Assembly (NCBI GenBank): GCA_017395365.1
Contig: JAFPUN010000021.1
Location: 157,174 to 221,173, forward strand
Reading direction: 5' to 3'
DNA length: 64,000 bases
From: Bacteroidales bacterium
Lineage (GTDB): Bacteria > Bacteroidota > Bacteroidia > Bacteroidales > F082
Of this stretch, positions 1-64,000 are shown piece after piece; the stretch's first letter is position 1, and every line of letters begins with the position of its first letter. The position numbers and the translations under genes are program-made. A model generated the notes under the pieces. It was not told the DNA's origin and made no database searches. It worked only from the letters and a program-made list of their open reading frames with translations.

Positions 1-591
1 CTGGACAAACAGGTATCTCTCCCCAAGGAATGTATCCAACTCCTCTTCAAAGCTCGTTTCCAAGATGACAGCATAGTCGGTCACGAGGTCTTCCTCGTCA
101 AACATAACCATTAACATCGTGGTGTTCTCTGAATAGTCGCCGAATCCCAAGATGTCATCTTCTTCAACAACCGGCTCACCAAATATTCCGATAATGGAAT
201 CCTTTGACATGCCGATTTCGATTTCGGGTTCGGGATACAGGTTGCTTACCGGCTCAATCGTCACCTCAAAGGTTTTAGAGTCACCTTCCGCCTCAAGGTT
301 GATGGTAGTGGCGCCCACAAAATTCGCAGTCACCAGACCTTCTTCTGATACCGTTGCATAGTACTCATTCTCACTTGAATAAGTGATGGGAAACTCGCAC
401 TCGGCTTGAATCTGGCAGGTATCACCACTATGCAGGACAACTGAAGTTTCTTCGAGTGTAATCACAGCCTCCACTTCCGGATTGGGCTCGGGCTCCGGCT
501 CTGGGGTAGGATCGTCGGTATTTAGCCATCCCTGACACCCCATGAATGAAAAGGCCAGCATGGCCAATAAGACTAATGAGAGTTTTTTCAT
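1..591 (-). CDS. Lipoprotein with Ig-like domain, C-terminus cut by window edge
   Basis: The frame is open from an ATG at 591 to the window edge, 197 codons with no stop. It begins with a lysine-rich signal peptide ending in a lipobox (FMGC, Cys about residue 19), so an envelope lipoprotein is likely. A Pro/Glu linker (DDPTPEPEPEPNPE) follows, then a stretch of about 75 residues that resembles a bacterial Ig-like (Big) fold, then a second acidic region. I do not recognise the family and cannot assign a function. The gene lies downstream of purL on the same strand, 45 bases after the purL stop, so it may be read through from purL. The true C-terminus is not in the window. Confidence 0.75.
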   Translation of the reverse strand, partial: MKKLSLVLLAMLAFSFMGCQGWLNTDDPTPEPEPEPNPEVEAVITLEETSVVLHSGDTCQIQAECEFPITYSSENEYYATVSEEGLVTANFVGATTINLEAEGDSKTFEVTIEPVSNLYPEPEIEIGMSKDSIIGIFGEPVVEEDDILGFGDYSENTTMLMVMFDEEDLVTDYAVILETSFEEELDTFLGERYLFVQ

Positions 592-636
592 AAGCTTTCC
601 CTTTCTAATTATAGTTGAACTTGTAATTGATTGGTC

Positions 637-3600
637 TTATTTCTTGTTCTCCTCAACCCACTTACGGGCATTCACGAAAGCCTCCATCCAAGGCGACACT
701 TCATCGTTCTTGCGATCTTCAGGATAATAGGCCCACTGCCAGGGCAGGAAAGCGCGCTCGAGGTGCGGCATCATGGCGAGATGGCGACCGTCGTTGGAGC
801 AGACTGCAGCCGTCGACCAGTCGCTGCCGTTGGGGTTGCCCGGGTATTCGTCCTGACCGTAAGTCATCACGATCTTATATTGGTCACGATAGCAAGGGAA
901 GTAGAAACGACCCTCGCCGTGGGCAATCCATACGCCAAGGCGGCGGCCCGACAACGACTTGAGCATCACACTCTCGTTCTGGCCGATCTCCACATTGAGG
1001 AAGCCCGACTCGAACTTATGCGAGTCATTGTGCATCATCACGGGATGTTCTTCATGGTCGGGATAGAGCAGGTCGAGTTCCATCATCAGCTGGCAGCCGT
1101 TGCACACGCCAAGGCTGAGGGTGTCCTCACGGGCATAGAAGTCATCCAAGGCCTTCTTGGCTTTCTTGTTGTAGAGGAAGGCGCCCGCCCAGCCTTTGGC
1201 CGAACCGAGCACATCGGAGTTGGAGAAACCACCCACGAAAGCGATCATATTGACATCGGTCAAGTCTTCGCGGCCTGTGGCGAGGTCGGTCATGGTGACA
1301 TCCTTCACGTCGAAGCCAGCGAGATAAAGGGCGTAGGCCATCTCACGGTCGCATTGGCAGCCCTTCTCGCGGATGATGGCCGCGTTGATGCCCGTGGGCT
1401 TGCGGCGATGCATGTCGATGCCGAGACTGGCTGCGGTACCGGTGAAGTTGCGTCCAAAGCTGTAGTGCAGGTACTGTTTCTTGTAGTTCATGAAACGTTC
1501 CATGGCCTTGCGCGGACCGCTCTGCTTGCGATCGAGGAGATATGACGACTTGAACCAAGTGTCGCGCAGCTCGTCGATGTCGAAGATATAGTTGTGGTCG
1601 CCGTGTGCGATGTTGATTTGGCGTTTGGCTTGCGGCTTGCCAATCATCTTGAAGTTGATGCCTAACTCGCGCAGCATGCGGTTGGCGATGCCGTCGTTGG
1701 AGACCTGGATGACCACCGAGGGCTTCTCGCAGAACAACACGGCCATCAGGTCGTCCTTGTCGAAGGCAGTCATGTCGAGGTTCATGCCATAAGTGGTGTT
1801 GGCGAAGTTCATTTCCAACAAAGTGGTGATCAAACCACCTGCCGACACATCGTGACCCGCCAAGACCAAGTTGCTCTCGATGAGCTTTTGGATGGCATCG
1901 AAACACTTCTTAAAGTAGTTGACGCTCTTCACATCAGGCACAGCTTGGCCGATGGCGCCAATGCTCTGGGCAAAGCTGCTACCGCCAAGTTCGAAGCCGT
2001 CTTTCGAGAAGTCGATGTAAAGAAGCTCGGTGTTCTCGTCGGCTTTCATCACAGGGTGCACCACTTGGCGGATATTCGACACCTCGCCGGCAGCGGAGAC
2101 GATGACCGTACCAGGGGCAACGACCTTCTCGCCATTAGGATATTTCTGCGTCATGGAGAGGCTGTCCTTACCCGTCGGCACATTGATGCCCAAGGCCACG
2201 CAGTAGTCGCTCAAGGCCTTCACGGCCTCATAGAGGCGGGCTGTCTCGCCTTCCTGCTTGACAGGCCACATCCAGTTGGCGCTCAATGAAACCCCTGCGA
2301 GGTTGCCTTCGATGGGGGCCCAAAGAATGTTGGTCAAGGCTTCGGAAACCGAGAGACGTGAAGCGGCGGCCGGGTCGATAAGGCCGGCAATCGGGGCGTG
2401 ACCCAAAGCCGTGGCGATGCCACGCTTGCCGTTGTAGTCCAAGGCGCTGATGCCGAGGTTGCTCAGCGGCAGCTGCACCTCACCCACGCACTGCTGCTGT
2501 GCCACGCGACCGGTCACGGAGCGGTCCACCTTGTTGGTGAGCCAGTCCTTACAAGCCACGGCTTCCATTTGCAGCACGTTGTTGAGGTATTTGTGGATGT
2601 CGCGTTTGGTATAGCTGATCTTCTTGAAATGATAGGGCTTCGTCTTGTCGTGCAGAATCGTCTTGGGGGCGCTGCCGAAGAAGTCGGAGATGGCCAAGTC
2701 GATGGGGGCCTTGCCTTTCTTGCGGACGAAACGGAGGCGTTCGTCACCCGTCACCTCACCCACTTCATAATAAGGGGCACGCTCGCGCTCGGCGGTCTCC
2801 TTGATGATGTCCTTGTCCTTCTTGTTGACCAAGAGACCCATGCGCTCCTGCGATTCGTTGCCGATGATTTCCTTGTCGGACAGGGTCGGGTCGCCAACGG
2901 GCAGGTTGTCGACATACACCACGCCGCCTGCGTCCTCAATGAGTTCGCTGAGGCAGTTGAGGTGGCCGCCTGCACCGTGGTCATGGATGCTACGGATGGG
3001 ATTGTCGCTACTCTCTGCCATGGCGCGGATGACGTTGCTCACACGCTTCTGCATCTCGGGGTTGGCACGCTGCACGGCGTTCAACTCGATGGCGTTGCTG
3101 TATTGGCCTGTATCCACGCTCGACACAGCACCGCCGCCCATACCAATGCGGTAGTTGTCGCCGCCCAGCACGATGATAACATCGCCCTCCTCGGGTTCCA
3201 ACTTCTTGGCATCCTTCACCTTGGCAAAACCAATGCCACCGGCTAGCATGATGACCTTGTCGTAGCCCAATGTCTCTTTCTCACTATGCTCAAAGGTCAG
3301 CAGACTGCCGTTGATGAGGGGCTGGCCAAACTTGTTGCCGAAGTCGGAGGCACCATTGGAAGCCTTGATGAGGATCTCTTCCGGGGTCTGATAGAGCCAC
3401 TTGCGCGGCTCGATGTCCTTCTCCCATTCACGGCCTTGCTCCGTGCGGGGATAGGAGGTCATATAGACGGCAGTACCCGCCAGAGGCAGGCTGCCCTGAC
3501 CACCGGCCAAACGGTCGCGGATCTCACCGCCCGTACCAGTGGCAGCGCCGTTGAAAGGCTCCACGGTGGTCGGGAAGTTATGCGTCTCGGCTTTCAGCGA

Positions 3601-4326
3601 AATCACCGTCTCGATGGGCTTGATTTGGAAGGCTGAAGGCTTGTTAGGCTCGGCGGGGGCGAACTGTTCCACCTTGGGACCGAGGATGAAGGCCACATTG
3701 TCCTTATAGGCCGACACAAGACGGTTAGGGTTCATCTTCGAGGTTTTCTTGATGAGGGCAAAGAGCGTGTTGGGCATCTGCTTGCCATCGATGACAAAGG
3801 TGCCGTTGAATATTTTATGGCGGCAGTGTTCGGAGTTGACCTGCGCAAAGCCATACACCTCACTATCAGTCAGTTTACGCCCAATCTTTGCAGATATGCC
3901 TTTCAGATACTCCACCTCATCCGAGCTCATGGCAAGGCCTTCCTGCTCGTTGTAAGCCTCGATGTCATCGATGTATTGCAACGGCTCGGGCTTGCGGTCG
4001 ACGGTAAACACATTTTGGTCGAGGTTCTCGTATCGGTTTTGCAGCATTGGGTCGTATGGAGCCTTCTTCGAGTCCACCTTTTGGAACTCCTCAATACGGA
4101 TGATGCCTTTGATGCCCATGTTTTGGGTGATTTCGACCGCATTGGTACTCCAAGGCGTGATCATCTCACGGCGCGGGCCGATGAAATGGCCTTTCACCGT
4201 GTCTTTTTCAATTTTTTCGGCATTACCGAAAAGCCAAGTAAGTTTGGAAACGGTTTCCTTAGATAGCTCGGATTTGGAATCAACTGCGATAACCTTCTGA
4301 TTATCAGATTGGAAAAAGCATATCAT
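637..4326 (-). CDS. purL: Phosphoribosylformylglycinamidine synthase, single-chain type
   Basis: This is the large, single-chain FGAM synthase of de novo purine synthesis. It converts FGAR, glutamine and ATP to FGAM in the cytoplasm. At 1229 residues it has the length of the fused enzyme. The N-terminal part contains the conserved NSEHCRHK segment (about 165-172), followed by two AIRS-type ATP/substrate domains with glycine-rich motifs (AATGTGGEIRD, DHGAGGHLNCL). The C-terminal glutamine amidotransferase domain has the nucleophile motif GVCNGCQ (Cys about 1075) and the His/Glu of MPHLER (about 1188 and 1190), so the catalytic triad is complete. A TAnnTTTG promoter lies 33 bases upstream of the ATG, which supports the start. 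No other pur genes are adjacent. Confidence 0.97.
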   Translation of the reverse strand: MICFFQSDNQKVIAVDSKSELSKETVSKLTWLFGNAEKIEKDTVKGHFIGPRREMITPWSTNAVEITQNMGIKGIIRIEEFQKVDSKKAPYDPMLQNRYENLDQNVFTVDRKPEPLQYIDDIEAYNEQEGLAMSSDEVEYLKGISAKIGRKLTDSEVYGFAQVNSEHCRHKIFNGTFVIDGKQMPNTLFALIKKTSKMNPNRLVSAYKDNVAFILGPKVEQFAPAEPNKPSAFQIKPIETVISLKAETHNFPTTVEPFNGAATGTGGEIRDRLAGGQGSLPLAGTAVYMTSYPRTEQGREWEKDIEPRKWLYQTPEEILIKASNGASDFGNKFGQPLINGSLLTFEHSEKETLGYDKVIMLAGGIGFAKVKDAKKLEPEEGDVIIVLGGDNYRIGMGGGAVSSVDTGQYSNAIELNAVQRANPEMQKRVSNVIRAMAESSDNPIRSIHDHGAGGHLNCLSELIEDAGGVVYVDNLPVGDPTLSDKEIIGNESQERMGLLVNKKDKDIIKETAERERAPYYEVGEVTGDERLRFVRKKGKAPIDLAISDFFGSAPKTILHDKTKPYHFKKISYTKRDIHKYLNNVLQMEAVACKDWLTNKVDRSVTGRVAQQQCVGEVQLPLSNLGISALDYNGKRGIATALGHAPIAGLIDPAAASRLSVSEALTNILWAPIEGNLAGVSLSANWMWPVKQEGETARLYEAVKALSDYCVALGINVPTGKDSLSMTQKYPNGEKVVAPGTVIVSAAGEVSNIRQVVHPVMKADENTELLYIDFSKDGFELGGSSFAQSIGAIGQAVPDVKSVNYFKKCFDAIQKLIESNLVLAGHDVSAGGLITTLLEMNFANTTYGMNLDMTAFDKDDLMAVLFCEKPSVVIQVSNDGIANRMLRELGINFKMIGKPQAKRQINIAHGDHNYIFDIDELRDTWFKSSYLLDRKQSGPRKAMERFMNYKKQYLHYSFGRNFTGTAASLGIDMHRRKPTGINAAIIREKGCQCDREMAYALYLAGFDVKDVTMTDLATGREDLTDVNMIAFVGGFSNSDVLGSAKGWAGAFLYNKKAKKALDDFYAREDTLSLGVCNGCQLMMELDLLYPDHEEHPVMMHNDSHKFESGFLNVEIGQNESVMLKSLSGRRLGVWIAHGEGRFYFPCYRDQYKIVMTYGQDEYPGNPNGSDWSTAAVCSNDGRHLAMMPHLERAFLPWQWAYYPEDRKNDEVSPWMEAFVNARKWVEENKK

Positions 4327-4358
4327 AAGTGCAAAGATTTATGCATAAAACAATGGCG

Positions 4359-4366
4359 CAAAGATA
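4359..4366 (-). promoter_or_regulatory. Promoter -7 element of purL
   Basis: Read on the minus strand this is TATCTTTG followed by C, an exact match to the Bacteroidetes -7 consensus TAnnTTTG. Transcription would start near 4352 and leave a leader of about 26 bases before the purL ATG. Confidence 0.75.
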
Positions 4367-4410
4367 GGGTTTTTATTTGAAAAAATCTCTTTTGAATCAG
4401 CATGAAACAA

Positions 4411-4449
4411 CAAAAAAAAAATCCCCGTCTCGCCATCGAAACAGAGATT
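4411..4449 (-). terminator. Terminator downstream of the Omp28-like gene
   Basis: On the minus strand a stem of about 12 pairs, several of them G-U, forms between 4437-4449 and 4420-4432. It is followed by a run of ten T. It sits between the stop at 4476 and the purL promoter, so it separates the two units. Confidence 0.7.
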
Positions 4450-4475
4450 CTTTTGTTTTTTCAACGAGTTAAGGC

Positions 4476-5450
4476 TTACCGCGCCACGACTTTCGCCATC
4501 ACTTCCTCGCCCCCGTTCTTAGCCTTCAGGAAATACATACCCTTCGGGCATTGGCCGAGGTCGATGGCTGATTGTCCTTCGTGACGGTTCTCGTAGACCT
4601 TACGGCCCGTGATGTCATAGACCTCCACGTCCCACTGGCCTTCGCCGAGGTTGAGGTTGAAAGAACCGTTGGAGGGGTTGGGATAAACAGCATCCGTCAC
4701 CGTTTCCATGTCGAGGACATCGGCCAACGAAGCCTCAAACATCACCGCCTGATAGACTTCCTTGTTACCAGTGTGATCCTGTACCCAAGCCACCAGTTGG
4801 CAGTCCTCGAGAGGATAGTTGATTTCAAACTTCTCCTCGAAATCCATCACCGGGCCTGCGAAAGGTGTTCCCTCGTGCGTCGGAATCATGTCGCGCACGT
4901 TCCAGTTGACGTACTCACCGCCACCCCATGAATAAGGGATATGACTTTGGGTGAGGACAACGAACAGTCGCACGTCGCTACCATTGCAATCGCCCACTTG
5001 CTCCACATGGCATTTCACGGTATACAAATTGTCACCGTTAGCCTCCAGTTCCATGGCAATGGTGAACGGACTCGTCTTGGCTATTTCCTGCTCATAGTAC
5101 GGTTGATAATACATGTAATTCATTCCTGGGGAACCGCCAGGAAGGCTGATGGAGCCGTCCATGAACAAAGTGGGATAGCCCATGGCGCTGTAATAGGAAA
5201 CACGGGCGGCCACTTCATCATTAGTCAGTTCCGGAACGGAATAGGAAGGAGCCTGATAGCATACCGGAGCGATAAGAAGACCATCGGCCAACATCTCTTC
5301 GATGGCTTCGTCGGCGGCTGGGCAGTTGCCACAGTGCACTCCCGTCATCAGTTCGAAAAGCACGCATTCGCGCGCCACGTTCTTGGTTTGGGCAAACATC
5401 GCAGGCATGGCAAGCATGGCGGCGATGAGTAAAAAGAGGTTTTTCTTCAT
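4476..5450 (-). CDS. Omp28-like exported protein with T9SS sorting domain
   Basis: This 324-residue protein has a signal peptide (MKKNLFLLIAAMLAMPAMFAQ) and an Omp28-related, thioredoxin-like region in which HCGNCPAAD (about 38-46) supplies a CxxC pair. The last 75 residues form a T9SS type A sorting domain starting at VYPNPSNGSF. It should therefore cross the outer membrane through the type IX system and be anchored or released at the surface. Known Omp28-family proteins are surface or adhesin-like; a redox role for the CxxC is an inference. The next upstream gene (5507-7534) is a larger relative with an almost identical sorting domain, and the two lie 56 bases apart on the same strand, so they are probably co-transcribed. 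Confidence 0.85.
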   Translation of the reverse strand: MKKNLFLLIAAMLAMPAMFAQTKNVARECVLFELMTGVHCGNCPAADEAIEEMLADGLLIAPVCYQAPSYSVPELTNDEVAARVSYYSAMGYPTLFMDGSISLPGGSPGMNYMYYQPYYEQEIAKTSPFTIAMELEANGDNLYTVKCHVEQVGDCNGSDVRLFVVLTQSHIPYSWGGGEYVNWNVRDMIPTHEGTPFAGPVMDFEEKFEINYPLEDCQLVAWVQDHTGNKEVYQAVMFEASLADVLDMETVTDAVYPNPSNGSFNLNLGEGQWDVEVYDITGRKVYENRHEGQSAIDLGQCPKGMYFLKAKNGGEEVMAKVVAR

Positions 5451-5506
5451 TTTTGTAAAGTTTAAATTAGTAGCAATTTATTTTATTGTTTGCTTGAATA
5501 TTCAGA

Positions 5507-7534
5507 TTATTGAATTGTCAGTTTGGTTGTAATCTCATGCCCCTCGTTTGTGGCCTTCAGGAAATACAATCCCTTCGGGCACTGGCCAAGGTCGATGGCT
5601 GATTGACCTTCGTGACTGCCTTCGTAAACTTGTCGGCCCATAAGGTCGAAGACTTTCACGTTCCATTGGCCTTCGCCGAGGTTAACATTAAACTGGCCGT
5701 TGGAAGGATTGGGATAGACATTAAACTCTTGATTTTCAGCCTCATCGACCGATTGCGTCTCTTGGAACGTCACAATTTGTTTCACTGAAGTTTTATTACC
5801 TCCATAAAGGGCCTGAACCTCAATGACATATAGCTTTTCAGGCAAATATTCATACTCGTATTCGGTTTCATTGACATTCTCAGCAACCAAAACATTGTTC
5901 ACATACACGTTGTAGCCCGTCGGCGTGCCTTGCGAAGGGGCATCCCACGAAACAAGGAGACAATGGCAATACACACCTTCCTCCTCTTCGGCCTTCAGAT
6001 TCTGCACCGAATAAGGATGCTCGTCAGTGTATTCGTATGCGAAACGGCTGTTGTAAATCTCCTTGGTGGCATGGTTCTGAACCCAGACGGCCACTTCCAA
6101 ATCGTTCATTTCTTCGACATGGGTCGATGCCATATCGTATTCAAACTCAAAGTGTTGTTCATCGCCCACAGTGAAATTCACTTGTGTACCTTGGGCATCG
6201 GGGAGCATCTTCATCATGACGTGGAAGAACTCCGTCTCGCCGTTGCTGCCCGTGTTGTTGACCGTCCTTTTTTCGTTCACCGAAACGAAGACACGGGCGT
6301 TTTGGTCGACGAAAGGCATGATGTCGGCCACCACCTTGATGGTGCTGCCTTGCATGGAGAACGAGCTGCGGATATCGAACAGCGCCACCTGCTCCAACAT
6401 GGGTTCGAAATTGGTGGACAACACCGGATTCTCGCCTTGGTCGACGCCATCAAGGAAGGCTTGGGGGACGCCCACCACATTATAATAATAAAAACGGGTG
6501 TCGCTTTCAGCGGTATTGTATCGGTCGCCAAAAGTGGGATATTTCACGAAGGCGAACTGCCCGTCATAGTCCTCGCAAAGCTGGTGCAAAGCCTCGTTGT
6601 TTGCCACACACGGGCCGCACGTCGACGACGAGAAACTCTCGATCATCACATTCCTTTCGCCAATGGCGTGAACCACCGTGAGAGTCAATTCAAGTTCATT
6701 GTTTTCATCGTTGTTGTCGCCTTCCGAACCATTGACTTCCAATATCTTGAAAACACAATCGTGTTGGCCTAAACCAAGGTCGACGGGGGTGCTGAAAGTC
6801 AGCTCGTCGCTGGTCATATAGGGAATGTTGACCGAGAAAGTCTCCGCCACAGGCTCCTGACCGTCAATCTGATAACTCAACTCGACCGAAGTGATGGCAT
6901 CGGTGCCATAGTTGAGCACCTTCACGCCAAGATTCGTTTCACCATAGGGAAGCGTAGCAGGAAATGCCAACCTCGTGAGGCCCAAATCATTGTCCGTATT
7001 GCTGATGATTTCGATGTCATCGAAGAACCACTGGATAAACTGGTGGATGTCGGTATCAACGAACACGCAGAACTGCACGTTGGGCTGCCCCATGTCGGGC
7101 GATTCGATCGACTCAAGCACATGGTAAACCGAAGACGAATTGTAGGTGTGGCGCCAGCACTCATGCCAGGTGACACCGCCGTCGGACGAGGTCGCAATGC
7201 CCATGTCGTTGGAACCGTAGAAATGCTCGTAGGAGTGGTTGAACGTAAACGTCACACCGCTCACACCCGTCATGTCGAAGGCAGGTGTGACTATGCGCGC
7301 CATGCCAGTAAAATATGGAGAAAATTGTAGTTCCTTCTCGTTGGGCGTACCGCCTGCATTGTTCGTGCGGGAAACGACCCAGTTGTTGCCGCCTTCGCCC
7401 ATGGTCGACCATCCAGCAGGGATGGAGTTACCATCAAAGGATTCGTGAAGCAAGACAGCGCGATTTTGTGCCAATCCATTGACTGAAAGCAGGATAGCCA
7501 TCGCAATAGTAATAGTAATAAATACTCTTCTCAT
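5507..7534 (-). CDS. Choice-of-anchor/Omp28-like T9SS cargo protein
   Basis: This 675-residue exported protein starts with a signal peptide (MRRVFITITIAMAILLSVNGLAQ). Residues about 25-180 resemble a choice-of-anchor J (MAM-like) jelly roll. About 290-450 is an Omp28-like thioredoxin region with the CxxC motif STCGPCVANN. About 515-590 reads as a fibronectin type III-like domain (APSQGTPTGYNVYVNN). The final 70 residues are a T9SS type A sorting domain (VYPNPSNGQF to the end). The CxxC pair and sorting domain match the neighbour at 4476-5450, which looks like a shorter duplicate. It is expected at the cell surface; its substrate is unknown. Confidence 0.83.
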   Translation of the reverse strand: MRRVFITITIAMAILLSVNGLAQNRAVLLHESFDGNSIPAGWSTMGEGGNNWVVSRTNNAGGTPNEKELQFSPYFTGMARIVTPAFDMTGVSGVTFTFNHSYEHFYGSNDMGIATSSDGGVTWHECWRHTYNSSSVYHVLESIESPDMGQPNVQFCVFVDTDIHQFIQWFFDDIEIISNTDNDLGLTRLAFPATLPYGETNLGVKVLNYGTDAITSVELSYQIDGQEPVAETFSVNIPYMTSDELTFSTPVDLGLGQHDCVFKILEVNGSEGDNNDENNELELTLTVVHAIGERNVMIESFSSSTCGPCVANNEALHQLCEDYDGQFAFVKYPTFGDRYNTAESDTRFYYYNVVGVPQAFLDGVDQGENPVLSTNFEPMLEQVALFDIRSSFSMQGSTIKVVADIMPFVDQNARVFVSVNEKRTVNNTGSNGETEFFHVMMKMLPDAQGTQVNFTVGDEQHFEFEYDMASTHVEEMNDLEVAVWVQNHATKEIYNSRFAYEYTDEHPYSVQNLKAEEEEGVYCHCLLVSWDAPSQGTPTGYNVYVNNVLVAENVNETEYEYEYLPEKLYVIEVQALYGGNKTSVKQIVTFQETQSVDEAENQEFNVYPNPSNGQFNVNLGEGQWNVKVFDLMGRQVYEGSHEGQSAIDLGQCPKGLYFLKATNEGHEITTKLTIQ

Positions 7535-7797
7535 ACTTTTTACAGAATTAGTTAGTTTGCCTTTATTTTTTAATTAGGTGCAAAAGAGCAAGGGATAATA
7601 ACGGAGGGATGAGGAAAGTTTTGGCAGGTTACAATTCTCCGGCCATATAAAGCGGCAAATAACCACGCCGTATTCAATTTGACATCGAAGGAGTGATGCA
7701 CATATGAAGTGAATAGTTGCTGCGCGTATTTGTTGCGGAATTATTTCAAGCATCTGTAGGACGAAAACTTTTCTCCTCAGCCCGTTATTTTCTTCCC

Positions 7798-7805
7798 TAC
7801 CTTTG
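7798..7805 (+). promoter_or_regulatory. Promoter -7 element of the ECF sigma operon
   Basis: TACCTTTG, an exact TAnnTTTG match, followed by C. Transcription would start near 7810, which places the start codon at 7834 rather than at the in-frame ATG at 7717. The rest of the 299-base gap from 7535 holds no recognisable gene. Confidence 0.75.
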
Positions 7806-7833
7806 CACCCAACTAAGCAAACACCCGAAAATA

Positions 7834-8355
7834 ATGCCGTCTGCGTCCTTTGCCTCCACCGAAAAACGCGTCGAAGCCTTCAACGCCCTTGTGTTGCGCC
7901 ACAAGGCGATGATTTGGCATGTGTGCTCCGACTACAGCCTCGGAAGGGTATGGAACACAGAAGACTGCATGCAAGAGGTGATGGTCAATCTGTGGCGCGA
8001 CTTCGACAAGTTCGAGGGTCGCAGCGCGGAGAAGACCTGGGTGTGGCGCGTGGCCACCAACACGATGCTCATGCTGCGCCGAAAAGACGTCAGAAGCCCG
8101 CAGACCGAAACGATGGACCCAACCAACGAAGGCCTTGCAGGGGCAGCATTGCAGGACGACAACTACCAGCAGCTGCTGCAACTCATCGACGCACTACCCG
8201 AAGAAAACAGCATCGCCATCCGCGCCTTCCTCGACGGCTTCTCCTACAAGGAAATCGCCGACATGACTCACAGCACTGTGGGCGCCGTGGCCATGCGCAT
8301 CGCACGCACCAAACGTCGGCTCAAGCGGATGTACGAAGCAGAAAACACCTTATAG
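7834..8355 (+). CDS. ECF-type RNA polymerase sigma factor
   Basis: This is a sigma-70 family factor of the extracytoplasmic function class, about 173 residues from the preferred ATG. Region 2 is visible in the first half (EDCMQEVMVNLWRDF, then KTWVWRVATN). Region 4 is a C-terminal helix-turn-helix (FSYKEIADMTHSTVGAVAMR, then a basic tail). No region 3 separates them, as is usual for the class. The frame extends upstream to 7717, but a consensus promoter at 7798-7805 lies inside that extension, so I use the ATG at 7834. The downstream genes follow within a few bases and encode a single-span membrane protein and a lipoprotein, the layout of an autoregulated envelope-stress or surface-protein regulon. 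Confidence 0.9.
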   Translation: MPSASFASTEKRVEAFNALVLRHKAMIWHVCSDYSLGRVWNTEDCMQEVMVNLWRDFDKFEGRSAEKTWVWRVATNTMLMLRRKDVRSPQTETMDPTNEGLAGAALQDDNYQQLLQLIDALPEENSIAIRAFLDGFSYKEIADMTHSTVGAVAMRIARTKRRLKRMYEAENTL

Positions 8356-8358
8356 TTT

Positions 8359-8778
8359 ATGAACGAACAACCAACATATAGAACAATGAACGCAAACCAA
8401 AATCACGACGATTTCCGACAGCTTTGGGAACGACGCAAACAGACGTGGCAAAATGAAAACGATATGAACGTGCCCGACGACACCACCGTTCTGAAAATGG
8501 CCGAACTCGCCCGCCAAGTTTCACCTGCTCGCGATGAAAACATCGTTCCTATCAGCCTCGGACGACGCGGCCGCTGGATCCCCTATGCCGCTGCAGCCAG
8601 CGTGCTCATCGGTGTCGGTGTCATCGGTCTGACCTACCAAAGCGAAATGCCCAATCAGCCACAACTGCTTAAAGCCCAAAAGATAAACATCAACGGACAG
8701 AACGTGCGTTTCCTATGCAACAACGGTTGCTCGGCGCAAGACATACTGGTCTCGGCCAACGACATCATCAAAAAATAA
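8359..8778 (+). CDS. Single-span membrane protein, possible anti-sigma factor
   Basis: This 139-residue protein begins three bases after the sigma factor stop. Residues about 1-70 are hydrophilic and would be cytoplasmic. One transmembrane helix (YAAAASVLIGVGVIGLTY, about 75-92) follows, then about 45 residues that would be periplasmic and contain two cysteines (FLCNNGCSAQ). The position directly after an ECF sigma gene and the one-span topology fit an anti-sigma factor. I see no zinc-binding HxxxCxxC motif of the common ZAS type, so the assignment rests on context. A second ATG at 8386 is an alternative start. Confidence 0.75.
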   Translation: MNEQPTYRTMNANQNHDDFRQLWERRKQTWQNENDMNVPDDTTVLKMAELARQVSPARDENIVPISLGRRGRWIPYAAAASVLIGVGVIGLTYQSEMPNQPQLLKAQKININGQNVRFLCNNGCSAQDILVSANDIIKK

Positions 8779-8784
8779 CCAGCC

Positions 8785-9615
8785 ATGAAGAAAACCATCA
8801 CATATCTTTTTCTGCTCCTCTTGACGGCGATGGTGGCCTGTCGCGACAACGAAAGCGGACAGGAAATGACAAGCCCGTACGATACAAATGCCGCGCTCAA
8901 ACTATATTGCCAATATGCCGACAACGAGAACCTGACCGTGGCTTATCTCGGCGACTTTGAAATCAACGGCAACCCTATCGACGCTGTCATGATCCAAGCC
9001 GACAACGACCTCGACTGGCAAGAGCTGAGCAAAGACTTCGACATATTTACAAAAATTGATTCATGCGTCGAACAAAACAACATATCCATGTGCCCCAACC
9101 GCGACGAACTTATCTCCTTAGGCATTGGCATCGAGACCGACTTCCTGCAAGTACTCGGACTCGACAGCACTATCACACGCGACCAAATCACCGAAGAACA
9201 CGTCAATACATTCTCGAAGTACTTGTCCCTACAAATCAAGGACATCCTCAATAACTTCCAGGACTCCGACACCCTCATCCATGATGCCACCATTATCATT
9301 GACGACGGCCCTGTGACCCCTGCCAGCAACATGTCCATCGACGAATATATCAACACCGTGGCCGAAGTCCTCACCCAAAGCATCTTCGATGAATTCTTCA
9401 CCAATCAAGACAGCCTCAACCTCGCCCCCAACCCCATAGCTGAAAACAACGAATTGCTCGACAACGCCAAAAGCCACGGCCACAGCGGCTACGTTACCGC
9501 AGCCGACTACAAGAACCGCACCATGTGGCTCTTCTTCTATGATGACCAAGAGGAATGCAACGTCATCCTCACTCACATCAAAAACGACATCATCGTTGCC
9601 AGCTATGATCAATAA
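8785..9615 (+). CDS. Lipoprotein of unknown function in the sigma operon
   Basis: This 276-residue protein starts with a lipoprotein signal (MKKTITYLFLLLLTAMVAC, lipobox MVAC). The rest is acidic and soluble, with no domain I recognise. It lies six bases after the presumed anti-sigma gene and should be co-transcribed with the ECF sigma factor. It may therefore be a sensor or target of that regulon, which is only an inference from position. Confidence 0.8.
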   Translation: MKKTITYLFLLLLTAMVACRDNESGQEMTSPYDTNAALKLYCQYADNENLTVAYLGDFEINGNPIDAVMIQADNDLDWQELSKDFDIFTKIDSCVEQNNISMCPNRDELISLGIGIETDFLQVLGLDSTITRDQITEEHVNTFSKYLSLQIKDILNNFQDSDTLIHDATIIIDDGPVTPASNMSIDEYINTVAEVLTQSIFDEFFTNQDSLNLAPNPIAENNELLDNAKSHGHSGYVTAADYKNRTMWLFFYDDQEECNVILTHIKNDIIVASYDQ

Positions 9616-9853
9616 AAGCCAAAGGAATCCTTTTAAAGCATTTTTATCATCCATTTCTTCTGTCAACAACCGGGATGCTGCTTCGCAAAACGAGAAGAAA
9701 ACCGCTCCCGTGAAGGGCGAAAGTCGCACGAGCGTGTTCTCCACCTCAAGCAACAACACCGTCAACAACGTTGGCGTTCCCACCCGCAATGGCAACACCC
9801 GCAGCCTGGATCACTACAACATCAACCCAAAAACCAGGAAGGCAATCCACTAA
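9605..9853 (+). CDS. Small Ser/Asn/Thr-rich protein overlapping the lipoprotein gene
   Basis: An 82-codon frame starts at an ATG inside the last codons of the upstream lipoprotein gene and overlaps its stop by 11 bases, an arrangement typical of translational coupling. The product begins MINKSQRNPFKAF and is rich in Ser, Asn and Thr, with no signal peptide or membrane span. A weak terminator-like hairpin begins at its stop codon. Low complexity and the lack of a recognisable family mean it could be a chance frame. Confidence 0.35.
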   Translation: MINKSQRNPFKAFLSSISSVNNRDAASQNEKKTAPVKGESRTSVFSTSSNNTVNNVGVPTRNGNTRSLDHYNINPKTRKAIH

Positions 9854-9880
9854 GGGTTGCCACTCTTCTTTTTTGTTTTT
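9841..9880 (+). terminator. Possible terminator of the sigma factor operon
   Basis: A short hairpin pairs GGCAA at 9841 with TTGCC at 9857, with two further inner pairs. It is followed by a T-rich stretch (9867-9889). The stem is weak. Confidence 0.45.
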
Positions 9881-9990
9881 TTTCACTACTATGTTATTTT
9901 CCCACGAATCCAAGCAACTAAACAAATCATGAAGAAAAGCAAACTAGATTCAAACAAAACATCTTTATCAACAATTAAACCAAAAGTACT

Positions 9991-10866
9991 ATGAAGAAAA
10001 ATGTATTCTTTATGATGTTGTTAGCCTGCTTCGCCTTCATGGGCGTGGCACAGGCACAAAACCCGGGCGACATCCAATTGAAAGCCGTCGAAATGAACAA
10101 TGTGACGATTTCTCAAGACCGGCTGCCTTCTGATGGTTCTTGGGTCTCTTACGTCGTAGATTACTCTGAAGCAAGCTTTATCGGTATCGGTATGCCTTTT
10201 AATTGGGGTTACATGTTTCCCACAGATCTGCTGAACGAGTACAAGGGTTGCTCCATTACCCAGTTCGCTTTCTTGGATGGCGGTGAAGAGCAATTTGCCA
10301 CCACCTACACGCTCAACGTTTATCTTGGCGGTGATGCCGCTCCCGAGTCTTTGGCCTACACCCAACAATTCGAAATCACTGGCACAGTCGGCGACATCGT
10401 CACTTTCAGACTCGACACTCCTATCGACATCGACGGGACACAAAACATCTGGTTCACTTTCTATCATGACGGCTCCATTCAATATCCCGCTCCTGCCGTT
10501 CCCGATGTGGACAAGCCCAACAGCCGTTGGATCGGCATTGATGGCTATGGATGGATGGACGTGGCATCCGTCACCAGTCCCGCCTACAGTTGGCTGACCA
10601 TGGTTTATATCGACGGTTACGACTGGATCAACGAAAACAACGAAAGCATCTCCATCTATCCCAACCCCACCACGGGCAACGTAAACGTGGCCGCCCCCGG
10701 CATGAACCACATCACTGTGTTCAATGCCATGGGGCAAATGGTGATAGACATGCCCGTCAGCACCAACAGCCAGGTCTTGGACATGAGCCAATACCAAGCG
10801 GGTGTCTACATGGTGCGCGTGGCCTCTGAGAAGGGCATCAGCACCAAACGCGTGACCGTGATGTAA
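9991..10866 (+). CDS. Secreted protein with T9SS type A sorting domain
   Basis: This 291-residue protein has a clear signal peptide ending at AQAQ (about residue 23). The middle 190 residues resemble the beta-rich ligand or carbohydrate-binding regions common in Bacteroidales secreted proteins, but I recognise no specific family. The C-terminal 75 residues, from ISIYPNPTTGNV to the basic end STKRVTVM, form a T9SS type A sorting domain, so it is likely exported to the surface. The gene is preceded by a leader of more than 100 bases and followed by a strong terminator, so it is probably a single unit. It is not clear whether the upstream ECF sigma factor controls it. Confidence 0.85.
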   Translation: MKKNVFFMMLLACFAFMGVAQAQNPGDIQLKAVEMNNVTISQDRLPSDGSWVSYVVDYSEASFIGIGMPFNWGYMFPTDLLNEYKGCSITQFAFLDGGEEQFATTYTLNVYLGGDAAPESLAYTQQFEITGTVGDIVTFRLDTPIDIDGTQNIWFTFYHDGSIQYPAPAVPDVDKPNSRWIGIDGYGWMDVASVTSPAYSWLTMVYIDGYDWINENNESISIYPNPTTGNVNVAAPGMNHITVFNAMGQMVIDMPVSTNSQVLDMSQYQAGVYMVRVASEKGISTKRVTVM

Positions 10867-10884
10867 TTTTTATGGCTAATGACA

Positions 10885-10914
10885 AAGAAAGGCGACCGCG
10901 AGGCCGCCTTTCTT
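10885..10914. terminator. Bidirectional terminator between convergent genes
   Basis: A perfect 10-pair stem forms between AAGAAAGGCG (10885-10894) and CGCCTTTCTT (10905-10914) with a 10-base loop. T-rich sequence follows on both strands. It ends the plus-strand T9SS gene and the minus-strand receptor gene. Confidence 0.8.
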
Positions 10915-10918
10915 GTTT

Positions 10919-13387
10919 TCAATACCCTTCTTCGGATTGCTCTTCGCCGCCACCGTCGTCACCGCCTTCGTCGCCGCCCGGACGGTTGCGCTTCATGTTC
11001 TGCTGGTTGATGCGGTAGTTGAAGTTGAGCGAGAACGAACGACGGTTCCAAGTGCTTGTGTTGTATTGCCAGAAACCATCGCCCCACGACTCGCCGCCCC
11101 AGCTGCGGCTGTTGAAGAGGTCGCGCACGTTGAAGGTGATGGTGCCGTTGCCATGGAAGATTTCCTTGCTCACCGCGAGGTCGACCCACCAATTGCCCTT
11201 ACGCATACCGAGTGGTTCCTTGTGCGGCCCCATGATGTGGGCCGTCAGCTGCAAGTCAAACCAGTTACTCACTTTGAACTTCGACACGGCACGGCCAAAG
11301 AGCATCCAAGTGGCATCATCGTATACTTTATCGTTGATTTTACCATTAAATTGTGAACGGAAGAAGTTGACGTTGCCGTTGAGGTTCCACCACTTGGTCA
11401 TCTGGCCTTGGGCCACCATCTCCACGCCGAAGTCGTCGGCCTTGCCAAAATTGATGGGCATGCTGTAGAACACGCCGTCATCCTCGTAGGTGTAGCTTCG
11501 AATCATATTGGTGCCATGTCGGTAATAGGTTGTGAAATTGAAGCTGGCCTTGTCCCAGAAGTGGATGTAACCGAGTTCGTAGCTATCCATATAGGTGGGC
11601 GTCAAGGCGGGGTTGCCTAAGCGGATGTTACGGTTGTCGTTATAGGAACGGAAAGGACTCATCTGCCAGAAGCCCGGACGGCGAATACGGCGCGTGTAGC
11701 TTACCTGGAATTGGTTGAATTCATTCACCGAATAGTTGATGTGAGCACTCGGAAAGAAGTCGAAATAAGGCTTGCCTCCGTTGATGGAGTCGTTGCCGTC
11801 GTGGGCATAGCCTTTCAGGTTGGTCAAGATGTCGGTCATCTCGGCACGCAGACCCACCTGTCCCGACCAACGGCCCCATTCGTTGCCCAAACTGGTGTAG
11901 AGTGCAGCCACCTGCTCGCTGTATTCGTAGTCATAGCAATAGTTGGACAATGGCTCCCAAATGCCGTCATTTTTCTGCCAAACGCTGTCATTGCTCAAGA
12001 TGTTGCGGTTGGTGTATTTGCCGCCAATCTCCCACTGCGCCTTGGTGAGGAAGGGATGCACATAGTCGATGCTGGCCTGCAGGTTGCGCATACGCTGGTC
12101 ATTGCCCGTCTTCTGATAGATGGTCCATAAAGCCTGCTGCGCATCCGCATTAGGATAGAGCGATTCGTTGATGTCGGAGCCTGCATTCTCAGTATTGGTG
12201 AAGAAACGCACATTGGCTTTAAGGCTGCGGCCTTTGCGTTCAAAAGTCTTGTCGTAGTCAAGGGTAACTTCATACATCGGGTCATACTCCCAATAGTCCT
12301 CAGCGCGCACATCATACGAGGCGGAGTCCCAAAGCGGATATTCATCGGAATAACGCACCACGGGATGTGTCTCCAGCTTGCCGTAACGGTAGACAAATGC
12401 GGCACTCACGATGTCGCGGTCGGTAATGTAATAGTCGGCGCCCACGCGAACATTGTGGCCCATACGGTTCATCCTACGTTCAGTGGTCTGGTCGGTGAGT
12501 TGGGTGAAGAGGGTGTCGCCTTCAATGATATCACTGAAGCGTTTGGTCTTATTGACACCGCCTCCAATATTTCGACGGTTGTTGAAACCGTAGCTGCCGA
12601 AGAAGTTCCAGCGTTTCAGGCGATAGTTGCCCGAAAGGCTGGCGCCGTACATCCAAGGATAACCTCCTCTGATGTTGACCGCGCCGTTGAAGCCTTGACG
12701 CTTGTCCTTCTTCAAGATGATGTTGATGATGCCTGCCGAGCCTTCGGCATCATAGCGCACCGAAGGGTTGGTGATAACCTCGATGCGCTCAATCATGTCG
12801 CTCTGCAAGGTACGCAAAGCATCCTGAGTGCTCATGCCCGAAAGCCCCGATTCCTTGCCGTCGATGAGGATACGCACGCCGTCGTCACCGCGTAGGCTCA
12901 CGTTGCCTTCCACATCGACAGACACGGCAGGGATGTTCTCCAGCACCTCGATGGCGTTGCCGGCAGTGTTGGCCACGTCCTTGCCCACATTGAACACATG
13001 CTTGTCAAGGGTCATCTCATAGGTGCTCTTCTCGGCCACCACATTCACCTCGTTCAGCATGCGGCTGTCGGGCGAGAGATTGATCTTGCCTACATCGACC
13101 GTGCTCTTTGAGCCGTCGAGGTTGACGGTTTTATAGGAAGTGATGAATCCCATGTACTGTACCTCAAGCTCATATCGGCCTTTCTCGAGTTCCATGGTAA
13201 AATGTCCCGAGGGATCGGTGACGCAGCCCGACACGAAGGTCTTGTCAGGCAATGTGCAAGCTCGTATCGTGGCGTATTCCATGGGAAGGCCTGTCGAATT
13301 GTCGATAACACGGCCTTTAACAGTAATGGCATAAGTATACGGAAGACTGAGCAGAAGTGCTAGTATTACAAGGAGTTGTCTTTTCAT
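10919..13387 (-). CDS. TonB-dependent receptor, outer-membrane beta-barrel family
   Basis: This 822-residue outer-membrane protein has a signal peptide followed by a carboxypeptidase-regulatory-like Ig domain (about 23-105, VKGRVIDNSTGLPMEYATI). A plug domain follows (about 125-215) with the signatures ENIPAVSVDVEGNVSLRGD and ILIDGKESGL. The rest is a beta barrel rich in aromatic alternating strands, of the OMP_b-brl_3 type. The tail after the last strand is unusual: a Gly/Asp/Glu-rich stretch (GGDEGGDDGGGEE). Such receptors import ligands or participate in surface assembly; the ligand is not evident. A TAnnTTTG promoter lies 33 bases upstream of the ATG, so it is its own transcription unit. 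Confidence 0.9.
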   Translation of the reverse strand: MKRQLLVILALLLSLPYTYAITVKGRVIDNSTGLPMEYATIRACTLPDKTFVSGCVTDPSGHFTMELEKGRYELEVQYMGFITSYKTVNLDGSKSTVDVGKINLSPDSRMLNEVNVVAEKSTYEMTLDKHVFNVGKDVANTAGNAIEVLENIPAVSVDVEGNVSLRGDDGVRILIDGKESGLSGMSTQDALRTLQSDMIERIEVITNPSVRYDAEGSAGIINIILKKDKRQGFNGAVNIRGGYPWMYGASLSGNYRLKRWNFFGSYGFNNRRNIGGGVNKTKRFSDIIEGDTLFTQLTDQTTERRMNRMGHNVRVGADYYITDRDIVSAAFVYRYGKLETHPVVRYSDEYPLWDSASYDVRAEDYWEYDPMYEVTLDYDKTFERKGRSLKANVRFFTNTENAGSDINESLYPNADAQQALWTIYQKTGNDQRMRNLQASIDYVHPFLTKAQWEIGGKYTNRNILSNDSVWQKNDGIWEPLSNYCYDYEYSEQVAALYTSLGNEWGRWSGQVGLRAEMTDILTNLKGYAHDGNDSINGGKPYFDFFPSAHINYSVNEFNQFQVSYTRRIRRPGFWQMSPFRSYNDNRNIRLGNPALTPTYMDSYELGYIHFWDKASFNFTTYYRHGTNMIRSYTYEDDGVFYSMPINFGKADDFGVEMVAQGQMTKWWNLNGNVNFFRSQFNGKINDKVYDDATWMLFGRAVSKFKVSNWFDLQLTAHIMGPHKEPLGMRKGNWWVDLAVSKEIFHGNGTITFNVRDLFNSRSWGGESWGDGFWQYNTSTWNRRSFSLNFNYRINQQNMKRNRPGGDEGGDDGGGEEQSEEGY

Positions 13388-13419
13388 AAAAGGGATGAAT
13401 TTGCTCGTTTAGGAAACTG

Positions 13420-13427
13420 CAAAAATA
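13420..13427 (-). promoter_or_regulatory. Promoter -7 element of the TonB-dependent receptor gene
   Basis: On the minus strand this reads TATTTTTG, an exact TAnnTTTG match, giving a leader of about 27 bases before the ATG at 13387. Confidence 0.7.
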
Positions 13428-13468
13428 GGCATTTTCAAGCAATTAGCGTTTGGAATTGTTGGAGAAAA

Positions 13469-15961
13469 TCACATCGGATCGACGTCGATCTGCACTTGCA
13501 CAGCCTTATACTCTGAGTTTTGCTGGAAGAGATGTATCTGATTGGCGATCAACTCTTTCACCTTTTGTGTGTTATAATCGCGCCTGAACTTCACCATCAT
13601 CTGCTTGATATACAAATTCTTGACCCTTGAAACCACGGGGTATTCAGGCCCAAGCAGATCCTGTTTGAAAATGGGTCGAAGCATAGCGGCCAACTCTGCC
13701 GCTGCAGGGTTGAGTTTCTGGTAGTCCTTGTGCTTCAAGCGGATGAGAATCAGGCGATAGAAGGGCGGATAGCCAAACTGCCTGCGAATGACCATCTGCT
13801 TCTCGTAAAGTCCACGGAAGTCGTTGCGCAACACATCTTGCAACACGGGATGCGCAGGTTCGTAGGTCTGGATGATGACTTTGCCTTGCTTGCCTTTGCG
13901 CCCTGCCCTACCCGCCACCTGGGCCATCAGTTGGAAGCTGCGCTCGTGGGCGCGGAAGTCGGGGAACGAGAGCATGTTGTCGGCATTGAGAATGCCCACC
14001 ACCTTCACCGAGTCGAAGTCCAAGCCTTTGGTGACCATCTGCGTGCCCACGAGGATGTTGGTTTCCTTGTCCTGAAAGCGCTCCAAGATGCTCTGGTAGT
14101 CGTTCTTCGAGCGGGTGGTGTCGAGGTCAAGGCGGGCCACTTTGGCTTCAGGCATGACAAGGCTCAAATCCTCCTCAATCTTCTCAGTGCCAAAGCCATG
14201 CATGCGTATGTTGGGGCTGTGACAGACAGGGCACTCGCTTGGCACGCTGGCCGTGTAGCCACAATAGTGGCAGCGCAACACATTCTGGCTCTTGTGGTAG
14301 ATGAGGCTCACATCGCAATTGATGCACTGCGGCACATAATGACAATCGTCGCACTCGATACGCAACGAGAAGCCGCGACGGTTTTGGAACAGGATGGTCT
14401 GATTGTGCTCCTCCAAGGTCTCTTTCATGGCATCCAGCAAGGTGCTACCGAAGTCGGCCTTCATGGTCTTGCGCCGACGCTCCACACGCATGTCGCTGAG
14501 GATGATTTCGGGCATCTGCACACCACCATAGCGTTCTGTGATCTCCACCAGACGATATCGCCCATTCAAGGCGTTGAAGTAACTCTCATACGAAGGTGTG
14601 GCCGAGCCCAACACAATGTTCGCCTTATGCATGGCGGCCAACACAATGGCGGCATCGCGGGCGTTGTAACGCGGAGCTGGATCGACTTGCTTGAAACTGC
14701 TGTCGTGTTCCTCGTCGACGATAATCAAGCCTATATCGGAATAAGGTAGGAAGATAGCCGAGCGCGAGCCAATAATGATTTGGTGTTTTGGGGACTGCGT
14801 CTGTCCAAAGTCACGCACCTGCTCCCACACCTCGACTCGCTCGTTGTTGCCGTAACGCGAATGGTACACACCCAACTTGTCGCCGAAATAGGCTTTCAGG
14901 CGGTTGATGATTTGCGCTGTAAGCGCAATCTCCGGCAGGAGATAAAGCACCTGCTTGCCTTGGTCGACGGCTTCCTTGATGAACTTGATGTAAATCTCGG
15001 TCTTGCCGCTCGAGGTTACACCATGGAGCAACACGGGCTTGTTCTCGCCAAATCCAGCCTTGATGCCATCGTATGCCTTTTGCTGTGCTTCAGTGAGCTG
15101 TATACTGTCCACGTCGGTCTGCACCTTGAATTCCTTGAGTCGGCTGACCTTGCGCTCGTAGACCTCGAAAATGCCTTTTTCGGCCATGTTTTTCAGTATG
15201 GTGGAGTTGGCATTGGCCTTTTGCAGCAAGATCTTGGCCATGACGTCGTTATCGGCATCACCACCGAGGGTGATAAAGGCGAGAAGCACCTCCAATTGCT
15301 TATAAGCACGTTTTGTCAGCGTGTCCATCAGTTCATGGAGTCTGGCCTCATCGCGATAATCTGCCGCAAGCCTCACAAAACGCTCGTATTTGGCCTTATA
15401 TTTCTCGTTCAGCTCCTCCTCCATCACGAGAATGCCTTTCTCCATCATGCTGTGAACGAGGGGCATCACCTTCTTAAAACCGATGATCTTGCTCACCTCG
15501 CTGATGGTGATTCTCGGCTTGATCTGTAAGGCTTCCACGATGAGATACTCGAAATCGTTCAAAGCCACGGAGTCGAGCTGGTAGTCGGGCGAGAGAGCCA
15601 CGGTGGTCTCGCTGCTCAGCTTCAAGGCAGAAGGCAATGCAGCCTGCATCACCTCTCCAGGATGGCACATGTAATAGGTCTTCACCCAGTCCCAAAACTT
15701 CAACTGCTTCTCGTTGACCATCGGCTGGTCATCGAGCAGGTCGGTAAGGAACTTGACTTCTACCGAGGGCACCTGTTCGGTCAATCCCACAATAAGTCCC
15801 GACATGATCTTGGTCTTGCCAAACTGCACCACTGCCCGTTGACCCACACGTACCTGATCGTTCAGTGCGTAGGGCACACGATAGGTGAAGGTGCCTGGCA
15901 CGGGAATCGGCAGCAACACCTCAGCAAAAAGGGTGATTCTATCGGATGAAGAAGGATTCAT
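13469..15961 (-). CDS. priA: Primosomal protein N' (replication restart helicase)
   Basis: PriA reloads the replicative helicase at collapsed forks. The product has an N-terminal DNA-binding region, a Walker A motif in GVTSSGKTE (about 314-322 from the preferred start), a DEEHD box, and the eight-cysteine zinc module between the helicase lobes (CDDCHYVPQCINC, CHYCG, CPVCH). The length of about 830 residues fits the family. The frame extends 22 codons upstream to 16027, but that part is the translation of a repeat-like intergenic sequence, and the family N-terminus starts around DRITLFAEVLLPIPVPG, so I place the start at the ATG at 15961. Confidence 0.95.
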   Translation of the reverse strand: MNPSSSDRITLFAEVLLPIPVPGTFTYRVPYALNDQVRVGQRAVVQFGKTKIMSGLIVGLTEQVPSVEVKFLTDLLDDQPMVNEKQLKFWDWVKTYYMCHPGEVMQAALPSALKLSSETTVALSPDYQLDSVALNDFEYLIVEALQIKPRITISEVSKIIGFKKVMPLVHSMMEKGILVMEEELNEKYKAKYERFVRLAADYRDEARLHELMDTLTKRAYKQLEVLLAFITLGGDADNDVMAKILLQKANANSTILKNMAEKGIFEVYERKVSRLKEFKVQTDVDSIQLTEAQQKAYDGIKAGFGENKPVLLHGVTSSGKTEIYIKFIKEAVDQGKQVLYLLPEIALTAQIINRLKAYFGDKLGVYHSRYGNNERVEVWEQVRDFGQTQSPKHQIIIGSRSAIFLPYSDIGLIIVDEEHDSSFKQVDPAPRYNARDAAIVLAAMHKANIVLGSATPSYESYFNALNGRYRLVEITERYGGVQMPEIILSDMRVERRRKTMKADFGSTLLDAMKETLEEHNQTILFQNRRGFSLRIECDDCHYVPQCINCDVSLIYHKSQNVLRCHYCGYTASVPSECPVCHSPNIRMHGFGTEKIEEDLSLVMPEAKVARLDLDTTRSKNDYQSILERFQDKETNILVGTQMVTKGLDFDSVKVVGILNADNMLSFPDFRAHERSFQLMAQVAGRAGRKGKQGKVIIQTYEPAHPVLQDVLRNDFRGLYEKQMVIRRQFGYPPFYRLILIRLKHKDYQKLNPAAAELAAMLRPIFKQDLLGPEYPVVSRVKNLYIKQMMVKFRRDYNTQKVKELIANQIHLFQQNSEYKAVQVQIDVDPM

Positions 15962-15966
15962 GTCTA

Positions 15967-16022
15967 GATTGACTTCGTCGAATCTGCGATTTGCTTCGTG
16001 CCTCGCAATGACGCGAAGCGGC
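15967..16022. repeat. REP-like intergenic repeat between the plug gene and priA
   Basis: Read on the minus strand this contains GCGTCATTGCGAGGCACGAA, then a CAAATCGC-type segment and a near-palindromic GATTCGACGAAGTC end. It resembles the REP-like family built on CGTCATTGCGAG that is scattered between genes in many bacteria. Only one copy is seen in this window, so the assignment rests on resemblance. Confidence 0.5.
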
Positions 16023-16029
16023 GACAAGA

Positions 16030-17301
16030 TTAATGTGAGTTGACCACAGAATAGCCGACCAATTCGTCATAGCCCTTGAGGGCGTTGTAGAAGTAGAAAT
16101 ACAGCTTGTAGACGTTGTTGGTCTCCCAATGGTTGCCAGCGGTCAGTTCGGTAGTGACCTCATAGGTGTCGCGATCGACGGTGACAAACATAAAGTTGTA
16201 GTAGCCCTGTTTGAGCACCATCGAGCAGGTGTAGCCATGCAGGCGGTAGTCGTAGGTCATCTTATTGCTGTCGTTGAAACACCAGTCGTTAAGGGCGCCC
16301 ATGATGTAGATGTCCTCATGCGTCAAAGGGGCTTCACTCTTATAAAAGAAGTTGACGCGGCAATAGTCGGCCTCGGTAGCATTGTCCAAGTTCTCGTCTT
16401 CCACGTAGATGAATTTCTCGCCATGGATATCTTCGTAAGAAGCGTAGGCTTGTCTTGCTCGTGACTCACAAGTGGCAATGTCAATCTCGAATGACTCGTC
16501 GGTTTGCCTGATATGAGCCAAGTTCTCTGACTGGAAATAGAAGTTGCTTGTATTGAATCTTCTGTATTGGTTGGCTGCCTCAAACACGGTCTGCGGATGA
16601 TGTTCGAATGAGAGATAGTCGGGATAGACATAGGTGGGCTTCAGGCCTTCAGCGGCATTGTCCCATCGGCCGTTTTGCCGGATGGTCAGATGGCTGTATT
16701 GTTGTGTGTTACCCGTCAGATAGTTGTTCATATTCACTCTTACATTGAGCTGCTGATGCGTGTCGGTAAACGACAACTCGTCAGGATAGCGTGGCACGGT
16801 GGCACCCACATGGGCTTTCTCGTCAATCACCATGAAACGGCGGGTAAAATAGAGGTCGTTGATGTCATCACCATAGACAACAAGCAAGTAATTACCCGAA
16901 AGGAGGGGCATCATGTCGTCTTTAGGAAACTTGAGGTGATAGTTGACATAATCGATTAAGGTATTGCGCGAGAAAGCGTAATCATCCAATCGGTCAGAGT
17001 CGAAGCCAGAGGCATATTGCAGGCGTTGCAGGTCGGTGGGTCGCCAGTCATAACCGCAATGGATAAAGGTATAGTTGAGCACCTCGCCTTCGCCATCGAT
17101 GACGTCGAACGAAAGGGTGAGACGTTCCGTCATGTCCTCCAAAGGGATGATGGGGTCGGTGAGCTGGTTGTCGTCAGCATAAAGTAGCACGGTCTGCACC
17201 TGGGGCTTGTAGTTGATGTTGCCGCAGGGCAGGTCGAAATCCTGGGCAAAGAGGCTAGTCATCATGCCAACCGCTAGTATTAATAAAGTGATTCTTTTCA
17301 T
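16030..17301 (-). CDS. Type IX secretion system plug protein (DUF5103 family)
   Basis: The product (about 423 residues from the preferred start) has a signal peptide MKRITLLILAVGMMTSLFAQ and then the conserved features of the DUF5103/T9SS plug family: SFDVIDGEGEVLNYTFIHCG, the DWRPTDL segment, SRNTLIDYVNYHLKFP, and SGNYLLVVYGDD with RRFMVID. In characterised Bacteroidetes this periplasmic-face protein closes the SprA translocon channel when no PorV-cargo complex occupies it. The frame extends to 17349, but a TACCTTTG promoter at 17319-17326 lies within that extension, so the ATG at 17301 is used. It is downstream of the HIT gene but has its own promoter. Confidence 0.85.
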   Translation of the reverse strand: MKRITLLILAVGMMTSLFAQDFDLPCGNINYKPQVQTVLLYADDNQLTDPIIPLEDMTERLTLSFDVIDGEGEVLNYTFIHCGYDWRPTDLQRLQYASGFDSDRLDDYAFSRNTLIDYVNYHLKFPKDDMMPLLSGNYLLVVYGDDINDLYFTRRFMVIDEKAHVGATVPRYPDELSFTDTHQQLNVRVNMNNYLTGNTQQYSHLTIRQNGRWDNAAEGLKPTYVYPDYLSFEHHPQTVFEAANQYRRFNTSNFYFQSENLAHIRQTDESFEIDIATCESRARQAYASYEDIHGEKFIYVEDENLDNATEADYCRVNFFYKSEAPLTHEDIYIMGALNDWCFNDSNKMTYDYRLHGYTCSMVLKQGYYNFMFVTVDRDTYEVTTELTAGNHWETNNVYKLYFYFYNALKGYDELVGYSVVNSH

Positions 17302-17318
17302 CGCGGTAGTATTTGCCG

Positions 17319-17326
17319 CAAAGGTA
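17319..17326 (-). promoter_or_regulatory. Promoter -7 element of the T9SS plug gene
   Basis: On the minus strand this reads TACCTTTG followed by C, an exact TAnnTTTG match 17 bases from the ATG at 17301. It decides the start codon. The expected -33 region falls inside the palindrome at 17334-17363. Confidence 0.75.
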
Positions 17327-17333
17327 ATAAAAA

Positions 17334-17363
17334 TGTAGAGACGGTGCATGCACCGTCTCTACA
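17334..17363. repeat. Perfect 30-base palindrome
   Basis: The sequence is exactly self-complementary around a central ATGCAT, with arms TGTAGAGACGGTGC and GCACCGTCTCTACA. As RNA it would fold into a 13-14 pair hairpin. It lies directly downstream of the HIT gene, where it can act as terminator (T-rich sequence follows on the minus strand), and across the expected -33 region of the plug promoter. Palindromes built on GTAGAGACG are known as dispersed repeats in Bacteroidetes and cyanobacteria. Confidence 0.85.
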
Positions 17364-17385
17364 AATCCGTTTCATTAAAATCATA

Positions 17386-17778
17386 TTAGAGATTCTCAAT
17401 GATGCGCTTCTGCACTTCGCGGAACTCATCTTCACTCATGTGGACATGTTCTTTCTTGAAGTCCATGTCACCCTCTTGGGTGATGGGGATGAGATGGATG
17501 TGCGCGTGAGGCACTTCCAATCCGATGACAGCCACGCCGATGCGTTTGCAGGGCACGGCTTTCTCGATGGCCTTGGCCACCTTCTTGGCAAAGACCATCA
17601 TGGCACCGAGTTCGTCATCATCGAGGTTGAAAATATAGTCGTCTTCATGTTTGGGCACCACCAAAGTGTGACCCACGGCCACGGGGTTGATATCCATGAA
17701 AGCGAAGAAACGCTCGTCCTCGGCAATCTTATAGCAAGGGATTTCGCCTTGAATGATTCTAGAGAATATGGTAGCCAT
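17386..17778 (-). CDS. HIT family nucleotide hydrolase/transferase
   Basis: This 130-residue cytoplasmic protein carries the histidine triad HAHIHL near residue 98 and the N-terminal IFSRIIQGEIPCYKI signature of the HINT/PKCI branch. These enzymes hydrolyse purine nucleotide phosphoramidates or related AMP-linked compounds. The family N-terminus begins at MATIFSRI, so I use the ATG at 17778 rather than the upstream in-frame start at 17805. That start lies 10 bases after the greA stop, so the two genes form an operon. Confidence 0.93.
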   Translation of the reverse strand: MATIFSRIIQGEIPCYKIAEDERFFAFMDINPVAVGHTLVVPKHEDDYIFNLDDDELGAMMVFAKKVAKAIEKAVPCKRIGVAVIGLEVPHAHIHLIPITQEGDMDFKKEHVHMSEDEFREVQKRIIENL

Positions 17779-17788
17779 AGTCGTTGGT

Positions 17789-18262
17789 TTATCGGGTGAT
17801 CTCAATGATTTCGAAATTCACTTTGCCGGCGGGTACCTGAATCTCGGCCACATCGCCTACCTGTTTTCCAAGCAGACCTTGGCCAATGGGCGAGTTGATG
17901 GAGAGCTTGCCTTCCTTGAAGTTAGCCTCTTTCTCTGGCACGATGGCATAGGTCATCACCATGCCCGACTTGACGTTCTTGATCTTTACCGTTGAATAGA
18001 GCAGCACCTTTGAGTTGTCCATCTTCGACTCGTCAAGAATACGGGCATTGAAGATAAGGTCTTGCAGTTCTGCAATCTTGGCTTCAAGCAGGCCTTGGGC
18101 TTCTTTAGCAGCGTCATATTCAGCATTTTCTGAAAGGTCGCCCTTGTCACGTGCTTCCTGGATGGCTTGCACGATGCGCGGACGTTCGCGGAGGATCAGG
18201 TCGTCGAGCTCGTCCTTCAGTTTTTGTAACCCCTCGGGGGTAAAGTACTTTATTTCAGACAT
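17789..18262 (-). CDS. greA: Transcription elongation factor GreA
   Basis: GreA enters the RNA polymerase secondary channel and stimulates cleavage of the nascent RNA in backtracked complexes. The 157-residue product has the N-terminal coiled coil (LQKLKDELDDLILRERPRI to the tip DLSENAEYDAAKE, with the acidic tip residues present) and the C-terminal FKBP-like domain ending in SPIGQGLLGKQVGDV. It is full length and lies just upstream of the HIT gene. Confidence 0.96.
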   Translation of the reverse strand: MSEIKYFTPEGLQKLKDELDDLILRERPRIVQAIQEARDKGDLSENAEYDAAKEAQGLLEAKIAELQDLIFNARILDESKMDNSKVLLYSTVKIKNVKSGMVMTYAIVPEKEANFKEGKLSINSPIGQGLLGKQVGDVAEIQVPAGKVNFEIIEITR

Positions 18263-18293
18263 AATTCTTGTTATTTGATTTCTAAACAGGTTG

Positions 18294-18325
18294 CAAAAAA
18301 GAGACCCTTACCGAAATAAGGGTCT
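18294..18325 (-). terminator. Terminator of the PorV-like operon
   Basis: On the minus strand a perfect 9-pair stem (AGACCCTTA with TAAGGGTCT, 18302-18325) and a 6-base loop are followed by CTTTTTT. It ends the receptor-cargo-PorV transcript before greA. Confidence 0.85.
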
Positions 18326-18379
18326 ACTTTTGGTTTGCGACTGCAAAGATACGAATAATTTCTTAATCCGAGGTCAGAT

Positions 18380-19468
18380 TTAGAAAAATATTCTGGCGCC
18401 AACGCTGTGAGTTCCATTGAAGACGTAGGTGTCTCTGTAGGAGTAATCCACAGCGAGTTTCAGGCCGTTTTCCTTCTTCGACAACGGAACTTGCACTGAC
18501 ACACCGGCGCTGAGGCCACGGTTGATGTTCATGCAGCCATCGTTGTCTTGGAAGCCACCCTTCGACCAAATGCCGTTCTCGTAGGTGTAACCGGCACGGA
18601 CCATGAACAGATCCTTAAAGCCATATTCCATGCCTAAGGTGAACTGGTCGTTGGTGAAGGAGTTGGAGCAGAAGTTACCGGCAACCGTCAGACGGCTGGT
18701 CTCACCAAGGATGAAGTCATAGCCGGCGGCGATGCTCAACTGCGTGGGCAACTCGAAGTCGTCGACGCGCTGCACCATCGTGAACTGCTGGTTACTGCTA
18801 TTGTCCATGAACACGCGGAGCGAGATACCGTCACCCGAGAACTTCATGGTGGGTCCAATGTTCTTCAGCGTGATGCCGAAGTGAACGTTGTCATAAGGGC
18901 CAGTGACGTACTGGATACCAGCGTCCAAGGCCACACCAACACCACCCATATCCTTGATGGACTCGCTGATGATCTTCAGGTTGAAGCCGCCGCTAATGCT
19001 GTTGGAGAAAGCCTTGGCAAACGACAGGTTGATGTTCATCAGGTTGGGTTTATAGGTGCCGAGGGTACCTGGATCAGGGTTCTGGACCGTGGTAATCGGA
19101 ATCTCACCGATGCTAAACGACATGATTGACAGACCCAACACGCTCGATTCACCGACGCGGGCCAAGAGGCCGAACGACGAGATGCGCGTGTCATTGCCCA
19201 CACCAACCAGCCAGCTGGTGTGGGTAAAGTTCAGGTCGAGGGTGTTGCAGGATGAAATACCTGCCACGTTACCGTAGATGGCTTCCACGCCGTGGACAAA
19301 CGACATACCTGCGTTGCCCCAGCCCGACGAAGCAGCCCAAGGGTTAATCAACAATTCTGCTGCGCCTGCTTGGCCTGAACGGTCTTTATTACCTGCAAAT
19401 GCTTGAGGAGTACTTAATCCCAAAAGGATTACGAAACTCAATACGATATATCTAAATGATTTCTTCAT
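18380..19468 (-). CDS. PorV/PorQ family outer-membrane protein
   Basis: This 362-residue protein has a signal peptide (to about residue 25) followed by GQAGAAELLINPWAASSGWG, which matches the start of the PorV/PorQ (UPF0164-like, FadL-type barrel) family. The rest is alternating beta strands ending in an aromatic residue (ARIFF). PorV in characterised systems shuttles T9SS cargo from the SprA translocon to the attachment complex. This copy is the third gene of a tight operon after a TonB receptor and a very large T9SS-sorted protein, so it may serve that protein specifically; that is an inference from context. Confidence 0.85.
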   Translation of the reverse strand: MKKSFRYIVLSFVILLGLSTPQAFAGNKDRSGQAGAAELLINPWAASSGWGNAGMSFVHGVEAIYGNVAGISSCNTLDLNFTHTSWLVGVGNDTRISSFGLLARVGESSVLGLSIMSFSIGEIPITTVQNPDPGTLGTYKPNLMNINLSFAKAFSNSISGGFNLKIISESIKDMGGVGVALDAGIQYVTGPYDNVHFGITLKNIGPTMKFSGDGISLRVFMDNSSNQQFTMVQRVDDFELPTQLSIAAGYDFILGETSRLTVAGNFCSNSFTNDQFTLGMEYGFKDLFMVRAGYTYENGIWSKGGFQDNDGCMNINRGLSAGVSVQVPLSKKENGLKLAVDYSYRDTYVFNGTHSVGARIFF

Positions 19469-19504
19469 GATGATAAATTATTTACGGTTAGCAATTACAT
19501 TTGT

Positions 19505-22500
19505 TTAGAATGTGTTCAGGTCAACTTGACGCATGGCGCCGAAGAACTTGATGACGCGCTCGCCGCCGCTGGTCAGATCCTTAACATGGATCAGGTAGAA
19601 GCCGCTGGCCACGGGCGTATTGGCGAAGTTGGTGAGGTCCCAATCGATGCTTGGGCTTTCGTTGTCCTTACGGAACTGACGCACCTTGGTACCGCTCATC
19701 GTAAAGATGGACACCACGCACTTGTTGGGCAGGTTGGTGATCTTCACCTTGTTGGTCAGTGCATTGCCTTCATATGCATCGTAAGCATAGTAGGGATTAG
19801 GCACCACCGTGATGAGGTTAAGGTCTTCGTTAGTCTTTTCAGGATCGTTGAGGGTCGGATCCCAGCCTTCGATTGTGAAGGAGTACTTCGGATTCAGGTT
19901 GTTAATCATCAGGTCGTTGTTGGCGGTCTGCAATTCATAGCCATAGCCAGGACCGTAAGGTTTGGCAAGACGGATACGGATGCGGCAGGCGTTACCTTCA
20001 GGCAGCCACTCCATGCCTTCGATACCCATCGGCATGCCAATCCATTCAACCAACTTGTAGAAGTTGGCGTTCATGGTCTTGGCAGCACCAGTGTTGGTCA
20101 TTTGTTCGATGAAGTGCATGGTGTTGTACAGCAACTGACCACCGTCATAACCGTAGTTCTTGACTTGCTTCCAAGGTGAGGAGTTAGGCATCACGATGGA
20201 GTCCATACGCCAGATGTAGACGAAGTGCTTGCCACCGAAGACGGGTTCGCCGTCGGCGCCACGGAAGATGGCAGGATCAATCGTCTGGAGCATACCTGTG
20301 TTGTCCTCAGCCGTAACTTTCTGCACCTTGGCAGGATTGAAGATCATGTCGCGGCCGTTCATGTCAGCGAGATAAGAGTCCTCACCGAAGGCCACATTCA
20401 TGCGGACACCAGTTTCCACGTCGATGACATAGCCGGGGAACCATCCCATACCATTTTCACCGATGAAGGCCGGGTTGTTCGGGTCGTTCGGGTTGGGTTG
20501 AACACCGAGTTGAGCGCAGGTCTTACCATCTTGGTTGACGGAAGCGTGTCTACGCAGGAAGAAGCGGTCGGCACCACCTTCGTTCAGGTTCTTATCCATA
20601 CCCATTTCAATGACCGGGCAACGGCTCCACTTCGACTTGTCGGCAGTCAGCACGATGTCGACGCTGGAGGTGCACTTGAAGACATCGTCAAAGCGCGAGT
20701 TAGCCGAGTACAAAGGACCGGGGTTCCTACCGTCATCACCTTGGCTTGAGAAGGTGGTCAGCAGAGCGGGAGCCCAAGTACGACCGGCGATCTTCTCAAA
20801 GTTCTCCGTCGGGTCCCAAGGTTTGCTATCGCCCTTGCTGGTCTTCTTCGACGACATGGCGTAGTCATTGTTAGAAGCGTTGTCCATATCGACATACGTA
20901 CCAGAACGGATCCAGTTCAAGAAGGATTCAGGAATATCGACGTCCTTGATACCGTCGAGCCACACTTGAGTGGGTTCGTCAAACTCGATAGAGGAAGTAA
21001 TCACACCGTTGTTGGGGGCAATTACAGCAGCGTAGTCGTGATAGTCTTCGGGACCGATGCCTGAAGGATCGACATCCTCAAAGTAGTAACCAATCTTCAC
21101 GCGACCAATATCATAGGTCTGGCTCACGTTGATGGAGATACCACGATCGATAAACATCTGCTCATTGGTGTAGATAGTAGTGGTATCGCTTGCGATAGGA
21201 TTGACACCTTCTTCTATGGGCTCATCCAAATCCTTCAGATACCAGCGGTTCACCAAGCGAGCAGCGGAATCGCCAAAGATCTCAGCATCGCCAGTGATGC
21301 GCTGCGTGTATACCTCGGTCATATCACCGAACCAGAGCTCATAGCGGTGCGACTTGACATTCAGCGGGTCGACAATCTTAACGTCGATAGGACCATAGCC
21401 AGCCTCGTAAGTCGGGTGGTAGGCAATCGGGTAGTTGGGATTACCGAAGCGGTTGGTCGAGTCGTTGGCCAAAGGCTTGCTCATGATTTCGTCGATGGTC
21501 TCTTGCGAGAGTTCGAGTTCGTTACCGCCGTTACCAACACCGACCAAACGGGTGATGGCGGGCTTGTCACCATAGGTGGCGTTCAGCACCGTACCGTTAA
21601 TGGTCTTATGAGGCACTGCAGAGTAGACTTGGATGTTCTTTCTACCTTCGAGGTAGGGCTTCTTCTGACCAAGGAGGCCGTTTTCAACGCCAGGCTCTTG
21701 TGAATAGGGCAAGTAGTTGTTGTAGGCATAAGCCACAGCCATGAAGTAGTAGGTCTTGTGATTGACAAGGTTCGGGTTGTCGCCCTGGGCAAACTTGTCT
21801 TCAGTGATGACGAAGCTGTGGGTGACGCCGGCGTCGCCGCCATTGACTTTCAGCTTCGGTACGTTAGCTTGAAGCGACTCGTCAAACTCATAGTTCATAA
21901 TACGACCCACGTTATTGCGGATATCGCACTGGAACACTAGACGAGCCTTATCGGTGTTGTTCAGCTCATCGGCACCAACTTCGCCGTTAGCCAACTGATA
22001 CACCTTATAACCTTCGAAGCGGTACTGTCTGTCGCACTCCATTTCGATAGAGTGATTAGCGACGGGAACGAGGAAGACGGTATCGTTACCATTATCAAGG
22101 GTAGCGTGAATCGAGTCATAAACAATTTCAACAGCAGTAACGATGGAAGTCGGAATCTCAGGATCGACTTCGACATAACCTTCCTTGTAGTTGTTGGAGA
22201 TAGCCGTATTCGACAGATAGATGATAAGTTCTTGGTCAAGTTCGCGGATGGTCAGGTCAGGAGCGTTGGGGCCGTCGATGACTTTGAAGCAGTTGTCGAA
22301 CAAAGCTTGGCACTTGTCGTCGACCACGCGCAGCAATTCGACGGAAGCCCAGGCGCCGCCAGAGGTGGCACGTGCCCACGGCACACCAAAGGTGATGTAG
22401 TTAACAGCACCAGGTTCCAGGGTGAAGGGGCCTGCCGACTGCATGAAACGACGGTCGTTAGGAGCGTTTTGGCACTGCTCTTCCGACCAGTAGAGACCAT

Positions 22501-24022
22501 CGGTATTGTAGCCACCATTGGGAGGCGTGCCTTGGGTACCCCAGTTCCACGGGTCAGAATCGCCAGGGAACATGAAGTCGCACTCAGGACCCACCACGTC
22601 GTTGCCGGTGAAGGCATTGCCGCCGTAGCGCATCTTGGCACCGTTCTTCCAAATACCACGCAGGTAGTTGTAATATTGAGGAGCAGTGCTCGGGTCACCG
22701 TTATCGGCCGAGCTATTGTTGTGATACACGAAACGGCGCATACCGAAACGTTCGTCGTCGATGATACCGTTACCGAAGTTCACACCATTGATGCTCTCGT
22801 CAACCACTTGCAAAGCGGTGGTCGAGTCATTGACAAAAATACTATCACCCGTAGCGGGGTCAACATGGTCGAAAACTTGTTCAAACGTATACTTAGGGTT
22901 ATCGATTCCATCAGCATCCATATAGGGGCCTTGGAAGAAGTCGATACCGATCGCCGGAGGTTGTGCACCATAGGCTTCGGGTTCACCGCTACCGTCAACG
23001 GCCGAACCATTGTAGCCGTAACCGAGACCACGAGCAACGTCGCAACCTACATAGTCGTCCCAGCCGTAGCCGAGGTCAACATCAGTCCAAGGCGAGAAGT
23101 AGGTACCCGTCAAGGTGTAGGTCGAACGGTTGATGATTTCATAGCTGTAGAAAGTCATGTTGTTGATCTCGTCGTTCGTGGCGAAAGCAAAAGCTTGGGC
23201 ACGGACTTCGATACCAATGGCTTGACCACCCGATTCAGTGTGCGAAGCACCTTTATCGTTGAAGATCCACCACAGGGTTTGGTCACCTTTCAGCACCTGG
23301 TCGGCAAGGATGGAGCCGTGCATGGTGCCATAGACTTCCTCTTCCATGGCCGGAATCTTGGTGTGGCAGAGTTCGTTGGAGATGTCATAGTAAGGATAGT
23401 CACCATTTTCAGGGACATACTCACCGTCGCCGTCTGCATCATAGAAAGGAGCCAGGTAGTAGGCGATGCCATCCGGGTCTTCAGCGGCACGCGTGGCAGG
23501 CCAATTCTTAATGATTGACGGGATGTCGGACGTGTTGCCGTTTTGGTAGTCCATAAGGAATTGGTCCACTTCGGCACGGGTGATCTTGAAGATCTTGTCC
23601 CAACGGGCGCAGGTCTCAGGCGTGATGGAGGCCATGCCGTCGACAGTCAGAGGGCCAGTGTAGTAGTCGTTACCGACCTGACGGAAACGCAGGGCGGCGC
23701 ACTTCAACTGGTTATTGACGTCGACACCGGCGATCCACAGAGAACCGGCGAACAGGGAGGTGGCGGAGCCGTTGGCAGGGATGAAGTACTTGGAACCGGT
23801 ACCTGCAGGGAGGTCCCACCACATGTCACCACCAGAGTTGATACGCGTTCTAACGTTGTTGATGTCGAGCCATTCGAACGATGACGAAGGCGTACATCCG
23901 GCTGCGGTCTGAGCGCGCTGGCCTTTGCCCTGCTGCTCATACTTGTACATTTCAGCCTTTCCGGGAATCACAGCGCCAACCATAATCAGCGCCGCAAGCA
24001 AAATTCGAAATATATTCTTCAT
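19505..24022 (-). CDS. Very large T9SS-sorted surface protein
   Basis: The product has 1505 residues, with a signal peptide (MKNIFRILLAALIMVGAVIPGKA). The body has long beta-rich regions with acidic calcium-type loops such as DADGDGEYVPENGDYP, and phrases typical of family members paired with PorV-like proteins (ALFAGSLWIAGVDVNNQLK-like segment near 90, IINRSTYTLTGTYFSPWTD). The C-terminal 100 residues (VVPNPYYAYDAYEGN to the end) resemble a T9SS sorting or FlgD-like Ig domain with VSIFTMSGTKVRQF and the usual GFYLIHVKD strand. The exact molecular role is unknown. It lies 37 bases after the TonB receptor and 36 before the PorV-like gene. Confidence 0.85.
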   Translation of the reverse strand: MKNIFRILLAALIMVGAVIPGKAEMYKYEQQGKGQRAQTAAGCTPSSSFEWLDINNVRTRINSGGDMWWDLPAGTGSKYFIPANGSATSLFAGSLWIAGVDVNNQLKCAALRFRQVGNDYYTGPLTVDGMASITPETCARWDKIFKITRAEVDQFLMDYQNGNTSDIPSIIKNWPATRAAEDPDGIAYYLAPFYDADGDGEYVPENGDYPYYDISNELCHTKIPAMEEEVYGTMHGSILADQVLKGDQTLWWIFNDKGASHTESGGQAIGIEVRAQAFAFATNDEINNMTFYSYEIINRSTYTLTGTYFSPWTDVDLGYGWDDYVGCDVARGLGYGYNGSAVDGSGEPEAYGAQPPAIGIDFFQGPYMDADGIDNPKYTFEQVFDHVDPATGDSIFVNDSTTALQVVDESINGVNFGNGIIDDERFGMRRFVYHNNSSADNGDPSTAPQYYNYLRGIWKNGAKMRYGGNAFTGNDVVGPECDFMFPGDSDPWNWGTQGTPPNGGYNTDGLYWSEEQCQNAPNDRRFMQSAGPFTLEPGAVNYITFGVPWARATSGGAWASVELLRVVDDKCQALFDNCFKVIDGPNAPDLTIRELDQELIIYLSNTAISNNYKEGYVEVDPEIPTSIVTAVEIVYDSIHATLDNGNDTVFLVPVANHSIEMECDRQYRFEGYKVYQLANGEVGADELNNTDKARLVFQCDIRNNVGRIMNYEFDESLQANVPKLKVNGGDAGVTHSFVITEDKFAQGDNPNLVNHKTYYFMAVAYAYNNYLPYSQEPGVENGLLGQKKPYLEGRKNIQVYSAVPHKTINGTVLNATYGDKPAITRLVGVGNGGNELELSQETIDEIMSKPLANDSTNRFGNPNYPIAYHPTYEAGYGPIDVKIVDPLNVKSHRYELWFGDMTEVYTQRITGDAEIFGDSAARLVNRWYLKDLDEPIEEGVNPIASDTTTIYTNEQMFIDRGISINVSQTYDIGRVKIGYYFEDVDPSGIGPEDYHDYAAVIAPNNGVITSSIEFDEPTQVWLDGIKDVDIPESFLNWIRSGTYVDMDNASNNDYAMSSKKTSKGDSKPWDPTENFEKIAGRTWAPALLTTFSSQGDDGRNPGPLYSANSRFDDVFKCTSSVDIVLTADKSKWSRCPVIEMGMDKNLNEGGADRFFLRRHASVNQDGKTCAQLGVQPNPNDPNNPAFIGENGMGWFPGYVIDVETGVRMNVAFGEDSYLADMNGRDMIFNPAKVQKVTAEDNTGMLQTIDPAIFRGADGEPVFGGKHFVYIWRMDSIVMPNSSPWKQVKNYGYDGGQLLYNTMHFIEQMTNTGAAKTMNANFYKLVEWIGMPMGIEGMEWLPEGNACRIRIRLAKPYGPGYGYELQTANNDLMINNLNPKYSFTIEGWDPTLNDPEKTNEDLNLITVVPNPYYAYDAYEGNALTNKVKITNLPNKCVVSIFTMSGTKVRQFRKDNESPSIDWDLTNFANTPVASGFYLIHVKDLTSGGERVIKFFGAMRQVDLNTF

Positions 24023-24059
24023 AATACTTATAATTTATCGTTATGAATAGTCTCGCATT

Positions 24060-27000
24060 TTAGAAGTTGAAGCTCAAACCGACTCTGATGTGGCGAGGCA
24101 TCGAGTAGTTGCCTCCAGCGTTGACATACAAGGAGTACATTTGGATGAAGGCCTGCGGGTCAATCTGGCTGTTGATCTCACGCTGCCATTCGGGAGCCGA
24201 CAGATAACCGTCGTCGTCGGGGTTACCCGTGGCATTGTACACGCCAACGATATTCTTCGAGTTGAGCAGGTTCAGCACTTGCAGGTAGACGTTCACGAAA
24301 GCTGCACGGCCCTTCTTGCCTTCAGCCTCGTTGGCACCCATCATGAAGTTGAAGTCCTTGTCGACACGGAGGTCGAAACGGAACGAAGCGGGGATACGAG
24401 AACCGTTGTAGGTACCTTGCAACAGGTTGTTGCCGCCCGAAATCGGGGAGCTGACCGTACGAGAAGCGGTGAAGGGAGTACCCGAACCACCGTTAACCGT
24501 CAGAGCGAAACCAGTGTTCGACAGCACTTGGACATCCTTACCATTCTTGCGGTGGATGACAGGACCATCATAGTTCTTGCCATCAGCAAAACGATAGTCA
24601 AGGGTCAGGTTGAAAGCGTGACGACGGTCGGCGTTGGTCGGGAAGGTGGACCTCAGGTTAGGCACACCAGCGGCAATCAGAGCAGAAGCCGTGGAGGTCG
24701 ATGAACCGGTCATGTCAGCATATTGAAGGGTGTAGCTAGCACGGATACGAGCGTTCTTGGTACGACGCATATCGAAGCTGGCGGTCAAACCCTTGACAGT
24801 ACCAAAGTCGAGGTTGCTGAAGGAGTTGTAAGCCTTCGGGAAAGCACCGTTGAAACGGTACATCTGAATCATGTTACGCAGTTCGTGGTAGTAACCCGAA
24901 ATGGTCAGCGAAGAGGTGTTGGTCACCTTCTGGGTGAAACCGAGTTCATACTCAATGGTCTGAGCGGGCTTCAAGTTCGGGTTGGCGATATCGTCGGAAA
25001 GTTCATTGAAGCGATAGTAGTACAGCGGGCTGCAGTAGAAAGCACTGGAAGGACGCTGGGTCAGCACATCGTAGTGAGCGAAGAACAAGGCTTCGTCGGA
25101 AATCGGGAACGAGAAAGCGATACGAGGCATGACGCTCCAAGCGGGATCGTAGTCCTTGAAGGAGTTGATGTCGACGTTACGCTTGTCCATATCGATATAT
25201 TGGTCCTTGATCCAAGGCGAAACGCCGGTACCCATGTCGAGGACGTTCGGGTCGCTGATTTCAGCACCGGCTTCGTTGAACCAGGTGTTGCCATTACGAT
25301 AACCGACAACGGCGGTCTTCTCAGCCAGTTTGTTGACATAGATGGCGTAGTCGTCACCGATGTTGTCCGGGATGTCAACAGTGGACTGATCGTCGAGATG
25401 GATGCGGCCGGCTCTCAAGTCGCCCACGGTATAGTAGTCATAGAGGATATAAGGATCTTTCAGCACGTCTTGGTTGGCGTCGAAACGGTCGACACGAACA
25501 CCGATGTTGAAGATCAGGTCTTTGAAGGCGAACTTGTCTTGGATGTATCCGGCCATGTAGATGGGCTGTTGGGCACCAATCGGGCGGGTGAAGATGCCTT
25601 CATCGTCAGTATCGTTGAAGAAGTTGGTGAGTGAAGGACGCTCGGTAAGACCGTACTTCTTGTGGCCGTCATAGGTGTAGCCATAGTAGTACACCGAGAA
25701 GTTGGCGTTACGGGTGAGTTCGTCAGCGCCAAACATGCTCATGTCGAGGCCGCCATCCACTTTGGCATTCTCATGGAGTTTGCCAGCTTCGTCATAATAG
25801 CTGACCGTATTGTTGTTGAAATCGTAGGTGTCGATGAGGATCCACTCCTTGCCATCCACGGGAAGACCCATGGCTTTACGCAAGCGGGCATCGAAGGTAT
25901 ATTGCATGTCCTTGTCGTACAGTCTGTGGTACATAACCGTATCGGCAAAGCCATCATAGCTCGCAGCATAAGGGTTGTTGAGGTCGAGCTCTCTGATGTG
26001 GTAGTTGACATAGTCGCGCATCAGGGTCCAGTAGTTGGAGCTGTAGGACATCTGTGAGTTGTTCTGTTGCTCATATTGGAAGCCCAACTTGATATCGTGC
26101 GAGTTGTCGCCACGTCCGAGCGTCAACGAACCGTTGACGTTGACGGCAATCTGGTCGTTGATGACCTTGCCGTAGGAAGCTTGGATGGTGCCAGGCACGG
26201 CATAGATGCCATAGACACGGCTGGGCGACATACCGTTGATCAGACCGTTGTTCAGGATGATGTTGGAGAGGTTGTTGTAGTAACCCTCTGCGCCGTAATC
26301 CCTATACAGATCGAAATAGTTCTTGGCATAGATGGCCAGATTGGGGTTGTAGTCAGCCGGGGTGAACTCGACGTTGGTGTCGTAGTAGTTGTTCAGCACC
26401 CAAACGTTGCTAAGCGTCCTGTATTGGCCGTCAACCATGACCGAGTCGATGCTACCTTGCAAGAAGTAGTAGTTAGGCTCGCGGGTAGTCATGAACTTAC
26501 CGAGATAACCGTAAGTGAAGATGTTATCCCACAGGTCGGGGTCGCCCGACTCGCTGGTATAGCGCGAGTAGTCAGCTTGGAAGCTATAGTACACGTTGGA
26601 GACCAACGAGGTGCTTTCGGGATCCGAGGGGAAACGCTGGCTGAAACGGACATAGCCACGATAGGTACCCGACTTCGAGAGGTAGTTCTTGTCGGTGTTG
26701 AAGTAGTACTGACCTCTGCCGTTGGCATAGTGGCCACCCGACAGCACCATCGAACCACCGAAAGTGAGGTTGGTGTTCTTACCCGTCTTCACGTCGATCT
26801 TACCAGTCAGGTTGATGCTCTGGTTGGTCGTGTTGCTGAGGAATCTGGTGTCGTGGAGGTTGTCCTTGCGCGTGTAGGCAGCAGTTTGGTTCGAACCGGT
26901 GCCGAGGCCCGAAAGGGTCAGCGGCTGGTCGGTGATCTTCTGCAGCCAGTCGTCATTGGCTTGCCAATAACCCACGGCTGAAGAATAGCCGTACTTGTTA

Positions 27001-27848
27001 CGCGTGAGGTCGAAAGCGAGGAAGAAGCCGAGGAGGGCATCTTTCTCTTCTTGACCTTCGGCATTGGTTCTCTTCACCGTCAACAGCGGTCCTTGGAGGC
27101 TACCGCCGAGACGACCGTGGCCGTAGCCGTCGATCGAATACTCAGCTTCGATGCCACCACCCCACTGACGGCTGGGGCCCTTGGTGGTCATGTTGATGAT
27201 ACCACCCATGGCGTCACCGTACATAGCGGGAGTACCACCCAAGATGACGTCCACCTGGTCGATGGCGCTTTGAGGCACGCTTGAGCTACCAATGACCTTC
27301 ACACCGTCGATGTAGTAGACGGCGCCTTCACGAGAACCACGGATGGAGCCGACTTCACCGTCTTGCGAGAACACGCCACCGACGCTAGCGGCGACGCCTT
27401 CTGCCGAACGGACCGGCAACTTTGCGATTTCTTCTGAAGTGATGGTAGCACCTTGTGTCGTGTTATCCGCCGAGATCAGAGGGATTTCGTAATCGATGAC
27501 CACGACTTCGTCAATCTTGATTGCACCGCTGGTCATCTTGATGGGGTAGAAGGTGATCTTGTTGGCCGGAATGACGATGTTTTTCACAACAAACGCATTG
27601 TAGCCGATACAACTCGCCTTGAGGTCATACGTTCCCGGAGGAATCGGGTTGATGTCGTAGTTACCGTCAAAATCCGAGGAGCCGCCAGCCACTTGCGATC
27701 CGCCTTTTTCAACAATGACGTTAGCAAATGGTACGCCTTCTCCTGTTTCATCGGTAATCTTGCCTTTGAGTCTTCCTTGCGACTGGGCCATGGTCATCGT
27801 GCAGGTGGCCAGGACGATGGCAAGGGTCATTAGTAAATTTTTAAACAT
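24060..27848 (-). CDS. TonB-dependent receptor, first gene of the PorV-like operon
   Basis: This 1262-residue outer-membrane receptor has a signal peptide and a carboxypeptidase-regulatory-like domain (about 25-110, GKITDETGEGVPFANVIVEKG). A plug domain follows (about 135-230) with TITSEEIAKLPVRSAEGVAA, GSREGAVYYIDGVKV and GGIINMTTKG. A long 22-strand-type barrel ends in HIRVGLSFNF, a typical aromatic C-terminus. It heads a three-gene operon with a giant T9SS protein and a PorV-like barrel. Its leader contains a 24-base segment (27864-27887) complementary to a candidate small RNA at 29099-29185. The ligand is unknown. Confidence 0.92.
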   Translation of the reverse strand: MFKNLLMTLAIVLATCTMTMAQSQGRLKGKITDETGEGVPFANVIVEKGGSQVAGGSSDFDGNYDINPIPPGTYDLKASCIGYNAFVVKNIVIPANKITFYPIKMTSGAIKIDEVVVIDYEIPLISADNTTQGATITSEEIAKLPVRSAEGVAASVGGVFSQDGEVGSIRGSREGAVYYIDGVKVIGSSSVPQSAIDQVDVILGGTPAMYGDAMGGIINMTTKGPSRQWGGGIEAEYSIDGYGHGRLGGSLQGPLLTVKRTNAEGQEEKDALLGFFLAFDLTRNKYGYSSAVGYWQANDDWLQKITDQPLTLSGLGTGSNQTAAYTRKDNLHDTRFLSNTTNQSINLTGKIDVKTGKNTNLTFGGSMVLSGGHYANGRGQYYFNTDKNYLSKSGTYRGYVRFSQRFPSDPESTSLVSNVYYSFQADYSRYTSESGDPDLWDNIFTYGYLGKFMTTREPNYYFLQGSIDSVMVDGQYRTLSNVWVLNNYYDTNVEFTPADYNPNLAIYAKNYFDLYRDYGAEGYYNNLSNIILNNGLINGMSPSRVYGIYAVPGTIQASYGKVINDQIAVNVNGSLTLGRGDNSHDIKLGFQYEQQNNSQMSYSSNYWTLMRDYVNYHIRELDLNNPYAASYDGFADTVMYHRLYDKDMQYTFDARLRKAMGLPVDGKEWILIDTYDFNNNTVSYYDEAGKLHENAKVDGGLDMSMFGADELTRNANFSVYYYGYTYDGHKKYGLTERPSLTNFFNDTDDEGIFTRPIGAQQPIYMAGYIQDKFAFKDLIFNIGVRVDRFDANQDVLKDPYILYDYYTVGDLRAGRIHLDDQSTVDIPDNIGDDYAIYVNKLAEKTAVVGYRNGNTWFNEAGAEISDPNVLDMGTGVSPWIKDQYIDMDKRNVDINSFKDYDPAWSVMPRIAFSFPISDEALFFAHYDVLTQRPSSAFYCSPLYYYRFNELSDDIANPNLKPAQTIEYELGFTQKVTNTSSLTISGYYHELRNMIQMYRFNGAFPKAYNSFSNLDFGTVKGLTASFDMRRTKNARIRASYTLQYADMTGSSTSTASALIAAGVPNLRSTFPTNADRRHAFNLTLDYRFADGKNYDGPVIHRKNGKDVQVLSNTGFALTVNGGSGTPFTASRTVSSPISGGNNLLQGTYNGSRIPASFRFDLRVDKDFNFMMGANEAEGKKGRAAFVNVYLQVLNLLNSKNIVGVYNATGNPDDDGYLSAPEWQREINSQIDPQAFIQMYSLYVNAGGNYSMPRHIRVGLSFNF

Positions 27849-27863
27849 ACCTTGTAATTTTAT

Positions 27864-27887
27864 GTAATACTACTTTGTTTGGTGCAT
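27864..27887 (-). repeat. Leader segment shared with the small-RNA candidate
   Basis: On the plus strand GTAATACTACT, three variable bases and TTTGGTGCAT are found here and again at 29104-29127; 21 of 24 positions agree. On the minus strand the segment lies in the untranslated leader of the TonB receptor gene, ending 16 bases before its ATG. The remainder of the gap up to 28143 holds no gene I can support. Confidence 0.7.
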
Positions 27888-28143
27888 AATGGTGCATTAA
27901 AAGTCGTCAAAATTACAACCTTATTTGAAAGTACGCAAGAAAAATATGCATTTTCAGCGTTTTTTTTTCAACAAAAAACAATCTCTTTCTATATAGTTTT
28001 GATTTTCAATCGTTTGCAAATAAACCATTTTGAGACGTTTTTTTGCCGTTTCAAGCGCACTTTTTCGTAACAGAATCCTTCAACAGCCTAATAACTTATT
28101 ATTTAAGTATGTTAAGGGACAAGTTCTTCCCTGGCAGGTAAAA

Positions 28144-28404
28144 TCAGAAAAACGGATTGGAGCGTTGGTGGCGACGCATCCGCTCGGCATGACGCTTGTC
28201 TTTCTTGATCATCCGCTTGGTTTTCTTCGCCTGCCGCTTGTAGTGCGACGTCTTGGCCTTGTCGTATTGCTTGGCTGCAGCCCGTTCTTGCTGTTCCATT
28301 TGGCGCTCGGCCTTGCGTATGGCCCTCGACTTCGAAGATGCACACCCGCTGAACAACAGAAGCAGTACCAGCAGGAAGGAAATCAGTTGGGTTGGTTTCT
28401 TCAT
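28144..28404 (-). CDS. Small, very basic lipoprotein
   Basis: The product has about 86 residues. It starts with a lipoprotein signal (MKKPTQLISFLLVLLLLFSGC, lipobox FSGC). The mature part is almost entirely Lys, Arg, Gln and Ala and is predicted helical (KAERQMEQQERAAAKQYDKA, then KKTKRMIKKDKRHAERMRR). It is probably a periplasmic or outer-membrane-anchored helix; function is unknown. The upstream in-frame ATG at 28425 lies in the promoter, so the ATG at 28404 is used. Confidence 0.8.
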   Translation of the reverse strand: MKKPTQLISFLLVLLLLFSGCASSKSRAIRKAERQMEQQERAAAKQYDKAKTSHYKRQAKKTKRMIKKDKRHAERMRRHQRSNPFF

Positions 28405-28422
28405 GACAACTAGTTTTGAGTG

Positions 28423-28430
28423 CAAAAATA
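28423..28430 (-). promoter_or_regulatory. Promoter -7 element of the small basic lipoprotein gene
   Basis: On the minus strand this reads TATTTTTG, an exact TAnnTTTG match, 18 bases from the ATG at 28404. It rules out the start at 28425. Confidence 0.7.
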
Positions 28431-28482
28431 AGATTTTTCCTGCAATCAGATACGATTTTAGGAAAAACCGCGTTTCTTTGTC

Positions 28483-28980
28483 ATGATGAAACGCACAAAA
28501 CTACACCTATTAATATTAATGGCGCTCCTGCCCTTTCTCCACGGATGCCACTCCTTTCCAGAGAACCCTGTCAGGCCCATCCTCCCTACCCCCATCACCA
28601 TCTACCCCAACACGCTGCAATATCAGGAATTGAACTTCGTTAGCGGATGGCTCTACCTGACGCCCGATGTCGAGAGCACCAGCCGAGGCATCATCGTCTA
28701 TAAATTGAGCGACTACGAGTTTTTGGCCTACGACCGCATCCCGCCCAACGACCCCGACGCCTGCACCGACAGCCAAGGCAACACCACTCGCCTTGTGGTC
28801 GAATTCCCTTATGTGGTCGACCATTGCAATAACGCCTACTACAACATCCTCAACGGACAGATCATCATCAGCGAGGAGTTTGACATGGTGCCCAACTTCC
28901 CCACCGACGGCACCGTCGTCTTCCCTTTGGTGCAATACCACACCATGTATGACGGAAGTAAATTGGTTATTTCCAATTAG
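28483..28980 (+). CDS. Lipoprotein with degenerate Rieske-like fold
   Basis: This 165-residue protein starts with a lipoprotein signal (lipobox LHGC, Cys about 22). The order GIIVYKLSDYEFLAYDR, an acidic cysteine loop, DHCNNAYYNILNG, and PLVQYHTMYDGSKLVISN matches the strand pattern of Rieske-like lipoproteins common in Bacteroidales. The CxH and CxxH cluster ligands of a true [2Fe-2S] centre are missing: only single cysteines remain in DACTD and DHCNN. It is therefore unlikely to bind the cluster. The fold assignment is from pattern recognition only. The ATG lies four bases after a poor -7-like TTTCTTTG, so the real promoter is uncertain. Confidence 0.75.
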   Translation: MMKRTKLHLLILMALLPFLHGCHSFPENPVRPILPTPITIYPNTLQYQELNFVSGWLYLTPDVESTSRGIIVYKLSDYEFLAYDRIPPNDPDACTDSQGNTTRLVVEFPYVVDHCNNAYYNILNGQIIISEEFDMVPNFPTDGTVVFPLVQYHTMYDGSKLVISN

Positions 28981-29085
28981 ACAAAACTACACCATTTTAC
29001 TAATAATCAGCAAATTATCGTCAATTTGTTGATAGTTGTTGAAAAAGTGGAGACGGTTTTTCTTGCCCAGTCTTTGGGCTTGGGC

Positions 29086-29093
29086 TACTTTTG
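29086..29093 (+). promoter_or_regulatory. Promoter -7 element with no gene downstream
   Basis: TACTTTTG, an exact TAnnTTTG match followed by C, with a TTCTTG -33-like element 20 bases upstream (29060-29065). No open reading frame follows on the plus strand, which points to a non-coding transcript. Confidence 0.65.
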
Positions 29094-29098
29094 CAGCG

Positions 29099-29185
29099 TA
29101 ATCGTAATACTACTGAATTTGGTGCATCAAAATATACGCGGCGGCGTATAACGGCAAGGCTCGTCCCTCAAGGTCGGGCCTTATT
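29099..29185 (+). ncRNA. Candidate small RNA facing the DAHP synthase gene
   Basis: A transcript from the promoter at 29086-29093 would begin near 29098. It would contain an unpaired 5' part (29104-29127), a perfect 7-pair hairpin with a 4-base loop (29133-29150, TATACGC with GCGTATA), and a second 8-pair hairpin with one G-U pair (29156-29182). The unpaired part is complementary to the leader of the TonB receptor operon at 27864-27887, in blocks of 11 and 10 pairs. The 3' T-run is weak (TTATTCGTCTT), and the last hairpin could equally serve the minus-strand gene. No coding frame is present. Confidence 0.5.
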
Positions 29186-30275
29186 CGTCTTCCATGATAC
29201 GGGCCTGCCGATCTATGGAGGCTTGATGGATAGCCTCAAACACCTTATTAATTAATATAGGCGAAAGGCCAAGCTCCTGCCCAGTTACCATGAGTCCGTC
29301 GAGGACCTGCTTCCAACGGTCCATCTGCACCACGGTGACATTGTTCTGCTTCTTGTATTCTCCAATCTGTGCGCTGATCTCCATGCGACGGGCCAACAAC
29401 TGCAACAATTCAGCGTCAATGTCATCAATCTCGCCACGCCAACCTGCCAAGTCACGCTCCACATGGCATGACTGCTTCGATCGGAAAGTCAATGCGGCCA
29501 GCATCGTCTTCAAAGCATCGGGGGTAATTTGTTGCTTGGCATCGGTCAAAGCCTCGTCAGGATTAATATGACATTCTATCATTAATCCATCGGAAGCCAG
29601 GTCAAGAGCCTTCTGTGCCGTGGGCAGCAGCAACTCACGGTTACCACAGATATGACTCACGTCGGTGATAAGCGGCACATTAAGTTGTCGCGTCAGTTCA
29701 ATGGGAATCTCCCACATGGGGTAATTGCGATAGGGTGATTCCTTATAATAGGCAAAGCCGCGATGGATAGCCACAAGACGGCTCACGCCCGCTTTTTGGA
29801 AGCGCTCGAAGGCGCCAATCCACAATTTCAGATCAGGTGAAACCGGATTCTTGACAAACACGGGGATGTCGACACCTTGTAAGGCATCTGCCAGCTGCTG
29901 CACCGAGAAGGGGTTGACCACCGTTCGGGCACCAATCCACAAGGCATCTATATCATACTTCATGGCCAACTCCACATGCTCGGGTGTGGCCACCTCTGTG
30001 AGGATAGGCAAGGCTGTTTCTTGTTTCGCTTCACGAAGCCAGACGAGGCCTCGCTCTCCCATGCCCTCGAAGGCATCGGGGCGGGTACGCGGCTTCCAGA
30101 TGCCGCCGCGCAGCATCTTCACCTCTGGAATCTCGGCCAAGGCTCTTGCCGTGGCGAGGATTTGCTCCTCGTTTTCAACGCTGCAGGGGCCAGCGATGAT
30201 GCTGTTTGTGAGAGCAGGGGATAAATCCGCCTCGTCAATCCCTAAATGCATATCGTTCATCATACTCGATTCCAT
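29181..30275 (-). CDS. Bifunctional DAHP synthase/chorismate mutase
   Basis: The first 260 residues are a type I-beta 3-deoxy-7-phosphoheptulonate synthase (IIAGPCSVENEEQI, then LRGGIWKPRTRP, SRLVAIHRGF and DVSHICGNRELL). It joins phosphoenolpyruvate and erythrose 4-phosphate in the first step of the shikimate pathway. The last 95 residues are an AroQ-type chorismate mutase helix bundle (WRGEIDDIDAELLQLLARRM), which makes prephenate. This fusion is standard in Bacteroidales, where it usually sits with other aromatic amino acid genes; here it stands alone. The leader is long, about 190 bases from the promoter at 30469-30476, and contains a transposase fragment. Confidence 0.93.
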   Translation of the reverse strand: MESSMMNDMHLGIDEADLSPALTNSIIAGPCSVENEEQILATARALAEIPEVKMLRGGIWKPRTRPDAFEGMGERGLVWLREAKQETALPILTEVATPEHVELAMKYDIDALWIGARTVVNPFSVQQLADALQGVDIPVFVKNPVSPDLKLWIGAFERFQKAGVSRLVAIHRGFAYYKESPYRNYPMWEIPIELTRQLNVPLITDVSHICGNRELLLPTAQKALDLASDGLMIECHINPDEALTDAKQQITPDALKTMLAALTFRSKQSCHVERDLAGWRGEIDDIDAELLQLLARRMEISAQIGEYKKQNNVTVVQMDRWKQVLDGLMVTGQELGLSPILINKVFEAIHQASIDRQARIMEDE

Positions 30276-30319
30276 ACACTTTCAACGTTTCGCAATATTC
30301 GTCATGATACGTCTTTGTC

Positions 30320-30442
30320 TTATGATGCTCCGCTTGACCAATATTCAAACACACGATTTAAATCCTCATCGCGCATGACGACACCCGTGCTTTTCGTGTG
30401 AAAAACAATGTGAGTGTACAATTGTGTGTAAGTGTTTGCCAT
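30320..30442 (-). pseudogene. N-terminal fragment of an IS200-type transposase
   Basis: A 40-codon frame on the minus strand begins MANTYTQLYTHIVFHTKSTG and continues through RDEDLNRVFEYW before a stop. This closely matches the N-terminus of IS200/REP-associated Y1 transposases, which normally continue for another 100 or more residues with the HUH motif and catalytic Tyr. Those are absent, so it is a truncated remnant. It starts about 20 bases after a consensus promoter (30469-30476) and lies in the leader of the DAHP synthase gene. Confidence 0.7.
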
Positions 30443-30468
30443 AAGAACACTGTTCGTTGTAGGTTTTG

Positions 30469-30476
30469 CAAATATA
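30469..30476 (-). promoter_or_regulatory. Promoter -7 element upstream of the transposase fragment and DAHP synthase
   Basis: On the minus strand this reads TATATTTG followed by C, an exact TAnnTTTG match. It would transcribe the transposase remnant and then the DAHP synthase gene. It may have come with the insertion element. Confidence 0.7.
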
Positions 30477-30510
30477 CAGCAATTTTGGCTGACCGTGACG
30501 TTTTTTTTTG

Positions 30511-30518
30511 TTACTTTG
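30511..30518 (+). promoter_or_regulatory. Promoter -7 element of asnS
   Basis: TTACTTTG followed by C matches seven of eight positions of TAnnTTTG. A TTTTGG element lies 22 bases upstream. Transcription would start about 37 bases before the asnS ATG. Confidence 0.55.
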
Positions 30519-30560
30519 CAGTTGAATTAGTTACGCTTTTAAAGAGATTATCAATATAAA

Positions 30561-32000
30561 ATGAAAAGAGTAGAAATCAAGCAAGCCTTGCAGATGCAAG
30601 CCTCTGACAATGAGATTACTGTTATGGGTTGGGTGCGCAACAAGCGCGGCAGCAAGAATGTGGCCTTCATCGCCCTTAACGATGGCTCGACCATCAACAA
30701 CCTGCAATTGGTCATCGACCTGAACGTCATCCCCGAAGAAAAACTGGCATTAATGCACGCCGGTGCCTCGCTCTGGGCCAAGGGTGTCCTCGTCGCCTCG
30801 ATGGGTAGTGGCCAGGCCGTGGAACTCTCCGTGAAGGAGATCGGGCTGTTCGGTCCCGCCAACCCCGATGAATACCCACTGCAACCCAAGAAGCACTCCT
30901 TGGAGTTCCTGCGCGACATCGCCCACCTGCGTTTCCGCACCAACACCTTCGGTGCCGTCATGCGTCTGCGCCATGCCATGGTGTTCGCCATCCACAAGTT
31001 CTTCACCGAGCGAGGCTTCTATAATATCCACACGCCATTAATCACTGCCTCCGACGCTGAAGGCGCTGGCGAGATGTTCCAAGTGACCACGCTCGACCTC
31101 AACAACCCGCCTCGCGACGAGCAAGGTAACGTCGACTATAAGCAGGACTTCTTCGGCAAGTCGACCAACCTCACCGTATCAGGTCAGCTGGAAGGCGAGT
31201 TGGCAGCCACGGCCCTGGGTAAGATCTACACCTTTGGCCCCACCTTCCGTGCCGAGAATTCCAACACCACACGCCACCTGGCCGAGTTCTGGATGATCGA
31301 GCCTGAGATGGCCTTCTATGACATCAATGACAACATGGACCTCGCCGAGGAGATGCTGAAATACTTGATCCAATATGCTTTGGACAACAACATGGATGAC
31401 CTCCAGTTCCTCAGCAAGCGCCTGCAGGACGAAGAAAAGGGCAAGAAGGAAGAGGACAAGTCGATGGAGCTCATCAGCAAATTGCACTTCGTGCTTGAGC
31501 ATGAGTTCGTGCGTCTCACCTACACCGAGGCCATCGACATCCTGCGCAACTCCAACTACAACAAGAAGGGCAAGTTCCAGTATCCTGTGGATGGTTGGGG
31601 CGTCGATCTACAGTCGGAGCACGAGCGTTACCTCGTCGAGAAGCACTTCAAGAAGCCCGTCATCCTGACCGACTACCCGAAGGAGATCAAGGCCTTCTAC
31701 ATGAAGCAGAACGAAGACGGCAAGACCGTACGCGCCATGGACGTGCTCTTCCCTGGCATAGGCGAGATCATCGGTGGATCAGAGCGTGAGACCGATATTA
31801 ATAAGATCCTTGACCGCATGCACGAAGTCGGCATCCCCGAGGCCTCTATGGACTGGTACCTCGACAGCCGCCGCTTCGGCTCGGTGCCGCATTCCGGCTA
31901 CGGCTTGGGCTTCGAACGTCTACTGCTCTTCATCACTGGCATGACCAACATCCGCGATGTCATCCCGTTCCCAAGAACACCTAAAAACTGCTTATATTAA
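30561..32000 (+). CDS. asnS: Asparaginyl-tRNA synthetase
   Basis: This class IIb synthetase charges tRNA-Asn. The 479-residue product has the N-terminal OB fold for anticodon binding ([19 protein letters not shown]), motif 2 ([20 protein letters not shown]) and motif 3 at the end ([15 protein letters not shown]). Asparaginyl rather than aspartyl specificity is indicated by the overall pattern, including the [12 protein letters not shown] segment and the C-terminal [12 protein letters not shown]. It is complete and has its own promoter. Confidence 0.95.
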
Positions 32001-32077
32001 TGCTGAATGATGAATGCTGAATGCGGAATGCAGGGCTGTGCCTTCAATTCATCATTCAGCATTCCGCACTCATAATT
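32001..32077. repeat. Intergenic repeat of TGAATGATGAATG type with inverted arms
   Basis: Between asnS and rpoN the units GCTGAATGATGAATGCTGAA and GCGGAATGC are followed after about 17 bases by their inverted counterpart (AATTCATCATTCAGCATTCC, then GCACTC). The arms of about 25 bases are imperfectly complementary and would fold into a long hairpin that could stop asnS transcription. There is no coding potential. Confidence 0.7.
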
Positions 32078-32087
32078 CTGTAAAGAG

Positions 32088-33590
32088 ATGCCCAACCAAC
32101 GATTGACTCAAACCCAGCGGCAGGAACTGAAACTCTCGCCGCAGCAAATCCAGCTGATGAAGCTGTTGCAACTGCCATTAATCGAACTCGAACAACGCAT
32201 CAAGGAGGAGATGGAAATCAACCCCGCCCTTGAAGACAGCCACGAGAACGACTATGACGACAACGAGCCAACCGTTGAAGAACCTGCCGATGACAATGGC
32301 GAGAACGATGACTACAACGATGACGAAGTCAACTTCAGCAAAGACGACGAGTTCGACATAAGCGACTACCTCTCTGAAGAAGACCGAGATGATTATTCGT
32401 ACCGGTTGCAAACCAACAACTACAGCAGCGACGACGACCCCTATGAGGCCCCCATCGCCAATGAGGAGACCTTCCAAGACTATCTGCAACAGCAGCTCGC
32501 TTACCACGACCTCAACGAAAAACAGCTCGAAATCGGGCAATACATCATCGGAAACCTCGACGACAACGGTTACCTCAGCCGTCCCATCCCCAACATCGTC
32601 GACGACATGCTGTTCTCGATGAATATATCCACCACAGAGGAAGAGGTGGCCGAAGTGTTGAGCATCGTACAGCAACTCGACCCACCCGGCATCGCCGCCC
32701 GCAACCTGCAGGAATGCCTCATGATACAATTGCAACGCCTACAGGAAGAGAACCCTTACAACGACTACAGCCTATCCGTCACTATCGTCAGGGATTTCTT
32801 TGAAGAATTCACCAAGAAACACTACGACAAGATCGCCAAGAAACTGGAAGTCAGCAACCGCGAACTGAAAGCCGCTTTGGACGAAATCCTCAAGCTCAAC
32901 CCCAAACCCGCCGATGCTTCCAGTTCGGGCACCAAGAACATCCACTACATCACCCCCGACTTCTTTGTCTTCGTCAGAGATGGTCAGGTGGAGCTCTCAT
33001 TGGACGGCCGCAACGCGCCCGAGCTGCACATCAGCAAGCAATACCTCAAAATGCTTGAAGAATTCTCAAGCAGCAAAGACTCGCGCAACAAGCAAGAAGC
33101 CGTGCAGTTCGTCAAACAGAAAATCGATGCGGCCAAATGGTTCATCGACGCCATTAATCAACGTCAGAGCACGCTGTATGTCACCATGAAAGCCATCGTC
33201 GACATACAAAAAGAGTACTTCCTCACCGGGGACGAAACCAAACTCAAACCCATGATCCTCAAAGATGTGGCTGACAAGGTCGGTCTGGACATCTCCACTA
33301 TCTCACGAGTGGCCAACAGCAAATATGTGCAGACCCCCTATGGCACCTTCCTGCTCAAGTTCTTCTTCAGCGAAGGCATCACTAATGTGGAAGGAGAAGA
33401 AGTGTCGACCCGCGAAATCAAGAAAATCCTGAAAGACGCGGTGGACAACGAAGACAAAGCCAACCCTATGACCGACGAGCAGCTCATGCTGGTTCTGAAA
33501 GAGAAAGGTTATCCCATCGCACGCAGGACAGTGGCCAAATACAGGGAACAACTTGGGATTCCTGTGGGTAGGATGAGAAAGAAAATGTAA
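32088..33590 (+). CDS. rpoN: RNA polymerase sigma-54 factor
   Basis: The 500-residue product begins with the glutamine-rich region I that contacts core polymerase and activator (LTQTQRQELKLSPQQIQLMK). A long acidic region II follows (about 50-130), then the core-binding domain with LDPPGIAARNLQECL, and it ends with the RpoN box ARRTVAKYREQLGIP near residue 485. It directs transcription from -24/-12 promoters that need an ATP-dependent activator. No such activator gene is in the window. It follows asnS after a repeat. Confidence 0.96.
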   Translation: MPNQRLTQTQRQELKLSPQQIQLMKLLQLPLIELEQRIKEEMEINPALEDSHENDYDDNEPTVEEPADDNGENDDYNDDEVNFSKDDEFDISDYLSEEDRDDYSYRLQTNNYSSDDDPYEAPIANEETFQDYLQQQLAYHDLNEKQLEIGQYIIGNLDDNGYLSRPIPNIVDDMLFSMNISTTEEEVAEVLSIVQQLDPPGIAARNLQECLMIQLQRLQEENPYNDYSLSVTIVRDFFEEFTKKHYDKIAKKLEVSNRELKAALDEILKLNPKPADASSSGTKNIHYITPDFFVFVRDGQVELSLDGRNAPELHISKQYLKMLEEFSSSKDSRNKQEAVQFVKQKIDAAKWFIDAINQRQSTLYVTMKAIVDIQKEYFLTGDETKLKPMILKDVADKVGLDISTISRVANSKYVQTPYGTFLLKFFFSEGITNVEGEEVSTREIKKILKDAVDNEDKANPMTDEQLMLVLKEKGYPIARRTVAKYREQLGIPVGRMRKKM

Positions 33591-33596
33591 CTTCTT

Positions 33597-33652
33597 GGGG
33601 ATTACAAATCCCCGATTCCATTCGACCGGATCACAAATCCAGCCGAACTATA
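33597..33652. repeat. Intergenic repeat with GGATTACAAATCC-type units
   Basis: GGGGATTACAAATCCCC (33597-33613) is a perfect 7-pair hairpin. A second, related unit GGATCACAAATCC lies 16 bases further on, followed by AGCCGAACTATAGG. Tandem units of this kind are common between genes in Bacteroidetes. The first hairpin may terminate rpoN. Confidence 0.6.
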
Positions 33653-33692
33653 GGTTGCATAATAATTTGGAAACATTATCGTTTTTATCCTT

Positions 33693-35201
33693 GTGAAAAC
33701 GAACCTCTATACAAACAAAAAACGCTGGAAATGGGCTTTGGCTGTTGTCGCCTTGCTCATCATCGGTGCATCGTTGTGGTACACCAATCACCTTGTTAAA
33801 TCCATCGCCGACCAAGAAGTCAAGCAGGTGAAGATGTGGGCCGCCGCCATGGAGCAACATGCCGTGATGATGAGCTCGACAGAGGAATTCTTCAAAAAGG
33901 TGAGCGAGCAGGAACAGCTGCGCGTCGACCTGTTGGCCAACGCCTATCGCCGCGTCATCGACATCTCGTCGAACGACAACACTGCCGTTTATCTCGACAT
34001 CATCCGCAACAACATCAGCATCCCATTGGTGGTCACCGATACAAAGGATAACATCCTATTTTCCAGCAACTTGCCACCTGCTCAAGAAGGCAAGAAAACC
34101 TTTGACGAGGAGATGAAAGACTCCTACTCCAAATTCCCGCCCATCAAAATCGATCCAGGCTACGGCTCTGTGCAGTATCTTTACTACAACGAGTCGTTGA
34201 TCTACACCGACCTGAAGGCCGTTTTGGAGGACATGTCGGACCACTTCATGGAAGAGATCACCCTGAATTCAATGGGTGTGCCCGTCATCGTCACCAACGA
34301 GACCCAAGACACAATCCTCAACTTCGGCAACCTCGACTCACTCATGATGCAGGACTCCAACTATGTGAGGCAACAGCTGGCCATCATGCGCGACGAGAAC
34401 GACCCCTTGCAAATCGAGTTCATGAACAAAGGCAAGGCTACCATCTTCTACCGCACTACCGACTTGGTGCAACAGATGCGTTACTACCCTGTCATACAGT
34501 TCGTTGTATTCGCCCTATTCCTATTAATTGCCTATCTGCTCTTCAGTTACGCCCGTCGTTCGGAGCAAAACCAAGTGTGGGCTGGCATGGCCAAGGAGAC
34601 CGCACACCAACTGGGTACGCCGATTTCCTCGCTGATGGGCTGGGTAGAACTCCTAAAGATGCAAGACGAGCCATTCGTTGGCACATACGAGATGGAAAAA
34701 GACATCGAGCGGCTACAGATTGTCACCGACCGCTTCTCGAAGATAGGTTCCGTGCCTGTGCCCGAGCCCACCGACATCAACTACCTCATCCGCGACACGA
34801 TGGACTACCTGCAAAAACGGTTCTCCAAGAAGTTTGACTTCGAAATCAACCTGCCCGAGGGCGAGTTGATCATGCCGCTGATTCCGTCGCTGTTCCGCTG
34901 GGTGCTCGAAAACCTCACCAAGAACTCCGTCGATGCCATGGGCGACCACGGAAAGATCACCCTCGACCTCATTGATGACGGCGACCACATCCATCTCGAC
35001 TTGAGCGACACGGGCAAAGGCATCCCGAAGTCGACAATCAAGCAGGTGTTCAACCCTGGCTACACCAGCAAGAAACGCGGCTGGGGATTAGGTCTGTCGC
35101 TGGCCAAGCGCATCATCGAAGACTACCACAAGGGAAAGATCTTCGTCAAGTCCTCTGTGATAGGCGAAGGAACAACATTTAGAATCACCTTGAAAAAGTG
35201 A
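33693..35201 (+). CDS. Membrane sensor histidine kinase
   Basis: The 502-residue product has one transmembrane helix near the start (about 13-30) and a second at about 267-287, enclosing a periplasmic sensor region of about 235 residues. A histidine kinase core follows: the H-box is AKETAHQLGTPISSL (His about 306), the N-box ENLTKNSVDAMG, the G1 box DLSDTGKGIP and the G2 box GWGLGLSLAKRI. The AHQLGTP form of the H-box belongs to a Bacteroidetes class. No response regulator is adjacent, so it is an orphan kinase here. The start is a GTG; the next ATG would remove the first transmembrane helix. Confidence 0.9.
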   Translation: MKTNLYTNKKRWKWALAVVALLIIGASLWYTNHLVKSIADQEVKQVKMWAAAMEQHAVMMSSTEEFFKKVSEQEQLRVDLLANAYRRVIDISSNDNTAVYLDIIRNNISIPLVVTDTKDNILFSSNLPPAQEGKKTFDEEMKDSYSKFPPIKIDPGYGSVQYLYYNESLIYTDLKAVLEDMSDHFMEEITLNSMGVPVIVTNETQDTILNFGNLDSLMMQDSNYVRQQLAIMRDENDPLQIEFMNKGKATIFYRTTDLVQQMRYYPVIQFVVFALFLLIAYLLFSYARRSEQNQVWAGMAKETAHQLGTPISSLMGWVELLKMQDEPFVGTYEMEKDIERLQIVTDRFSKIGSVPVPEPTDINYLIRDTMDYLQKRFSKKFDFEINLPEGELIMPLIPSLFRWVLENLTKNSVDAMGDHGKITLDLIDDGDHIHLDLSDTGKGIPKSTIKQVFNPGYTSKKRGWGLGLSLAKRIIEDYHKGKIFVKSSVIGEGTTFRITLKK

Positions 35202-35207
35202 CAAAAT

Positions 35208-35240
35208 AATCCCCCGACATGAGTAAACTGTCGGGGGATT
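35208..35240. terminator. Bidirectional terminator
   Basis: A perfect 12-pair stem (AATCCCCCGACA at 35208-35219 with TGTCGGGGGATT at 35229-35240) closes a 9-base loop. It lies between the convergent kinase gene and the five-gene exported-protein operon. Confidence 0.85.
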
Positions 35241-35254
35241 GTTATAGAGCTGCC

Positions 35255-35722
35255 TCACTTTTTGATCACGTCAAAATAATACCAATACGAATTGCCCGAC
35301 GAGCCACTATAAAAATAGTGATAGCCTTGCAACCGAATCTTACCCTCCATTTTTGAAACGTTGGCAAACACCTTGCTTTCATTGGGCGGGAACTTGCCAT
35401 AACCGTAATCATACGACATCATGATAACGGAATCGTTCTCATTCTGGAAAGGGACACCATTAAAATGGGCATTGTGGTCCTCTTCAGGGCATGAAAGCCT
35501 AAAATCCACAGTATTCTTTCCATCCCGGGCAATGGTAATGACGGCATCATCACAGAGATAAATGTACTCTTCCGCTTCAGATCCTTCAAAAGCATCGGCG
35601 GCATTGGAAAAGGTGTATTCTCCTACGATGTCATCGATAGTGTAGCCTTTCTTTTCCTTGTTGCAGGAAACCGTTATGAGGCCCAAAAAGAGCAAGAGTC
35701 CGATAAAACTTATTCTTTTCAT
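35255..35722 (-). CDS. Lipoprotein, last gene of the five-gene operon
   Basis: The product has 155 residues from the preferred ATG, with a lipoprotein signal (MKRISFIGLLLFLGLITVSC). The mature part contains DIVGEYTFSNAADAFEG and ends YYFDVIKK. Both motifs recur in the lipoprotein encoded at 36940-37467, so the two are paralogues. The longer frame to 35761 overlaps the preceding gene, and the lipobox fits the ATG at 35722, nine bases after the stop of the previous gene. Function is unknown. Confidence 0.8.
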   Translation of the reverse strand: MKRISFIGLLLFLGLITVSCNKEKKGYTIDDIVGEYTFSNAADAFEGSEAEEYIYLCDDAVITIARDGKNTVDFRLSCPEEDHNAHFNGVPFQNENDSVIMMSYDYGYGKFPPNESKVFANVSKMEGKIRLQGYHYFYSGSSGNSYWYYFDVIKK

Positions 35723-35730
35723 GGCATGGA

Positions 35731-36930
35731 TTATTTGACTACAAAGCGCTGTGTGGCGCAACCGCCCTCGCGGTCATAGACCTTCATGACATACAGACCC
35801 GACGACAAGGCGCTCACATTCATCCTATCGCGCAGGCTTTCCATCAGCTTTTGGCCCGTGAGGCTGTAAATCTCTGCTTTTTGGAAACCTTCGGCCTCAA
35901 TGAAAATCTCGCCTTGGGCAGGCACAGGATAGACCAAGAAACGTGAAGCAGAAATGTTATCCTTGACACTGGTGAGGTCGACATACTCCACCTCGACGCG
36001 CCAACCGTAATACTCGTTGCTCGCGGCACCATATCCATAGGCCATTTCAATGTCGTTATCGCCATCCATTAGATTGCCATCGTAAACATAAAAGCACTCT
36101 CCATATTTAGCGTTGCCATTATCATCATATTCATAGATGAAATGGTATTCTTGAGCCCAATCATCTCCAGTCCAAACATAAATACCCTTGGTATCAAAGA
36201 CTTCACCACCATCATAGTCATAAACTGTACGCTCGTCATTGACCCAAGTGGTGCCCGACCAATCCTGCACGATGATTTCTTCTACCTTCTCGTCGAAGTT
36301 GAGGGCAAACAACTGCCTCTCGTCGTTTTGCCAAGCGCCGCCTTGCATATACTGGATAACAAGCTCGACAGAAAGGTCATCGTAAGTATAGGTATAAAGT
36401 TCGTCTGACGCCCAATTGTTGCCGTTCCAATCCCAATAGAGGACCGTGATCACGGAGCCGTTGTAGTTGTACACTTCCTTGGTGTCGTTCACCCAATTGC
36501 CGTTTTCCCATTCTTGGTAGACGACCTCGCTCAGGTTCTCGCCGTCATAGGTGAAAAAGGCTTGGGCATCATTCTCCCAACCAGCACCCATATCGATTTC
36601 GCCCAACTTCTCGATGACGTTGCCCGCAAAATCATACTCGTATGTGATTCTGTAGAAATATTCCCAATCAGGGCCTTCGTTCACTTTGGTCATTTCCTCA
36701 ATGAGGTAAAAGTCGTACTCATCATAGGTATAAGTGGTACGATACTCCCCTCCTTCGGTGGTTTCCCAGTTGGCAACTAGCGGGACGATGGTCGACTCGT
36801 CGCGAAAGCCAAAGTAGTTCAATACGTTTTTAGTTGGATTCATTTTCAGGTCGACTTTGCGTTGGGCAAAGCTCGTGTTTCCGAAAGCCATCACGAGGAC
36901 GGCTAAAGCAATCATAACTTTTTTCATCAT
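35731..36930 (-). CDS. Secreted repeat protein with T9SS sorting domain
   Basis: The 399-residue product has a signal peptide (to about residue 22, FAQ). Residues about 60-300 are built of repeats of about 40 residues with the pattern W-x(5-8)-D-x(3)-Y-x-Y-D or N, as in NGNWVNDTKEVYNYNG and GTTWVNDERTVYDYDG. They resemble the Tyr/Asp-rich repeats of wall-associated or RHS-like proteins. The end is a T9SS type A sorting domain (FLVYPVPAQGEIFIEA to RFVVK). It should be displayed at the surface. It sits between two paralogous lipoprotein genes in one operon, with gaps of 8 to 9 bases. Confidence 0.83.
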   Translation of the reverse strand: MMKKVMIALAVLVMAFGNTSFAQRKVDLKMNPTKNVLNYFGFRDESTIVPLVANWETTEGGEYRTTYTYDEYDFYLIEEMTKVNEGPDWEYFYRITYEYDFAGNVIEKLGEIDMGAGWENDAQAFFTYDGENLSEVVYQEWENGNWVNDTKEVYNYNGSVITVLYWDWNGNNWASDELYTYTYDDLSVELVIQYMQGGAWQNDERQLFALNFDEKVEEIIVQDWSGTTWVNDERTVYDYDGGEVFDTKGIYVWTGDDWAQEYHFIYEYDDNGNAKYGECFYVYDGNLMDGDNDIEMAYGYGAASNEYYGWRVEVEYVDLTSVKDNISASRFLVYPVPAQGEIFIEAEGFQKAEIYSLTGQKLMESLRDRMNVSALSSGLYVMKVYDREGGCATQRFVVK

Positions 36931-36939
36931 TGTAAGAAT

Positions 36940-37467
36940 TTAGTTTTTAATAACATCGAAATAATAATATTTACCATCATCCGGGATGGTATCCGTGCCT
37001 CCCGTCTCAAGCGCGACAAGCTTGTAGGTATTAATGGCGGCAAAACCGTGCATGCGCAATTGTTGCTTGGAGTTCTTGAGCACATAACCCGTCACATTAT
37101 AGGCTCTCAATCTATTGGAACCATAGTGTTGATATCCGCTTGACATGTGCACCATAAAGTCGTCGTTATTGGGCGAAGGCTTGCCGGTGAATGTCCTGTT
37201 GAAGCCTTGGCTGGGGCAGTTGATCTTGAACTCAACCTGGCTCCCTGAATACGGCGCGACGCTGATTTCGGCATTGTCGCAGGCATAGCGTCCCGCACCT
37301 TCAACGCCCTCAAAGGCATCGGCCACATTGGAATATGAGTAAGTTCCAATGATGTCATTGTTGGTGTAACCATAATAGTTTTCCCATTCTGTCTTCGAGC
37401 CTCCATTGCATGAGGCGAAGAAAAGACCCATCAAGCAAAGTAGGGCCATTAATGTGTAGTTTTTCAT
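36940..37467 (-). CDS. Lipoprotein, paralogue of the 35255-35722 product
   Basis: This 175-residue product starts with MKNYTLMALLCLMGLFFASC, a lipoprotein signal. The motifs DIIGTYSYSNVADAFEG and YYFDVIKN at the end match the lipoprotein two genes downstream. The middle parts differ strongly, so the duplication is old. It lies nine bases after the M1 peptidase stop and nine bases before the T9SS repeat-protein gene. Function is unknown. Confidence 0.8.
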   Translation of the reverse strand: MKNYTLMALLCLMGLFFASCNGGSKTEWENYYGYTNNDIIGTYSYSNVADAFEGVEGAGRYACDNAEISVAPYSGSQVEFKINCPSQGFNRTFTGKPSPNNDDFMVHMSSGYQHYGSNRLRAYNVTGYVLKNSKQQLRMHGFAAINTYKLVALETGGTDTIPDDGKYYYFDVIKN

Positions 37468-37476
37468 GTTGTTGAT

Positions 37477-39789
37477 TTATTTGATGATTAGTTTTTCCGT
37501 TTCCATGACTTTCCCATCCTTGTCGAGTCTGACCACTGTGCACCACCCTTGCGGCAGACCTGAAGTTACGATTTCCACATCACGGACTTGCGTGTATTCG
37601 ACACGCTGCAATTCCTTGCCTTCAGCGCTGATGATACGGATTTGTCCATCGGAGGGTTCGCCCCACGACACACTGACACGTCCTTTGGCGGGATTGGGAT
37701 AAAGTTGCATAGCCTTCCCCTGCTCCAGGTGCTCATCCAATTTCAAGGAAGCCTTGTCCCAAACAGCAATGGCATATTCGCCTGAAGGAAAGTCATCGAC
37801 GACGAGACGGCCATGCCGCCAAGTGCTGCCAGGGTAGACTGTATGGGCGATTTCATGCCAAGCCTCGGATGCGTTGCGGCGATAAACCAAGGTAGCAGAG
37901 TCGTTCTCTGAATGGATGATGTCGTTTTCAGTAGAGTTGGTGAAGTCGAAAGCACCCTTTAATTGGGCTTCCCCGAAGTCACAGCGGTTGATGGTCCAGA
38001 AGTGTTTGGTCGACAAAGTGAGGTTCGGAACCAAAGGGTCGTCATAAGGACCCACGAGATGGTTCTCAACCGCGATGAAGACCGAGTCGGTCACCACTTG
38101 CGGCTCAATGCGGAAATTGGCGTAGTTTTGGACCGATGTCGTCTTCAGCATCATATTCTTTTGCGTCTTACCATCGAGCCAACCGTTGTTGAAGTCACCG
38201 ATGACACCGATAGGCTCAAAACCGACCGAACATGTTGCCTCGTAATGCAGGCCATCCCAAACGACTCTTGCGGTTTCAAGTTGGAATTCAGGGCCGATGA
38301 AGGTCAACTCGTAAGCATTGTGTTGCCCGATGTGCGTATCGCCAATGTGCTGGTATCGGTGATCTAGCGTCACATCATACCATTCGCCGGCCTGCTCCAC
38401 CGATTTGATGACAGCATAGAGGTGGGGCATACCGCTCGAATAGACATAGGTGTCGAAGAATCCATGCATGTCGATGCCCGAATATTGGGTCAGGGCTTCG
38501 CAAAGCTGTTCGGATGTAGCCGTCTGATAGGCATATTGTTGGAAATAGGCGCGCATGGCTGCAAGGAAGGTATCGCGTCCCATGTAGTTCATCATCGTGT
38601 TGACGATGACAGCGCCACGGTTGTAGACGGCATCGCTGTCGTAGGTCATATTCAGCGGCATATTGTTGAGCGGTATCCAATTGGCTTCGTTGTTGCACCA
38701 ACCTACAGCGCTGTTCACCATAGCGGCCATCGTATTCAGGTAACTCTCTTCTCCATATACGCCCAATTCATAGAACGCGCCCCAGAATTGCGCAAAGCCC
38801 TCATTCAGCCACATGTCGCCTGCCTCTTCGCAGGTCACCAGGTTACCCGACCACATGTGCGACAATTCGTGGGCCACATACTCCTCACCCGAGGTGTTAC
38901 CGTTGATAATACTGGCTGCAAAGGCGATGTTATCGGTGTGTTCCATGCAGCCCTTGCCCGTACTGACATAGCCGATGCGGTTGAAGGGATAAGCGCCGAG
39001 GATCTCCTCGAAAAAGGCAACAATCTCCTTGATATGGACGAAGGTACCCGGCACATTGTTCATCTGACTCGGTTTGGCATAGACCTCGATAGGGATGTCG
39101 CGCTCGATGCCGTGATAGACATCCTCCCAAAGGTCATACTCGCCAACAGCAAAGGAGATGTGATAGGTGGCAATCTCCTGCGGGGTCATCCAATGCCAAG
39201 TGGAGGTGCCGTCGCCGTTGTCGATAGTCTCGACAAACTCGCCGCCGCAGATGGCTTTCTTGTCGTTGGTCGTGGTGACATAGACATCGTATGAGGCCTT
39301 GTCAGTGAAGTTGTCGACGCAAGGAAACCAGGTCTTGCCCAAGTTGTGTGGCTGGCTGTCGAAACCCACGCCCAGGTTATAGACATAGTCGGTGCCCCAC
39401 CATTCCACGCCGCCCCAGGTCTCGCTGAAGGTGTTGCCTCCATAGCGCACGATAAGGGTCGCGTTTTCGTTGGCCACCAGGGCTTCCGCCAAGTTGATGG
39501 TCAAGAAATCACACTCTTGGCTGAAACTCTGCACATCGGTGAAGTCGCAGTCCACATCGCTAACGGTGAGGCTCTTCAACTCCAACACGATAGTAGTGAT
39601 ATTGTTGGCTGTTACAGTGAATTCGATATGGGTCTCGCCCTGCAATGTCCGATTGGCGAAATCGAAATCACCAACATGGATTTCATAGTGGGTCACATCA
39701 ATGCCTTCGCCGGCAGTTTGCGCTTGTATGGTGGCAAAAGACAGCAACAAGACCAAGGATAAGAATAGTCGTTTCATATTGCTATACAT
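37477..39789 (-). CDS. M1 family aminopeptidase with T9SS sorting domain
   Basis: This 770-residue zinc metallopeptidase has a signal peptide, an N-terminal beta domain, and the catalytic domain with HELSHMWSGN (zinc His about 307 and 311, catalytic Glu 308) and the third ligand in WLNEGFAQF (Glu about 330), 18 residues after the HExxH motif. The usual M1 exopeptidase motif appears as SGKGCMEHTDNIAF rather than GAMEN. The C-terminal 80 residues are a T9SS type A sorting domain (LYPNPAKGRVSV to EKLIIK). It is likely an extracellular peptidase that feeds peptides to the cell. The ATG at 39777 is an alternative start that gives a tidier signal peptide. Confidence 0.9.
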   Translation of the reverse strand: MYSNMKRLFLSLVLLLSFATIQAQTAGEGIDVTHYEIHVGDFDFANRTLQGETHIEFTVTANNITTIVLELKSLTVSDVDCDFTDVQSFSQECDFLTINLAEALVANENATLIVRYGGNTFSETWGGVEWWGTDYVYNLGVGFDSQPHNLGKTWFPCVDNFTDKASYDVYVTTTNDKKAICGGEFVETIDNGDGTSTWHWMTPQEIATYHISFAVGEYDLWEDVYHGIERDIPIEVYAKPSQMNNVPGTFVHIKEIVAFFEEILGAYPFNRIGYVSTGKGCMEHTDNIAFAASIINGNTSGEEYVAHELSHMWSGNLVTCEEAGDMWLNEGFAQFWGAFYELGVYGEESYLNTMAAMVNSAVGWCNNEANWIPLNNMPLNMTYDSDAVYNRGAVIVNTMMNYMGRDTFLAAMRAYFQQYAYQTATSEQLCEALTQYSGIDMHGFFDTYVYSSGMPHLYAVIKSVEQAGEWYDVTLDHRYQHIGDTHIGQHNAYELTFIGPEFQLETARVVWDGLHYEATCSVGFEPIGVIGDFNNGWLDGKTQKNMMLKTTSVQNYANFRIEPQVVTDSVFIAVENHLVGPYDDPLVPNLTLSTKHFWTINRCDFGEAQLKGAFDFTNSTENDIIHSENDSATLVYRRNASEAWHEIAHTVYPGSTWRHGRLVVDDFPSGEYAIAVWDKASLKLDEHLEQGKAMQLYPNPAKGRVSVSWGEPSDGQIRIISAEGKELQRVEYTQVRDVEIVTSGLPQGWCTVVRLDKDGKVMETEKLIIK

Positions 39790-39790
39790 T

Positions 39791-40354
39791 TTATTTCAAT
39801 AAAGGATTGGTATAGATTGGGTCGGTTTGTATCACATTGCTCTCATGCAAAGCGCGGTCAAGGATGCGGATTTCAAACTTGATCGTGTCGTTAGGCGACA
39901 AGGGATTCCGTACTATAAGCCTATAGTCCATCGTGCCGCTGATGGCTTTTGGTTCATCGTTGTCGCGCAGGCGATGGAAGCGGGCGTTGAAGGTCACGGT
40001 GTCATAAAGCACAAGAGTATCGGCGGGACTTGTCGGCACATGAGGGCTGAGCAAAGGCGTCTTCACAAAAACGCCATTTTCACACTTCAGGTAATCGATC
40101 ACCATATTATAATAATGTGCGTCACGGAAACCGAAAGGCGGCAGCGTGTCGCTGTCGTCGAGACCGAGGTCACCGTCGCCATCGGTATAGGAGAACGAAA
40201 TAATGCCCTCGCCGCTGAAAGTGCTGTCGGGATTCATCAAATAGGTAAAACCCTCGTAGGCAATCTTCGGCTCGATGGGGTACTCCACTGGCTTTTGGCA
40301 GGAGCATACCGCCAGAAGCAAAACAATCATTCCAATGAGCAAACGAATCTTCAT
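39791..40354 (-). CDS. Lipoprotein, first gene of the exported-protein operon
   Basis: The product has 187 residues from the preferred ATG at 40354, with a lipoprotein signal (MKIRLLIGMIVLLLAVCSC). The mature part has IISFSYTDGDGDLGLDDSD, a calcium-type Asp/Gly loop conserved in a Bacteroidetes lipoprotein family, and a C-terminal region of beta character. Its stop abuts the start of the M1 peptidase gene, so the two are coupled. It may assist the peptidase at the outer membrane, which is an inference. Confidence 0.8.
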   Translation of the reverse strand: MKIRLLIGMIVLLLAVCSCQKPVEYPIEPKIAYEGFTYLMNPDSTFSGEGIISFSYTDGDGDLGLDDSDTLPPFGFRDAHYYNMVIDYLKCENGVFVKTPLLSPHVPTSPADTLVLYDTVTFNARFHRLRDNDEPKAISGTMDYRLIVRNPLSPNDTIKFEIRILDRALHESNVIQTDPIYTNPLLK

Positions 40355-40510
40355 TGCAACAGTTTGAGGCGGTAAAAGTACTATTTTTTTTGCAAATGGG
40401 GACAAAAATAATCGGTCAGGATAATCTTTGACTATCAGGGGTTTAATACGGGATCCACAAAAAAAATCGTGGAAAAGTGTGGAAAATTGTTGACTTATTC
40501 ACAAAAGTTG

Positions 40511-40518
40511 TATATTTG
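40511..40518 (+). promoter_or_regulatory. Promoter -7 element of the zeta-toxin-like gene
   Basis: TATATTTG followed by C, an exact TAnnTTTG match. Transcription would start near 40524, which excludes the in-frame start at 40469 and supports the ATG at 40574. Confidence 0.7.
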
Positions 40519-40573
40519 CAGCGTGATTTGGCATGAAAAATGCCGTCACGAAAACGAGCAAATCATTCAATTG

Positions 40574-41167
40574 ATGCCGAGTTTATATATCATATCAGGT
40601 TGCAACGGAGCGGGAAAGACGACCGCCTCTTTGACTGTGTTACCCGAAACACTGCAGTGCAAGGAGTTCGTCAACTGCGACGAGATCGCCAAGGGTCTGT
40701 CGCCGCTCAACCCCGACGGTGCCAAAGTCGCCGCCGGCCGCCTGATGTTGTCGCGCATCAAGAAACTCATCGCTGACAAAGCAGACTTTGCCATCGAGAC
40801 CACCTTGGCCGCCAAATCCTACCACTCCCTTATCATCAAAGCACGCGAGCAGGGCTATAAGTCCAGCCTGATCTATTTCTGGCTGCAAAGCCCAGAACTG
40901 GCCATCCAGCGCGTTGCCGAGCGAGTGAAGCACGGCGGTCATCATGTGGACGACAGTATCATCCGCAGGCGTTACAAAGCGGGCATCAAGAACTTGTTTC
41001 ACCTTTACTGCCCCATTGTCGACTATTTTCTGTTCATCGACAACAGCATCATGCCCTCCGAAGTCATCGCCGAAGGAAACATCAAATCCATCAAGTTTTA
41101 CAATGAAGAAAAATTCAAAAAGATCAGACAATATGACAACAGTAACAGTGAATGCCAAGAAGAATGA
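40574..41167 (+). CDS. Zeta-toxin-like P-loop ATPase/kinase
   Basis: The product has about 197 residues. It opens with a Walker A motif (SLYIISGCNGAGKTTAS) and has NCDEIAKGLSPLNPD, FAIETTLAA and the lid-like arginines RRRYKAGIKNLF, the pattern of the zeta toxin family. Characterised zeta toxins phosphorylate UDP-N-acetylglucosamine and block wall synthesis. Many relatives in Bacteroidales are uncharacterised, and some act in other settings. A promoter at 40511-40518 supports this start. The small gene at 41133-41333 overlaps its 3' end. Confidence 0.85.
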   Translation: MPSLYIISGCNGAGKTTASLTVLPETLQCKEFVNCDEIAKGLSPLNPDGAKVAAGRLMLSRIKKLIADKADFAIETTLAAKSYHSLIIKAREQGYKSSLIYFWLQSPELAIQRVAERVKHGGHHVDDSIIRRRYKAGIKNLFHLYCPIVDYFLFIDNSIMPSEVIAEGNIKSIKFYNEEKFKKIRQYDNSNSECQEE

Positions 41168-41333
41168 AGTTTCGTCCTTCACCAAGAAATTGATGAGTGG
41201 TCTCGACCTCTCGATGCAACGATTGCTTGCTATGCGTTGCCGCCACAACGGTACCTTCTGCTTCTGCGATGCCGATGGTAACATCTACACCGTGAAAGCC
41301 AAGGAAGTCAGAGCCATGATGGAACAGGAATAA
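41133..41333 (+). CDS. Small protein overlapping the zeta-toxin-like gene
   Basis: The 66-residue product begins MTTVTVNAKKNEVSSFTKKL and ends KAKEVRAMMEQE. It starts 35 bases before the stop of the zeta-like gene in another frame, so the two should be translated together. It has a charged, mostly helical look, with two cysteines in TFCFCDADGN. Position suggests an antitoxin or partner, although the known epsilon antitoxin lies upstream of zeta and looks different. A strong terminator follows 24 bases after its stop. Confidence 0.7.
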   Translation: MTTVTVNAKKNEVSSFTKKLMSGLDLSMQRLLAMRCRHNGTFCFCDADGNIYTVKAKEVRAMMEQE

Positions 41334-41356
41334 CCTTCCGACATTACATAGAATCT

Positions 41357-41397
41357 AACCACGACTTGCAGCATCGTGCTGCGAATCGTGGTTTTTT
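41357..41397 (+). terminator. Terminator of the zeta-like operon
   Basis: A stem of about 15 pairs (AACCACGA and GCAGCA with TGCTGC and TCGTGGTT) is followed by a run of six T. It lies directly before the promoter of the fucosidase gene. Confidence 0.85.
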
Positions 41398-41399
41398 CG

Positions 41400-41407
41400 T
41401 ATCTTTG
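41400..41407 (+). promoter_or_regulatory. Promoter -7 element of the fucosidase gene
   Basis: TATCTTTG, an exact TAnnTTTG match, 20 bases before the ATG at 41428. It adjoins the terminator of the upstream operon. Confidence 0.7.
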
Positions 41408-41427
41408 GCGCATCAAAACTCCGCTCC

Positions 41428-42843
41428 ATGAAGAAAACAGCATTACTCCTCTTACTAGGTACACTCTGCACCCTCTCCTTCGCCCAAACTGACGACCAGT
41501 TTCCCGAAACCGACCCCGTCATCACCAACCGCATCAGCCAATGGCAGGATTTGAAATTCGGCTTTATGATGCACTGGGGTATCTACGCCCAATGGGAAGT
41601 CGTTGAGTCGTGGTCCATCTGCAACGAGCCTTGGATCAATCGCGACGGTGCCGATTATTACAAATACAAAACTGACTATCAAAACCTTAACAAAACCTTT
41701 AACCCAAAGAGTTTTGATCCATCAAAATGGGCCGAGGCCGCCAAAAACGCGGGCATGAAGTACGTCGTCTTCACCACGAAACATCACGACGGCTTCTGCA
41801 TGTTCAATACCAAGGAGACCTCCTACTCCACCGTCGACCCAAGCTGTCCGTTCTCGAAGACTCCCAAGTCCGACATCGCCGGCGAAGTGGTGAAAGCCTT
41901 CCGCGAAAAAGGTTTTTGGACTGGCCTTTATTTCTCCAAACCTGACTGGCACTGCGATGACTACTGGGCACACGAGTGGGCCACCCCCGACCGCAATGTC
42001 AACTACGACCCGACTGCCATGCCCGAGCGTTTCGAGAAATACAAGCAATTCACCCACAGACAGATACGCGAACTCACCCACAACTACGGCGACATCGACA
42101 TCCTTTGGCTTGATGGCGGCTGGGTGCGTCCCGAATGGAGCGTGAACGACGAAACGCGTCCATGGCTGGGTTGCCAAGGCTACATCCAAGACATCGACAT
42201 GCCCACGGTGGCAAAAATCGCCCGCGAGAACAACCCCGACCTCATCATCGTCGACCGCTCCGTAGGCGGCAAATATGAGAACTACCAAACACCAGAGCAA
42301 CAAGTGCCTGACTCGCTCCTGCCCTATCCTTGGGAGACCTGCATGTCGATGGGCGACTCGTGGTCATACGTCTCCACCGACAAATACAAGAGTACCAACA
42401 AGTTAATCCATCTGCTCTGCGACGTGGTGGCCAAAGGCGGCAACTTCCTCCTCAACGTGGGTCCCGATGCCGACGGCAACCTGCCCGACACGGCCCTGCT
42501 CCGCATGAAGGAAATCGGCGAATGGATGCATGTGAACGGTGAGGCCATCTACGGCACTCGCCCCATCTATCCCTTCACCTACGGCAAGTTCCGCTTCACG
42601 CAAAAAGGCGACAAGGTCTATGGCATCTTCCTTTTGAACGAGCAGGAAAGCCCCGTGCCCGACACCTATTGGTTCGATGGCAAAGGCATGAGCCTGAAGA
42701 CGGGCAGAATCAAGGTCTTAGGCAGCAAAAAGAAAGCCTCCATTTGCAAGGAGGCTGATGGTCGATACCGCATCGACTTCCCGAGCCACCTCGAAACGCC
42801 CCATGCGGTGGTGTTTGAGATGAAGAAAACAGGTCGTTTTTGA
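41428..42843 (+). CDS. Alpha-L-fucosidase, GH29 family
   Basis: This 471-residue exported glycoside hydrolase has a signal peptide (MKKTALLLLLGTLCTLSFAQ). The GH29 barrel shows DLKFGFMMHWGIYAQWE, TKHHDGFCMFN and IDILWLDGGW; the Asp at about 229 is the family nucleophile. It should release alpha-L-fucose from host or plant glycans, probably in the periplasm, since there is no lipobox or sorting domain. The catalytic domain is followed by only a short beta domain. Its last six codons (KKTGRF) and the next 170 bases resemble the 3' end of the regulator gene at 44520-46160 and its downstream region, so the 3' end may have been exchanged by recombination. Confidence 0.93.
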   Translation: MKKTALLLLLGTLCTLSFAQTDDQFPETDPVITNRISQWQDLKFGFMMHWGIYAQWEVVESWSICNEPWINRDGADYYKYKTDYQNLNKTFNPKSFDPSKWAEAAKNAGMKYVVFTTKHHDGFCMFNTKETSYSTVDPSCPFSKTPKSDIAGEVVKAFREKGFWTGLYFSKPDWHCDDYWAHEWATPDRNVNYDPTAMPERFEKYKQFTHRQIRELTHNYGDIDILWLDGGWVRPEWSVNDETRPWLGCQGYIQDIDMPTVAKIARENNPDLIIVDRSVGGKYENYQTPEQQVPDSLLPYPWETCMSMGDSWSYVSTDKYKSTNKLIHLLCDVVAKGGNFLLNVGPDADGNLPDTALLRMKEIGEWMHVNGEAIYGTRPIYPFTYGKFRFTQKGDKVYGIFLLNEQESPVPDTYWFDGKGMSLKTGRIKVLGSKKKASICKEADGRYRIDFPSHLETPHAVVFEMKKTGRF

Positions 42844-43011
42844 CCCGATTTTCGCCCTCGCGGACCAAGAAAAATCTGTATTGTTTTCTCGTAACGTATT
42901 GATTTTCAAGTTTAGTTTCAAAGAAAAATATGGATTCGGCCTTTCGGGTGGTTTTTTCAGCGAAAACTATCTGTAGTTTTGCGTTCAAGTATCAATCAAA
43001 ACGTTACAAAA
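42825..43011 (+). repeat. Duplicated segment, copy A: regulator 3' end and spacer
   Basis: From about 42832 the sequence aligns with 46112-46299 over nearly its whole length. Shared blocks include TTTTGACCCGATTT, the AGAAAAA that follows, TTGATT with TCAA, GGCC with TTCGGGT, and GGTTTTTT/GTTTTTT ahead of the promoter. In copy B the first part codes for the end of the regulator. Here it codes for the last codons of the fucosidase and then lies untranslated. Confidence 0.75.
42974..42981 (+). promoter_or_regulatory. Promoter -7 element of the Asp-box pseudogene
   Basis: TAGTTTTG, an exact TAnnTTTG match. It excludes the in-frame ATG at 42930 and points to the ATG at 43012 as the original start. 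Confidence 0.65.
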
Positions 43012-44487
43012 ATGCGAAAAAAAAGTTTTACGCCTTGCTTGCGCTTCTGCTGGCGGCGGGAGGAGTGACGATGCAAGCGCAAACGGAAGATGATTTCTGG
43101 ATTGAGGTCAACACCAACGGCGAATGGTTTCATCATCCTGTCGGGCCCAGCATCGACACTGTTTATGCGGCATCAATGCACGGTGTCTATCGAAGTGTAG
43201 ACACATGTCAGACTTGGCAGTGTGTGGGGTTTGAGAACCAATCTGTTGATTTTCTATATCTTTCCGAAGACGATGAGTTGTAAGCTTCCATTAATAGTAC
43301 ATCCCCTTTATATAAATGGGATGGATATTCATGGAACCCCTTGGGATATGCTTCCTTTTCGGCACCTCGATCATTCATTAAGGCATCTGACGGCACGCTT
43401 TATGTTGGCGACTTTAGAGGTATAAGTATGTCGGTTGACGGTGGTGATACTTGGTGGACTTCGTGGGACAATCCCCATGAAAGAGTGTCCGACGTTAATG
43501 GTTTTGTTGAACTTGACGATGGAACCCTGTTCGCATGTTTGACTAATTCTAGCGATTATCATATAGGTGTTATCCGTTCAATAGACCATGGGCTTTCTTG
43601 GGAGTCGGTTGGCTTGGATGAGAACTATTTGATTTCTTTCGCAAAAAGTCCAGACGGAACTGTATATGCAGGATGTGATGGATATAATAACGATGAAGAT
43701 GTCGGCGTGTTTAAGACAGAAGATAATGGGGAGACTTGGGAAATGCTGAATGGTGATTTTCGTGTCAATTCCATTGTAATTGATGACAATGACAATGTTT
43801 ACATTGCCCATATCGACTTTCAAGGATTGTATCGTTCTAATGACGGTGGCTATAATTTCGATAACATCAGTTCTGGCATGGATTATATTCAGACAGGCCT
43901 ATCCTTATTGCCCGATGGGCTATATGTTATCATACGAGTATAACGGCTCTGTCTTCTTTGGAAAGATGTTCGTCAGCCGTAAGACAGTTTACACGCCTTT
44001 TGAACTTGAAGTGGTTACAGAGCCAAGTGATGGTGGCGTGGCAAACGGTTCCGGGACATACCTTTTCGGTGAAAGAGCCCATCTGACGGCCACAGCAAAT
44101 GAGAACTACCTGTTTGTCGGCTGGACCAACCAAGACGGCGACACCATTTCAACAGATTCTGATTATGCCCACATGGTTGCGAGAGGAGGACAGATTACGG
44201 CGCATTTTGTAAATGATGATGGCATTGAAGAAACAAGAAAGCATAACATGACGGTTTTTCCTAATCCAGGAAACAATAGCATTACCATCAGTACAGCTTT
44301 GCCCAATGCCCGCGTGGAAATCTACGATTTGACTGGGAAACTGGTTTACAATCAAGAGATTACCGACAATGTCACTTCGATAAATACAGAAAACTGGCCT
44401 TCGGGGATGTATTTTTGGAAGGTGGTTTTCGGCACTTCGACAGGCTCAGTGACTGAAGCTGAATGTGGGAAATGGATTAAGAAATAA
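43012..44487 (+). pseudogene. Broken Asp-box (BNR) surface protein with T9SS sorting domain
   Basis: Three lesions interrupt one continuous protein. First, the ATG at 43012 leads into an A-run (43017-43024, eight bases) that is one base short of the frame giving a signal peptide (FYALLALLLAAGGVTMQAQ). Second, an in-frame TAA stands at 43281. Third, a frameshift occurs near 43930. Between them are five Asp-box repeats of the form S-x-D-x-G-x-(T/S)-W, such as SVDGGDTWW, SIDHGLSWE and TEDNGETWE, as in beta propellers. A bacterial repeat domain (about FGERAHLTATANENYLFVGW) and a T9SS type A sorting domain (VFPNPGNNS to the end) follow. Sequencing error could explain one lesion but hardly three. 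Confidence 0.8.
44305..44427 (+). repeat. Sorting-domain segment, copy 1 of a 123-base duplication
   Basis: This stretch codes for NARVEIYDLTGKLV through WPSGMYFWKVV and is almost identical in bases to 47686-47808, differing at about a dozen positions. The shared end of two otherwise unrelated surface proteins points to recombination or recent duplication of the T9SS sorting cassette. Confidence 0.8.
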
Positions 44488-44506
44488 AACACATTCAATT
44501 ATTTCC

Positions 44507-44514
44507 TATATTTG
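44507..44514 (+). promoter_or_regulatory. Promoter -7 element of the TPR/LuxR regulator gene
   Basis: TATATTTG followed by C, an exact TAnnTTTG match only five bases before the ATG at 44520. The predicted transcription start falls on or next to the A of the ATG, so the messenger would be leaderless. Confidence 0.65.
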
Positions 44515-44519
44515 CATCC

Positions 44520-46160
44520 ATGAAACCGTGGTTGCCCATAGTGTTGGCTTTTTCCTTTCTGACCGCCTGCGCCAGACAGCAAACGCCACCTCCGCCCGAG
44601 GAGGATATGCTTTATCGCATAGAACAATTCTACCAACCAAAGCCCGACAGCGCCGCCCGAATCCTCGACACGCTCGATATTTCGGTGCTTTTCGAGAAAG
44701 AACGTGCGCATTACTGCCTCTTGAAGGCGCGAACCAATCAGCTCCAATGGAAAGTCGGGGCCGAGACGGATTCGCTCCTCCATGAAGCCGAGAACTATTT
44801 CGCCAATGGCAAGGACCAATTTCTTGAAGCCATTACCTATTGGGCCATCTCCCTTGATGCCTTGATGACCAGAAAAGGCGTCCAGTTCGTACTCGACTAT
44901 CAACTAAAGGCACTCCAAAGCATTGAGTGCTGCCGTCACGTGGATAAGCGCTTCGTTTCGTACTCTCCAAAACCAACCACCGAACAGAACGTCATTGACA
45001 ATATTAAATACTCAATCACCATGAGGTTGGGCATGGCGTACGCCGAGAGCCATTACTATTGGGAAAGCATCCGTTACTTGAAGCCGACGGAAGCCTTTTT
45101 TTACGATAACCATCTCTATACGATGCATACAACCACGGCATATGGTTTGGGATTGTCCTATATGAGACTCAATGAGCCTGACAGCAGTCTCAAGTATTTC
45201 GAAAGGGGATACCTGTCGGCAGAAAAAAGAGGCAACCGCGAAGACATGGCTTTATACCATTCCCTGTTGGCGAGGCTTTATAAGAACATGCTGGAGAACC
45301 ATCTTTATGAGGATGATACAGAGGCGAAAACATTGCTCCTAAAAGCAGTTGCAGAAAGCAAAAAAAGCCTCGACATCTTAGGCGACACGCTTATAAAGTA
45401 CAAATCCGACGTCATGGATGTCCTTGCCTATGCTTATTGCGAGCTGCACCAATACGACTCCTGCCTCTATTACGCCAAGCAAGTCTATGAAATGCCGAGG
45501 TCGCTGTGGAAAAGCGAAGCCGCACACTACCTTTATCAATCATATCTTGCTTTAGGCGACAACGAAAAAGCGCTGCATTACGTCAATCTGTACCTTGGCA
45601 TGGATCATGACGACGTTTCGGAGATGATGGCCGTCGCCAAAGTCAAAGAGGAGTACGACCTCAAGATGGAGCTTCAGAATAAAGACAACGAGCATCAGAT
45701 GAAACGCATGAGGCTTTACTTGCTGATTGCCTTGCTGTTCATCGCATTGCTGCTGACGTTGCTTTTTGTTTCCCGCTACCGGAAAAACAAGGAAATTGAG
45801 GTGCTGAGGCTTCGCGAGGCACAACGCCTGCTGGAAGTCGAGTTGGGACAAATCACAGGCCAGCAAAAGGAGATGCTGCAACAGCGCGTGATGGTCATCT
45901 ACCAATCGCGCGTCAAAGACCGGCTGCAGCGCATCCTCGACGAGTTTGAGGCTGCCTATCCAAAGGCCGTGGAGCGGCTGAATGCCGCCTGCCCCAACCT
46001 GAACGAGACCGAGCGGCGTATCATCGTCCTTTCCTTCCTGCAATTCCGCGTCAAGGAAGAAGCCGACCTTCTCGGCCTGACCGAAAACACAGCCCAAAAA
46101 TACCGCTCCAACATCAAGAAAAAGGTCGGTTTTGACCCGATTTCAGCCCTTGCAGACTGA
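44520..46160 (+). CDS. TPR-containing membrane regulator with LuxR-type HTH
   Basis: The 546-residue product starts with a lipoprotein-like or membrane signal (MKPWLPIVLAFSFLTAC). About 360 residues of tetratricopeptide-like helices follow and would be outside the inner membrane. A transmembrane helix (about 398-417) comes next, then a coiled coil (KNKEIEVLRLREAQRLLEVE) and a C-terminal helix-turn-helix of the LuxR/sigma-4 type (LNETERRIIVLSFLQ, then EADLLGLTENTAQKYRSNIKKK). This architecture is common in Bacteroidales as a one-component membrane regulator. It lies between two broken surface-protein genes, which are plausible former targets. The gene appears to be leaderless. Confidence 0.85.
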   Translation: MKPWLPIVLAFSFLTACARQQTPPPPEEDMLYRIEQFYQPKPDSAARILDTLDISVLFEKERAHYCLLKARTNQLQWKVGAETDSLLHEAENYFANGKDQFLEAITYWAISLDALMTRKGVQFVLDYQLKALQSIECCRHVDKRFVSYSPKPTTEQNVIDNIKYSITMRLGMAYAESHYYWESIRYLKPTEAFFYDNHLYTMHTTTAYGLGLSYMRLNEPDSSLKYFERGYLSAEKRGNREDMALYHSLLARLYKNMLENHLYEDDTEAKTLLLKAVAESKKSLDILGDTLIKYKSDVMDVLAYAYCELHQYDSCLYYAKQVYEMPRSLWKSEAAHYLYQSYLALGDNEKALHYVNLYLGMDHDDVSEMMAVAKVKEEYDLKMELQNKDNEHQMKRMRLYLLIALLFIALLLTLLFVSRYRKNKEIEVLRLREAQRLLEVELGQITGQQKEMLQQRVMVIYQSRVKDRLQRILDEFEAAYPKAVERLNAACPNLNETERRIIVLSFLQFRVKEEADLLGLTENTAQKYRSNIKKKVGFDPISALAD

Positions 46161-46299
46161 GAAAAACCCGTACATCTTTCTTGTAATTTGTTGATTATCA
46201 AACACAATTAAAAACAAAAACCTGTACTTGGCCCTTCGGGTTGTTTTTTGGCGGAATTTTGATATATTTTTGTAGGCGCAAATCAAAAATGATGTCAAA
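46112..46299 (+). repeat. Duplicated segment, copy B: regulator 3' end and spacer
   Basis: This is the counterpart of 42825-43011. It covers the last 16 codons of the regulator (KKKVGFDPISALAD) and the spacer with the promoter of the second surface-protein gene. Copy A has the same layout in front of the other surface-protein gene, so a regulator copy probably once stood there too. Confidence 0.75.
46265..46272 (+). promoter_or_regulatory. Promoter -7 element of the GLUG-protein pseudogene
   Basis: TATTTTTG, an exact TAnnTTTG match, 27 bases before the ATG at 46300. It corresponds in position to the promoter in duplicated copy A. Confidence 0.65.
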
Positions 46300-47853
46300 A
46301 TGAAAGTCTTGAAACAAACGGTTCTGATGCTCGCCTTGCTCCTTTCGGCGGCATGGTGCCATGCCCAAGGCGTGGACGGAACGGAAAACGCAAGGAGGGG
46401 TGGAAGAGACCCTTGGCCCGACACAAATTTCCCGTTTTAGGTTGATTCCGTCACCCAACGGCCAGAAGGCTACATGACCGACGCCAACGGCAATGTGGAG
46501 ATTTCCACGCCGCAAGGCTTGGCATGGCTGGTGAGCGAGGTGAACGGGCTGAACGGCTGCGCGCCTGACAATTTCGATGGACGCACCGTGAGAATGACTA
46601 CCGATATCGACTTTGATGCCGTGGCTCAGTTGCGCTTCACGCCCATTGGCAGTCGTGAGCATCCTTTCAAAGGCACTTTCGATGGCGGCGGGCACATCAT
46701 CGACGGGTTATACTTTGGGTTGAACAAAGGAGTAACCAATGAAGACACCAATCGTGACTATGGGCTATTCGGATATGTTTGTCAAGGTGTTGTGAAGGAT
46801 GTTACTGTCAATTCAGGTTGGCTTGACCTTCGCCACCTCGTTTTTGGGCCTGATTTTGAGCAATATTACGATGGAGGCTTGGTCGGCTTTGCCGATTCAT
46901 TGTCGTTGGTGGATGGCTGCGTTGTCAAAACCTTTCTATGTTCCAGCGGCATGGATGTGAACAACCTTGGAGGTGTGGTCGGCCTGAACCGCAATTCCAC
47001 GGTCAGGAACTGCGCTTTTGTTTGTGACTCCGAGATGAGAGCGGGAGACCGTGCAGGAGGTGTCGTCTTCAAGAACCTTTCTGAAGGAGGCTATACTGAT
47101 GCAGAGATTTGCAACTGCTTTTTTTACGGATATTTCTTAGAATGTCTTGGAGGGGCTTATGCGTTGGGTGGAGTGGTTTGTTTTAACGAGACGGACGCAA
47201 AGTCGCAAGCAGGCGGATATAAGGCGATCGTGAAAAACTGCTTTGCTGAGAGCATTTCGCTAATTAGAGCCACTTATGGCGGCTCGATTATTGGCCAAAA
47301 CATGAACGACTGCGTTGTGGAAAACTGCTATGGCCATATTTGGAACAACTACGAAAATGCCGGCTTGTTCGGCCTTACCTTGGGCGAGGTTGCCGAATGT
47401 GCCGAGTTTCTGCCCACAGGCCCCTGCCAGCTCTTGCAAACGGTGGCGGTGGGCGGCATCTCGACCGACGTGATGGTGGATGCCCTCAACGCTTGGGTGG
47501 ACGCGCAGGAATACCCTTCAATTTACAAACGTTGGAAGCCCGTGTATGACCCTTACAACATCCCCATGTTTGAGGACGGCATCGAGGCGGTCGCAGAAAC
47601 TGGTCGGGAAACGGTGGCTGTTTATCCCAATCCGGGCGGCAACGTGCTGAATATCTGTACGGCTGTCACAATGTGGCAGCCCTACAATGCCCGCGTCGAA
47701 ATCTACGATTTGACTGGGAAACTGGTTTGCAAACAAGAGATTACCGACAATGTGACTTCGATAAATGCTGAGGACTGGCCTTCGGGGATGTATTTTTGGA
47801 AGGTGGTTGCTGATGGCAAAGAAATTGAAAGTGGGAAATGGATGAAAGAATAA
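46300..47853 (+). pseudogene. GLUG-motif surface protein with T9SS sorting domain, broken by an in-frame TAG
   Basis: From the ATG at 46300 a signal peptide (MKVLKQTVLMLALLLSAAWCHAQ) leads, after 46 codons, to a TAG at 46438-46440. The same frame then stays open to 47853. Removing that one stop gives a protein of 517 residues with GLUG-type repeats (YGLFGYVCQGVVKDVTVNSGW, then similar units), as found in surface adhesins, and a T9SS type A sorting domain (VYPNPGGNVL to the end). The ATG at 46474 could start a shorter product without a signal peptide, which could not be exported. The lesion could be a C to T change in a CAG codon. Confidence 0.75.
47686..47808 (+). repeat. Sorting-domain segment, copy 2 of a 123-base duplication
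   Basis: This is the partner of 44305-44427, coding for the same NARVEIYDLTGKLV to WPSGMYFWKVV stretch. After the shared part the two genes diverge at once. Confidence 0.8.
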
Positions 47854-47871
47854 ACGCATCAAGATTCCATT

Positions 47872-47912
47872 AAAAAATGTCCACGAAAAGGTTTTGCAGG
47901 CCTTCGTGGACA
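47872..47912 (-). terminator. Terminator of leuS
   Basis: On the minus strand a 10-pair stem (TGTCCACGAA with TTCGTGGACA, 47878-47912) is followed by six T. It also separates leuS from the convergent broken surface-protein gene. Confidence 0.85.
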
Positions 47913-47934
47913 CTTTCACTGATTCTTGAAGCTC

Positions 47935-50900
47935 TTACCCCACAACGATATTAACAATCTTCTTCGGCACGTAGATGACCTTGCGCACCTGCTTGCCCTC
48001 AATCCATTTGGCAGCTTCGGGGGCGGCAAGCACGGCAGCTTGTACCTCTTCGGCGTTCATCGTGACAGGCAATTCCATATTGAAGCGCATTTTGCCATTG
48101 AAACTGATTGGATAGTTGAAGCTGTTCTCCACGGTCTTGCTCTCGTCGTAAACGGGGAACGCAGCGTTCACCACAGAGGTCTCATGACCCAGCAGGTGCC
48201 ACAACTCCTCGGCGATATGCGGAGCGTAAGGCGAAATCATCACCGTCAAAGGCTCAAGGATCTCACGCTTGTTGCACTTCATGTCGGCCAGTTCGTTGAC
48301 GCAAATCATGAAAGCCGAAACAACGGTGTTGAACGAGATGCTCTCAATGCCTTCCTCTTCCTTCTTGATGAGTTTGTGTAGGCTCTTCAGCTCGGGTGCA
48401 GTAGCGGGCTCGTCACTAACGCAGAACTCATTGTTCTCGTTGTGGAACAGCCTCCAGAACTTGCGCACGAAACGGAACGTGCCTTCGATACCCTGCGTAT
48501 CCCAAGGCTTAGATTGCTCCAAGGGACCAAGGAACATCTCATAGAGACGGAGCGTGTCGGCGCCATATTTCTCCACGAGGTCGTCGGGATTCTGAACGTT
48601 GTATTTCGACTTCGACATCTTCTCGATCTCATTGCCACAGACAAAGATATCGTTGCCATCCTTGTCCTTCTCGAAGATGAACTGCGCATCTTTCAGGTCA
48701 TCGCGCCACAGGCGGAACGCCTCCACATCAAGGATGTCGTTGCGCACCATGTTGATGTCCACATGGATCGGGTCGCTGAACTGCTCACGGCCTTCCAGAT
48801 TCTTCGAGATGAAGATAGGAGTGCCATCATAAGCCTCGCCCTCGACAAATGCGGGAACATCCTTCCCTGCGATAAGGTCCTTGATGCGTTGCTCGACAAA
48901 GTCGGTGCCGTTCTTGTAGTCATTCACCACATCGATAATCGGGACAAGCAACAGTTTGTAACCTTTCTCGGCAGCATAATCCTGCCAAGGCTCGGCCACC
49001 TTTTCGAGGTTGCCCATGCGGTTGATTTCGATAAGGATACCTTTCTCGGGGCAGAAGAAGTCGAAACGACGGCGGCCATCCTTGAAGTCCTTTTCGAACT
49101 TCACGCCCAACTTGTTGTCCTTGATGAGACGCCAAACGCCGTATTCGCATAGCTTCTCCATGTTGGCGCGATAGGCAAAGCTCGAACGGCCTTGGATCAT
49201 ACCTTGGTTGATCATCCTTTGGAAAGGCTCGTCTTTGCATGACAAACCAATATCAAACAAGAACTTGCACCAGAAGCGGCTGTAGATCAAGTGGCCGGTG
49301 GCGTGTTCGGCACCACCGATATATAAGTCGACGTTTTGCCAATAGTCGTTGGCTTCGCGGCTGAAGTATTCCTTGTCGTTGTGCGGGTCTTCGTAGCGGA
49401 AATAATAGCCGCTCGAACCGGCAAAGCCCGGCATGGTGTTGGTCTCGATGGGATAGCCTTCTTCTGTGACCCAGTTCTTGGCGCGGGCCAAAGGAGGCTC
49501 TCCCGTCTCGGTAGGCTTGTATTCGCTGATGGCAGGCAATTCAAGCGGCAGTTTCGACTCGTCCATGGCGTAAGGCATGCCGTCCTTGTAGTAAATCGGG
49601 AATGGCTCACCCCAATAACGCTGGCGACTGAAGATGGCATCGCGCAGGCGGTAGTTGGTCTTGCCCGTGCCAACGCCAAGTTTCTCCAGTTCTTCAATCA
49701 TGCGCTCAATGGCTTTCTTGACGGTCAGGCCGTTGAGGAAGCCAGAGTTGACCAGCTCGCCGTCCTTGGCGTCGAAGCTCTCCTCCCATGTGGCGGGGTC
49801 GGTGGCTTCTGTGCCAGGTTTCTTCACCACTTGGATGATAGGCAGGTTGAAATGACGGGCAAAGGCGAAGTCGCGGCTGTCGTGGGCAGGCACGGCCATG
49901 ATGGCGCCCGTACCATAGCCCATCAGCACGTAATCGGCAATCCAAATGGGCAACTTGGCACCCGTAATGGGGTTGATGCCGTAGGCACCCGTGAAGGCAC
50001 CGCTCACCTTGCGGACTTCAGCCATACGCTCACGTTCGCTACGGTTCTTGGTGCGGGTGATGTATTCCTCCACCTCGGTGCGTTGCTCAGGCGTAGTGAT
50101 TTCCTTTACCAGTTCATGTTCAGGAGCTAGCACCATGAAAGTCGTGCCAAACAAAGTATCGGCACGAGTGGTGAACACCTCTAAATCGATATCTTTACCG
50201 TCAACTTTGAAGATAACGGAAGCGCCCATGGATTTGCCTATCCAGTTGCGCTGCAGGTCTTTCACCGACTCGCTCCAATCCACGGTCTCGAGGCCTTGAA
50301 GCAGACGGTCGGCGTAGGCAGTGATGCGCAGTTGCCACTGCTTCATGGACTTGCGCTCCACGGGGAAGCCACCACGCACCGAGAGGCCGTCGGCCACCTC
50401 GTCGTTGGCGAGCACCGTACCCAAGCCCGGGCACCAGTTCACCATGGCCTCAGCTTGGTAAGCCAAGCGATAGTTCATCAGCACCTCTTGTTGTTCTTTC
50501 TCACTCATCGCCTTCCACTCGGCAGCGGTGAAGCTCAGCGGCTTGCTTTCAGCAACATTGAGGCCTTCCGTACCTTTTTCCTCGAAACGGGCAATCAGCT
50601 TGCTGATGGGCTGGGCTTTCTGGCAGCCGTTGCAGTAGAACGAGTTGAACAGTTGGAGGAAGGTCCATTGCGTCCACTTATAGTAGCCAGGCTCGCAAGT
50701 GCGCACCTCGCGATCCCAGTCGTAGCAGAAACCGATCTTGTCCATCTGTTCGCGGTAGCGGTTGATGTTCTTCTCGGTCGTCACAGCGGGGTGTGTACCG
50801 GTTTGGATGGCATATTGTTCAGCGGGCAGACCGTAGGCGTCGTAACCCATCGGATGCAAAACGTTGAAGCCTTTCAGCCTTTTATATCTTGCATAAATAT

Positions 50901-51075
50901 CCGAGGCGATATAGCCCAGCGGATGTCCCACGTGCAAGCCAGCTCCTGAAGGATACGGGAACATATCCAGGACATAGAATTTCGGCTTACTGTGGTCAAT
51001 ATCAACCTTATAGATTTTGTTGTCGCGCCAGTATTGCTGCCACTTCTTCTCGATTTCGGTAAAATTGTAATCCAT
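47935..51075 (-). CDS. leuS: Leucyl-tRNA synthetase with a nuclease-like insertion
   Basis: This class I synthetase charges tRNA-Leu. The HIGH-type motif is in [15 protein letters not shown] (about 42-56), the editing domain has the threonine-rich TTRADTLFG (about 302-310), and the KMSKS loop is EKMSKSKYN (about 818-826). At 1046 residues it is about 100 longer than usual Bacteroidales LeuRS. The excess lies at about 637-750 (bases 48826-49167), between QGRSSFAYR and the [16 protein letters not shown] strands. That insert (KLGVKF, then [15 protein letters not shown], then [12 protein letters not shown]) has the layout of a DUF559/Vsr-type PD-(D/E)XK domain with Asp 672, Glu 683 and Asn 685 at the expected places. 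Whether it is active is unknown. Confidence 0.95.
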
Positions 51076-51112
51076 ATAATAGCGATGTTATTTGCTGTTT
51101 CTAAAGAAACTG

Positions 51113-51120
51113 CAAAAATA
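51113..51120 (-). promoter_or_regulatory. Promoter -7 element of leuS
   Basis: On the minus strand this reads TATTTTTG followed by C, an exact TAnnTTTG match 38 bases from the ATG at 51075. Confidence 0.7.
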
Positions 51121-51237
51121 GGGAAAATTTGGGATTGGTGAAGTGAAAAAACGCTTCGTTTATCACGACTATATCACGAATTATGACACGAAATCGTGTT
51201 TTTTTCTCAAAAAACGCTCTACCAAAGAAAAAAGCTG

Positions 51238-51245
51238 TATATTTG
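51238..51245 (+). promoter_or_regulatory. Promoter -7 element of the NYN gene leader
   Basis: TATATTTG followed by C, an exact TAnnTTTG match. It lies within the long frame that starts at 51143 and shows that the first 64 codons of that frame are not translated. Confidence 0.7.
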
Positions 51246-51251
51246 CATCAG

Positions 51252-51316
51252 ATTTATTTAAGCACCGCCATTCTTTCTTGAATGGAAATGGCCGTCCTCG
51301 GACGGCTTTCTTTTTA
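51252..51316 (+). ncRNA. Structured leader with attenuator before the NYN gene
   Basis: Two hairpins follow the promoter: CCATTC with GAATGG (51268-51285) and GCCGTC with GACGGC around a CTCG loop (51291-51306). The second is followed by TTTCTTTTT, an intrinsic terminator 20 bases before the NYN ATG. Transcription may end here under some conditions, either as control of the NYN gene or as a short RNA of about 65 bases. Confidence 0.55.
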
Positions 51317-51334
51317 ATCAGACATCTATCACCT

Positions 51335-51775
51335 ATGGCACAACGAGTTACATTCTACATCGATGGCTTTAATTTCTATTATGGACTGCGCCGCACCAAA
51401 CACAGCGAGCCACAATGGGACTACTCCATTTCACGACCCGAAGAGAAGAAGACTGATGTAAACATATCTGTCAGAATGATAGGTGATTGCGTTTTGAATG
51501 CCACAGATTCCATCGTTTTAGTCAGTGCAGACAGCGACCTAGTGCCACCTTTGGAATTCATTCAACGCCATTATCCTAAGAAACGAATAAAAGTGTACTT
51601 CCCTCCTTCAAACTTCAGCTGCGACCTGAAAGATAATTTGATACACCACAGCAGCAAGCCTATTTTGATGCACAAGAACGAGCGGCGTTTCCGTGATGCC
51701 ATTATGCCTGATGTAGTGACAGACGGTATAAAAAGATACGAAATTCCACCAAAGTGGAAGAACGAAAATCCATAA
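51335..51775 (+). CDS. NYN (PIN-like) domain protein, apparently shortened
   Basis: The product has 146 residues from MAQRVTFYIDGFNFYYGLR, the N-terminal strand of NYN domains with the first catalytic Asp. The later conserved block EEKKTDVNISVRMIGDC and LVSADSDLVPPLE supplies the other acidic residues of a putative ribonuclease site. In full-length relatives about 60-70 residues separate these two blocks; here only about 20 do. An internal in-frame deletion is therefore likely, and the nuclease fold may be damaged. The promoter at 51238-51245 and the terminator in the leader support the ATG at 51335. Confidence 0.75.
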   Translation: MAQRVTFYIDGFNFYYGLRRTKHSEPQWDYSISRPEEKKTDVNISVRMIGDCVLNATDSIVLVSADSDLVPPLEFIQRHYPKKRIKVYFPPSNFSCDLKDNLIHHSSKPILMHKNERRFRDAIMPDVVTDGIKRYEIPPKWKNENP

Positions 51776-51873
51776 CTCGAAAGCCTTTGTAAAGTTGAAA
51801 AAAACAAACGGGGCTTTATCTGCAAAGCCCAGCTTATATTTATGGGTTTTTGCAGGAGGAAATGAACTAACTT

Positions 51874-52617
51874 CTATTCTTCAATGTACTTTCTTATCTC
51901 TTCCATCCATCTTTCGTAAGCTTCTGGTTTCAGATGAACTCCATCCCGAGTCAACTCTTGGGGCATCTCACCTTCTTTCTCGTACAAAGCCCATAAATCC
52001 ACGTAAACACAATTAGAACGCTGAGCAATTTTGGCTACTATTTCATTAGCTTTCTGGATTTTATCTTTACTTGCTAATCCACTTTTCATATCATGATTGA
52101 CAGGCAAAATGCTTTGTAGATAAATCTCAGCTTCAGGCAATATACTTTTTATTGAATCCACCATAAGTTGGTATTTCGTTTCAAAAACATTATCAGTCTG
52201 ACTCTGCAAACCATTAATACCAGCCATAACAAATACCTTCTCTGGATTAACCGCCTTTATCTGCCCAATCCTCAACATCATACCATCCATGTTATCACCA
52301 GAGTAACCTAAATTACATGTTTTAACATCCGTGAAATAATCCTGAAAATCTCCTCCGCGAGTAATTGAATTTCCAAAGAACACAACATCTGCATCGTAAT
52401 TCAACTTGTTTAACGTATTGGTCCACCCATTAATACAATAATAATCACCTCGGTCTTTCGGATTCATTTCACAAATTCCCATTCGAGTTCCAATTCGTCT
52501 AAAAAAACTTGTTTTTACACCACCGATAAAATAAATACCAGCCAATAGTACAACATTTGCAACCAATGACAGGACTAAAATCACGATAAGTCCTCTTCTG
52601 TTTTTTGAATCTTTCAT
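51874..52617 (-). CDS. Membrane-anchored SGNH/GDSL hydrolase
   Basis: The product has 247 residues from the ATG at 52617; the longer frame needs a TTG start. A transmembrane anchor (about 11-32, VILVLSLVANVVLLAGIYF) is followed by a periplasmic SGNH domain with block I FFGNSITRGGD, block II LGYSGDN, block III MAGING and the C-terminal DGVHL with the catalytic Asp and His. Such enzymes remove acyl groups from polysaccharides or lipids. The substrate is not evident, and the flanking genes give no hint. Confidence 0.88.
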   Translation of the reverse strand: MKDSKNRRGLIVILVLSLVANVVLLAGIYFIGGVKTSFFRRIGTRMGICEMNPKDRGDYYCINGWTNTLNKLNYDADVVFFGNSITRGGDFQDYFTDVKTCNLGYSGDNMDGMMLRIGQIKAVNPEKVFVMAGINGLQSQTDNVFETKYQLMVDSIKSILPEAEIYLQSILPVNHDMKSGLASKDKIQKANEIVAKIAQRSNCVYVDLWALYEKEGEMPQELTRDGVHLKPEAYERWMEEIRKYIEE

Positions 52618-52647
52618 TTGATTTGATAGTTTTTGCTTCACTATCAA

Positions 52648-52861
52648 TCACATCTGAATTCGAACAAATGAAAAGGTGTGAACCTTTCTATTCACATTCA
52701 CGGGAAGCGTAGGATGAAACCCGTCCAAATCCATAGATTAGTCCACACCTAAAGGTGAAAACACTTTACTATTTGGATTTGGACACGGTACGTTCCCGTG
52801 AATTAAACTCTTATCCGATTTCAAAACAATCAGTTTCCTACGCTTTTTGTTCGAATGTGAT
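52648..52861. repeat. Nested inverted repeats in a 577-base gene-free region
   Basis: Four short words occur in inverted form on both sides of a centre near 52755: ATTCGAACAAA (52658/52847), ATTCACGGGAA (52696/52793), GCGTAGGA (52707/52836) and GTCCAAATCCA (52723/52774). The order of the two middle words differs between the arms. A 62-codon frame at 52755-52943 crosses the right arm and has no recognisable product. The remaining stretch to 53158 is AT-rich and shows no gene. Confidence 0.6.
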
Positions 52862-53158
52862 AATAGTTAATGCTTTGTTATTTAATATGTTAATTACTTT
52901 ATTTTATCTCTTCTTACTTCTATGCTTAAGTTTCAAAAAATAATCTAGATTCTACCAAATAAATCCGAAAGCAAAAATAAAGAAAATACCTGAATACCTA
53001 TGCTAACTATAGAATGTTTTCAACTTTTCAAAAACCAATGCGTTTTTTACAATTTGGATATTGAAACCAAATAACTAAAAGCCAATGATTTATCCGACAG
53101 CAAACGACTACAGTCGACTACAAACGTTTAATCAACGGATAACTCTTGACAAGTGACA

Positions 53159-53166
53159 TAATTTTG
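53159..53166 (+). promoter_or_regulatory. Promoter -7 element of the ORF6N gene
   Basis: TAATTTTG followed by C, an exact TAnnTTTG match 28 bases before the ATG at 53195. Confidence 0.65.
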
Positions 53167-53194
53167 CTGCGTAATAACTAAATGTAGTATCGTT

Positions 53195-53851
53195 ATGGAA
53201 ACTCTGAAACCCACTAAAGTCACCCCAGATGATGTGCAAACAGGAAACATCGAAAACATCAAGAGTGTAATTTATGAAATTCGCGGCCAAAAGGTAATGC
53301 TAGACCGCGACCTTGCCAGTATTTACGGGGTAGAGACACGAGCTCTCAACCAAGCAGTCAAACGTAATGCAGAGCGATTCCCAGAGGATTTCATGTTCAA
53401 ATTGTCTAAAGAGGAATGGATTGAAATCGAGAGGATTAGCAACATGTCGTCACAAAATGTGATGACATCGCCACAAAAACGTCCCAAGTCAGCACCTCCT
53501 TATGTATTCACCGAACATGGTGCTGTGATGCTTGCCTCCGTATTACACAGCCCTTGTGCCATACAAATGAGCGTGATGGTGACAAGGGCGTTTATTGCAA
53601 TGCGAAAGGCTATAGCAACAATGCTGTCAGTCGACCTAAAAATGGAGCAACTTTCTCACAAAGTCGATCAGTTGAACGCCTATATCGAGGAAATCCTACA
53701 CGACCAAAATGACATCAATGAGCAGCAGGAACAGACCAACTTGGAAATTGCTATACAAATAGAAGCCCTCAATGATGCACTCGACCAATTAAGAGAAACC
53801 AAAGCCCAACCCCGCAAGCGGATTGGTTACAAACCTGAAGAAGAATCTTAA
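53195..53851 (+). CDS. ORF6N domain DNA-binding protein
   Basis: This 218-residue protein has an ORF6N domain at about 20-110 ([34 protein letters not shown], then [17 protein letters not shown] and [15 protein letters not shown]). A coiled-coil C-terminus follows. ORF6N proteins are usually phage-derived regulators or anti-repressors, but similar genes are spread through Bacteroidales chromosomes. It stands alone, and its stop overlaps that of the convergent ruvB by a few bases. Confidence 0.9.
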
Positions 53852-54879
53852 TCAAACAAACTCATCTCTCCCGTTGGCTTAATCCTCGTCTTGCCTAAAT
53901 GCTTATACGCCAAATCAGTGCATTCGCGGCCACGAGGTGTGCGCATGATGAAGCCTTCTTGAATGAGGAACGGCTCGCAGACCTCTTCGATGGTGCCGGG
54001 ATCCTCACCCACTGCTGTGGCGATGGTGTTGACACCCACAGGACCACCCTTGAACTTGTCGATGATGGTGGTGAGAATCCTGTTGTCCATGTCGTCAAGA
54101 CCGTGCTCGTCCACATTAAGGGCTTTCAGACCGATTTTTGCGATGTCTAAGGTGATGGTGCCATCGCCTTGGATTTGGGCGAAGTCACGCACGCGACGCA
54201 ACAACATGTTAGCAATACGCGGCGTGCCACGGCTGCGGCGCGCAATCTCGAAAGCCGCCGTGTCGTCGATGGGCACACGCAAAATGCCCGCCGAGCGCTT
54301 CACAATCTTCGACAAGGTCTTCGCGTCATAATACTCCAAACGCTGCTTGATGCCGAAACGCTCACGCAAGGGGGCCGTCAACATGCCGCTACGAGTAGTA
54401 GCACCAATCAAGGTGAAAGGATTTAGCGTTATTTGGATGCTGCGCGCACTTGGTCCTGTCTCAATCATAATATCGATGCGGAAGTCCTCCATGGCGGAAT
54501 AGAGATACTCTTCCACCACAGGACTGAGGCGGTGGATCTCATCAATGAACAGCACGTCGTTAGGCTCAAGGCTGGTAAGCAGACCCGCAAGGTTGCCCGG
54601 CTTGTCGAGCACGGGTCCCGAGGTCATCTTCATGCCGACTCCCAACTCATGGGCGATGATATACGACAAAGTGGTCTTGCCCAGACCTGGAGGGCCGTAC
54701 AACAAAGTGTGGTCGAGGGCTTCGCCACGCTGGGCGGCGGCCTTCACGAAAACGCGTAGGTTGTCAACCACTTGCTTTTGTCCCGCAAAACTTTCAAACA
54801 TATCGGGTCGCAAGGCGTTTTCGAGGTCTTTCTCGGCCTTGGAGAGATGGGAAGCGTTGGCATCAAGGTTACTGTTCAT
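53848..54879 (-). CDS. ruvB: Holliday junction branch migration helicase RuvB
   Basis: RuvB is the hexameric motor that, with RuvA, drives branch migration of Holliday junctions. The 343-residue product has the Walker A motif in [13 protein letters not shown], Walker B in [10 protein letters not shown], sensor 1 in [10 protein letters not shown] and the arginine finger region PLRERFG. The C-terminal winged helix ends in [17 protein letters not shown]. It is full length. Neither ruvA nor ruvC is adjacent. A divergent promoter pair lies upstream. Confidence 0.97.
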
Positions 54880-54896
54880 AGGTTTGTTTTAGGTCG

Positions 54897-54904
54897 CAAA
54901 GATA
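54897..54904 (-). promoter_or_regulatory. Promoter -7 element of ruvB
   Basis: On the minus strand this reads TATCTTTG, an exact TAnnTTTG match 18 bases from the ruvB ATG. It is divergent from the promoter at 54943-54950. Confidence 0.7.
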
Positions 54905-54942
54905 CAACTTTCGGCGGAAATTGGGATATTCTCAAAAAAATG

Positions 54943-54950
54943 TATCTTTG
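54943..54950 (+). promoter_or_regulatory. Promoter -7 element of the SPOR-domain gene
   Basis: TATCTTTG followed by C, an exact TAnnTTTG match 20 bases before the ATG at 54971. Confidence 0.7.
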
Positions 54951-54970
54951 CAGCCTAAAACCATTTCATC

Positions 54971-55396
54971 ATGAAACGCATCCTATGCCTCTCCATATTC
55001 ATCGCAATGGCCACCATCGCCTTTGCGCAAAGCCATGGTTCTGTGCATGTTGACCAAGACAGCCGCATCGAAAGTCTCATCGCGAAGCAACGGTCACTTT
55101 ACAAGATGGACAGTTCGTTTAACGGCTACCGCATCCATATTTTCATGGAAATCGGCAATGAGGCTTTGGACCATGCCAAGTCCGTGAAGGCCCAATTTGA
55201 GCGTGCCTTCCCCGACATACCTATCTACTTGACTTATTCTGAACCTTATTTCCGCCTGCGTGCCGGTGACTTCCGCAACCGCGTGGAGGCAGAGAAATGC
55301 CTGCGCCGCATCAAGCCCCGTTTCAAGGAGGCGTTCGTCACGGCGGACAGAATCTTCAGACCAAGGTTTAATAGCAACACAAAAAACGAGGAATAA
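54971..55396 (+). CDS. Exported SPOR-domain protein
   Basis: The 141-residue product has a signal peptide (MKRILCLSIFIAMATIAFAQ) and one SPOR domain at about 48-130 (GYRIHIFMEIGNEALDHAKSV, then YFRLRAGDFRNRVEAEKCLRRI). SPOR domains bind peptidoglycan stripped of stem peptides at division sites, so this small periplasmic protein may act at the septum or in wall turnover. There is no other domain. It is divergent from ruvB and followed by a bidirectional terminator. Confidence 0.9.
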   Translation: MKRILCLSIFIAMATIAFAQSHGSVHVDQDSRIESLIAKQRSLYKMDSSFNGYRIHIFMEIGNEALDHAKSVKAQFERAFPDIPIYLTYSEPYFRLRAGDFRNRVEAEKCLRRIKPRFKEAFVTADRIFRPRFNSNTKNEE

Positions 55397-55423
55397 GGAA
55401 CACCGAGGCCTTCCTCATTCCTC
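55388..55423. terminator. Bidirectional terminator between convergent genes
   Basis: GAGGAATAAGGAA (55388-55400) pairs with TTCCTCATTCCTC (55411-55423), 12 of 13 positions strict. The first arm contains the stop codon of the SPOR-domain gene. Confidence 0.7.
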
Positions 55424-55447
55424 ATTGGATTATGTCCATTTGATCTC

Positions 55448-56368
55448 CTAATTCAAATACGCTTCCACATTTCCCACCACAATCCCCAACCGAAGGATAA
55501 ATGCTTCTTCGGTGGCGAAGCCAATGTGCGGCAACATGATAAGATTAGGCGCAGCAAACAAGGGATTGTCCTTTTTTAGAGGCGGCTCTGTGCCATAGAC
55601 ATCAGTGGCTGCACCCGCTATCTTCCTTTCTTTCAACGCGTTGGCCAAGGCCAACTCATTCACAACAGGGCCACGAGCCGTATTGATTAAAATGGCACTG
55701 GGTTTCATCAAGGCAAAGTCTTTCTCGGTGATGAAATCACGCGTGTCGGCATTCAAGGCGACATGAAGCGTGACGATGTCGGATTCCTTCAGCAAGGTCT
55801 CCTTGTCCACAAAGGTCGCGCCTTCGACTTGCTTCGGCGTGCGATTCCATGCCAAAACCTTGCAGCCAAAGGCATTTGCTAATTTGGCCACGCGCTGACC
55901 GATGTTGCCCATGCCGATGACGCCTATGGTCTTGCCGCCAATCTCGCGTCCAGGCATGATGCCTTTGCGCTGGCATTGGCGCGTAATCACATCGTTTTCA
56001 ATCACTTTTCTGTACACATCAATCATCATGGCGATGGCGAGTTCGGCAACAGCCTCGGTGCTATAACCCGCCGCGTTCTTCACAAGGATGCCACGCCTTT
56101 GGCATTCCTCCATGTCGATGTGGTCCAAGCCCGTGAAGGCGATGGAGAGCATCTTCAGGTTGGGACAGGCATCAAGGAAATCCTTGCGCAGCGGGATGTT
56201 GCTCTCGACAATGACCTCGGCACCTTCGGCACGACGCTTCAACTCATCTGGATTCTCGTTGCGGTCAGGATAGACGACCACCTCATGGCCTGCTTTTTTC
56301 AAGCCTGCACATGCGGCTTCAATCTGTTGGACTTTCAAGCCCAAAGGCTCCAAAAAGACGATTTTCAT
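55448..56368 (-). CDS. D-isomer-specific 2-hydroxyacid dehydrogenase
   Basis: This 306-residue NAD-dependent enzyme has the dinucleotide-binding motif GVIGMGNIGQRVA (about 148-160) and the catalytic residues of the family: Arg in INTARGPVV, Glu in DVYGTEPPL and His in LPHIGF. It resembles the phosphoglycerate or glycerate dehydrogenase branch, but lacks the regulatory ACT domain, so the substrate is open. Its ATG overlaps the stop of the upstream ridA gene by four bases (ATGA), which indicates coupling with an enzyme that removes reactive enamines. Confidence 0.9.
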   Translation of the reverse strand: MKIVFLEPLGLKVQQIEAACAGLKKAGHEVVVYPDRNENPDELKRRAEGAEVIVESNIPLRKDFLDACPNLKMLSIAFTGLDHIDMEECQRRGILVKNAAGYSTEAVAELAIAMMIDVYRKVIENDVITRQCQRKGIMPGREIGGKTIGVIGMGNIGQRVAKLANAFGCKVLAWNRTPKQVEGATFVDKETLLKESDIVTLHVALNADTRDFITEKDFALMKPSAILINTARGPVVNELALANALKERKIAGAATDVYGTEPPLKKDNPLFAAPNLIMLPHIGFATEEAFILRLGIVVGNVEAYLN

Positions 56369-56739
56369 TTTGCAGCGATCATTTCGATTTCGACCAGGGC
56401 TTTCTTGGGCAGTTCCTTCACGGCGAAAGCGGCACGGGCAGGATAGTCACCCTTGAAATATTTGCCATACACGGCATTCATCTCGCCAAAATAGCTCATG
56501 TCGGCGAGATAGCACACCGACTTCACCACATTGTCGAAGGTGCAGCCGGCCTCGTTGAGGATGGCCTCAAGGTTTTTCATGCTCTGCTCGGTCTGGGCAG
56601 CGACGCCCTCAGGCATCTCACCCGTGGCAGGATTGATGGGAAGTTGACCCGAAATGAACACCATTCCGTTGGCCTCAATGGCCTGACTGTAAGGTCCGAT
56701 AGCGCCCGGAGCCTTCGTTGTTGCAATCACTTTTTTCAT
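56365..56739 (-). CDS. ridA: RidA family enamine/imine deaminase
   Basis: RidA hydrolyses reactive 2-aminoacrylate and related enamines produced by PLP enzymes. The 124-residue product has APGAIGPYSQAI, the FISGQLPINPATG strand and the active-site Arg in YPARAAFAV (about 104). The length fits the trimeric family. It is the first gene of a two-gene operon and is coupled to the dehydrogenase through an ATGA overlap. Its promoter lies at 56792-56799. Confidence 0.94.
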   Translation of the reverse strand: MKKVIATTKAPGAIGPYSQAIEANGMVFISGQLPINPATGEMPEGVAAQTEQSMKNLEAILNEAGCTFDNVVKSVCYLADMSYFGEMNAVYGKYFKGDYPARAAFAVKELPKKALVEIEMIAAK

Positions 56740-56791
56740 GTCAATGAGTTTATCGAATTATTGTTGATAATTTTAATGGTTTTATAAGGTG

Positions 56792-56799
56792 CAAAAATA
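56792..56799 (-). promoter_or_regulatory. Promoter -7 element of ridA
   Basis: On the minus strand this reads TATTTTTG followed by C, an exact TAnnTTTG match. It is divergent from the promoter at 56810-56817, ten bases away. Confidence 0.65.
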
Positions 56800-56809
56800 A
56801 GAAAAATGT

Positions 56810-56817
56810 TACTTTTG
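56810..56817 (+). promoter_or_regulatory. Promoter -7 element of the ftsB/divIC-like gene
   Basis: TACTTTTG followed by C, an exact TAnnTTTG match 23 bases before the ATG at 56841. Confidence 0.7.
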
Positions 56818-56840
56818 CAAACTGAAAAAAGCGCAAAGCC

Positions 56841-57140
56841 ATGTCGACATTCAAGAATATCCTACGCAAGCTCAACAACCGCTACGTATACGCCACTATA
56901 CTCTTCCTCTTGGTCATCCTTGTCATTGACCAGTTCAACCTCTTCGAGCAACGCAGGCTCAAGAAGTCGCTGAACGACCAAAAACAGCAAATTGAGTATT
57001 ACGAGAAGGAAATTTCGGAGAGCAAGGAATACCTCAACGCCTTGCAGAACGACACGGCTACCATGGAAAAAGTGGCTCGCGAACAATACTTGATGAAGCG
57101 CGACAACGAGGTCATCTACCTAATCGAGACGCAAGAATGA
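56841..57140 (+). CDS. FtsB/DivIC family septum formation initiator
   Basis: The 99-residue product has a short cytoplasmic end, one transmembrane helix (about 15-33, YVYATILFLLVILVIDQFNLF) and a periplasmic coiled coil (RLKKSLNDQKQQIEYYEKEI), then the conserved end KVAREQYLMKRDNEVIYLI. It belongs to the FtsB/DivIC family, which bridges FtsQ and FtsL in the divisome. The downstream DUF5686 gene starts within its stop codon (ATGA overlap). Confidence 0.9.
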   Translation: MSTFKNILRKLNNRYVYATILFLLVILVIDQFNLFEQRRLKKSLNDQKQQIEYYEKEISESKEYLNALQNDTATMEKVAREQYLMKRDNEVIYLIETQE

Positions 57141-59587
57141 GAACCTCCTTCGGCATAAAGGCTTTTCTGCTCCTCATCTTCTCTCTCTTTTCGGTTCACC
57201 CTCTTTTTTCGCAACACACCTTAAGCGGCAAAGTCACCGATGAGCGCAACCACCAGCCGCTGGCTTTCGTCAACGTGGTCGTCAACGAAGGGTTGCAAGG
57301 CGTCATCACCGATATCGACGGCAAATACGAAATCGTCGCCAACGAGCCTATCCTCAAGGTCAAATTCTCGTCAATAGGTTACGAGCCCAAGGAAATCGAG
57401 CTCCAGGCCCAACAAAAGAAATGTAATGTCGCTTTGACACCCAAGACATTTGAACTCAACGAAGTGACCGTGGAAGCCGGCGAGAATCCCGCCCATCGCA
57501 TCATCGACAGCCTGATGGCTCATCGACATGCCAACAACCCCAATTCATTGGAGTCGTACAGCTACAAAATCTACGACCAAATGGTCTTCACCGTCGACAG
57601 CTCCGAGTTGGGAAATGCCTTGACCCAACAGCAAGAAGGCAGTGCCTTGCAGATGTTCGACAGCATCTTGAAAAAGAGCGACTTAATGGTGATGGAGACT
57701 GCTTCGGAGGTGCTCTTCAAGGCGCCTGACCGCAAGTTACAAAATGTGCTCGGCACGCGTATCGCTGGCATGAAGAACCCCACCTTCGTTTATTTGGTCA
57801 ATAGCATGCAGAGCGTCAGCTTCTACGAAGAAACCGTCAATATCACTGGCACCGACTACGTGAACCCTATCAGTCGGGGCAGCAAAACGCACTATTTCTT
57901 TACTTTAGAAGCGGTCCATCCCATTGGGCAGAACGACTCGCTTTATGTGATTTCATTCCACCCCATGCGTGGCAGCAACTTCAACGGACTACGCGGCACC
58001 ATGACCGTCAACAGCGACGGCTGGGCTTTACAGAGCGTCAAAGCCTCGCCTAACGAACAAGGCGGGGTGTTTGTCGCCGACATCCAGCAGCTCTACCAGA
58101 AAGTAGAAGGCCAATGGTTCCCGAAGCAACTCAACACCAACTTGAAATTTCCAAGTATCGTTGCTGATGTGGAAGGCACCGCGTTGTCGATGGTAGCCAT
58201 CGGAAAGAGCTATCTCACCGACATCGAAATCAACCCCGAACTCAACAAGCGACAATTTTCCGACATCGAAATCAAGGTGGATCCCGATGCCGGCTACCGC
58301 GACGAGACCTTCTGGGACGCCCACCGCATCGACTCGCTCACCGAGCGCATCAAGTCGACCTACATCCTCGTCGACTCACTCACTGAAGGCACCGACATCT
58401 TCGACCGCGTGCTTGGATTTACCGACAAGCTACTGAACGAATCCGCCATTCCCGTTGGTCCCATTAACCTCGACCTTGGCAACATCTTCAACATCTCGAG
58501 CACGCGAGGCTTATATTTCGGGCTCGGTGCCAGCACCAACGACCGACTCTCTCGCTGGTTCAGCATCAGGGGGTCCTTTGGTTATTGGACCAAAATCAAA
58601 AGTCTGGACTATAGCGGTGGCCTAAAACTGAAACTCAACCGCCAACGACAAATGGAACTCGATTTCCAATACTCCCACAGGTCGGAACCCATCGGAGAGT
58701 TCGGCGGAATGCTTGAAAAAGAGAGCGGTTCTTTCCTCTCCACATCGAGCTACAAGTACACATTCTACGAAAACATACACTCGCGCCGCAACCGTTTCGA
58801 TGTCACCTACTCGACCCGCTTTGCCCAGCACTTCAAGGCTTACCTTAACTTCAGCACTAGCCACAAATGGTATAACACCAATTACTTTCATATCCCCACC
58901 GATTCGCTGACGGAAGGACGCTTCACAGTGGCCGAGATCAAGTTGAGGTTCGCCTACAACGAGAAGTTTCTCAGCACCCCACAAGGGCTGCGCTCGTTGG
59001 GCACAACGGCTCCTATCGTGTGGTTTTCCTACCAACACGCCTTCCCCAACCTCTTTGGAGGACAATTTGAATACGACCGTTTCAAGCTCGAGGTCTCCAA
59101 AAATATCTACACCCACTACATAGGCGTCTCCAAAGTATTATTGCAAATGGGATATGCCACCGAATCGTGTCCGGTGGTGGAGACCTTCAATATCCTAGGC
59201 ACCTACGAACGATTTGGGCTTTATTCACCAGGTAGTTTCAGCACCATGCGCTTGGACGAATTTTTCTGCGACCGTTTCGTGGCACTTTATCTGAGCCACA
59301 ACTTCAATGGAATGCTCTGGAAGACAAACTCGCAGTGGTTCAGACCTGAACTCACCATCGCCACGAACATCGGCTGGGGTGACATGCGCCGTGCTGCCGC
59401 TTTTTCCGACAAAAACTTCAAGACGATGGAAAGAGGATATTTCGAGAGTGGCTTCGTCATTGATGGGATACTATCCTCCCCCTTCGCCAAAGTCGGAGCG
59501 GGCGTGTTTTATCGCTATGGTGCATACACTTTACCCAAGGTCTGGGACAACCTTGCCTGGAAATGGAGTGCCATAATAGAATTCTAA
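57137..59587 (+). CDS. DUF5686 outer-membrane protein with carboxypeptidase-regulatory-like domain
   Basis: The 816-residue product has a signal peptide, then a carboxypeptidase-regulatory-like domain (about 28-110, LSGKVTDERNHQPLAFVNVVV). The DUF5686 region starts at about NPAHRIIDSLMAHRHANNP, and the C-terminal half is beta-barrel-like, ending in a short aromatic strand (WKWSAIIEF). The family is widespread in Bacteroidetes outer membranes and its function is unknown. It is coupled to the ftsB-like gene by a four-base overlap and followed five bases later by apbE. Confidence 0.9.
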   Translation: MRTSFGIKAFLLLIFSLFSVHPLFSQHTLSGKVTDERNHQPLAFVNVVVNEGLQGVITDIDGKYEIVANEPILKVKFSSIGYEPKEIELQAQQKKCNVALTPKTFELNEVTVEAGENPAHRIIDSLMAHRHANNPNSLESYSYKIYDQMVFTVDSSELGNALTQQQEGSALQMFDSILKKSDLMVMETASEVLFKAPDRKLQNVLGTRIAGMKNPTFVYLVNSMQSVSFYEETVNITGTDYVNPISRGSKTHYFFTLEAVHPIGQNDSLYVISFHPMRGSNFNGLRGTMTVNSDGWALQSVKASPNEQGGVFVADIQQLYQKVEGQWFPKQLNTNLKFPSIVADVEGTALSMVAIGKSYLTDIEINPELNKRQFSDIEIKVDPDAGYRDETFWDAHRIDSLTERIKSTYILVDSLTEGTDIFDRVLGFTDKLLNESAIPVGPINLDLGNIFNISSTRGLYFGLGASTNDRLSRWFSIRGSFGYWTKIKSLDYSGGLKLKLNRQRQMELDFQYSHRSEPIGEFGGMLEKESGSFLSTSSYKYTFYENIHSRRNRFDVTYSTRFAQHFKAYLNFSTSHKWYNTNYFHIPTDSLTEGRFTVAEIKLRFAYNEKFLSTPQGLRSLGTTAPIVWFSYQHAFPNLFGGQFEYDRFKLEVSKNIYTHYIGVSKVLLQMGYATESCPVVETFNILGTYERFGLYSPGSFSTMRLDEFFCDRFVALYLSHNFNGMLWKTNSQWFRPELTIATNIGWGDMRRAAAFSDKNFKTMERGYFESGFVIDGILSSPFAKVGAGVFYRYGAYTLPKVWDNLAWKWSAIIEF

Positions 59588-59592
59588 CCACC

Positions 59593-60579
59593 ATGAAAAG
59601 ACTTGCCATACTATTCGGAATCATCGTTTTGCTAACGTCATGCAACCGACAGCCAAAGAAAATCATGTTGCAAGGCGAGGCACAAGGCTCCTATTATGCC
59701 ATCACCTATTACGATGAGCAAGAGCGCAATTTCCAACATGAGATCGACTCCATTTTCCATGCCGTGGATGTATCGGTCAACCTGTGGGTCGACACTTCGG
59801 TCATCTCTAAAGTCAACCGCAACGAAGATGTCACGCTTGACAGCATCTTCGTCGACAACTTCGGTATCGCTCAAGAGGCGGCTGCCTTGTCAGGCGGTTA
59901 TTTCGACCCCACCATCTCGCCCATCGTGGCCGCCTGGGGCTTCAGTTACAAGCATGGCGACAGCATCACGCCTCAACTCATCGACAGCCTAAAGCAATTG
60001 GTCGACTATCGCAAAGTGCGTATTGAAAACGGAATGGTTGTCAAGGAGAATCCTGCCATGACTTTAGATTTCAATGCCATAGCACAAGGCTACACTTCCG
60101 ATCTAATCGCTTCATTTTTAGACAGTCGGGGCATCAAAAACTACTTGGTCGACACGGGTGGCGAGATTATGGCGCGTGGCGCCAAACCTAACGGGCAGCC
60201 TTGGATTGTGGGCATCGAGAAGCCCGCCGACAACTGGGACTCGGAGCAGGTGGTCCACACCCGCATTGCTTTGCGCGACAAGGGCTTGGTCACATCGGGC
60301 AGCACCAGAAAATATGTGGAGCGCAACGGCAAACGCTATTCCCACTGCATCGACCCCAACACAGGCTATCCTGTCGAACATCAAGTGCTCAGTGTAACGG
60401 TAATGGCCAACAGTTCCGTTTGGGCCGACGCCTTGGCCTCCATCTGCATGGTGATGGGTATGGAGAAGTCGTTGCCACTCATCGAGAGCATGGACGATGT
60501 GGAAGCGTATTACATCTATGTCAATGAGAATAACGAATTAGAGACCTTCGCCACAGAAGGGTTTAGCGTAATAAAGTAA
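59593..60579 (+). CDS. apbE: FAD:protein FMN transferase (ApbE), lipoprotein
   Basis: This lipoprotein (MKRLAILFGIIVLLTSC, lipobox LTSC) attaches FMN to a Thr of target proteins such as NqrB, NqrC or RnfG. The 328-residue product has GEAQGSYYAITYYD, FDPTISPIVAAWGF, LDFNAIAQGYTSDLI, LVDTGGEIMARG and the C-terminal HCIDPNTGYPVEHQV with the metal-binding WADALASICMVMG. It is complete. The ATG at 59593 gives the lipoprotein signal; the longer frame from 59563 lies inside the DUF5686 gene. No Nqr or Rnf genes are in the window. Confidence 0.95.
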   Translation: MKRLAILFGIIVLLTSCNRQPKKIMLQGEAQGSYYAITYYDEQERNFQHEIDSIFHAVDVSVNLWVDTSVISKVNRNEDVTLDSIFVDNFGIAQEAAALSGGYFDPTISPIVAAWGFSYKHGDSITPQLIDSLKQLVDYRKVRIENGMVVKENPAMTLDFNAIAQGYTSDLIASFLDSRGIKNYLVDTGGEIMARGAKPNGQPWIVGIEKPADNWDSEQVVHTRIALRDKGLVTSGSTRKYVERNGKRYSHCIDPNTGYPVEHQVLSVTVMANSSVWADALASICMVMGMEKSLPLIESMDDVEAYYIYVNENNELETFATEGFSVIK

Positions 60580-60587
60580 TCAACGAT

Positions 60588-60854
60588 ATGGATAAAGATA
60601 AAGAAGAAAACGAATCCTCTGGAGTGTATTTATATGGGCCTGATGTTTACGTGTTAAGCAACAGACAAAATCCTAAAAGCGCCTTCGTATTGCCCCAAGA
60701 ATATGGAGAAGCAAATCAAACAGACACCCCAGCGCCCGAGGCCGAGGAAACAAAAGACAAGGTTCCTTCAGATGGGCCTGTCTGCCCACAATGCGGCAAT
60801 GCCATCATTGGAAATCCGACATTCTGCTGCGAATGTGGGTTTAAGCTACAATGA
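60588..60854 (+). CDS. Small protein with C-terminal zinc ribbon
   Basis: This 88-residue protein has an N-terminal half that is acidic and probably disordered (EENESSGVYLYGPDVYVLSN, then PQEYGEANQ). The C-terminal 25 residues form a zinc ribbon with two CxxC knuckles, CPQCGNAIIGNP and CCECGFKLQ. It follows apbE by eight bases and should be co-transcribed. Function is unknown. It is the last chromosomal gene before the integrase. Confidence 0.8.
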   Translation: MDKDKEENESSGVYLYGPDVYVLSNRQNPKSAFVLPQEYGEANQTDTPAPEAEETKDKVPSDGPVCPQCGNAIIGNPTFCCECGFKLQ

Positions 60855-60885
60855 GGCCAAAAACATGCCAGAAAAAGACATGAAA

Positions 60886-60926
60886 AAACCCTAACTGACT
60901 AACCATCAATTAGGGTTTGCTTGTTT
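60886..60926 (+). terminator. Terminator of the ftsB-apbE-zinc ribbon operon
   Basis: AAACCCTAA (60886-60894) pairs perfectly with TTAGGGTTT (60910-60918) and is followed by GCTTGTTT. Confidence 0.75.
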
Positions 60927-61129
60927 GAAGTACTCCCGCAGGGGGTATTTATTTGAATATTGTTTAGTTTTCGTTCGTTGACCATAATCTTGTTTTTATG
61001 TTTTATATTATTGTATTTCAGTGTTTTAGAATTATATTGTGTTATTTAGACGGATAATAAATTATCACGAATGAGCAACTTTTTTGCATTTGGTTGACAC
61101 GACGTTGACACGGATTCGGAATTATTTCG
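60927..61129. other. AT-rich gene-free region, likely left attachment side
   Basis: The stretch between the terminator of the chromosomal operon and the integrase promoter is AT-rich and has no open frame. In elements of this kind one attachment site usually lies close to the integrase. The other end is outside the window, so the core repeat cannot be identified. Confidence 0.4.
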
Positions 61130-61137
61130 TATATTTG
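61130..61137 (+). promoter_or_regulatory. Promoter -7 element of the integrase
   Basis: TATATTTG followed by C, an exact TAnnTTTG match, with TTGACA at 61105-61110 as -33 element. The leader contains a hairpin at 61142-61176 (GCC and TTCGGAA with TTCCGAA and GGC, plus a GATA/TATC inner stem), which may regulate the integrase. Confidence 0.75.
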
Positions 61138-61216
61138 CATTGCCTTTCGGAAAGATAGGGGTATCTTCCGAATGGCGATGATAACTCACTGATTTTTAAC
61201 TTAAATACTTAATCAA

Positions 61217-62719
61217 ATGGCAACCGTTAAGTTTTACCTTTCAAGGTACATCAAGAAGGATGACGAAAGGGGCGAAATCCAGTTCCGCTTCAGCGGCAAC
61301 AGGAATTTCGTGAAAAGAGCGGCCACTGGCATCTTTATCACTGCTGGAAATTGGGACAGCGAGAAAGGAATGCCCAAGGGCAAGAAAGCAAACAAGTATG
61401 GCGACGACTGCGAGGAAATCAGGGACAGACTGAATCTGCTGACCTCGTATCTGATACGCTGCTGGGAGCAAACCAAAGAAAACGAATTGGAGCCGGATTC
61501 GCTTACACAATGGATGAACGACATTGAATGGAAGAATGCCACCGAGCCTATCTTCATCAATGGACGGGAAAGCACAGTGACACGATGGGAAATCGCGAGC
61601 AAGGCACGAATGAAAGAGGAAAAAGTAATTCAGAAAGCCGAAAGCGCCAAGACTGAAAACCGCTATTTCCTCGACATCTACAGCTTCTTCATCGAGGAAC
61701 AATACAAAAACGGCGTTATCGGGGACAGCAGACACAAGACCTATTACACTTGCTATGGCCTTTGGGATAGGATGGAAAGATACCAAGGCAAGCGGTATAA
61801 GGTGAAAGACATGACAACCTCCTTGATTTACGATTACAGGAACTTCGTTTTGAACGAGTGCGATTTATGGGAAAAGAAGCCTTTGAAGGAAAAGCCAAGC
61901 AAGTATTCAACCAAAACGGGTGAAATACTGGTTCCCAAAAAGCAATATGAAAAGATTTATGAAGGCTACGAGATTATGCTGAGCAGGGGTGTCGAAAAGC
62001 GAAGCCTGAATTATGTGGTCATTCAAATCAAGTATCTGAAAGCCTTCTGGCATTGGCTGATGAAGATTCAGAAAGCCAATGTTGAAGACATCTTCCTTAC
62101 CTTCAACATGGACCAGTCGGTATATGGGACGCCTTTCTATTTCTCGAACGAGGATAGAAACACACTCTTTGAAGCTGACTTCAGCAAACGGCCTGAATTG
62201 GCTGTGCAAAGGGATATCTTTGTTTTCCAATCCTTGGTGGGATGCCGTGTCGGAGATTTGACCCGACTGAAGAAATCAAACATTGTGGACGGTGACACGC
62301 TGCAATATGTAGCAGGTAAGACGAAGAATAAGAGCGGAAAGATCGTGACAGTTCCGCTGCATCCAATCGCCAAGACTATTTTAAATAGGTATAAAGACAT
62401 CGAAGGTGACAGGCTCCTCCCCTTCATCGCTGACCAAAACTATAATGATGCCATCAAGGAGATGTTTAAGGCTCTGCCGGAAATTGATCATGTTGTGACG
62501 ATTCTTGACCCAGTGACCAGGCTTGAAAAGCAAGCCAAACTTTCGGAGGTGGCAAGCAGCCACATGGGACGAAGGAATTTCTGCGGCAACCTCTATGAGG
62601 CTGGCTTCCGGGATGCAGACATCGCATCGATGAGCGGACACGCAGAAGGCAGCAAGGCTATATCACGGTATCGAAAAGTAAGTGACGAGACTAAACAGCG
62701 GATGATTAACGCGCTTTGA
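61217..62719 (+). CDS. Tyrosine recombinase (phage-type integrase)
   Basis: This 500-residue site-specific recombinase has an arm-binding N-terminus (about 1-80), a SAM-like core-binding domain (about 145-290) and a C-terminal catalytic domain with all residues of the family: Arg in GCRVGDLTRL (about 344), Lys in AGKTKNKSG (about 368), HxxR in SSHMGRRNF (His 449, Arg 452), His in SGHAEGSKA (475) and the nucleophile Tyr in ISRYRKVS (about 485). It catalyses integration and excision of the element. The size and the arm domain match integrases of Bacteroidales prophages and conjugative elements. Confidence 0.94.
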   Translation: MATVKFYLSRYIKKDDERGEIQFRFSGNRNFVKRAATGIFITAGNWDSEKGMPKGKKANKYGDDCEEIRDRLNLLTSYLIRCWEQTKENELEPDSLTQWMNDIEWKNATEPIFINGRESTVTRWEIASKARMKEEKVIQKAESAKTENRYFLDIYSFFIEEQYKNGVIGDSRHKTYYTCYGLWDRMERYQGKRYKVKDMTTSLIYDYRNFVLNECDLWEKKPLKEKPSKYSTKTGEILVPKKQYEKIYEGYEIMLSRGVEKRSLNYVVIQIKYLKAFWHWLMKIQKANVEDIFLTFNMDQSVYGTPFYFSNEDRNTLFEADFSKRPELAVQRDIFVFQSLVGCRVGDLTRLKKSNIVDGDTLQYVAGKTKNKSGKIVTVPLHPIAKTILNRYKDIEGDRLLPFIADQNYNDAIKEMFKALPEIDHVVTILDPVTRLEKQAKLSEVASSHMGRRNFCGNLYEAGFRDADIASMSGHAEGSKAISRYRKVSDETKQRMINAL

Positions 62720-62770
62720 GGATGATGCGGGATGGTTGTCGATGGCAGCTGTCCCGCTTCTATTAGAGGC

Positions 62771-62850
62771 AAAAAAAAGGAAGCCGCAAAATTGGGGTAA
62801 CGGCTTCCCTCTCAGTGATAACTACTGAACTCCATCAAATGGCAACGGAG
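62771..62850 (-). ncRNA. Candidate small RNA downstream of the integrase
   Basis: On the minus strand a promoter (62857-62864) is followed after about 45 bases by a perfect 8-pair hairpin (GGAAGCCG with CGGCTTCC, 62779-62808) and eight T, a textbook intrinsic terminator. A transcript of about 80 bases would result. It contains at most a seven-codon frame (MEFSSYH). It faces the integrase 3' end without overlapping it. Confidence 0.65.
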
Positions 62851-62856
62851 CGATTG

Positions 62857-62864
62857 CAAAGATA
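62857..62864 (-). promoter_or_regulatory. Promoter -7 element of the small-RNA candidate
   Basis: On the minus strand this reads TATCTTTG followed by C, an exact TAnnTTTG match, with a TTGC element 22 bases upstream (62887-62890). Confidence 0.65.
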
Positions 62865-63274
62865 GACATTTTCCAGAACACTTAAAGCAAGCGGGATGGA
62901 TTTTTTCGCGCACTGTGTAGGCGGGCATCACGGCCATCGCCGAACACCGCGCCGCAAGACCTCCAATCGTTTTTCCCGCCGGAGCCTGACTGGATGGCAA
63001 AGGCTGCGGCCATAAAGCTTCCCCACAAGGGACAAGCGACCTCCGCAGCCTTTGACAGCCAGGCAGCACACCGAATCGATTAAATTGCTGGAGTGGATTT
63101 GCGGATGACCGACCGAGGAAGAGAAACGAGAGCGGGAAAACGCAAACCCACTATTAACCGAAGGCGGACAAAGGATGCGGCTATTGAGCTTCCTAAAAGA
63201 TGTGAAATCTTCCTCCGCATCGTTTGGCCGACTGAGGTAAAACTAAAACCACCTACCAAGCCGGACGAGGTGAC
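62865..63274. other. Gene-free region of the element with an inverted repeat
   Basis: No convincing gene lies here. The higher-GC part contains a perfect 12-base inverted repeat, CAAAGGCTGCGG at 62998-63009 and CCGCAGCCTTTG at 63043-63054, around 33 bases. An 85-codon minus-strand frame (62812-63069) crosses both the repeat and the small-RNA promoter and is probably not translated. Confidence 0.5.
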
Positions 63275-63309
63275 AAAAAAAAGGAGAAGGTCTCCATCAG
63301 GAAACCTTC
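63275..63309 (-). terminator. Terminator of the lysis-like gene pair
   Basis: On the minus strand a 10-pair stem with one G-U pair (GAAGGTTTCC with GGAGACCTTC, 63286-63309) and a TGAT loop is followed by TCC and eight T. It overlaps the last codons and the stop of the gene at 63297. Confidence 0.8.
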
Positions 63310-63770
63310 ACCATTTTGATCACAATCGTTATTGCAGTGATGATGACAGCCAGCAACACCACCACCATACCGAGCAGAAACCACATAAAAGCGGGAGGCT
63401 TTTTCTTTTCGGGCGGCGGCTCTTCGACGACAATCTGCGGATAACGCAGCGTGTCGGCGAAGTGGACTGGCTCGGGTTCTGCCTCGTAGGTGACTGTGAG
63501 GCTGTCGTTGGTGGCCGTTGCCGTGAAAGTGCCCTGCTCCGTTTGGATCTTGACGGCTTGGCCGTCAAGCAGCGGAGCCAAGGGCATCACGGCAGAATCG
63601 GCCAAAGGAGGCAATTCTATGAAGGTGTCGATGGGATGCGCCTGAACGCTCAGCAGCTCGGGGCATCGCTCGACGATTCGACGGATGCGACGCTGGGCGC
63701 GGCGCTTCGCGTCGCAGGCGCAGAGCACCATCGACACCAACAACAGGAAGAGGAAACAGCGTGTCTTCAT
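63297..63770 (-). CDS. Phage-type lipoprotein with C-terminal membrane span
   Basis: The 157-residue product has a lipoprotein signal (MKTRCFLFLLLVSMVLCAC), a basic stretch (DAKRRAQRRIRRIVERCPEL), a soluble middle with beta character, a proline-rich linker (VVEEPPPEKKKPP) and one transmembrane helix near the end (about 128-150, FMWFLLGMVVVLLAVIITAI). Anchors at both ends recall spanins, which join the inner and outer membranes in phage lysis, but known spanin families cannot be matched with certainty. Similar proteins are common in Bacteroidales prophages beside holin-like genes. It is transcribed towards the integrase. Confidence 0.75.
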   Translation of the reverse strand: MKTRCFLFLLLVSMVLCACDAKRRAQRRIRRIVERCPELLSVQAHPIDTFIELPPLADSAVMPLAPLLDGQAVKIQTEQGTFTATATNDSLTVTYEAEPEPVHFADTLRYPQIVVEEPPPEKKKPPAFMWFLLGMVVVLLAVIITAITIVIKMVKVS

Positions 63771-63774
63771 GGCC

Positions 63775-64000
63775 TTACAGGTTTTCGATCAATTGCTTCA
63801 GCTCAGCGTTTTCAAGGGTGAGTTGTGCGACCTGAGCGGACAGCCCGACGATTTCCTTGCGGGCCTCGGTCAGTTCAGAATAGACGCGCTTGTTTTCCTC
63901 AACCAGGTTGAAGATGGTCTGCTGCATCTCTCGGATGGTGCGGTTCTGGCGGAGCCGCGTGGCGGCGAGCCAGGAGGCCACACCCGTGACAGGAGCCAGC
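63775..64000 (-). CDS. Membrane/coiled-coil phage protein, N-terminus outside the window
   Basis: The frame is open to the window edge, with LAPVTGVASWLAATRLRQNR visible before a long coiled coil (IREMQQTIFNLVEENKRVYS, then EARKEIVGLSAQVAQLTLEN). The upstream part is probably a transmembrane helix, so the product would be a small membrane protein with a cytoplasmic or periplasmic coil, as in phage lysis or holin-associated genes. A GTG at 63981 is a possible but less likely start. Its stop lies four bases before the lipoprotein gene, so the two are co-transcribed. Confidence 0.65.
   Translation of the reverse strand, partial: LAPVTGVASWLAATRLRQNRTIREMQQTIFNLVEENKRVYSELTEARKEIVGLSAQVAQLTLENAELKQLIENL

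Follow-up and report, generated by a model that had tools for sequence, protein, structure and literature searches.

Synthetases often acquire lineage-specific domains, and the leuS gene of a Bacteroidales gut bacterium raises the question of what a nuclease-like segment is doing inside a leucyl-tRNA synthetase (LeuRS), where it came from, and whether it cuts. The gene lies on the reverse strand of the window (the whole 64,000-nucleotide stretch of DNA that was analysed), and its relevant features, including those of the leucine-specific (LS) domain, are as follows:

47935..51075, (-) strand: leuS, leucyl-tRNA synthetase of 1046 aa; a single open frame with Pfam domains and a PDB LeuRS match at E 6.4e-199
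49687..50250, (-) strand: CP1 editing domain (PF13603), residues 276-463
48820..49167, (-) strand: extra segment in the LS domain, residues 637-752, absent from the compact LS regions of relatives
48871..49161, (-) strand: PD-(D/E)XK (DUF559-like) domain core in the AlphaFold2 model, residues 639-735
48607..48621, (-) strand: KMSKS loop, read from the sequence, residues 819-823, the downstream end of the LS region

An additional segment in the LS domain and its predicted fold

The protein has the parts expected of a bacterial LeuRS: Pfam matches to the class I catalytic domain (tRNA-synt_1), the CP1 editing domain and the anticodon-binding domain (Anticodon_1), together with KMSKS. Its best PDB match, T. 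thermophilus LeuRS, covers residues 3-143, 203-633, and 820-1045, leaving residues 634-819 unmatched; this piece before KMSKS is the LS region. The original prediction, an insert of about 110 residues at 48826-49167, was nearly exact; it had been placed between conserved catalytic-domain segments, but the site is inside the LS domain, where the insert takes the place of a short beta-hairpin turn (IKGTNT in typical compact sequences). The LS domain of bacterial LeuRS holds this same position, between the catalytic core and KMSKS; however, the known ones are short, whereas insert-bearing LeuRS hangs a whole second fold on the hairpin.

Among 47 Bacteroidales LeuRS loci that we read (the 30 best matches plus hand-picked loci), 34 have a compact LS region (78-79 residues, NQG to KMSKS). 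The region spans roughly 190-210 residues in insert-bearing LeuRS, counted through the end of KMSKS. When 129 genomes were drawn evenly from Bacteroidales, 126 gave a LeuRS match, and just 18 of these had an open frame of at least 1000 aa. The compact LS region in most relatives read rules out an ordinary LS domain as the identity of the segment. The LS region, which measures about 120-150 aa and looks unrelated in three other Bacteroidales LeuRS (L227, L229, and L290), seems to be a hotspot of change.

AlphaFold2 modelling of 150 residues spanning the insert (pLDDT 90) predicts the elements H15-27, E37-42, E45-51, E56-61, H63-80, E83-88, H89-98, and H102-111 (H, helix; E, strand), which include the order of elements originally described and the alpha-beta-beta-beta-alpha-beta core of the PD-(D/E)XK fold, rather than a different fold. 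The same secondary-structure elements appear in a full-length model (pLDDT 76.4, pTM 0.65), which is too weak around the active site to show how the domain is oriented relative to tRNA. The best VIA-align matches of the predicted fold include the solved DUF559 relative 3HRL, I-Bth0305I, and Vsr, the second-best structural match being a homing endonuclease catalytic domain; with Foldseek, 3HRL alone passes E 0.001, and Vsr is at E 1.9. Mitoribosome chains are also among the structural matches, and we take these to be RAP proteins.

Profile comparisons agree with the predicted fold. A profile built from 33 inserts, which were picked for diversity and are no random draw, matches 3HRL at E 3.3e-9, and DUF559 (PF04480) matches 28 of the 33 at E <= 0.1 (best E 7.6e-12). 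The window insert alone is a weak match to PF04480 (E 0.006-0.007; 16.6-16.9 bits, under the Pfam gathering cut-off of 20.6), so that similarity is clear for the family and slight for this copy. The DUF559/Vsr-like PD-(D/E)XK identity first proposed is thus supported by the predicted fold and by family-level profile similarity.

Distribution, inheritance, and selection

The insert is widespread among relatives, at one and the same site in the loci read. LeuRS was matched in 90 of 99 genomes of the genus (nine gave no match), with the insert in 73, including two seen only as contig-edge fragments (G088 and G095), and without it in 16; one was uninformative. The reading frame is broken in two of the 73, by a TGA in G091 and a frame change in G095, which are perhaps assembly errors. 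Of 116 relatives we kept 80 loci, and the insert follows NQGMIQGR in frame in 79; at the remaining one, L108, the frame is short and lies at a contig edge. Named records with the insert are nearly all Bacteroidales or Bacteroidia metagenome-assembled genomes, commonly with ruminant-gut titles, and include bacterium F082, Candidatus Limimorpha equi, and HGW-Bacteroidetes-1. Presence in 73 of the 99 genus genomes and in named records rules out an assembly artefact. One contig titled Methanobrevibacter sp. (L109) carries a Bacteroidales LeuRS insert at 95% identity and is probably mis-binned.

When 393 Bacteroidales genomes were searched with a profile, LS-type inserts turned up in five members of the genus and in a further 25 genomes, which belong to 15 other families; 24 of these 25, from 14 families, were read as sequence, and the site is identical in all, with the insert from the 15th family (f110) being a contig-end fragment. 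Among the matches listed for 395 genomes across the phylum, there was no full-length LS-type match besides the window's own genome; this set includes just five other Bacteroidales and so informs on spread outside the order only. One scan of viral contigs with the whole LeuRS gave no relatives among six candidate stretches, and we rejected viral carriage of the insert.

In a tree with 57 other DUF559 domains (the rows called standalone include some inside longer frames), 23 LS inserts form one clade with support 100/100, and one capture is therefore the simplest account. Distances in the insert and core trees are correlated (Spearman 0.867, 0/1000 permutations, 30 rows), also outside the genus (0.815, 21 rows); this comparison leaves out L271, whose LeuRS is split across two frames as read. 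In the insert tree four inserts of the genus group with family f82 (90/88, not starred), whereas the core tree holds the genus together, so the insert may not have been inherited strictly vertically.

Presence is also patchy, with 18 changes on a quick LeuRS tree of 82 rows, 14 of them forced by well-supported branches (L271 being scored as insert-bearing although its piece has no insert columns). On a tree of the genus that excludes L037, L055, L059, L081, L082, and L102 (duplicate, fragments, and swaps), insert-free sequences branch among the insert-bearing ones, with five changes, three of them forced. An insert-type downstream flank is retained in 14 of the 16 insert-free genus sequences, as expected from deletion. 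Outside the LS region the other two, L081 (from G104) and L082 (from G094), match the window LeuRS at 84-100% identity in each 50-residue block, and yet they have the compact LS type, the pattern that a local allele swap would leave; since these insert-free enzymes are otherwise very like that of the window, the insert is dispensable. We conclude that the insert has largely been inherited with the LeuRS core, with repeated loss or swapping.

The insert is under purifying selection: median dN/dS is 0.078 for the insert and 0.046 for the core, and the insert reaches 1 or more in none of 221 pairs (of 1326 possible, taken with dS of 0.05-1.0 in the core and 0.05-1.5 in the insert). Its occurrence in 73/99 genus genomes, the 3HRL match at E 3.3e-9, the DUF559 matches of 28/33 inserts, and this low dN/dS mark the insert as more than a chance resemblance, and the description of it as domesticated fits the selection and inheritance data.

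Several genes near leuS were also noted. A NYN-domain protein (51143-51775, (+) strand; E 3.3e-7) is divergent from leuS, and none of the 67 related loci with at least 500 bases upstream of leuS shows the NYN motif there; a link between the insert and this gene was rejected. Further along is an ORF6N-domain protein (53195-53851, (+) strand; E 1.5e-33). The proteins at 43780-44487 and 46474-47853 (both (+) strand) have very similar C-terminal segments, which look to us like type IX secretion sorting tails.

Active-site residues and what the domain may do

The residues at the putative active site are as follows, given with their counts in 52 sequences of the genus and in the diverse alignment of 33 inserts:

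49144..49146, (-) strand: Glu644, conserved acid of helix 1; 52/52 in the genus, 32/33 in the diverse alignment
49060..49062, (-) strand: Asp672, first acid of the PD-(D/E)XK motif; 52/52 and 31/33
49027..49029, (-) strand: Glu683, second acid of the motif; 52/52, and 32 Glu with one Asp in the diverse alignment
49021..49023, (-) strand: Asn685, at the position of the motif Lys; 38 Asn and 14 Lys in the genus, Lys in 24 of 33 in the diverse alignment

An Asp and a Glu had been described as kept, with a second Asp replaced by Asn. Asp672, Glu683, and Asn685 agree with this, but most homologues in the diverse set carry Lys at the last position, and Glu644 is a conserved acid additional to those described. 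The window thus lacks a D...(D/E)xK active site (D672, E683, N685), the full E-D-(D/E)xK set being present in 24 of the 33 diverse inserts. Also absent from the window is the ExDG..H motif of canonical DUF559 copies: it reads EIN, has no His there, and has none between the motif and the next strand, where the catalytic His of Vsr would be sought; 24 of 33 homologues have ExK. In Vsr the catalytic His pairs with an Asp (His 69 and Asp 51; PMC11879112). Since the motif Lys is Asn and the canonical DUF559/Vsr His is absent, the domain in the window lineage is probably not a working nuclease, as judged from these residues.

The explanation that we consider best, and on balance probable, is that a DUF559/Vsr-group PD-(D/E)XK domain (by its predicted fold) was captured once and has been kept as a putative nucleic-acid-binding module in the LS domain of LeuRS. 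A single capture into the beta-hairpin of the LS domain would have occurred in an ancestor within Bacteroidales, to be followed by inheritance mainly with the enzyme and by many losses or swap-outs. According to PMC5059758, the LS domain supports the KMSKS loop, steers tRNA into the catalytic site, shifts between editing and aminoacylation states, and is important for tRNA binding, yet not absolutely required. This puts a second fold on that arm in a good position to make contact with tRNA. From this role of the LS domain we infer that the insert would most likely be an accessory nucleic-acid-binding module contacting tRNA(Leu) in the aminoacylation/editing cycle. In the window lineage it may bind nucleic acid without cutting, as reported for the Vsr-like domain of FASTKD4, which is thought to bind RNA and reported as non-cleaving (PMC11879112). 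The window domain has no net basic character (pI 6.5; 19 K+R and 19 D+E), which is mildly against simple electrostatic binding of tRNA.

An unlikely alternative is that the domain is a functionless passenger that is tolerated, with selection just keeping it folded and out of the way. Recurrent loss and allele swaps would suit such a passenger, as would degenerate copies such as L270 and L271, in which the Asp is lost too, and perhaps L305. However, the domain is retained in many families, and folding alone poorly explains three acids that are invariant in the genus, are all retained by 12 of the 14 other families represented in the diverse alignment, and fall among the only eight of 106 insert columns conserved at 90% or more (chance 2.9e-4); on these sequences, their conservation appears to exceed what folding alone would readily demand.

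The conservation of the acids would also suit the idea that, in the E-D-ExK lineages, the domain works as a metal-dependent nuclease that cuts tRNA(Leu) or some other nucleic acid (in tRNA quality control, stress, or anti-phage defence), with the Lys lost in the window lineage. A nuclease in those lineages is possible, and for it speak the complete sets noted above, the Lys found in 17 of the 22 rows that lie outside the genus, and the restriction of residue 685 to Lys or Asn in the 52 genus sequences, with at least four changes between these states on the LeuRS tree. We nonetheless regard this explanation as distinctly improbable, with Asn in the window and in 37 others of the genus set, the Asp gone in L270 and L271, and Arg, Ser, and Asn in place of the Lys in L293, L267, and L184, respectively; an unregulated nuclease joined to an essential enzyme would presumably also be costly. 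More doubtful still is a bifunctional LeuRS, a synthetase with a nuclease on its tRNA-guiding arm that would act at charging to destroy tRNA(Leu) that is wrong, damaged, or foreign, with some lineages, including that of the window, having traded Lys for Asn and kept binding only. Any homologue that does cut would combine charging with a tRNA-destroying centre in one enzyme.

Canonical DUF559 copies and related systems

Domains of the canonical DUF559 type, with ExDG..H kept, occur in frame within other Bacteroidales genes, and the counts given here are lower bounds. At least nine LeuRS (L026, L031, L215, L220, L223, L226, L227, L228, and L229) have one just upstream of the TTRxDT motif of CP1 editing (TPRPDT in L229), and two more LeuRS (L273 and L274) have a matching DUF559 hit. 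At least four class I synthetases that we take from their motifs to be IleRS (L216, L217, L222, and L225) also carry one, as do ValRS, identified by a Pfam C-terminal domain in L224 and by likeness in L272, L028, and L032, the last two being from two genomes of the window's own genus; others lie in restriction-modification and other genes. Pfam scans of ten host proteins found DUF559 alongside host domains in every one, and in one genome (G174; L257/L293) a single LeuRS frame of 1201 aa holds a canonical DUF559 domain in CP1 as well as an LS insert.

The search for inverted repeats covered 22 of the 23 canonical copies, and each was compared with five shuffles. Exact repeats of 12-32 bp flank the domain in nine of the 22, each longer than in the five shuffles; several of the nine lie in class I synthetases, and L222 has a long perfect pair. 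The other 13 have no 12-bp repeat. These canonical copies look like putative mobile elements, akin in habit to the Rickettsia palindromic elements, which are likewise in-frame palindromic DNA in protein genes, are about 150 bp, and are described in PMC10969869, in the text of which the word nuclease does not appear. Unlike those elements, the LS inserts show no inverted repeats (none of 12 bp or more around any of 33, the longest being 10, counted without shuffle controls), and with their separate clade this led us to reject a recent arrival with inverted-repeat ends. The canonical copies may be the sort of source from which the LS insert came.

That the insert is a selfish homing module spreading via cuts in insert-free leuS alleles is very improbable: a homing endonuclease domain as the second-best structural match, patchy spread, and related DUF559 domains in frame within many genes could suggest one, but the insert tree largely matches the core tree, the evident local swap (L081 and L082) goes toward the insert-free form, and the LS inserts lack inverted repeats.

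The LS insert resembles several known systems. It differs from DUF559 (PF04480; 3HRL) in having ExK or ExN instead of ExDG, in lacking the next His, and in forming a separate clade located inside LeuRS. With Vsr it shares the predicted fold; from Vsr and I-Bth0305I it differs in lacking the catalytic His and any mismatch-repair or homing context. RAP/FASTK proteins such as FASTKD4 use a Vsr-type fold on RNA, a likeness that serves as a working analogy only, these being eukaryotic organelle proteins with no synthetase, unlike the LS insert. We found no description of a nuclease-fold domain in LeuRS, or of DUF559 with LeuRS, in openly licensed literature; the LS insert would be a PD-(D/E)XK domain of DUF559 descent built into LeuRS, both kinds of protein being known and their combination being without description there.

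The in-frame DUF559 copies suggest a recurrent route for nuclease domains into essential enzymes. In the LS insert a nuclease-fold domain sits on the tRNA-steering arm, its three acids are retained by 12 of the 14 other families that were read, and L081 and L082 make with the window enzyme a natural with/without pair for probing the role of the LS domain. A nuclease-like domain so long inherited in LeuRS hints at an unstudied mode of tRNA handling.
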